A DNA stretch of 22,637 nt from a virus: IMG/VR virus record IMGVR_UViG_3300047476_000983, positions 1 to 22,637 of that record, one strand, 5' to 3'. This document shows, piece by piece, positions 1-22,637 of this stretch (position 1 is its first letter; every line of letters starts with the position of its first letter). The position numbers and the translations under genes were made by a program. Under the pieces are notes generated by a model that did no database searches, had not been told where the DNA came from, and was given only the letters and a program-made list of their open reading frames with translations.

Positions 1-873
1 GTGTGGCAGGGTGAGGTGTCGCCCAGTTCCCAGAAGCTGGTTGCTATGGCGCCGGCGAAGGGCGAAGAGGGCAAGACTGCCGTCGATCCTGCACAGGCCG
101 AGGCGCTTGACTTGTACGCGGCGGTGGCTGGTCTGGTTGCTCGCCAAGAGGGTGTTGGCTGGCATCGTCCATTCTTTGCCGGAACGAAGCGGGACTCGAA
201 CGGACTGGACATCGACCTTGGCCGGGCGATCAATCCAGCTGAAGCGGTTGACCTTGAGCGCGCCGTCGGCGTGTGGATGGAAAACAACGGAAAGCCAAAT
301 TGGCAGGACGAATTCGCCATGATCAGTTCACCGAACGGCGTACGTCTGGTAAGTTTTGGGGTAGTCTCGAACGAGACTTTGCATTCTGATATCGTAAAAG
401 TCGCCGAGTCTGTACTCCCGGATTTTAACTATCGGGTGTTCGCTTCAAGCGGCAATTTAGTCGGCAACAATTGGAAGGAAAATCCTAATGGGGAAAGCTA
501 CGTACAAAGGCTTAGTGCCGCCGGGCGATCCGATGTTCTTGACTGGGCCAGAACTGTACTCGCGCCTAGAGTCCAGTCCGTCTTCGACGAGTTCAGCGAG
601 AAGTACGGATGGGGAGACCCGGGACAAATCAGCTTCAGCAAACGACAAGCTGAAGGCGGAGTTCGAGAAGCTGCGCGACAAGTTCAAGAAGTAACCCCCG
701 AGCTGGAAGACTTGTTCAGAGGTTTGAACGGCCGTGGCCTGAAGCGCACTCGCGCGCAGGCTGCGGTTTCTGCACGTCCGGACGCCGCGCAAATCAATTA
801 CATCCAAGACAACTTCCTTGATATCCTGTCTGAGCTTGAAGACTCTGGCAAGGTCAAGATTAACTGCGACTGA
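1..873 (+). CDS. C-terminal part of a large phage protein (partial at left edge)
   Basis: The reading frame is open to the first base of the window, so the true start lies upstream; the GTG at base 1 is not a credible start. The visible 290 residues are soluble and mixed alpha/beta, with no membrane segment. Residues of about 50-205 look like a compact domain rich in aromatics (a VGWHRPFF stretch, then FDEFSEKYGWGD near its end). A charged helical stretch follows, and the protein ends in a helix with a lysine-rich KVKINCD tail. I do not recognise a catalytic motif. The gene is 8 bases upstream of the ferritin gene and in line with the ADP-ribosyltransferase/LPD38 protein, so by position it is probably a virion or co-injected polyvalent-type protein. 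That role is inference. Confidence 0.75.
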   Translation: MWQGEVSPSSQKLVAMAPAKGEEGKTAVDPAQAEALDLYAAVAGLVARQEGVGWHRPFFAGTKRDSNGLDIDLGRAINPAEAVDLERAVGVWMENNGKPNWQDEFAMISSPNGVRLVSFGVVSNETLHSDIVKVAESVLPDFNYRVFASSGNLVGNNWKENPNGESYVQRLSAAGRSDVLDWARTVLAPRVQSVFDEFSEKYGWGDPGQISFSKRQAEGGVREAARQVQEVTPELEDLFRGLNGRGLKRTRAQAAVSARPDAAQINYIQDNFLDILSELEDSGKVKINCD

Positions 874-881
874 GGTAGACC

Positions 882-1373
882 ATGACACCTACTATGATCA
901 TCCCGGCAAACATCAAAGCAATGCTTGATGACGCCATCCACTCCGAGCTGTACGCGGCGAACCTATATAAGCATGTCGCCAACTCGCTGCAGCGGCTGGG
1001 CTACTTCGGCGCACAGAAGTTCTTCTTGAAAGAAAGCGCATCGGAGCTGGAACATTACCAGCTGCACGTAGATTTTCAGAACGACATCGGCACGCAAGCC
1101 AAGGTGCCTGCGATCGAAGCCATGGACGAGCAGATCACCAGTCTCGTTGACGCCATCGAGCTGGGCTACGAAACCGAGCTTGAGTTGTACAACGATTACA
1201 AGAAGTGGTACATGGCCAGTGGTGTTGAGCCGATGGTGCAGCAATTCCTGCTTCAGTTCTTAGAGATTCAGCGCAAGAGCGTCGGCGAGTACGGCGATCT
1301 GCTGGCGCGACTGGCGCTGGTGTCTGGTGATAAAGTTGGTCTTCTGTTGATCGATCAAGAACTGGGTGGTTAA
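882..1373 (+). CDS. Ferritin-like iron storage protein (phage-encoded non-haem ferritin)
   Basis: The 163 residues match the length and four-helix layout of bacterial non-haem ferritins such as E. coli FtnA, including the closing LLLIDQEL (FtnA: LYFIDKEL). Hand alignment to FtnA places the di-iron ferroxidase ligands at Glu22, Glu55, His58 (ExxH), Glu97 and Gln130; the spacing of 33 between the last two equals that in FtnA. The third-site (C-site) ligands of FtnA (Glu49, 126, 129, 130) fall on Ser54, Ile129, Lys132 and Ser133, so that site looks lost. Such proteins oxidise Fe(II) with O2 or H2O2 and store Fe(III) in a 24-mer shell in the cytoplasm. The ATG at 882 follows GAGGTAG; a second ATG at 894 is possible. 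The gene sits between two large probable virion proteins, with 2 bases to the next ATG. Another ferritin-like diiron protein is the main alternative. Confidence 0.85.
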   Translation: MTPTMIIPANIKAMLDDAIHSELYAANLYKHVANSLQRLGYFGAQKFFLKESASELEHYQLHVDFQNDIGTQAKVPAIEAMDEQITSLVDAIELGYETELELYNDYKKWYMASGVEPMVQQFLLQFLEIQRKSVGEYGDLLARLALVSGDKVGLLLIDQELGG

Positions 1374-1375
1374 TC

Positions 1376-4300
1376 ATGACTTGTACTTACCGGTTTACAG
1401 GCACCGACGGTAAGGAAGTAGTTATCACGGGACAAGCCGCGTTCAAAGCGTTCCTTGCTGACGGCGGTTTGACCCAGTTACTGCCAGAACGTGAACTGCC
1501 GGGAGCGCCTGCGCTTAGTCGCCGTCAAACAGAGACGCCCGCATTCAAGAGCTGGTTCAAAGATAGCAAGGTGGTCGACGCGAACGGCAAGCCGCTGGTC
1601 GTGTATCACGGCAGTACTGCTAAAGGTGTGACCGTGTTCGATACCACTCGGGTTACTAAACGTACCGCAGCTGGCGACGTGCCGGGTACTTATTTCACCG
1701 CAGACGAAAGAGCCGCAAACAATTTCACCCGTGAGTTTGGTGCCCCTATTCGTGCGCCAAGGGGTGAGGTCGTTGCCGCGTATCTGCGAATCGAGAACCC
1801 GCTCAATACTACTGCCGCGATAAAGAAGTATCGCAAACAAGGTATGTCTTTTGGTGATGCAAAACGTAAAGCCCTTGAAGCGTTGACGCCAGAAAATGAC
1901 GGAATAATTTTTGACGGAGATGGTGTTAACCCGTCTGAATACGTAGTCTTTAAACCGGAACAAATTAAATCCGCTACCGGCAATATCGGTACATTCGACG
2001 AAACTAATCCAGACATCCGCTATCAACGCCGCCAGCGTGGCCGCGAAACCGAGGGCTGGATTCTCAGCCGGGATGAGCTTGGCCGTTTCCGTTTCGGTGC
2101 CGGTGCCAAAACCTATCGCCTTGTCGCTGATGTCGCAAACAATGTACTCGACAAGCTCAAACTCAAGCCTGTCAGCGAAGACCTTGGCCGCGCGATGCGC
2201 AGGATGAAAGCCGAGGTTGAGCGGGCGCAGCGCTTGACCGTAGACGTGGCCGGAAAGATGAAAGACCTGTCAGAGCAAGAGCGGCAGATGATCAGTGACG
2301 TGATTGAAGGTGAATTGAAGCGCGGCGTCAAGCCGCCACAGCACGTCCTGATGCTGGCTGCTTCTCTGCAGTCGATCATGTCCGAACAATCGGCCGAGCT
2401 GGTGCGCCTCGGTATGCTGTCACCTGAAGCCGCTGGCCGGTGGGATGGTAAGTACCTGCCGCGATTCTACGAACAGAAGCTGGGCAACGAAGTCAAAGCT
2501 TGGACTAAGGCAGCCAAAGCTCTGCTGGGTAAGAAGAAAACCATGCAAGGCATCGGCGGTTCCAGTTTGAAATCGCGCGGCATGTTTGAGTTGGTTGACG
2601 TCAATGAAATGCAAGACTGGATCGACGAAGGTTGGGAAGTTCGTGATCAGGAGTTTGACCCGGCCGTCGACGACACCGTCATGATGTGGCGCGATTACAC
2701 GCGCAAAGAGCGCGACGACATGGGCGAGATTCGTGACGCCATGTTCCGCTTTGTCATGGGGTACAACAAGTCCCAGCGTGACATCGCGCTTGGTCGTCTG
2801 TACGAATCACTGGCACAGAACTACGCCAGCAAGAAAGAGAAGCCCGGCTATGTCAAAGTGCCGGACTTTTTGGTCCAAGATACCTTCGCCCGCCGATACG
2901 GCAAGCTGGCCGGCATGTGGGTACCCGCTGAAGTCTTAGACCACCTGTCAGCGTTTGATCAGTCACAGCAGAACGAGCTGATCAAGATGTACCTGAAGGG
3001 CCTGTCCATGTGGAAGGAAGGCAAGACGGTACTGAACCCGGTATCGCATGCGAACAACGTGCTGTCGAACCTGACCATGGCGCACTTCGCGGGCGTGTCC
3101 TATTGGGACATAGGTAAGTACGCTGGCGCTATGCGTGATCTGTTGAAGAACACACCGATGGTGCAAGAGGCGCTTGACGCCGGGCTATTCGGTGGCACGT
3201 TCAACCGCGCCGAGCTGTTGGATCAGATGCCGCCTCAGCTCAAAGCTTTGGCCGGCATGAGCGAGTCGCGTTTAAAGAAAGGCGTCGACACCGTATGGAA
3301 TGCATTGAGCTGGTTCCTGCGCAAACCTGCAGCAACTGCGTATCAAGCTGAAGATCAGTTCTTCCGCTATCTGATTTACAAAGACGCGCGCGATCGCGGG
3401 CTTGATGTGGAAGACGCGATCGACTATTCGCAGAACTACATCTTCACCTACGACGATCTACCGAAGACGGCTCGCACTTTGCGTGACTATGCGTTGCCGT
3501 TCTTTGCCTACACCTACAAGGTCGTGCCACCGCTGGTCAACACAGCACTGGAAAAGCCTTGGCGCTACGCGGCGCCAGCTGCTGCGCTGTACACCGTCAA
3601 CGCGCTGATGTACGCCATGGCTGCGTCACTGGGCGGCGGTGAGGACGAAGACTGGTGGACTGTGATCCAGCGCTATGTCACCGACCCTGACTTCCGTGAC
3701 AAGGCCCGCAAGCTTGAAGAGCAAGAGCGCGAATTCTTGCCGCCATGGATGAAGGGCATGAGCGCCACACTAGCCACGCCGAAGGCTATTCGTTTGGGCA
3801 TGGACGACGTGACGAACCTGCCGGTGTTCATGGATGTCAGTCGTATATTCCCGGGCGGCGATCTGCTGGATGCGCATTCAAACGCTGGCGGGGTTCCATT
3901 GCTCCAGCCAATAACACCAAGCAATCCCATACTCAACACGGCCGGAGTTATGCTCTGGAATAAGGATAGTTTCTTCGGTAAAGATGTTGTCGATAAGAAT
4001 GACACGGCTGCCGAGGCGAGCGAGAAGCGTAGCAAGTGGGTATGGCAGCAGTTCGCTCCTGCCGTCGCTGTAGGTAATTACCACTGGGATCGCGCCATGA
4101 ACGTCATCGCCAATCAGGCAGGCCAGCCTATCCTCGGTTATACCGGCATCGGTAAAGACGGTCTCCCCGTCCAAGCTGGTTACGCTGCCGCTCAAACCGT
4201 CGGCCTCAAGATTCGACCGATCGATCTGGAACTGTCCGAACAGATCGCCAAATCCGAAAGGGAAAAACTCATTCGTGATCTGGATGCCGAAATCAGACAG

Positions 4301-4426
4301 ATCAAACGGCTTGAGAAAAAAGGCGCGATAACAGAAGACACTGCAGAGAAACAGATTGAACGACAGAAAGAGAAGAAGGCTTACCTTAAAGAAGGGCTTA
4401 CTGTTGAAGGCAAACAGCCGAAGTAA
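1376..4426 (+). CDS. Polyvalent phage protein: ADP-ribosyltransferase-like domain plus LPD38-like region
   Basis: 1016 residues. After a short N-terminal segment, residues of about 55-218 match the ART-PolyVal type of ADP-ribosyltransferase: a WFKDSKVVD lead-in, VVYHGS (His78), GTYFTADE (Tyr106), and a closing YVVFKPEQIKSATGN block (Glu195/Gln196) followed by NPDIRY. This fits an H-Y-E/Q NAD-binding fold. The rest, about 225-930, resembles the LPD38 large polyvalent-protein-associated domain, with long helices, a hydrophobic stretch near 715-755 and the PFFAYTYK segment. The last 80 residues are a charged coiled coil. In this family such proteins are thought to enter the cell with the DNA and to modify host targets (Iyer and colleagues' polyvalent-protein concept). 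The ATG at 1376 overlaps nothing and lies 2 bases after the ferritin stop. Target and activity are inferred, not shown. Confidence 0.85.
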   Translation: MTCTYRFTGTDGKEVVITGQAAFKAFLADGGLTQLLPERELPGAPALSRRQTETPAFKSWFKDSKVVDANGKPLVVYHGSTAKGVTVFDTTRVTKRTAAGDVPGTYFTADERAANNFTREFGAPIRAPRGEVVAAYLRIENPLNTTAAIKKYRKQGMSFGDAKRKALEALTPENDGIIFDGDGVNPSEYVVFKPEQIKSATGNIGTFDETNPDIRYQRRQRGRETEGWILSRDELGRFRFGAGAKTYRLVADVANNVLDKLKLKPVSEDLGRAMRRMKAEVERAQRLTVDVAGKMKDLSEQERQMISDVIEGELKRGVKPPQHVLMLAASLQSIMSEQSAELVRLGMLSPEAAGRWDGKYLPRFYEQKLGNEVKAWTKAAKALLGKKKTMQGIGGSSLKSRGMFELVDVNEMQDWIDEGWEVRDQEFDPAVDDTVMMWRDYTRKERDDMGEIRDAMFRFVMGYNKSQRDIALGRLYESLAQNYASKKEKPGYVKVPDFLVQDTFARRYGKLAGMWVPAEVLDHLSAFDQSQQNELIKMYLKGLSMWKEGKTVLNPVSHANNVLSNLTMAHFAGVSYWDIGKYAGAMRDLLKNTPMVQEALDAGLFGGTFNRAELLDQMPPQLKALAGMSESRLKKGVDTVWNALSWFLRKPAATAYQAEDQFFRYLIYKDARDRGLDVEDAIDYSQNYIFTYDDLPKTARTLRDYALPFFAYTYKVVPPLVNTALEKPWRYAAPAAALYTVNALMYAMAASLGGGEDEDWWTVIQRYVTDPDFRDKARKLEEQEREFLPPWMKGMSATLATPKAIRLGMDDVTNLPVFMDVSRIFPGGDLLDAHSNAGGVPLLQPITPSNPILNTAGVMLWNKDSFFGKDVVDKNDTAAEASEKRSKWVWQQFAPAVAVGNYHWDRAMNVIANQAGQPILGYTGIGKDGLPVQAGYAAAQTVGLKIRPIDLELSEQIAKSEREKLIRDLDAEIRQIKRLEKKGAITEDTAEKQIERQKEKKAYLKEGLTVEGKQPK

Positions 4427-4427
4427 T

Positions 4428-5069
4428 CTATTCACCGCGTCCGTCATAGGTGACATCGCTGGTGTCACCTAATCTCCACTTTGCTTGTTGTTCTACCCTG
4501 AACTTCCTTGTTGCTACTCGGAAGTCAGGCATCTTCATTTCCTGCGGGTTCAATGCGCTGTCAAAGAACAAGCAACGGTTGTTTGGCTGCAAAGCGAACT
4601 GACCATTGAACATCTTGATCACGTTAAAACTCTTGTGCTCGTCCATGCTTTCGCTAAAAGTGAAATCAGGGATTCGCGGGTCAGGGTTAGCCGTGTCAAT
4701 GGTGAACATGTATTCACCGCCATACTTATTCCTATCCTTCGCGAAGAACTCGCACCGCATGCCTTTGAGTAAAGGCTTCTCTACCAGCGTAACGTGGTAG
4801 CTCATCGCGTCCCATATCTGCAGAACATCAAGCGGCAGGTCGCCGCCAAGCTGACTGGCCTCAGAGTGATTGAAAGCGCTGATGGGTAGCTTGTCAAATA
4901 GCGCCCCGTATTCTGGCAGATAGGTCTCAAAGCGAAACGCTTCACCGCGTATGGACTTCAGGCTGCACCACACACCTTCAACGTATTTGTCGTGGCCACG
5001 TTCAAAGTCGTACAGGTACTCAGCTCTGACCAGCACTTTGACTGGCGGTAACGGACATACGAAACTCAT
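4428..5069 (-). CDS. Conserved phage protein of unknown function (213 aa)
   Basis: I do not recognise a named family. The protein is soluble and acidic-to-neutral, rich in aromatic residues (for example EYLYDFERG near the N terminus and MRCEFFAKDRNKYGG mid-protein), with no signal peptide, membrane segment or obvious catalytic motif. It is the last gene of the leftward replication operon and ends one base from the stop of the convergent LPD38 gene. Its start forms a TGATG overlap with the zinc-finger gene upstream, which suggests translational coupling and fixes the start. Its final codons include a 9-base-pair inverted repeat that may act as the transcription end for one or both strands. Confidence 0.75.
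   Translation of the reverse strand: MSFVCPLPPVKVLVRAEYLYDFERGHDKYVEGVWCSLKSIRGEAFRFETYLPEYGALFDKLPISAFNHSEASQLGGDLPLDVLQIWDAMSYHVTLVEKPLLKGMRCEFFAKDRNKYGGEYMFTIDTANPDPRIPDFTFSESMDEHKSFNVIKMFNGQFALQPNNRCLFFDSALNPQEMKMPDFRVATRKFRVEQQAKWRLGDTSDVTYDGRGE
4447..4471. terminator. Candidate hairpin between convergent operons
   Basis: TAGGTGACA (4447-4455) and TGTCACCTA (4463-4471) form a perfect 9-bp stem with a 7-base loop, about 20 bases after the stop of the rightward gene ending at 4426 and inside the last codons of the leftward gene. There is no run of T on either side, so it is not a classical intrinsic terminator. It could pause polymerase or protect 3' ends. The convergent setting is the main support. 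Confidence 0.35.
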
Positions 5070-5257
5070 CAGCTCTTTTCCTTATCTCGGTTCTTCGCTC
5101 GTTGTATGCAGTCAGCGCATTTCCATCGGCGACGCATGCCTCTAGCCATTGGCACCCATTCTCCGCCTTCAATGGGGTGCGCCCAGTTGCACTGGCTACA
5201 CCATCTTTTTCCCGTTACCAGTTCTACGCCCCGATGAAATTGTTTTTTCGTCGACAT
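5069..5257 (-). CDS. Small zinc-finger (CxxC...CxxC) protein
   Basis: 62 residues from the ATG at 5257. A CSQC pair near residue 21 and a CADC pair near residue 47, separated by a loop rich in Trp, Met and Arg, look like a four-cysteine zinc site; many basic residues suggest nucleic-acid contact. A TTG ten codons upstream would lengthen the frame but lies deeper in the preceding HTH gene. The chosen ATG follows GGTGGAG, although the spacing is short. It overlaps the HTH gene by 62 bases and the next gene by one base (TGATG). Function unknown; HNH-like or zinc-ribbon DNA-binding proteins are possible, but no HNH residues are visible. Confidence 0.65.
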   Translation of the reverse strand: MSTKKQFHRGVELVTGKRWCSQCNWAHPIEGGEWVPMARGMRRRWKCADCIQRAKNRDKEKS

Positions 5258-5477
5258 TCTCCACCGCCATCTGTCTGATTTTTTCAATCGACAACCCTGT
5301 CTTATCGTAGATAATCAGGATCAATTTTGCCGTCAGATATTTGTGGTTATTTCTCATCCTACTTATTGATGCCCCGGATGCGTACAGTTTTTCTGCAAGC
5401 TCCGCGTCCGTCTTTACTTTAAACTTTTTAAACAGATAAGCAAACAGTTTTTTCTCGGGTGCTTTTAAGTTTCGCAT
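5196..5477 (-). CDS. Small HTH DNA-binding protein, likely transcriptional regulator
   Basis: 93 residues. Residues of about 20-68 read as an XRE/Cro-like five-helix unit: KVKTDAELAEKLYASGASIS, then SRMRNNHKYLTAKLILIIYD, then GLSIEKIRQMA. This pattern of an 'AELA' helix, a serine-rich recognition helix and a closing helix is common in short phage regulators. The ATG at 5477 follows AGAGAG and overlaps the end of the AlpA-like gene by 13 bases. The tail of about 20 residues is basic and overlaps the zinc-finger gene. It may control one of the divergent promoters near 12.7 kb, but nothing here shows its target. Confidence 0.7.
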   Translation of the reverse strand: MRNLKAPEKKLFAYLFKKFKVKTDAELAEKLYASGASISRMRNNHKYLTAKLILIIYDKTGLSIEKIRQMAVENVDEKTISSGRRTGNGKKMV

Positions 5478-5665
5478 TGCGTCTCTCTTTTATCTTTCAT
5501 CCATTTGATTACGTCTTCTTCAAGCCACAGTAGCTTGCGCGTTTTGGGGATGCGCAGCATAGGCGGCAGCGTGCCCGGACGTCGCCGTGCATCCGACCGT
5601 ATGGTTTCTGGTCGTCGATGAAGTAGCTTTGCCAGCTCTTCGACACCTATGGTTTTGATGCTCAT
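5465..5665 (-). CDS. AlpA/MerR-type helix-turn-helix protein
   Basis: 66 residues with the winged-helix layout of AlpA/excisionase (HTH_17-like) proteins: VEELAKLLHRRPETIRSDA forms the helix-turn-helix, then a proline-rich turn (GTLPPMLRIP), KLLWLEEDV (the wing) and a final helix VIKWMKDKRE. Proteins of this type act as excisionases or transcriptional activators in phages and islands. The start shares an ATGA overlap with the DUF6378 gene upstream, so the two are probably translated together. No integrase is present in this window, so a transcriptional role is as likely as an excision role. Confidence 0.75.
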   Translation of the reverse strand: MSIKTIGVEELAKLLHRRPETIRSDARRRPGTLPPMLRIPKTRKLLWLEEDVIKWMKDKRETQCET

Positions 5666-5937
5666 CGTTCTATACCTTCCAGCTTATCTGCCACTAGCTG
5701 GGCATAGCCAGCTATATCAATCCATGAGTCAGCGTAATTGGGGTCGCCATTTAATACGCGGGCTATCTTATGGAAAATCATATCCAACGCTTCACGCTGA
5801 TCATAAGTAAGGCTCTCCCATTTGTCTGCGTATTGGCTGCGAATGTATCCTTTTAAGGTTTGCGAAATACGTGCATGATCTGCAAACTTGCCATACCTTT
5901 TACCCCGCTCATCCAAGGTTGCTGTAATGTCAGTCAT
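5662..5937 (-). CDS. DUF6378-like phage protein
   Basis: 91 residues from the ATG at 5937, which overlaps the polymerase stop in an ATGA. A longer frame exists upstream but is the other-frame reading of the polymerase C terminus. The sequence has the DUF6378 look: RGKRYGKFADHARISQTLKG, a central LTYDQREALDMIFHKIARV helix pair, then DSWIDIAGYAQLVADKLE. The second half (planning for Asp, His and Glu in amphipathic helices) recalls all-alpha NTP pyrophosphohydrolase-like folds, but I would not assert an enzyme. It directly follows DNA polymerase, which suggests a replication or nucleotide-related role. Confidence 0.7.
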   Translation of the reverse strand: MTDITATLDERGKRYGKFADHARISQTLKGYIRSQYADKWESLTYDQREALDMIFHKIARVLNGDPNYADSWIDIAGYAQLVADKLEGIER

Positions 5938-7955
5938 CAGTCGATCTCCTTCATGTAATAGGGTGTCTCGAAACCGTCTCCGCGCAACGGCAGGCCGGGT
6001 GCCCACTGGATCGGGCGACCCATAACTTCCTCGGCGGTCTTCACGTCGCGTGGCCCGTCAATGGTTTCCTCCATCACGATTTCATCGTGCACCGTGGTCA
6101 GCATGGTGTAGCCTTCTTTGTGCAGGCGGTGCATCGACGCAGCCAGACAGTCGCGCGCGATTGCCTGAGTAATGTTCTCCACTAGCTTGCCGCCGTATGT
6201 CGGTACCCGCGTCCACTGTTTGGTCTTCTGATCCATGCCTTCGTAGGTCAGAGAACCTGCGCGCGCAACCACGAACTTCGACCCGTCGCTCTTCTCCCTG
6301 TACAGGTCTTCCTGCTCGATGCGCGGCTTCACGTAAGCCAGTCGGCGCTTGCTGGGCAGCTCGATGAACAGGAACCCGGACTCCCATATGAACTTCAGCT
6401 GGGCTTTACCTGCAGCAATCGGCAGCACCACTGCGCAGCGGTTCGCCACGGCCTGCTTGGCCATGCCTTCGCAGTCGTACCACAGGTGAACGATCTCAGG
6501 GTTTGCCTCGCGCCACGCTTCCTTGATCGGGTCCAGCTCGTCTTCGGTAAGACCCATCTCCAGTGCGCCCATGGTCTTCAGTGCACCGGCTCCGCCTTGA
6601 TAACCCAGCGCCAGCTCAGCCACCTTGCCTTTGAATCGGTACGGTGATTTCTTGTCGACACTACCGGGCGGCAGCTTGAACATTTGCTCTGCCGACGCCT
6701 CGTAGATTTTGCCGTGTGTATTGAACACATCAAGCCGCCACTGGCACCAAGCCAGCCAAGCCACGACACGCGCCTCGATGGCGCTGAAGTCGACGATCAC
6801 GAACTTGTACCCGGGACGTGCGACGAAAGCAGTCCTGATCAGCTGTGACAGGGTATCGAACACGCTGCCAAACATCAGCTCGATGTCAGCGAACCGGCCT
6901 TCTCGCATGAGCTGGCGCGCCAGATCAATGTCTCGCAGTTTGTTCTGAGGTAGGTTCTGGACTTGTACGAGTCGGCCAGCCCACCGGCCTGTGCGGTTCG
7001 CGCCATAGAACTGGGTCAGCCCACGCACGGCGCCATCTGGACACATGGCTCGCTGCATGGCGTGGTACTTCGACACGCTGGTCTTGGCAAGCTCCTGCCG
7101 TAGGGCAAGCACTCTTCGCACCACGTCGCTGTCGGTGCCGCTCAGAATCTTCGGTACCGTCTTTTTCGTGATGTCGCTAATCTCTATGTCTTCATTTACC
7201 TGCAGCCACGACAGCAATTGGTTGCGGCTGTTTGGGTTAGACAGCCCGGTCAGGGCGATCGCTTCATTGGTTAACCGCTGCTTGAATGTGTCATCGCAAG
7301 CGATGGCCTGCTCTACCAGCTGTTGGTCAACCGTGATGCCGCGTTGGTTCATCTTCTGGTCAATGATCCACAGGTCGATCTCTTCCTGCGGTACCGGGAA
7401 CTTGGCCAGCTTCAGCGCGATAGCCCGCTCAGAGTCCACGTCGCGGATGCAGTAGTCACGGAACAGCTGCCACTTCTCAGGGTCGTGGTGCGGCAGGTTG
7501 CGTGTGCGACCTCCGTTTTTCTGCGTCGGCTTGCACGGCAGGCAGAAGTATCGGATCAATGCCGACCCCTGATACAGCTTCTGCTTATCTGGTGCCAGTC
7601 CTACTACCCGGCCTACATCAGCTAGGTTGCCGGGTAGGCCGAGGTATAGCGCATGCACACTGGTGCAGCGCCACGATGCGACATCAACCTTGCACCGATA
7701 GTGCGCCGCGATACACGCTATCTCGAACGCCGCGTTGTACGCCGTCTTGATTACGTTAGGATCGTCGATCGCATCTATTACCTCGTCCGGCAGTTCCTCA
7801 CCTTGCATCAAATCCACCAGCTTCACAGGCTGGTCGTCAAACGCATAAGCAAACAACATGATCTCAAAGTCTGGACTTGAGACGTACTTGTGCATGCCGG
7901 CCTTTTTCAGGTCAACGCTGCTGTAGGTCTCTAAGTCTATTCTTAATGTCGTCAT
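5937..7955 (-). CDS. Family A DNA polymerase with 3'-5' exonuclease domain
   Basis: 672 residues. The N-terminal proofreading domain shows Exo I IDLET (Asp7, Glu9), Exo II around TAYNAAFE (Asn74) and Exo III YCIRDVDSE (Asp172). The polymerase domain has RTGRWAGR (321-328), motif A VDFSAIEAR (Asp389), a motif B region YRFKGKVAELALGYQGG (Lys442/444, Tyr452) and motif C TVHDEI (His623, Asp624, Glu625). There is no 5'-3' exonuclease domain, which is usual for phage enzymes. It synthesises phage DNA, presumably primed by the PrimPol-VapE protein of the opposite operon. The ATG at 7955 follows a purine-rich AGAAAAAG and overlaps the upstream 55-aa gene by 44 bases. Complete, with all catalytic acids present. 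Confidence 0.97.
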   Translation of the reverse strand: MTTLRIDLETYSSVDLKKAGMHKYVSSPDFEIMLFAYAFDDQPVKLVDLMQGEELPDEVIDAIDDPNVIKTAYNAAFEIACIAAHYRCKVDVASWRCTSVHALYLGLPGNLADVGRVVGLAPDKQKLYQGSALIRYFCLPCKPTQKNGGRTRNLPHHDPEKWQLFRDYCIRDVDSERAIALKLAKFPVPQEEIDLWIIDQKMNQRGITVDQQLVEQAIACDDTFKQRLTNEAIALTGLSNPNSRNQLLSWLQVNEDIEISDITKKTVPKILSGTDSDVVRRVLALRQELAKTSVSKYHAMQRAMCPDGAVRGLTQFYGANRTGRWAGRLVQVQNLPQNKLRDIDLARQLMREGRFADIELMFGSVFDTLSQLIRTAFVARPGYKFVIVDFSAIEARVVAWLAWCQWRLDVFNTHGKIYEASAEQMFKLPPGSVDKKSPYRFKGKVAELALGYQGGAGALKTMGALEMGLTEDELDPIKEAWREANPEIVHLWYDCEGMAKQAVANRCAVVLPIAAGKAQLKFIWESGFLFIELPSKRRLAYVKPRIEQEDLYREKSDGSKFVVARAGSLTYEGMDQKTKQWTRVPTYGGKLVENITQAIARDCLAASMHRLHKEGYTMLTTVHDEIVMEETIDGPRDVKTAEEVMGRPIQWAPGLPLRGDGFETPYYMKEID

Positions 7956-8079
7956 GTTCTTTTTCTGCGGCTTCTAGTCGTGTGACAACTTTATCCAGTA
8001 ACTGCTCAGCTCTGTGCAGCAAGATGATTAACTCTTCTCGGGTTAAGCTTTCAATCGCCCGAGGCTTCGTCGGCTGCAT
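7912..8079 (-). CDS. Small helical protein (55 aa) upstream of DNA polymerase
   Basis: Direct translation gives 55 residues: MQPTKPRAIESLTREELI, then a leucine-rich amphipathic helix (LLHRAEQLLDKVVTRLEAAE) and a charged tail ending LRDLQQR. It is probably one long helix or coiled coil, so oligomerisation or a partner protein is likely. The ATG at 8079 has a purine-rich AGAGAAAAAAG just upstream. It overlaps the 70-aa gene by 29 bases and the polymerase by 44 bases, an extended overlap typical of this operon. No known family recognised. It could be a small polymerase accessory protein, but only its position suggests that. Confidence 0.6.
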   Translation of the reverse strand: MQPTKPRAIESLTREELIILLHRAEQLLDKVVTRLEAAEKEHDDIKNRLRDLQQR

Positions 8080-8263
8080 CTTTTTTCTCTACTGCTTCAG
8101 GTACGTTTGGATTGTTCAGCATCTGCAGCTGGTAAAGATATTGTCCGCGAATCTCATTGAACAACGCATCGCTTTCTTCGCGGGGCATCTTGTTCAACGC
8201 TTTCAGTACCAGCTCGACGCCTGCCGGCACCATCTGGATGTTCACGATGATAGGTCGATTCAT
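8051..8263 (-). CDS. Small conserved phage protein (70 aa)
   Basis: The start is ATG 8263, preceded by AAGGA with good spacing; an upstream extension would run into the SPFH gene. The sequence begins MNRPIIVNIQMVPAGVELVL, then NKMPREESDALFNEIRGQ, then an acidic tail KKDAADEASGD. The pattern of a strand followed by a helix pair ending in 'IxGQ' is one I have seen in many short phage proteins of unknown role. No membrane segment. It starts 8 bases after the SPFH stop. Confidence 0.7.
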   Translation of the reverse strand: MNRPIIVNIQMVPAGVELVLKALNKMPREESDALFNEIRGQYLYQLQMLNNPNVPEAVEKKDAADEASGD

Positions 8264-8271
8264 AGTAGTCC

Positions 8272-9075
8272 TTATTTGATGTTGATAAACGGCACAGCAC
8301 CACTGCCTGTTGCCTGCGGCAGCTTGCCATCCCATTTCTCGATCGCTTTCAACTCGACGTAGTCCTTACCGCCTGCTGACGAGATGGCCTGTGCTTTGAT
8401 CTTGATAGAGTCCGCTTCACCCTGTGCTTCGACGCGCTTGCGTTCGGCTTCGGCTTTGGCCAGCTCTACTTCTTTCTGCTTGGCTGCGATCTGGAAATTA
8501 CGGTTGGCCGAGTCTTTGATTGCCTGCTCCAGTGCTGGGTCAGTGACAAGGTTACGCACGTTCGCACTGCGCACAAAGAACCAGCCCTTGCCGACGGATG
8601 AATCGAGGTCTTTCTGCAGACCCTCGACGATCTTCGCTGCGATGGCGGTACGCTCAAGGTGCACCGTGTCTGAACCATACTGGCTGATCACGTTGTAGAT
8701 GGTCTCGCGCGCTTGGCGGGTGACGTAGTTATTACCTACGCGCACGCCGTCTTCGTTGCGATACTCAACCATGTCGCCCGGCCAGCGAGTGATGATCTCA
8801 GACGCCTTACCGGGATCGATCTGGTAAAAGATATCGATGTCCAGATCAGCCAGTGTGATCTTGTCTTTCGTTTGCGGCTTCATGTCCTGCAGTGATAAAC
8901 CTAGTTCTTTCGCAGAGACCTCGGTCACGCGCTTGAACATGGTGAAATAAATGCCCGGTGGCAAAGTCTCTTTCTTGACTTGACCGAGGGTAGACTCGAC
9001 ACCGATGTTGCCTGTGTCAATCTGGGTGCAAGCTGCCAAGCTTGCGCATACTGCCGCCAATATAATTTTTCTCAT
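8272..9075 (-). CDS. SPFH/prohibitin-like lipoprotein
   Basis: 267 residues. A short signal peptide MRKIILAAVCASLAAC ends in a lipobox with Cys16; the +2 residue is Thr, not Asp, so sorting to the outer membrane would be expected in a Gram-negative host. Residues of about 20-195 form a Band 7/SPFH domain (GNIGVESTLGQV, PGIYFTMFKRV, IDIFYQIDPGKASEI, TRQARETIYNVISQYG, VRNLVTDPALEQAI). Then comes the typical Ala/Glu/Lys coiled coil (EVELAKAEAERKRVEAQ) and a Gly-Pro C terminus. Cellular relatives (HflK/HflC, prohibitin) form ring-shaped cages on membranes and regulate proteases such as FtsH. The ATG follows GGAG at good spacing. The neighbour upstream is a two-helix membrane protein. A role in envelope protection or in steering a host protease is inference. 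Confidence 0.92.
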   Translation of the reverse strand: MRKIILAAVCASLAACTQIDTGNIGVESTLGQVKKETLPPGIYFTMFKRVTEVSAKELGLSLQDMKPQTKDKITLADLDIDIFYQIDPGKASEIITRWPGDMVEYRNEDGVRVGNNYVTRQARETIYNVISQYGSDTVHLERTAIAAKIVEGLQKDLDSSVGKGWFFVRSANVRNLVTDPALEQAIKDSANRNFQIAAKQKEVELAKAEAERKRVEAQGEADSIKIKAQAISSAGGKDYVELKAIEKWDGKLPQATGSGAVPFINIK

Positions 9076-9086
9076 GGGTTACTCCG

Positions 9087-9278
9087 TCAAAGGATGTTTA
9101 TCGCACTGCTGTGAAACATTACCAGCAGCAGTAGCGATAAGGTAGTCAGAATAAATATGACTGCGAATACGTGTCTGCTTCCAAACCGTTTTAACCTGTT
9201 CTTGTCTCGCTTGGCAGCGTACTGCCAGCCGAAATAGAAAGTGAGGGACAGAATCAAAAGCAAAAGAAAATGTCTCAT
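9087..9278 (-). CDS. Small membrane protein with two transmembrane helices
   Basis: 63 residues from the ATG at 9278, which has CGGAG at suitable distance; a GTG two codons earlier is too close to that site. Two hydrophobic segments (about residues 3-19, HFLLLLILSLTFYFGW, and about 38-58, VFAVIFILTTLSLLLLVMF) flank a very basic loop (AAKRDKNRLKRFGSRH), so the loop should face the cytoplasm with both ends outside. It ends 11 bases before the SPFH lipoprotein and is probably co-translated with it. A partner of the SPFH protein, or a holin-like protein, are possibilities; there is no lysis gene next to it. Confidence 0.7.
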   Translation of the reverse strand: MRHFLLLLILSLTFYFGWQYAAKRDKNRLKRFGSRHVFAVIFILTTLSLLLLVMFHSSAINIL

Positions 9279-9446
9279 GATCACTCCGAAAGGTGGGGTA
9301 CTAAGACTGCGTCTGTGGCCGGTACTGATCTTCCGGCATCTTGCCGTTGAATATTACGAAAGGGAGCGACCACATTCGTAGGCAAGGCGGTTACTCACGC
9401 GCATCAGCCTGCGCATCCACAGCATCCGTCCGTTCCCCCGTACGAC

Positions 9447-10010
9447 TTAGCCTAAGAAGTCTTCGTCGTCATCGCTGAAGTCGGAGTCAGCATTCGCACG
9501 ACCCGACAACGGCTCGCCGTCGTCAACCTTCTGGACATTCTGCAGACCCGCGCCAACACCTCGGTTCCCTTTCGCGTTGAACGGGAAGAAGTTAATCGAC
9601 ACACGCGCATAGCAACCGCTGTACACGTCAGACTCGCCAAGGGGGATCAGCTTGCCTTCGATGTCACGCTCTTTGCCAACGACGCCCGGCTTGTCCTTTG
9701 AGTTCGTGTTGATGAACCAATGGCCTTTGTACTCCGGGGAGTCACGCTCAGCATCACCGTCACGCAGAGGCATCTTCAAACCTGCGGGAATCTTGCCGCC
9801 CCACAGATCAGCGCCTTTGGTCTTGGCTGCCTCGACGGCTGCCTTAACTTTGGCGATGGTCTCTTTGTCATCCTTCGGGATCAAAACACACACGCTGTAC
9901 TTCGGCTCTTGCCCAGCTTCTTGCGCGCGGGGTTTGAACAGATTGGCGTACGACAAGCGCACTTTGCCGGTGATCATCTTGGTGCCTGCATCTTTTGCTA
10001 CTGTGGACAT
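9447..10010 (-). CDS. DUF2815 single-stranded DNA-binding protein
   Basis: 187 residues matching the DUF2815 family: KVRLSYANLFKPRAQE near the N terminus, YSVCVLIPKDDKETIAKVK, a central GHWFINTNSKDKPGVVG, and YSGCYARVSINFFPFN before a basic Gly-rich loop. The last 17 residues are very acidic and end in Phe-Leu-Gly (SDDDEDFLG), the kind of tail by which SSB proteins of the OB-fold class contact polymerases and nucleases. It would coat single-stranded DNA at the phage fork. ATG 10010 follows an ideal AGGAGG. It lies 21 bases downstream of the DUF2800 nuclease, its usual phage neighbour. Confidence 0.92.
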   Translation of the reverse strand: MSTVAKDAGTKMITGKVRLSYANLFKPRAQEAGQEPKYSVCVLIPKDDKETIAKVKAAVEAAKTKGADLWGGKIPAGLKMPLRDGDAERDSPEYKGHWFINTNSKDKPGVVGKERDIEGKLIPLGESDVYSGCYARVSINFFPFNAKGNRGVGAGLQNVQKVDDGEPLSGRANADSDFSDDDEDFLG

Positions 10011-10031
10011 ACGGTCCTCCTATCTACGGTT

Positions 10032-11216
10032 TTACGAAAAGTCTGTATCGGGGGATTCCGATACAGTGATTGCCGGTCTTTTATCGCTGTCCGGTACCAG
10101 CGTTGGTTTACCCGAAGGCTTGGAAATCAGATCGCCAAGTATCCGGGTGAACTCTGCTTTGCCAAGTAGTTTCTCCATGGCAGTTATTCCAAGCAACGAT
10201 CGTTCGTAGATCATCGCTTCATCGAAGCCGTGATTCTTAAGCCGCAATGCAATCAAGTTGGCGTCGCTATACACACGCTTGCTGCGACCCTCGACAAGCT
10301 TGTGACCCGGCACTGGGTTGCCCTTCGCTGCTTGCTTCAGTGCGTAGTCTTTGATGTCGTTCAGCCAGTCGATGGCCAAGTCTGCTTTGGGCAGAATGTC
10401 TGCGATCTGTTCCATCGACAGCAGCTCTGGCGGTGTCAGGGCGAAGTCACTTTGCGCGACGGCCAGTGCGGCCTCTGCGCGCTTTGGGCAGGTAAACCTT
10501 GCACGGCAGAATCCGTCGACGCAATGGTCGCCTGCCACCAGTTCACCTTCACCATTCCATGCAAGCTTCGCAGCTGGTGCAACCTTGTTCTCTGCCCAGT
10601 CAAGCAGCTCTTCGATGGCCAGCTCTTCGCCTGTGTAGTTCGACAGCCTTGGCTGCAGCACCAGTGTGCGCACACGATTGATGTCGTACAGCATACCGAA
10701 CTGGTTGTACGCGCCGAGTGCATACAGCCGCATCTGGGAATTGTTTTCCCCGTCAACGTAGATGCCCTTGCCATACTTCAAGTCCAGCACCTCGACCAAG
10801 TCATCTGTGATGATCACAAGGTCGCCTGTGCCGAAACCTTCTGGCACCCATGGGCTGAAGTCCAGCCGCTGCTCGATCATGAACACCGGGTCTTTGCATC
10901 GTTTCTTCGCCGCATTGACGCGTTCCAGTGCACGGGTGTGCGCATCGAGTACGTGATCCAGTAGTTCGTTCGACCAGAACTCATTCTGCTCTTGCTCTTT
11001 GCGCTTGGCCTTGTACTCTTTGCTGCTGATCATGCCGAGTTCGTACTTCAGCATGTTCTCGAACACGTCATGGGCGAAGGTACCCTCACGCGAGAAGTCT
11101 GTCTGCGTGTCTGGGTACTGCTCTTCCATGCGCATGCTGGGCGTACAGGTCATCCACTTCTCAGACCCGGACGCACTCAGCTTCGCGTGCAGCTTGACAG
11201 GTACAAGCTCAGTCAT
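10032..11216 (-). CDS. DUF2800 Cas4/RecB-like PD-(D/E)XK nuclease
   Basis: 394 residues from ATG 11216, chosen because GGGAGG precedes it; the longer frame lacks such a site. Core nuclease features: GTFAHDVFENML (His49), GTGDLVII (Asp132), VLDLKYGKG (Asp145, Lys147) and QMRLYALGAY (Gln161, Tyr165). One N-terminal cysteine (Cys24, in WMTCTPS) plus three near the end of the core (Cys232, Cys237, Cys243) match the arrangement that binds a 4Fe-4S cluster in Cas4 and AddB. It likely processes DNA ends for recombination or replication with the adjacent SSB. The C terminus ends in an acidic DTDFS, echoing the SSB tail. An 8-base overlap links it to the small gene upstream. Confidence 0.9.
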   Translation of the reverse strand: MTELVPVKLHAKLSASGSEKWMTCTPSMRMEEQYPDTQTDFSREGTFAHDVFENMLKYELGMISSKEYKAKRKEQEQNEFWSNELLDHVLDAHTRALERVNAAKKRCKDPVFMIEQRLDFSPWVPEGFGTGDLVIITDDLVEVLDLKYGKGIYVDGENNSQMRLYALGAYNQFGMLYDINRVRTLVLQPRLSNYTGEELAIEELLDWAENKVAPAAKLAWNGEGELVAGDHCVDGFCRARFTCPKRAEAALAVAQSDFALTPPELLSMEQIADILPKADLAIDWLNDIKDYALKQAAKGNPVPGHKLVEGRSKRVYSDANLIALRLKNHGFDEAMIYERSLLGITAMEKLLGKAEFTRILGDLISKPSGKPTLVPDSDKRPAITVSESPDTDFS

Positions 11217-11364
11217 CAAAACCTCCCTGATCGACCATTGCCTCGGCAATCTCGAAGGCTGTAAGCGCTATCGCTTTGGGATCGGCGGACGTACTCGCCA
11301 GTCCGATTAACGCCAGACCGGCATAAAGCCGTACCCAGTTCTGACGGTCCTCGTCGGGGATCAT
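11209..11364 (-). CDS. Small protein (51 aa), unknown function
   Basis: Found by translating the gap upstream of the nuclease. It begins MIPDEDRQNWVRLYAGLALI, continues with a small-residue helix (GLASTSADPKAIALTAFEIA) and ends VDQGGFDD. It is mostly one or two helices, and the first hydrophobic stretch is too short for a confident membrane call. The start shares an ATGA with the 45-aa gene upstream and the stop overlaps the nuclease start by 8 bases, so it fits the operon exactly. No family recognised. Confidence 0.65.
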   Translation of the reverse strand: MIPDEDRQNWVRLYAGLALIGLASTSADPKAIALTAFEIAEAMVDQGGFDD

Positions 11365-11498
11365 GTCAACCACCTGTACACGTTCTTACCGAAGATGACG
11401 ACCAGCGCTGCCCACGTACCCAAGGCAGCGGCACTGCCAATGCAGGCAAGCACGAACAGGATCACAGCCAATAAAGCTTTCGCGATTTCTTCACCCAT
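11361..11498 (-). CDS. Small single-pass membrane protein (45 aa)
   Basis: Reads MGEEIAKALLAVILFVLACI, then GSAAALGTWAALVVIFGKNV, then YRWLT. Residues of about 8-37 form one long or two short hydrophobic helices, with an acidic N terminus and a basic C-terminal end. The TGATG overlap with the 82-aa gene upstream and the ATGA overlap with the 51-aa gene downstream support a real coding gene despite the size. Function unknown. Confidence 0.65.
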   Translation of the reverse strand: MGEEIAKALLAVILFVLACIGSAAALGTWAALVVIFGKNVYRWLT

Positions 11499-11746
11499 CA
11501 CACACCCCCTTCTGGAATGATCAGCTTAGGCTCCTGAATCGGCAGCCCCTGCTCGGTCTCTGGCTGGGGTGTCGTCGACCAGCGGATCGCTTCGCGGTAC
11601 ACGTCAGCCATGTGTGAGTGCAGGAACAAACCGATGATGGTCGCCGGCGAGACGTCCATCTGACCGGGCTCAATCGGCGGGTCGATCTTGCCGATGGTCT
11701 TGACCTCGCCATCCTCGTCCCATATTTCGATCGTGACTTTAGGCAT
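11498..11746 (-). CDS. Small phage protein (82 aa), unknown function
   Basis: The sequence opens with a beta hairpin-like MPKVTIEIWDEDGEVKTIGK, followed by a proline-rich link, a helix (ATIIGLFLHSHMADVYREAI) and a flexible Pro/Gln/Glu tail. No signal or membrane segment. It overlaps the 176-aa gene upstream by 8 bases and the 45-aa gene downstream by one. The fold and role are not recognised. Its place in the leftward early operon suggests an accessory protein of the replication module. Confidence 0.65.
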   Translation of the reverse strand: MPKVTIEIWDEDGEVKTIGKIDPPIEPGQMDVSPATIIGLFLHSHMADVYREAIRWSTTPQPETEQGLPIQEPKLIIPEGGV

Positions 11747-12269
11747 CAGTCACCTCCATTGCTTCGAGTTCGTTCATGAAGCTGGGGTACTGTTCCGCAC
11801 TCAAGCTGGTCAGGTTGCTGGCGCCGTACTTTTTCATCAGCGCGCGCAGTGACGTGCCTTGGCCAGCCTGTGACAGGGCAGCCGCCTTGGCACGGATGGT
11901 CTCAAGGGTCGGAGCTTTTGCGCTTGCGCCCTTCTCTGTTTCAGCTTTGGGCTGTTCTGTCTCGGGTTCCGGCTGTTCTGTTTCAGCTTTTGGCTGTTTC
12001 GTTACGACCGCTTCCCGCTCTCTGCGTGCGCGGCGTTTCTCCGCAGGCACGGTTTCAGGGGGCGCAGTCTCGGGTACTGCCTGAACGCCGGTCACGACGC
12101 CGCCTGCGATGACTTGCCCGTACTGCGCGGTCGTCGGGAAGACGTACGCCTTTTGTTCCTCACGCCAGCTTCGTTCACGCCTTTCGTGAATCTCAGCGAG
12201 CTGAGTCAGGTATTGCGCAGTGGCGCGCAGCTCTTCGCTGTCGCGAATCTCAAGTTCTAGTTTGATCAT
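11739..12269 (-). CDS. Repeat-linked two-part phage protein (176 aa), unknown function
   Basis: An N-terminal helical part (residues 1-45: IRDSEELRATAQYLTQLAEI, then an Arg/Glu-rich helix) is joined by a Pro/Glu/Ala-rich linker (about 64-120) to a C-terminal helical domain (about 121-172). That domain reads TIRAKAAALSQAGQGTSL, then LMKKYGASNLTSLSAEQYPS and a closing helix, and resembles a C-terminal 'ALxxKYGAxxLxxLxxxxYPxxxxE' module I associate with other phage proteins of unknown role. The linker holds three copies of a seven-residue unit (PKAETEQ, PEPETEQ, PKAETEK; residues 93-113). It is likely a protein-binding scaffold. It is separated from the next upstream gene by 40 bases. Confidence 0.7.
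   Translation of the reverse strand: MIKLELEIRDSEELRATAQYLTQLAEIHERRERSWREEQKAYVFPTTAQYGQVIAGGVVTGVQAVPETAPPETVPAEKRRARREREAVVTKQPKAETEQPEPETEQPKAETEKGASAKAPTLETIRAKAAALSQAGQGTSLRALMKKYGASNLTSLSAEQYPSFMNELEAMEVTDA
11931..11993. repeat. Three tandem 21-bp units coding a Pro/Glu linker
   Basis: Units at 11931-11951, 11952-11972 and 11973-11993 each encode seven residues of the PxAETEQ type in the minus-strand gene. The outer two units are nearly identical and the middle one differs at several bases. The region may vary in copy number between related phages. Confidence 0.75.
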
Positions 12270-12309
12270 GTTGCCGTCCTCTTGTTGTTGGTGAATTCTT
12301 TCTGCCGGT

Positions 12310-12447
12310 TCAACCTATGTGGCTGGCCAGCTCGTCGATCTTCTCTTCCAGCCGCTTAGCCAGTTCGGTGATCAACGGGTTTGCGTAATACGCGTCGCAC
12401 TCTTTCAGTAGTTCCTCGTCGGTTAAATGGTCGTAGCTGGGTCTCAT
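12310..12447 (-). CDS. Small acidic protein (45 aa), unknown function
   Basis: Translates as MRPSYDHLTDEELLKECDAY, YANPLITELAKRLEEKIDEL, then ASHIG: two amphipathic helices with a strongly charged surface. ATG 12447 has a strong AGGAGGGCAGG ribosome site and shares an ATGA with the upstream 64-aa gene. Short proteins of this 'LTDEELL...NPLITELAKRLE' type occur in phage early operons and probably form helical dimers. No known function. Confidence 0.7.
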   Translation of the reverse strand: MRPSYDHLTDEELLKECDAYYANPLITELAKRLEEKIDELASHIG

Positions 12448-12638
12448 CCTGCCCTCCTGAATTGTCGGACTTTGTCCGGTTGCTTGGCCTTGGCTGCGTC
12501 TTCCTCGGCCTTCTGCCTCAGCTCACGCTTGATGGCTTTGAACTTCTTGGCCAGATCAGTACCCGCAGCCGGGGTGTACTTGAAGCGTTGGTCTAGTATC
12601 GACGTCGGCTTGTCCTGAGTCGTGTCTTTCGGTTTCAT
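12444..12638 (-). CDS. Small basic protein (64 aa), first gene of the leftward operon
   Basis: Highly charged with 16 or so Lys/Arg residues: MKPKDTTQDKPTSILDQRFK, a central YTPAAGTDLAKKFKAIKREL and an end DKVRQFRRAG. It is probably mostly helical after residue 25, and the charge suggests nucleic-acid or protein contact. ATG 12638 follows AAAGGA. A TTGCAC-N17-TAGCAT promoter lies just upstream, so this is the promoter-proximal gene of the replication block running to 4428. No family recognised. Confidence 0.7.
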   Translation of the reverse strand: MKPKDTTQDKPTSILDQRFKYTPAAGTDLAKKFKAIKRELRQKAEEDAAKAKQPDKVRQFRRAG

Positions 12639-12666
12639 GCTGGTCCTTTCTTAACCCGCTCGGCGG

Positions 12667-12695
12667 ATGCTACCACCACCTATCCGGGCGTGCAA
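12667..12695 (-). promoter_or_regulatory. Leftward sigma-70-type promoter
   Basis: On the minus strand TTGCAC (12695-12690) and TAGCAT (12672-12667) are separated by exactly 17 bases, matching sigma-70 -35 and -10 elements at five of six and four of six positions. Transcription would begin near 12660, about 22 bases before the ATG at 12638, leaving room for the AAAGGA ribosome site. It would drive the whole leftward replication operon. Confidence 0.6.
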
Positions 12696-12703
12696 GAGTC
12701 TAG

Positions 12704-12730
12704 TTGATACTGATTGATACTGATTGATAC
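12704..12730. promoter_or_regulatory. Three in-phase TTGATAC direct repeats, candidate operator
   Basis: TTGATAC occurs at 12704-12710, 12714-12720 and 12724-12730, exactly 10 bases apart, each followed by TGA or GG. The repeats lie between two divergent promoters, 8 bases from the leftward -35 and 17 bases from the rightward -35. Sites on one face of the helix are typical of cooperative binding by a regulator that represses or activates both directions. Confidence 0.6.
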
Positions 12731-12747
12731 GGCAATACACGGAGTAC

Positions 12748-12776
12748 TTGCGCCCCGGGTACGTGCGGGCTATTAT
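12748..12776 (+). promoter_or_regulatory. Rightward sigma-70-type promoter, possibly giving a leaderless mRNA
   Basis: TTGCGC (12748-12753) and TATTAT (12771-12776) are spaced by exactly 17 bases. The ATG of the first rightward gene begins at 12783, only 7 bases past the -10 box, which is where transcription normally starts. The transcript may therefore begin at the A of the ATG. No good ribosome site precedes that ATG. Confidence 0.55.
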
Positions 12777-12782
12777 CCACGC

Positions 12783-12980
12783 ATGGATCACATTACGCTC
12801 GTTCTTGATTTGCTCTCGTTGCAAAACCTAATGCAGGGGAAAGACATCGTCTTCACCTCTGACGATGGCACGGGCATCCCGATCGTGGTGACCTGTGACG
12901 TAAATACAACACAGGCCATGCGCGCGGCAGTGCACATGGCTATGCTGAACCTGCTACCCCCGGCGCCCGGGGTTCACTAG
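12783..12980 (+). CDS. Small protein (65 aa), first gene of the rightward operon
   Basis: Starts MDHITLVLDLLSLQNLMQGK, then a beta-rich DIVFTSDDGTGIPIVVTCDV, then a helix TTQAMRAAVHMAMLNLLPPA. A TTG 23 codons upstream would extend it, but that codon lies inside the TTGATAC repeats and upstream of the promoter, so ATG 12783 is preferred. There is no convincing Shine-Dalgarno, consistent with leaderless translation. It is not an HTH protein by eye, so not an obvious repressor. It is followed after 9 bases by the next gene. Confidence 0.65.
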   Translation: MDHITLVLDLLSLQNLMQGKDIVFTSDDGTGIPIVVTCDVNTTQAMRAAVHMAMLNLLPPAPGVH

Positions 12981-12989
12981 GAGACCGTT

Positions 12990-13145
12990 ATGAAAAAAGC
13001 ATTTTGGGATAAGCCTGCCCCCGAGGGCAAGCCGAAGAAGCTGACCGCTGCACAGAAGCTGGCCGCCAAGAAGCGCGCCGCTGAAGCCGGCCGGCCCTAC
13101 CCGAATCTGGTTGACAACGCCGCAGTTGCGCGGCGTAGCAAATAG
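12990..13145 (+). CDS. Small conserved basic phage protein (51 aa)
   Basis: Direct translation gives MKKAFWDKPAPEGKPKKLTA, then AQKLAAKKRAAEAGRPYPNL, then VDNAAVARRSK. The Lys/Ala-rich helix followed by 'AGRPYPNLVDN' is a pattern shared by many small phage and prophage proteins whose function is unknown. The basic helix suggests contact with DNA, RNA or an acidic partner. ATG 12990 follows AGGAG at 5-7 bases. Too short for many gene callers. The next 300 bases are the structured region. Confidence 0.75.
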   Translation: MKKAFWDKPAPEGKPKKLTAAQKLAAKKRAAEAGRPYPNLVDNAAVARRSK

Positions 13146-13175
13146 GCAACGCACGCGCGTAGCGCCCAGCGGTGG

Positions 13176-13463
13176 GTGGCGCGGAGCGCTTTTGTGGTAA
13201 CCCCCGCAGCTGGGGTCGGGTTGCCCCTCGCAATCTCACTACCCGATGACCCAGCGGACACCCCGGAAAGACGGGGGCTTACACGAATGGACAAGCCAAG
13301 GGTGATAGTGGCAATCGCACACAGCCGTTCAGGGGAATGCAACTTGTCCATCCGTGTTGGTGAGTGGCAGACCGCACCACTGCCCATGAGAGAGAACCAA
13401 CATGACAGCCCGGAAAGACGGGCTCTTATTAACCGGCCACCGCAAGGTGGCGTTCATTTCTAG
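13176..13463 (+). CDS. Possible small protein overlapping the structured region
   Basis: A 95-codon frame starts at GTG 13176; an inner ATG at 13287 (58 codons) is preceded by GGGGG and would lie inside the long inverted-repeat stem. It contains FVVTPAAGVGLPLAISLP and two related octamers, DTPERRGL and DSPERRAL, which are simply the translations of the two GAAAGA-loop hairpins. The spacing 'FVxTPxAG...ASL..P' recalls Icd-like/Ash proteins of P1/P4-type immunity regions, from memory only. Its stop TAG merges into the AGGGGG ribosome site of the next gene 8 bases on, as real operon genes often do. The composition is dictated by the repeats, so it may not be translated at all. Confidence 0.35.
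   Translation: MARSAFVVTPAAGVGLPLAISLPDDPADTPERRGLTRMDKPRVIVAIAHSRSGECNLSIRVGEWQTAPLPMRENQHDSPERRALINRPPQGGVHF
13281..13357. repeat. Long inverted repeat, 15-base arms
   Basis: ACACGAATGGACAAG (13281-13295) pairs with CTTGTCCATCCGTGT (13343-13357) with a single mismatch, enclosing 47 bases. As RNA this stem would bury the ATG at 13287 and the GGGGG before it could act only when the stem is open. Confidence 0.8.
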
Positions 13464-13471
13464 GGGGTCCT

Positions 13472-13702
13472 ATGACGGACAGAGCTTTGCTGCAGGCAGC
13501 CCTGCATGCACTGGAAAAGTATGCGCTCAACAAAGAACCGAAACTGGTACAGCAGATTCGTGATCAGCTGAAGAAGCCGGCCCGTGATCCGGCGGTATAC
13601 GTTCTCGGCGAAGGCAATCGGGTCGCATTAGAAAAACTTAACTCAGACCTGAAGATGAAGCGCAGCAGAAGGCGGACTGTCGACACCGTGGAGGGCGTAT
13701 GA
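13472..13702 (+). CDS. Small phage protein (76 aa), unknown function
   Basis: An N-terminal helix pair (MTDRALLQAALHALEKYALN, then LVQQIRDQLKKP) is followed by a short strand region (VYVLGEGNRVALEKL) and a basic tail (MKRSRRRTVD). No known family. The ATG follows TAGGGGGTCC, which also carries the stop of the preceding frame. It shares an ATGA with the membrane-protein gene downstream. The basic tail could bind nucleic acid. Confidence 0.7.
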   Translation: MTDRALLQAALHALEKYALNKEPKLVQQIRDQLKKPARDPAVYVLGEGNRVALEKLNSDLKMKRSRRRTVDTVEGV

Positions 13703-13860
13703 GTTTGTGGGATAACTTAGCAGCCTCTCTGCTTATTGCTTTCATCGGGTTTCTGTTTGGCTGGATTTTCACGCACTCAGAAATCGCCACAGAGTGTCAA
13801 CGCCAAGGGAGTTTCTATGTCGGAGACAAGGACTTCAAATGCGAGGTGATCAAGCGATGA
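13699..13860 (+). CDS. Small single-pass membrane protein with external cysteines (53 aa)
   Basis: MSLWDNLAASLLIAFIGFLF gives one transmembrane helix of about residues 7-25 (to GWIF), followed by a soluble tail with two cysteines (TECQRQGSFYVGDKDFKCEV). The tail would be periplasmic if the N terminus is inside, and Cys33 and Cys48 could form a disulfide. The 'C..QGSFYVGDKxFxC' pattern is common in short phage inner-membrane proteins. ATGA overlaps on both sides tie it to its neighbours. Function unknown. Confidence 0.75.
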   Translation: MSLWDNLAASLLIAFIGFLFGWIFTHSEIATECQRQGSFYVGDKDFKCEVIKR

Positions 13861-14228
13861 CTACACAACATAAAGCCTTGCAAGTGCCGCTGTACGAACT
13901 GCTTGAGGCCGTTCCTAAAGACACCCGTATCGGCGTTCACGATAGCGATGAATGGAATGCAGGAACAACTTGGCATCCTGTTGGCGCAATGTGTCATCAA
14001 GCCGCCGCCGAACTACGCCGACTTCAAGAGGTGAATACTGAGTTGGTGGAGGCGTTGAAAGAGCTGCTTTTTGAAGAAGAAACACAAGATAACGGATTAA
14101 CTGAAGCGGTAATAATGTCTAATGATGAGTTTGTAAAATTTATGCGTGAAAGTGTGCGCAGCTATGAATCAGCAAAGGAAAAAGCACGTAAAGCTATCGC
14201 CAACGCTACAGGAGAAAACAATGGCTAA
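13857..14228 (+). CDS. Phage protein with AxATGE-type tail (123 aa)
   Basis: The start is ATG 13857 (ATGA overlap with the previous stop); upstream codons belong to the membrane-protein gene. The N-terminal part has VPLYELLEAVPKDTRIGVHD and a WHPVGAMCHQAAAELRRLQE helix; the C-terminal half is helical, ending YESAKEKARKAIANATGENN. That ending, and the 'NTELVEALKELL' helix, recur in the 14417 gene and the 21760 gene of this window, so this is a family of related phage proteins of unknown role. Codon use in its second half is more AT-rich than that of its neighbours. Confidence 0.75.
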   Translation: MTTQHKALQVPLYELLEAVPKDTRIGVHDSDEWNAGTTWHPVGAMCHQAAAELRRLQEVNTELVEALKELLFEEETQDNGLTEAVIMSNDEFVKFMRESVRSYESAKEKARKAIANATGENNG

Positions 14229-14424
14229 GTTACCTTACACAATCACTATTTGCCCAGATGAGCCGAACCCTAAGCAGTTCACAGCGATGACATCACAGCT
14301 AGTCAACGCGCTAAGGTTTGGGTACGACATGACCATCAATCAGAATCAATACATCTGGCCTGCTGGCAGCAAAGGCGCAACGCAGATAAACACCCACAAA
14401 GAAAAAGGTGATGCCAATGAGTAA
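14221..14424 (+). CDS. Small phage protein (67 aa), unknown function
   Basis: ATG 14221 follows AGGAGAAAAC, and the stop overlaps the next start by 8 bases. The sequence MAKLPYTITICPDEPNPKQF, TAMTSQLVNALRFGYDMTIN, then a Trp-Pro turn and a basic tail suggests a small alpha/beta fold. No membrane segment or motif is visible. A longer in-frame extension to 14146 is the other-frame shadow of the previous gene. Confidence 0.7.
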   Translation: MAKLPYTITICPDEPNPKQFTAMTSQLVNALRFGYDMTINQNQYIWPAGSKGATQINTHKEKGDANE

Positions 14425-14668
14425 ATTTACTCCGGGGCCATGGCGGTATTGGTGGGAAGAAGGGTATGTCGGAGAAATCAATTCTGCAAATGGCAAGCTT
14501 GTGGCTGGGTTTGATACTGAGCCAAATGAGGCTGACGCTCGTTTAATTGCTGCCGCACCTGAATTATTGGGGGCGTTGATGATGTTAGACATACGTGGTG
14601 GACTTGGGCTGCAAACGCATGAATACATACGCTCAATTATCACCAAAGCTACAGGAGAACAACAATGA
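14417..14668 (+). CDS. Conserved phage protein of the 'FTPGPW...RLIAAAPELL' type (83 aa)
   Basis: Starts MSKFTPGPWRYWWEEGYVGE and continues with NEADARLIAAAPELLGALMM, a signature seen across many unrelated phages and prophages in proteins of unknown role. The end ITKATGEQQ resembles the tails of the 13857 and 21760 genes. ATG 14417 is preferred over GTG 14408 and ATG 14411 because AAAAAGG lies at the right distance and the signature begins there. ATGA overlap with the next gene. Confidence 0.8.
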   Translation: MSKFTPGPWRYWWEEGYVGEINSANGKLVAGFDTEPNEADARLIAAAPELLGALMMLDIRGGLGLQTHEYIRSIITKATGEQQ

Positions 14669-14865
14669 CACCGAAAGAGATCAACGATTTGAAGAAAGAG
14701 CACAACCGCTTAATGGAAGATGGTCAAGAGTTGTATGCCAAGGTTATGTTCCTGCACTCGCAGTGCCTTACGCTGCAGAAGCAGATCCAAGAAGCTGAGG
14801 GTGATGACTACGATCCGATCCCGCTGATCTTTGGCGCTGGGTTTTGGATTGATCCAGATTTGTGA
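14665..14865 (+). CDS. Small coiled-coil phage protein (66 aa)
   Basis: MTPKEINDLKKEHNRLMEDG, then ELYAKVMFLHSQCLTLQKQI form one long heptad-like helix with hydrophobic positions at regular spacing; the last 20 residues (DDYDPIPLIFGAGFWIDPDL) are acidic and aromatic. Probably a small dimer. The start shares an ATGA with the previous stop. Function unknown. Confidence 0.7.
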   Translation: MTPKEINDLKKEHNRLMEDGQELYAKVMFLHSQCLTLQKQIQEAEGDDYDPIPLIFGAGFWIDPDL

Positions 14866-14872
14866 GGCAGCC

Positions 14873-15235
14873 ATGACCATCACACTAACACGCGAGGAGG
14901 CGCAGCAGGTGCTGGATGCGTTGGTATTTTCTACACCATCAGGACTTGGGCCTGCTGAAGTATATAAGGACGCTGTTGTGTTACTTCAAAATCGACTCGC
15001 GCAGCCTGAACCGGAAGAAGTTAAGTGGTGGTTCATGCGCGACAACCACACGTTTCGCAGGCTAACTGGCACGGTCGATGAAATGGTAGGCGCTGTAGCC
15101 GAAGAGATCGTTGCCGGTTACACCAGCGGTTCGCTGTTTTCTCGCCCAGACAGCGGTTCGATCCACTGCGACTACAAGCAAACAGCAAAGTTTATCGAAG
15201 ACTGTCGCACCATGCTGCGGGAGAAGAACACATGA
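14873..15235 (+). CDS. Phage protein with 'TREEAQQ' N terminus (120 aa)
   Basis: ATG 14873 follows GAGGC; a longer frame upstream is the shadow of the preceding gene. MTITLTREEAQQVLDALVFS resembles the start of the 15714 gene (MFTREEAQQLMDLFDML), indicating two related N-terminal helices in one operon. The middle carries VKWWFMRDNHTFRRLTGTVD and the end a Cys-containing helix (FIEDCRTMLREK). Widespread phage family in appearance; no function known to me. Confidence 0.75.
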   Translation: MTITLTREEAQQVLDALVFSTPSGLGPAEVYKDAVVLLQNRLAQPEPEEVKWWFMRDNHTFRRLTGTVDEMVGAVAEEIVAGYTSGSLFSRPDSGSIHCDYKQTAKFIEDCRTMLREKNT

Positions 15236-15717
15236 ACCGTCGAGGATTTTTAGGTGCCATGCTTGGCCTCGCTGCAGCACCAGCGATTGTCAAAGCAGAG
15301 AACCTCATGAAGCTGTGGGTGCCCTCGCAAGAGATCATCACCGACCCATACGCTGATTTGGGTGACAACTACACTGTTGAAACATGGATGCGGCCGGACG
15401 ACAGCATGGCCGCTTCTCTGGCTGGCGTTGCGATGAACCAGTGGTATCACGTATCTATCAGCTCATCGCACGGTGTGCAGACAAAAAGAATTAATGGCGT
15501 TGCTGTTGATGGTCACCCGCTGTTTGAATCCTTCGATCACGTTATCGCGCCTGTCATAAAAGACAAAACGATCATTCTCGATACACCGAAATACGACGGC
15601 CTGATCAGTGACCTGCGGTTAAGCAAAGGCGTAGCGCGCAAGGACGGCGGGTTCGAAGCAAAGAAAAAATCTGAACTCAGTGAGACGATCGGGTTATACC
15701 TTGGAGGAAGACGATGA
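15232..15717 (+). CDS. Tat-signal LamG/concanavalin-like exported phage protein
   Basis: 161 residues. The N terminus MNRRGFLGAMLGLAAAPAIV is a twin-arginine (Tat) signal with RRGFLG and a hydrophobic core; cleavage is plausible after Ala22 (IVKA|E). The mature part looks like a LamG-type beta sandwich: NYTVETWMRPDD, a central NQWYHVSIS, INGVAVDGH, and the hallmark ISDLRLSKGVAR near residues 125-136. Such domains bind sugars or proteins. Export as a folded protein to the periplasm would suit an envelope or superinfection-exclusion role, but that is inference. ATGA overlaps flank it. The domain is shorter than a full LamG (about 110 rather than 150 or more residues). Confidence 0.75.
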   Translation: MNRRGFLGAMLGLAAAPAIVKAENLMKLWVPSQEIITDPYADLGDNYTVETWMRPDDSMAASLAGVAMNQWYHVSISSSHGVQTKRINGVAVDGHPLFESFDHVIAPVIKDKTIILDTPKYDGLISDLRLSKGVARKDGGFEAKKKSELSETIGLYLGGRR

Positions 15718-15941
15718 TAATGTTCACTCGCGAAGAAGCGCAGCAATTGATGGACCTGTTCGATATGCTTGATCCTTATGACGCCTTCTCTGATGTGCGG
15801 GGGATTCTGTACACCAAATTACTTGCACACGATCCTGTGCGGGTTTCACCGAACGAGTTTATCGCAGCAGCGACCGGCAAAGAAAACCTTACTGGCATGC
15901 CCGTGATGTGGGCTGAATGGCCTACTCGGGAAACAGCATGA
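15714..15941 (+). CDS. Small phage protein with 'TREEAQQ' N terminus (75 aa)
   Basis: MIMFTREEAQQLMDLFDMLD shares its N-terminal helix with the 14873 gene; the remainder (ILYTKLLAHDPVRVSPNEFI, then MPVMWAEWPTRETA) is not recognised. ATG 15714 follows GGAGG by 5 bases; the in-frame ATG at 15720 is the alternative. Both ends share ATGA with neighbours. Function unknown. Confidence 0.7.
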   Translation: MIMFTREEAQQLMDLFDMLDPYDAFSDVRGILYTKLLAHDPVRVSPNEFIAAATGKENLTGMPVMWAEWPTRETA

Positions 15942-16144
15942 CCGACCCGACACAAGTCACCACTGATCAGCTGATGTTCCGTGATCCTGATATCGATCCG
16001 CCGCCGCGTGCACAGTCGATGCTGTTGCTGAACCCGGGCGGTGTGCTGATTGTCGGTACGTGGACTGATGACTGTTTGGGTTGGTGCCCGAAACCAAAAA
16101 TACCAATGAGCATTAAAAACAAAATGACGAGGGGGCAAGCGTGA
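15938..16144 (+). CDS. Conserved phage protein of the 'DIDPPPRAQSMLLLN' type (68 aa)
   Basis: The start ATG 15938 forms an ATGA with the previous stop; upstream codons belong to the other gene. MTDPTQVTTDQLMFRDPDID, then PPPRAQSMLLLNPGGVLIVG, then TWTDDCLGWCPKPKIPMSIK is a recurrent small phage protein with a single beta-sheet core and a paired Trp/Cys (CLGWCPKP). Similar proteins occur in many gammaproteobacterial phages without a known function. The stop overlaps the PrimPol start region. Confidence 0.8.
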   Translation: MTDPTQVTTDQLMFRDPDIDPPPRAQSMLLLNPGGVLIVGTWTDDCLGWCPKPKIPMSIKNKMTRGQA

Positions 16145-18471
16145 TGGACACAAAGCCAAGCGTGCTACCTGTAAAGCTTGAGAATATCCCAGACAGTTTG
16201 AAGGCGATGAACTGCTGGGTGATGTGGGCTTACACGAAGCGACGCAATAAGAATACCGGCGAAGAGAAGTGGGCGAAGGTGCCGTACCAGATCGACGGGC
16301 AGCCGGCCAGTAGTACGAACGCGGCGACGTGGTGCAGCTACAGCGATGCCGTTGACGCGCTGGTGTTGGGCGAGATCGAGTTCGATGGCCTCGGTTTCAT
16401 GCTCGGCCCAGAAGTGCAGGGCATCGACCTTGATGATTGCAGAAGCGAGGACGGTGAGCTGTCCGAGCTTGCGCTTGAGACGCTCGATCGTGTGCAGGGT
16501 TACGCCGAGGTCAGCCCGTCAGGCACGGGCATCAAGATATTCAGCCGCACGAACCTTGACGGCGGTCGGGCAGACAAGCAGCAGGGCGTTGAGCTGTACC
16601 GCGAAGGGCGGTATTTCACCGTGACCGGGCACCGCATTGGCGACGCGCATGGTGATCTACCTGAGACCGTGCAAGACCTCGACTGGCTGGTGCAAAAGGT
16701 ATGGGGCGAGAAGATGGCCGGCGCTGTGCTGACCAATGATCGCGAAGAGCTGGAGCTGATGCTTTACCGCGCGCCGCTGGAGGACTGGGACGCGGACAGG
16801 ATACGGGACGAGGTCGCGCCCTACCTTGATCTGGATATGCACTACGAGGACTGGATCAGGGTCGGGCAGGCGCTGTACCACCAGTTCGACGGAGAGCTGG
16901 AAGGGTTCGAACTGTGGGACGAGATGTTCGTCGACTCGCCGAAGTACGGCGGCAGTGATTACGGGTGGGAGCGTTGGCGGTCGTTCAAGACACAGCGCGC
17001 GTCAGGTCGAGGCCCTGTGACACTGGCGTCGGTGCTGAAGATGGTCAAAGAAAAGCGGCAAGAAGCAAAGCGCAGCGAGCGCGACAAGCTGATGGCCGAA
17101 TTGATGAAGAGTATTGAAGACACGACCGACCCTCGCGACCTGCAGGAAAAGGTTGCTGCCAAGGTGGCGAACGGGTCGGAGCTGTCAGACGTCGAGCGGG
17201 AACAGATCGCCGGCGCGATCCAATCGAGGGGTCGCGCACTGGGCGTGAAGCTGGAGATATCCACGGTCAGGGGATGGGTGCGGGCTCGGGTCAAGGGGTC
17301 TGGCGGGTTCGTGCATCTGAACGACGACGGGCATCCGCTGTGCACGCTGGAGAACTTCCGCGCCCTGCTGGAGCGATTGCAGTGGGTCGTGCGGTACAAC
17401 GTGATCAAGAAGTCGATCGAGGTACTGATCCCGGGTGCCGAGTTCACGCGGGACAATCGAGACAATGCGGCGCTGGCATGCGTGCTGTCGGAGTGCGAGA
17501 AGGTGCGCATGCCGACAAAGCATGTGGCGCAGTACCTGATCAAGGTCGCCGACGAGAACCAATACAACCCGGTCGGGACTTGGATCATGAGCAAACCTTG
17601 GGACGGCACGTCAAGGCTGGAAGAGTTCTTCGACACCGTGCAGTCCCCGTCTACCCTGAAAAAGAAACTCATGCGCAAGTGGCTGCTGCAAAGCGTGGCC
17701 GCAGCGATGTCGCCGGACGGGATCGCGGGTCAGGGGATTCTGGTGTTTGTGGGGCCGCAGAATATCGGCAAGACGACATGGTTTCAAAGGCTCGCGCCGA
17801 GCGATCTGGACGTCGTCATGACCGGACACACGCTCGACCTCAAGAGCAAAGACTCGACCTTCATCGCGCTGACCTACTGGATCGTGGAGCTGGGCGAGCT
17901 GGATGCGACATTCAAAAAGTCCGAAGTGTCGGCCATGAAGGCTTTCGTCACGCAGCCGGTAGACAAACTGCGGCGCCCCTATGCGGCCGTCGAGTCGTCG
18001 TTCGGCAGACGTACGGTGTTCGGCGGGAGCGTCAACGAAGAGCAATTCTTAAACGACTCTACCGGCAACCGGCGGTACTTCACGATCCCCGTGACGGGGT
18101 TCTCTTTCAATCACGGGATCGACATGCAGCAGCTGTGGGCCGAAGCCCTGCATCTGTGGCAGAGCGGGGAAGTTTTCTATCTGACAATGGACGAGGTCGC
18201 TGAGCTCAATGAGCACAACGAGTCTTTCCTGACCGTCGACCCGATCGAAGAGCGGATCGCGGGAGGGTACAGCTGGGGTGATCACGTCACGATGTGGGAC
18301 TGGGTGACGGCCTCCGAATCGCTGATACGGGTTGGCGTCAGAGAACCGACGAAGACCCAAACCATAACGGCGTCGGCGGCCTTGCGACGTTTGAACGGGG
18401 GTCAGCGCCGTCGTGCAAACGGTAAGACCCTGTTCGCGGTACCTTCTGGCACGAATGAGTTCTTGGAATGA
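16144..18471 (+). CDS. PrimPol-VapE fusion: DNA primase-polymerase plus helicase
   Basis: 775 residues from ATG 16144 (a GTG at 16141 gives one more; a GAGGGGG site suits either). Residues of about 1-190 are an archaeo-eukaryotic-type PrimPol domain: GIDLDDC (Asp96, Asp98), SPSGTGIK (125-132) and YFTVTGH (His164), as in NrS-1-like enzymes. Residues of about 203-300 look like PriCT-2 (EDWIRVGQALYHQFDGE, then WERWRSFK). Residues of about 480-700 are a VapE-type superfamily 3 helicase: Walker A GPQNIGKTT (538-546), Walker B VELGEL (582-587) and GSVNEEQFLNDSTGNRR (629-645), where Arg644/645 could serve as the arginine finger. It primes and unwinds phage DNA. The candidate origin lies just downstream. 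Confidence 0.95.
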   Translation: MDTKPSVLPVKLENIPDSLKAMNCWVMWAYTKRRNKNTGEEKWAKVPYQIDGQPASSTNAATWCSYSDAVDALVLGEIEFDGLGFMLGPEVQGIDLDDCRSEDGELSELALETLDRVQGYAEVSPSGTGIKIFSRTNLDGGRADKQQGVELYREGRYFTVTGHRIGDAHGDLPETVQDLDWLVQKVWGEKMAGAVLTNDREELELMLYRAPLEDWDADRIRDEVAPYLDLDMHYEDWIRVGQALYHQFDGELEGFELWDEMFVDSPKYGGSDYGWERWRSFKTQRASGRGPVTLASVLKMVKEKRQEAKRSERDKLMAELMKSIEDTTDPRDLQEKVAAKVANGSELSDVEREQIAGAIQSRGRALGVKLEISTVRGWVRARVKGSGGFVHLNDDGHPLCTLENFRALLERLQWVVRYNVIKKSIEVLIPGAEFTRDNRDNAALACVLSECEKVRMPTKHVAQYLIKVADENQYNPVGTWIMSKPWDGTSRLEEFFDTVQSPSTLKKKLMRKWLLQSVAAAMSPDGIAGQGILVFVGPQNIGKTTWFQRLAPSDLDVVMTGHTLDLKSKDSTFIALTYWIVELGELDATFKKSEVSAMKAFVTQPVDKLRRPYAAVESSFGRRTVFGGSVNEEQFLNDSTGNRRYFTIPVTGFSFNHGIDMQQLWAEALHLWQSGEVFYLTMDEVAELNEHNESFLTVDPIEERIAGGYSWGDHVTMWDWVTASESLIRVGVREPTKTQTITASAALRRLNGGQRRRANGKTLFAVPSGTNEFLE

Positions 18472-18561
18472 GTGCATTAGTGGGGGTAATGCACTGTCTA
18501 ATGCACTGGGGTAATGCACTGGTCAAAAGCCGCATGAATACTAGGTTTTACTAACTTATAG

Positions 18562-18588
18562 TGTATTAGTGTAATACTTACTAATACA
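18562..18588. repeat. Inverted repeat in the AT-rich core
   Basis: TGTATTAG (18562-18569) and CTAATACA (18581-18588) form a perfect 8-bp inverted repeat with an 11-base spacer. It could be a binding site for a dimeric protein or a small cruciform. Confidence 0.7.
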
Positions 18589-18592
18589 ACTG

Positions 18593-18641
18593 TAGTAAAG
18601 GTATATAAATAAAAAAGGGGGATTTACCTAGTAAAGGTATA
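18593..18641. repeat. 13-bp direct repeat TAGTAAAGGTATA
   Basis: Exact copies at 18593-18605 and 18629-18641, 36 bases apart, in the AT-rich core between the two iteron groups. Neither copy resembles the TAATGCACTG iterons, so a second binding protein may be involved. Confidence 0.75.
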
Positions 18642-18702
18642 GGAAATGATATGCACTGCACTGCACTAATGCACTGTACTGCCCTAATGCACTGGGACTG
18701 GA

Positions 18703-18969
18703 ATGCGTGAGATAAAAGTTGAGAACAGGTTGAAGCAAAGGACTGAAGCGGCGGGCGGGATGTGCATCAAGCTGGTCGTGCTGGCGCTGGGCGGTTTACC
18801 AGACCGTTTGGTTTTGCTTCCGAAAGGGAAGATTATGTTTGTAGAATTGAAAGCACCGGCCAAAGGCCCGACCCCGTTGCAGGTTTACATGCACGGCAAG
18901 ATCAGGGCACTGGGTTTCGAAGTCCATGTGGTCAATACCTTGGAGGGTGTCGATGCACTTTTCACCTGA
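18703..18969 (+). CDS. VRR-NUC domain nuclease
   Basis: 88 residues, the usual length for stand-alone phage VRR-NUC proteins. Catalytic pattern of the PD-(D/E)XK fold: Glu7, GLPDRLVLLP (Asp34), FVELKAP (Glu48, Lys50), then PLQ (Gln60) and a final GFEVHVVNTLEG strand-helix. In this family such proteins cut branched DNA, including Holliday-like structures. The ATG at 18703 has only a weak GGGACTGG upstream, because the iterons run up to it, so expression may be linked to events at the candidate origin. It overlaps the SNF2 helicase gene by 17 bases, the usual phage arrangement. Confidence 0.92.
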   Translation: MREIKVENRLKQRTEAAGGMCIKLVVLALGGLPDRLVLLPKGKIMFVELKAPAKGPTPLQVYMHGKIRALGFEVHVVNTLEGVDALFT

Positions 18970-20284
18970 ACCTTTCCAGCAGGCGGCGATCGACCGCATG
19001 CTGACCATGGACTACCAGCTGCTGGCCTTGCGGATGGGCGGCGGCAAGACTGCGATCACGCTGACCGTGATCAATGAACTGATGTTCAACCGGTTCGAGA
19101 TCAGCAAGGTCTTGGTCGTCTGCCCGAAGCGGGTAGCGGAGCTGGTGTGGCACACCGAGGCGGAGAAGTGGGATCACACGAAGCACCTTCGCGTGGTGCG
19201 GGTTCTGGGCAGCCAGTATGAGCGCATCAGGGCACTGGCACTGGCGGCCGACGTGTATGTGATCAACCGGGAGAACTTCGTCTGGCTGGTCAACCTGTAC
19301 AAGAACTCGAAAGCGGCTTGGCCGTTTGACTGTGTGGTGATTGACGAGAACCGGGGATTCAAGGACAGGACGAGCGAGAGCTGGAAGCATGCGAACAAGA
19401 TCAGGCCGATGGTCGACCGCATGTACCTGCTGACCGGCACGCCGGCGCCGAACACGCTGCTTGAGCTGTGGCCGCAGGTCAGCATGCTGGATCGAGGTCA
19501 GCGGCTTGGCAAGACCCTTGGCGGTTACCGGGAGCGGTACTTCTTGCCGGACAAACGGAACGGGAACGTGATCTACACATGGCGCCTGAAGCAGGGTGCG
19601 GACAAGTTGATCTACAAGCAGGTCGCTGACGTGATGTTCCACGTCGAGAACGAGCACCAGCTGCCGGAGCGGACAGACAACGTGATCAAGGTCAGCTTCG
19701 ACATGAAGCGGTACAACGAGATCGAGGCGACCTATGTCAGCGGTTCTGTGGTGGCCGTCAATGCGGCTGTGCTGGCCGGCAAGCTTGCACAGATGGCCAA
19801 CGGCGCGGTGTACGACGATCAGGAGAACGTCGTGCCGATACACGACGCGAAGCTGGATGCACTGGGCGAGGTATTGGATCAGGGTGAGCCCGTGCTTTGC
19901 TTTACCACGTACGTGCACGACCAGCAGAGGATCATGAAGCGATTCCCGGAGGCCGTGAAGTTCGACGGCGAGAGAAGCATGAAGCTTTGGGCGGAAGGCA
20001 AGATCAAGCTTTTGCTGATGCACCCGGATTCGGGCGGGCATGGCGTTGACGGATTGCAGGAGCACGGTAACGTGATCGTGTGGTTTGGTTTGCCGTTCAG
20101 TCTGGACAAGTACGAGCAAGCCAGTGCGAGGCTGCACCGCAAGGGTCAGAAGAAACCAGTCACGGTGCATCACCTTGTGGCTGTCAATACAATCGACGAG
20201 AGAATCATGCAGGTCCTTCAGACGAAGGGCGACATGCAGCAGGCATTACTCGATGCGGTTAAACATTTACGGGAGAAGGTATGA
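18953..20284 (+). CDS. SNF2-family DEAD/DEAH-type helicase
   Basis: 443 residues from ATG 18953 (GGAGG upstream; the longer frame lacks a site). Superfamily 2 motifs in order: FQQAAIDRML (Q-motif-like region), Walker A RMGGGKT (27-33), motif Ia VVCPKRV (55-61), motif II VIDENRGFKD (DENR at 131-134; phage SNF2 proteins more often have DE followed by SSFKN), motif III LTGTPAPN (160-167), motif V SGGHGVDGLQ (360-369) and motif VI QASARLHRKGQ (389-399). It is an ATP-dependent DNA translocase that probably remodels forks or recombination intermediates with VRR-NUC. ATGA overlap with the next gene. Confidence 0.95.
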   Translation: MHFSPEPFQQAAIDRMLTMDYQLLALRMGGGKTAITLTVINELMFNRFEISKVLVVCPKRVAELVWHTEAEKWDHTKHLRVVRVLGSQYERIRALALAADVYVINRENFVWLVNLYKNSKAAWPFDCVVIDENRGFKDRTSESWKHANKIRPMVDRMYLLTGTPAPNTLLELWPQVSMLDRGQRLGKTLGGYRERYFLPDKRNGNVIYTWRLKQGADKLIYKQVADVMFHVENEHQLPERTDNVIKVSFDMKRYNEIEATYVSGSVVAVNAAVLAGKLAQMANGAVYDDQENVVPIHDAKLDALGEVLDQGEPVLCFTTYVHDQQRIMKRFPEAVKFDGERSMKLWAEGKIKLLLMHPDSGGHGVDGLQEHGNVIVWFGLPFSLDKYEQASARLHRKGQKKPVTVHHLVAVNTIDERIMQVLQTKGDMQQALLDAVKHLREKV

Positions 20285-20769
20285 GTTTGAACGAGAAGAT
20301 ATCTACAGCCCAGACGTCAGACAATCTGCGAGAGGTACCAGCAGAGGACATCGGAGACATTGACATCATACGAGCCTGCGGCATGGTTGGCGTGCAGATG
20401 CCACTGGGGCTTGCCTTATGGCGTTTGAAGTACAGCGCCGCGCACAGAGAATTTCCGACGGTGATTGATGGTCTACTGACGATGGTGCTGTCGAGGTTTC
20501 ATCGCGTGGACGGATTGAAGACGACGCACAAGGTCGTGCGGCATTGGCTGGATGATGTGTGCAAGCCTTGTAACGGGAGAGGGTACGACGTGATACCCGG
20601 CACGCCTGTGTTAGATCAGAAGCAGTGCGAGCATTGTGGCGGGCAAGGACGCGTCAAGCTGCCGGAGCCGGATGACGCGTCCCTGTGGTTGCTGGATGAG
20701 ATTGCAAGGATGGAGCGTGAAGTCGCGAGTGCGATATCACGCAAGCTTAATTCACGGCTTGATCTGTGA
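20281..20769 (+). CDS. DnaJ-type zinc-ribbon phage protein, possibly an antiterminator-like factor
   Basis: 162 residues. A helical N-terminal half (LALWRLKYSAAHREFPTVID, then VVRHWLDDVC) leads to two CxxCxGxG units: CKPCNGRG (Cys94, Cys97) and CEHCGGQG (Cys116, Cys119), the zinc-binding pattern of DnaJ and of several phage late-gene factors. It is the last gene of the rightward operon, where lambda-type phages often keep Q-like antiterminators, but no sequence feature proves that role. The start shares an ATGA with SNF2. Its last 23 bases overlap the end of the convergent HTH gene. Confidence 0.75.
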   Translation: MSLNEKISTAQTSDNLREVPAEDIGDIDIIRACGMVGVQMPLGLALWRLKYSAAHREFPTVIDGLLTMVLSRFHRVDGLKTTHKVVRHWLDDVCKPCNGRGYDVIPGTPVLDQKQCEHCGGQGRVKLPEPDDASLWLLDEIARMEREVASAISRKLNSRLDL

Positions 20770-21181
20770 GCACTTCACGGTTGATGAAGAACCCATCTTG
20801 CACGACCTGATTGCAGCAAGGACAGATAAGCTTTTCTTCGCGGCGCTTTAATGCGCGGTGCACCGCCGAAGGGTTGATGCCTACTGCCTTGGCAGCCGCA
20901 TAGGCGGTTTGCCCTTCGTTCATGACAAGGTCAACGGCGCGCATGGTCTTGGACTTGACTTCGACGAACGGGTCGTCGCCGTCCTTAGCCCATACAGCGA
21001 CGATATTGTCTGGCCAGTCCAGTGGCTTGCCGGTGTAGGCAGACGCCGAGAGCTTGCCGCTGTTGTCCCACGCGACCAAGTATTTCAGGTCTTCCCGTAA
21101 GACCATCGAGCGGAGCTTGTGCTTTACCGCATCCGACCAGCCGTAACCGTCGATGAACTCGTTGAAGTTAACAAGCTTCAT
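20747..21181 (-). CDS. HTH plus zinc-site phage regulator (144 aa)
   Basis: The N-terminal 80 residues (WSDAVKHKLRSMVLREDLKY, then PDNIVAVWAKDG) are an unrecognised small domain. Residues of about 82-113 are a clear helix-turn-helix: RAVDLVMNEGQTAYAAAKAV then GINPSAVHRALKRR, as in phage regulators and small terminase-like HTH modules. Cys120, Cys122 and Cys123 (ICPCCN) suggest a zinc ribbon, but only three cysteines are visible. It is the last gene of the leftward right-arm operon, overlaps the previous gene by an ATGA, and runs tail-to-tail into the DnaJ-like gene. It may regulate early promoters. Confidence 0.75.
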   Translation of the reverse strand: MKLVNFNEFIDGYGWSDAVKHKLRSMVLREDLKYLVAWDNSGKLSASAYTGKPLDWPDNIVAVWAKDGDDPFVEVKSKTMRAVDLVMNEGQTAYAAAKAVGINPSAVHRALKRREEKLICPCCNQVVQDGFFINREVLTDQAVN

Positions 21182-21414
21182 GCCGGCACCTCGTCAAGCC
21201 GTAGCGGTCGAGCGCTGACTGCGTTTTGGATGGTGAGAGCGAGCAGCAGCAGTTCATCGCGGGTCAGGGTCAGGTCGAGCTTGCGTTGCAGGCCGTTGCG
21301 ATTTTTGGCGCCCCACCACTGGGATTCGATCAGCAGGTTGTAGTGGCCACCGGGTACAGGCTTTGATGTGAAGTGAAGCAGGTAGTCGGGCGCCGGTTGA
21401 ATTGTGATTGTCAT
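21178..21414 (-). CDS. Small phage protein (78 aa), unknown function
   Basis: Begins with a beta-strand start (MTITIQPAPDYLLHFTSKPV), a central GHYNLLIESQWWGAKN loop and a C-terminal helix (LTRDELLLLALTIQNAVSAR). No motif recognised. The start overlaps the 32-aa gene by one base (TAATG) and the stop shares an ATGA with the HTH gene, so both ends are well fixed. Confidence 0.7.
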   Translation of the reverse strand: MTITIQPAPDYLLHFTSKPVPGGHYNLLIESQWWGAKNRNGLQRKLDLTLTRDELLLLALTIQNAVSARPLRLDEVPA

Positions 21415-21512
21415 TATGGTCTCCAGATGAGAAGGTCAAGAAGGCCGACAACAATGCCGGCCACGATTACTGCATACCAGACGAACTGGAATATCGGATT
21501 GTCTTCGTTCAT
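21414..21512 (-). CDS. Very small single-pass membrane protein (32 aa)
   Basis: MNEDNPIFQFVWYAVIVAGI, then VVGLLDLLIWRP: an acidic N terminus, one transmembrane helix of about residues 9-30 and a short basic end. The start follows AGGAGAAAAACC and shares an ATGA with the upstream gene. The TAATG junction with the next gene is also tight. Very small phage membrane proteins of this kind are often overlooked; function unknown. Confidence 0.6.
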   Translation of the reverse strand: MNEDNPIFQFVWYAVIVAGIVVGLLDLLIWRP

Positions 21513-21760
21513 GGTTTTTCTCCTGTGGCTCTAGCAATAGCCGCGAGTGCTTTACTGCGCGCTTTGTCGTAACCGTCTGAGGCGTCGTAGTCTCCAGCCG
21601 GATTGTTTAATAGTTCCTGCAGAGCTTCAATCAGATCAGGCGCGGTTTCCAGCATTCGCAGCGGTTCTTCAAGTTCATTGTGAGTGAAGTGGCTTCCTGC
21701 TATGTCGACCATCTTGCGTGTCCACACCGCGTGGTGCAGGCTTGCGATAAAAGCTTTCAT
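21509..21760 (-). CDS. Phage protein with 'AIARATGE' tail (83 aa)
   Basis: ATG 21760 is preferred over the one at 21796 because AAGGA precedes it and it sits one base past the upstream stop. The protein has MKAFIASLHHAVWTRKMVDI, DLIEALQELLNNP and a closing KARSKALAAIARATGEKP. That closing helix matches the tails of the 13857 gene (KARKAIANATGENN) and the 14417 gene (ITKATGEQQ), so three related members exist in one genome. No function known. Confidence 0.7.
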   Translation of the reverse strand: MKAFIASLHHAVWTRKMVDIAGSHFTHNELEEPLRMLETAPDLIEALQELLNNPAGDYDASDGYDKARSKALAAIARATGEKP

Positions 21761-21761
21761 G

Positions 21762-22022
21762 TCAGTTCCTTTGTACGAATAGTTGATGAATGACATTGTG
21801 CGGATCGTAGAACGACCAAGCGTTCATCAGGTGTGAGCCTTTGTAGTCCCACACGGCGCAAGGCTTGTCGTCGATTGTGAAGGACCAGCTGTTGACGACC
21901 TTGTCTGGATCGTCTGTTGCGTTGGGCGGAAAGCCGATTGCTTCGATCAGCTGGGCTTTGGTGATGTTAACGAATCGGCCTGTGCGATAAGTGCCGGTCA
22001 GTTCAGCGGGTGCGATTACCAT
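21762..22022 (-). CDS. Small phage protein (86 aa), unknown function
   Basis: MVIAPAELTGTYRTGRFVNI, then KAQLIEAIGFPPNATDDPDK, then WSFTIDDKPCAVWDYKGSHL and a closing helix. The middle 'ITKAQLIEAIGFPPN' and 'WSFTIDDKPCAVWDYKGS' pattern appears to be a single mixed alpha/beta domain and looks like a widespread phage protein. Start overlaps the upstream gene by 7 bases. Function unknown. Confidence 0.7.
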   Translation of the reverse strand: MVIAPAELTGTYRTGRFVNITKAQLIEAIGFPPNATDDPDKVVNSWSFTIDDKPCAVWDYKGSHLMNAWSFYDPHNVIHQLFVQRN

Positions 22023-22195
22023 AATGCTTCTCCATCGGTTTCGATTGTTGGGATAGGTTTTTTGTTTCGTGTGACTTGCCGTGTGATGTACGGCCTGCCA
22101 CTGGCAGGCGGGTAATCCCGCCAGCAGCAGACAAGGCCGTCGTCATCTAGCCAGCCGTACTGCACGCGTTTCATGCAGCCGGCGCAGGCTGGCAT
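22016..22195 (-). CDS. Small Cys-rich protein (59 aa), unknown function
   Basis: Two starts are plausible. ATG 22195 gives MPACAGCMKRVQYGWLDDDG with a CAGC pair and a later CC pair (LVCCWRDYPP), so a zinc ribbon is possible, and has CAGGCG upstream. ATG 22174 gives 52 residues and forms an ATGA with the upstream stop but has no good ribosome site. I chose the longer because the CxxC would otherwise be lost. The 88-codon frame to 22282 is the shadow of the next gene. The tail is basic (TRNKKPIPT). Confidence 0.6.
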   Translation of the reverse strand: MPACAGCMKRVQYGWLDDDGLVCCWRDYPPASGRPYITRQVTRNKKPIPTIETDGEALW

Positions 22196-22356
22196 ACGCC
22201 TGCTTCGATTAAGCGGTTTGCGTTGCGACCGAACCAGCCCTGAAGCTTCCAGCAGAGACCAGTGTCGATCAGGTGTTGCCATGCTTCGATGATTTGTTCT
22301 TCAGACTCTGCTGCCCAGAATCCTTCGGCGATTGCAACTGCAGTGAAGTTATCCAT
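22171..22356 (-). CDS. Conserved small phage protein (61 aa)
   Basis: MDNFTAVAIAEGFWAAESEE, then QIIEAWQHLIDTGLCWKLQG, then WFGRNANRLIEAGVC is a pattern found in many phages ('AEGF...EEQIIEAWQHLIDTGLxWxLQGWFGR'), all of unknown function. It is an all-helical protein with a conserved Trp/Leu core. ATG 22356 follows AAGGGGC. It overlaps the Cys-rich gene. Confidence 0.8.
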   Translation of the reverse strand: MDNFTAVAIAEGFWAAESEEQIIEAWQHLIDTGLCWKLQGWFGRNANRLIEAGVCQPAPAA

Positions 22357-22365
22357 GACTGCCCC

Positions 22366-22590
22366 TTATTTGTATTTGGATTGTTGTTCGGATTCGAGTA
22401 CATACGACGCCTCTTCCATCAGCATCGCGCGTTGCTGCAGCTTGGCTGCCTGCTGACGCATTTCATCGGCCGTGCTGCGAAGCGACGCCCATGGCGGGCG
22501 TCCCGGATCGAGCTTGACGTCGAGCTTGTGGAACTGCGTATTGATGCAGGCGTATGCTGCTTCAGCACCGATTAGAATTTTGACTTGCAT
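22366..22590 (-). CDS. Small helical phage protein (74 aa)
   Basis: MQVKILIGAEAAYACINTQF, then LDVKLDPGRPPWASLRSTAD, then a long Gln/Glu/Met-rich helix (EMRQQAAKLQQRAMLMEEAS) ending in a charged tail. ATG 22590 follows an ideal AGGAGACAAC. No known family. The gene order suggests it is co-transcribed with the genes to its left from a promoter beyond the right edge. Confidence 0.7.
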   Translation of the reverse strand: MQVKILIGAEAAYACINTQFHKLDVKLDPGRPPWASLRSTADEMRQQAAKLQQRAMLMEEASYVLESEQQSKYK

Positions 22591-22598
22591 GTTGTCTC

Positions 22599-22637
22599 CT
22601 AGTAGACGAGCGTTTGTCCGGTGTCTTCGATGTACTG
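22599..22637 (-). CDS. C-terminal fragment of an upstream gene (partial at right edge)
   Basis: The minus-strand frame QYIEDTGQTLVY then TAG enters from the right edge. The stop sits inside the CTAGGAGA ribosome site of the next gene, as is typical for this operon. Only 12 residues are visible, so no function can be given. Confidence 0.5.
   Translation of the reverse strand, partial: QYIEDTGQTLVY

Follow-up and report, generated by a model that had tools for sequence, protein, structure and literature searches.

Features of the locus

The window analyzed here is the whole 22,637-base stretch of the virus record IMGVR_UViG_3300047476_000983 (IMG/VR). The divergent gap between its leftward and rightward genes contains operator-like tandem copies of a 10-base unit (12704 to 12731; TTGATACTGATTGATACTGATTGATAC). 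A palindrome, CCCCCGGCGCCCGGGG, ends a 65-amino-acid (65-aa) open reading frame (ORF) at positions 12955 to 12973 and is the same in L002, the one close relative of the region studied below; L085, which was reached from this ORF, was rejected as a spurious match. Positions 12990 to 13145 encode a small Lys/Ala-rich protein of 51 aa (KLTAAQKLAAKKRAAEAGRPYPNLVDNAAVA), which has hundreds of relatives in IMG/VR, in varied gene contexts, and no Pfam or NCBIfam name. The hairpin core described below occurred in none of the 44 downstream flanks of these relatives that were examined; therefore, the core is not syntenic with the 51-aa protein.

The region that follows (13146 to 13463) precedes a gene whose ATG is at 13472. 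A first-pass annotation had described it as rich in inverted repeats and had interpreted it as a possible phage regulatory RNA overlapping a frame of the Ash or Icd type. The observation is confirmed, and the interpretation is partly supported. The fold of the plus strand was better than those of dinucleotide shuffles (z score, -2.5; 0 of 100 equal), with a weaker signal on the minus strand (z score, -1.6); the same region of L002 gave a z score of -3.6 against dinucleotide shuffles.

All of the features of the region lie on the plus strand. A hairpin proposed at 13200 to 13216 can form, but L002 better supports an overlapping helix of approximately 13209 to 13221 with 13241 to 13255, which belongs to the predicted fold and is based on two sequences only, the window and L002. 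It is followed by the first TGACA-type hairpin (13256 to 13276), which consists of GGACA and the stem-loop CCCCG-GAAAGA-CGGGG (13261 to 13276). Immediately 3' of this hairpin is the 5' arm, X (13277 to 13295), of a long helix that encloses an interior, or payload, of 47 nucleotides (nt) (13296 to 13342) and closes with the 3' arm, X' (13343 to 13361), whose end, CCGTGTTGGT, is followed by GAG. The inverted repeat with 15-base arms noted previously (13281 to 13295 with 13343 to 13357) is present within this helix, with one A.C mismatch, and the pairing extends to the full length of both arms. Farther downstream are a small hairpin, GGCAG/CTGCC (13366 to 13384; TGGCAG/CTGCCA in L002), and a potential competing strand, X'' (13396 to 13403; ACCAACAT), which is the complement of GTGTTGGT in X' (13354 to 13361). 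The second TGACA-type hairpin (13403 to 13424) has TGACA itself, the stem AGCCCG/CGGGCT, and again the loop GAAAGA (stem-loop, 13407 to 13424), so that the two hairpins share a loop and differ in their stems, as first described. Finally, a hairpin with a GNRA loop, GCCACC-GCAA-GGTGGC (13436 to 13451), lies 5' of the next gene's ribosome site. An open frame of 95 codons (13176 to 13463) runs over these elements and was judged not to be a gene.

The conserved entity is an RNA

L002 was found in a search with a 105-residue reading of the region, which itself matched no phage DNA by blastn. Alignment of the DNA showed that the 95-codon frame is split in L002 by single- and two-base insertions or deletions and by an in-frame stop. 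The stems, in contrast to the frame, are kept by paired changes. Counted on the alignment by eye, double changes number four for the long helix, where ACACGAATGGACAAG/CTTGTCCATCCGTGT in the window becomes ACACGGAAGGGCAGC/GCTGCTCTTCCGTGT in L002, and one for each of three further elements: the GNRA hairpin (GCCGCC-GAAA-GGCGGC in L002, with the GNRA loop kept), the second GAAAGA hairpin (GCCCG/CGGGC to CCCCG/CGGGG), and the upstream helix (U-A to C-G, with C-G to U-G as a further change). Because the frame is broken while the stems are maintained by paired changes, the conserved entity is the RNA; the suggestion that a shared loop with different stems reflects selected RNA structure is thus borne out by real compensation. 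The best reading is that approximately 13209 to 13451 of the rightward transcript would be a structured noncoding phage RNA rather than a protein-coding sequence. The proposed sequestration of an ATG at 13287 by the long helix did not hold, since L002 has AAG at this position, and it is not a conserved feature.

The possibility that the region instead encodes a small protein of the Ash/Icd type, with the hairpins as by-products of its codons, is extremely remote. The length of the open frame and its string FVVTPAAG, which resembles the Ash motif, would favor a protein; however, the frame has no match in Pfam or NCBIfam, neither to Phage_ASH nor to an Icd-like family, it is frameshifted in L002, and its stems are compensated without codon conservation.

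The association of Ash with an immunity RNA, made in the first-pass annotation, is sound in phage P4. The P4 ORF annotated as 'cI gene product, transcriptional repressor' (1669 to 2085, minus strand) matches Phage_ASH (PF10554; E value, 4e-16) with residues 22 to 85 of the old 'cI protein' ORF, right over the Rfam C4 RNA (1921 to 2008). This placement suggests that part, at least, of the Ash family may be RNA read as protein. Rfam C4 (RF01695; E value, 2e-13), c4-a1b1, and isrK were all recovered in P4 with the same tool that was applied to the window. In the window, C4 was not found at the gathering threshold, and C4, c4-a1b1, and isrK gave no match at E values up to 10 (12650 to 14000 for C4); the C4-type identity suggested earlier was therefore not upheld. 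With no match to either Ash or C4, the window has been filed with neither. A search of 12 carrier records with PF10554 gave no match but was uninformative, since the controls gave none either.

A recurrent hairpin in unrelated phages

Each of the two GAAAGA hairpins is a copy of an element that consists of TGACA, a stem of 4 to 6 bp around the loop GAAAGA, and a trailing A, and that occurs in many unrelated phages. IMG/VR was first searched for two CGGAAAGACG cores 121 to 151 bases apart, and three further scans were made; in all, at least 341 instances were obtained in at least 289 DNA stretches. The TGACA and GAAAGA of the resulting logo were largely fixed by the search patterns; therefore, the variability of loop and flank is understated, and all counts are lower bounds. 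Loop variants such as GAAGAGA and GAACAGA were seen. The trailing A, present in 70% of instances, was not set by the pattern. Stems covary freely, and a length of exactly 5 bp is the commonest. In stems with the core CG-GAAAGA-CG, Watson-Crick pairs occupied both of the adjoining two positions in 65% of 283 cases, compared to 0 to 20% for eight permuted or other loops (4 to 12 cases each).

The carriers are phages of Pseudomonadota, Bacillota, Bacteroidota, and Cyanobacteriota; many are metagenomic contigs, which do not give the host. BLAST with two-copy queries added named phages: Stenotrophomonas phage BUCT708, Vibrio phages, Bacteroides phage BS-TP2, Erwinia phage phiEt88, Xanthomonas phage FoX2, Microcystis phage Mvi-JY20, and Bacillus phage 031MP003. 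In 5,426 Escherichia coli genomes, the two-copy query matched at two places, both of them in prophage regions, where the gap behind a CI-like gene holds the match. Among 299 genomes of Pseudomonadota, the pattern was found 7 times, in 6 genomes, versus 5 times for a reversed control pattern; therefore, this is not a general bacterial element. Five matches of the double-hairpin pattern in genome contigs were set aside as chance or repeats. Several further RNA modules, such as GGCATATGGCATATGTGTCGCAGCGGCC and GATTCACCATCNTGGCGGTACGGTGT, are common to the E. coli prophages and BUCT708 in this gap, and these had no Rfam match at the thresholds used.

In the loci scanned, no Rfam family, C4 included, covered either the hairpin or the window at gathering and relaxed thresholds. 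A keyword-level survey of the literature, with subscription papers mostly outside its range, yielded no description of a TGACA-GAAAGA hairpin, which does not prove priority. Mimicry of a CRISPR repeat, suggested by the shape CCCCG-6 nt-CGGGG, was set aside, as the loop is constant and the stems are not. The two loops (13266 to 13271 and 13413 to 13418) lie in GGAAAGAC, which is identical to 23S rRNA positions 2056 to 2063, the Erm and TLR13 site (PMC7449152 and PMC12887398); this identity is probably a coincidence.

The long-stem cassette and its payload

In the subgroup to which the window belongs, RCYAACACG comes after the hairpin, then an interior that varies, and lastly CGTGTTGGTGA. Covariation was analyzed in 11 phages, with the window and L002 left out. 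In this set, 95.2% of the cells were paired and 13 of the 23 pairs had double changes; the double compensatory changes numbered 34 cells, whereas shuffles gave 8.8 and slid structures no more than 14. A covariance model, R1, was built from the same 11 phages, again without the window or L002, and it matched the window at 13256 to 13364 (58.2 bits; E value, 3.3e-17) and, over the second hairpin, at 13403 to 13468 (29.2 bits; E value, 4.2e-8), although these E values are rough because calibration was short. The window is thus a member of a family of RNAs in which a TGACA hairpin is combined with a long stem. R1 also matched copies in Vibrio, Xanthomonas (FoX2), Erwinia, and E. coli prophage DNA, and it had no match in five bacterial genomes.

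The interior varies between members. In L290 and L333 it is, by eye, a whole tRNA; in the window it is not tRNA-like. The coliphages CUS-3 and HK629 and Klebsiella phage Magnus have a related module that lacks the exact hairpin and whose interior is tRNA-like by eye. In these phages the region has no annotation, bears the label 'boundary sequence', or has been assigned small hypothetical ORFs.

X' (GTGTTGGTGA) has a second complement downstream, which reads CACCAAC, CACCATC, CACCAC, or CGCCACAAC in different phages. Across members, this third strand changes with X', although the signal is modest (pooled chi-square, 97 on 52 degrees of freedom); in the window by itself, the third strand, X'', is not significant (P = 0.44).

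Position relative to tRNAs and genes

In 24 of the 335 instances listed, a tRNA starts 1 to 9 nt past the stem, where 0.4 would be expected. A long helix (score of at least 28) abuts the hairpin in 9.0% of instances, compared to 0.7% of control positions; where present, it has 15 to 23 bp and a variable interior, sometimes a whole tRNA. The fraction of hairpins that fall inside ORFs of at least 90 codons is 0.37, versus 0.72 for random positions, and for hairpins outside ORFs, the downstream gene is on the same strand 154 times versus 43. Most instances adjoin neither a tRNA nor a long helix; therefore, one function may not cover all of them. The second hairpin of the window lies upstream of an mRNA rather than of a stable RNA domain. 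In Vibrio phage 1.033.O (L238, 2991 to 3062), a tRNA-Gly is annotated on the wrong strand; both Infernal and the position of the T-loop assign it to the opposite strand, which agrees with the hairpin.

Interpretation and alternatives

Compensated structure, family membership, position before tRNAs and genes, and strand bias are established by these data. We postulate that the hairpin is a general phage RNA signal, that it punctuates polycistronic phage transcripts, here within a cassette-like RNA, and that it acts at the RNA level as a site for a nuclease or a binding protein, a proposal that we consider to have an even chance of being correct. The core would be the first hairpin and the long helix holding a variable interior, with the second TGACA hairpin and the GNRA hairpin ahead of the site at which ribosomes would bind for the gene at 13472. 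On the 5' side, the TGACA hairpin would delimit either a stable RNA unit (a tRNA, or a tRNA-like or C4-like domain in a long stem) or the next message. It could serve as the landing or cutting site of a nuclease or RNA-binding protein, which would free or protect the unit downstream. Since tRNAs and C4-like stems are RNase P substrates, processing would be the most likely use; both this role, whether processing or protection, and the kind of factor involved are inferred.

It is possible, if unlikely, that the RNA is instead a C4-like antisense regulator, whose long-stem domain would be processed out and whose loop would control immunity or lysis genes by pairing with targets, either in the phage itself or in a competitor. 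The outline is C4-like, with a stem of approximately 17 bp around approximately 45 nt, the hairpins of the E. coli prophages and BUCT708 lie in the gap after CI-like genes, and the long stem of the C4 RNA of P1/P7 is cut by RNase P at its 5' end (Hartmann 1995, cited in PMC5320573). Prophage small RNAs such as STnc100 and PasD are known as well, PasD being located near Q-type antiterminator genes (PMC13192938). However, there is no Rfam C4 match, the interior pairs with no site in the window better than shuffled interiors do, the best target sites of the window and L002 do not correspond, and different phages lack a conserved interior, which can even be a tRNA.

There are two other explanations. 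One, which we regard as improbable, is that the hairpin is a module boundary at the DNA level, used as a short homology or as a single-strand hairpin for module exchange. Ends of segments with at least 85% identity fell in the motif 92 times, versus approximately 11 under uniformity; approximately ten independent phage groups, as judged by eye, lie behind these 92 ends, which are not independent counts. L187 has a single hairpin where L102 has hairpin-cassette-hairpin, an exact cassette difference, and L146, L204, and L276, like L130 and L156, turn alike exactly at TGACA; part of the CUS-3 gap that holds the related module also bears a boundary label. However, weaker matches show no clear excess over that of a conserved motif by itself, mosaic joints cluster at gene edges anyway, the same-strand bias and the spacing to tRNAs point to RNA, and stems that differ within one genome would be of lower value as homology. 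Sharp similarity boundaries fit punctuation at unit edges as well as they fit recombination. Equally improbable, or slightly more so, is a transcription control element of the early rightward operon, such as a nut- or put-like antiterminator or the site of a phage protein. A fixed loop on a free stem is reminiscent of boxB-type sites, the location, with two small genes at the start of the operon ahead of it, is like that of nutR, and some phages have several copies; nevertheless, no boxA is conserved between the window and L002 (the candidate GCTCTTATTAA, which lies 3' of the second hairpin, does not recur in L002), the spacing of 1 to 9 nt before tRNAs is not explained, and the carriers infect several bacterial phyla. 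We know of no protein that is common to the hairpin-carrying phages of these phyla.

More tentatively, and with some doubt, punctuation by the hairpin may be part of a broader pattern, in which the element would be a previously undescribed RNA signal of phages of several phyla, carried in mobile cassettes with interchangeable payloads (tRNA, tRNA-like, or antisense) and with a stem that is switched by the third strand. Noncoding gaps and tRNA clusters of phages are usually left blank or given doubtful small ORFs. If this reading is correct, the hairpin would offer a way into the processing and protection of noncoding RNAs by phages, such RNAs could be detected by computer, and some annotated small ORFs, for example, the P4 Ash frame, would be explained as RNA and not protein.

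Comparison with known systems

Similar in outline is the C4 RNA (RF01695) of P1, P7, and P4, which is likewise a phage RNA with a long stem around approximately 45 nt, is located in the immunity region, and in P4 overlaps the Ash frame. It differs in that its model does not match here and no TGACA hairpin was seen in P4 C4; moreover, the interior of the present RNA is unconserved and an antisense partner was not found. STnc100 and PasD (RF02076) are also prophage RNAs, and Magnus, a carrier of related modules, has a near-threshold STnc100 match (L451, 3095 to 3227; 44.9 bits, with a cutoff of 47) in a stretch with further unannotated structured RNA modules. However, Rfam gave no match to this family in the window, and the hairpin is not described in the passages of PMC13192938 that were consulted. 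GOLLD and ROOL are large structured noncoding RNAs that occur in phages (PMC12286853). Neither was matched by Rfam in the loci scanned. The PeSL promoter-stem-loop cassettes of T4-type phages, reportedly the subject of work by Arbiol in 2010 that tied them to module shuffling, are similar as small hairpin cassettes linked to the shuffling of phage modules; PeSLs, however, are promoters with terminators, and the present hairpin has no T-run and no consistent promoter. The lambdoid 'boundary sequences' are also comparable: in CUS-3 (bsq3 and bsq4), the labelled gap between Q and the holin gene holds a related long-stem module, and in HK629 such a module precedes the holin gene. These copies are missing the exact TGACA hairpin, and their labels denote boundaries, not structured RNA.
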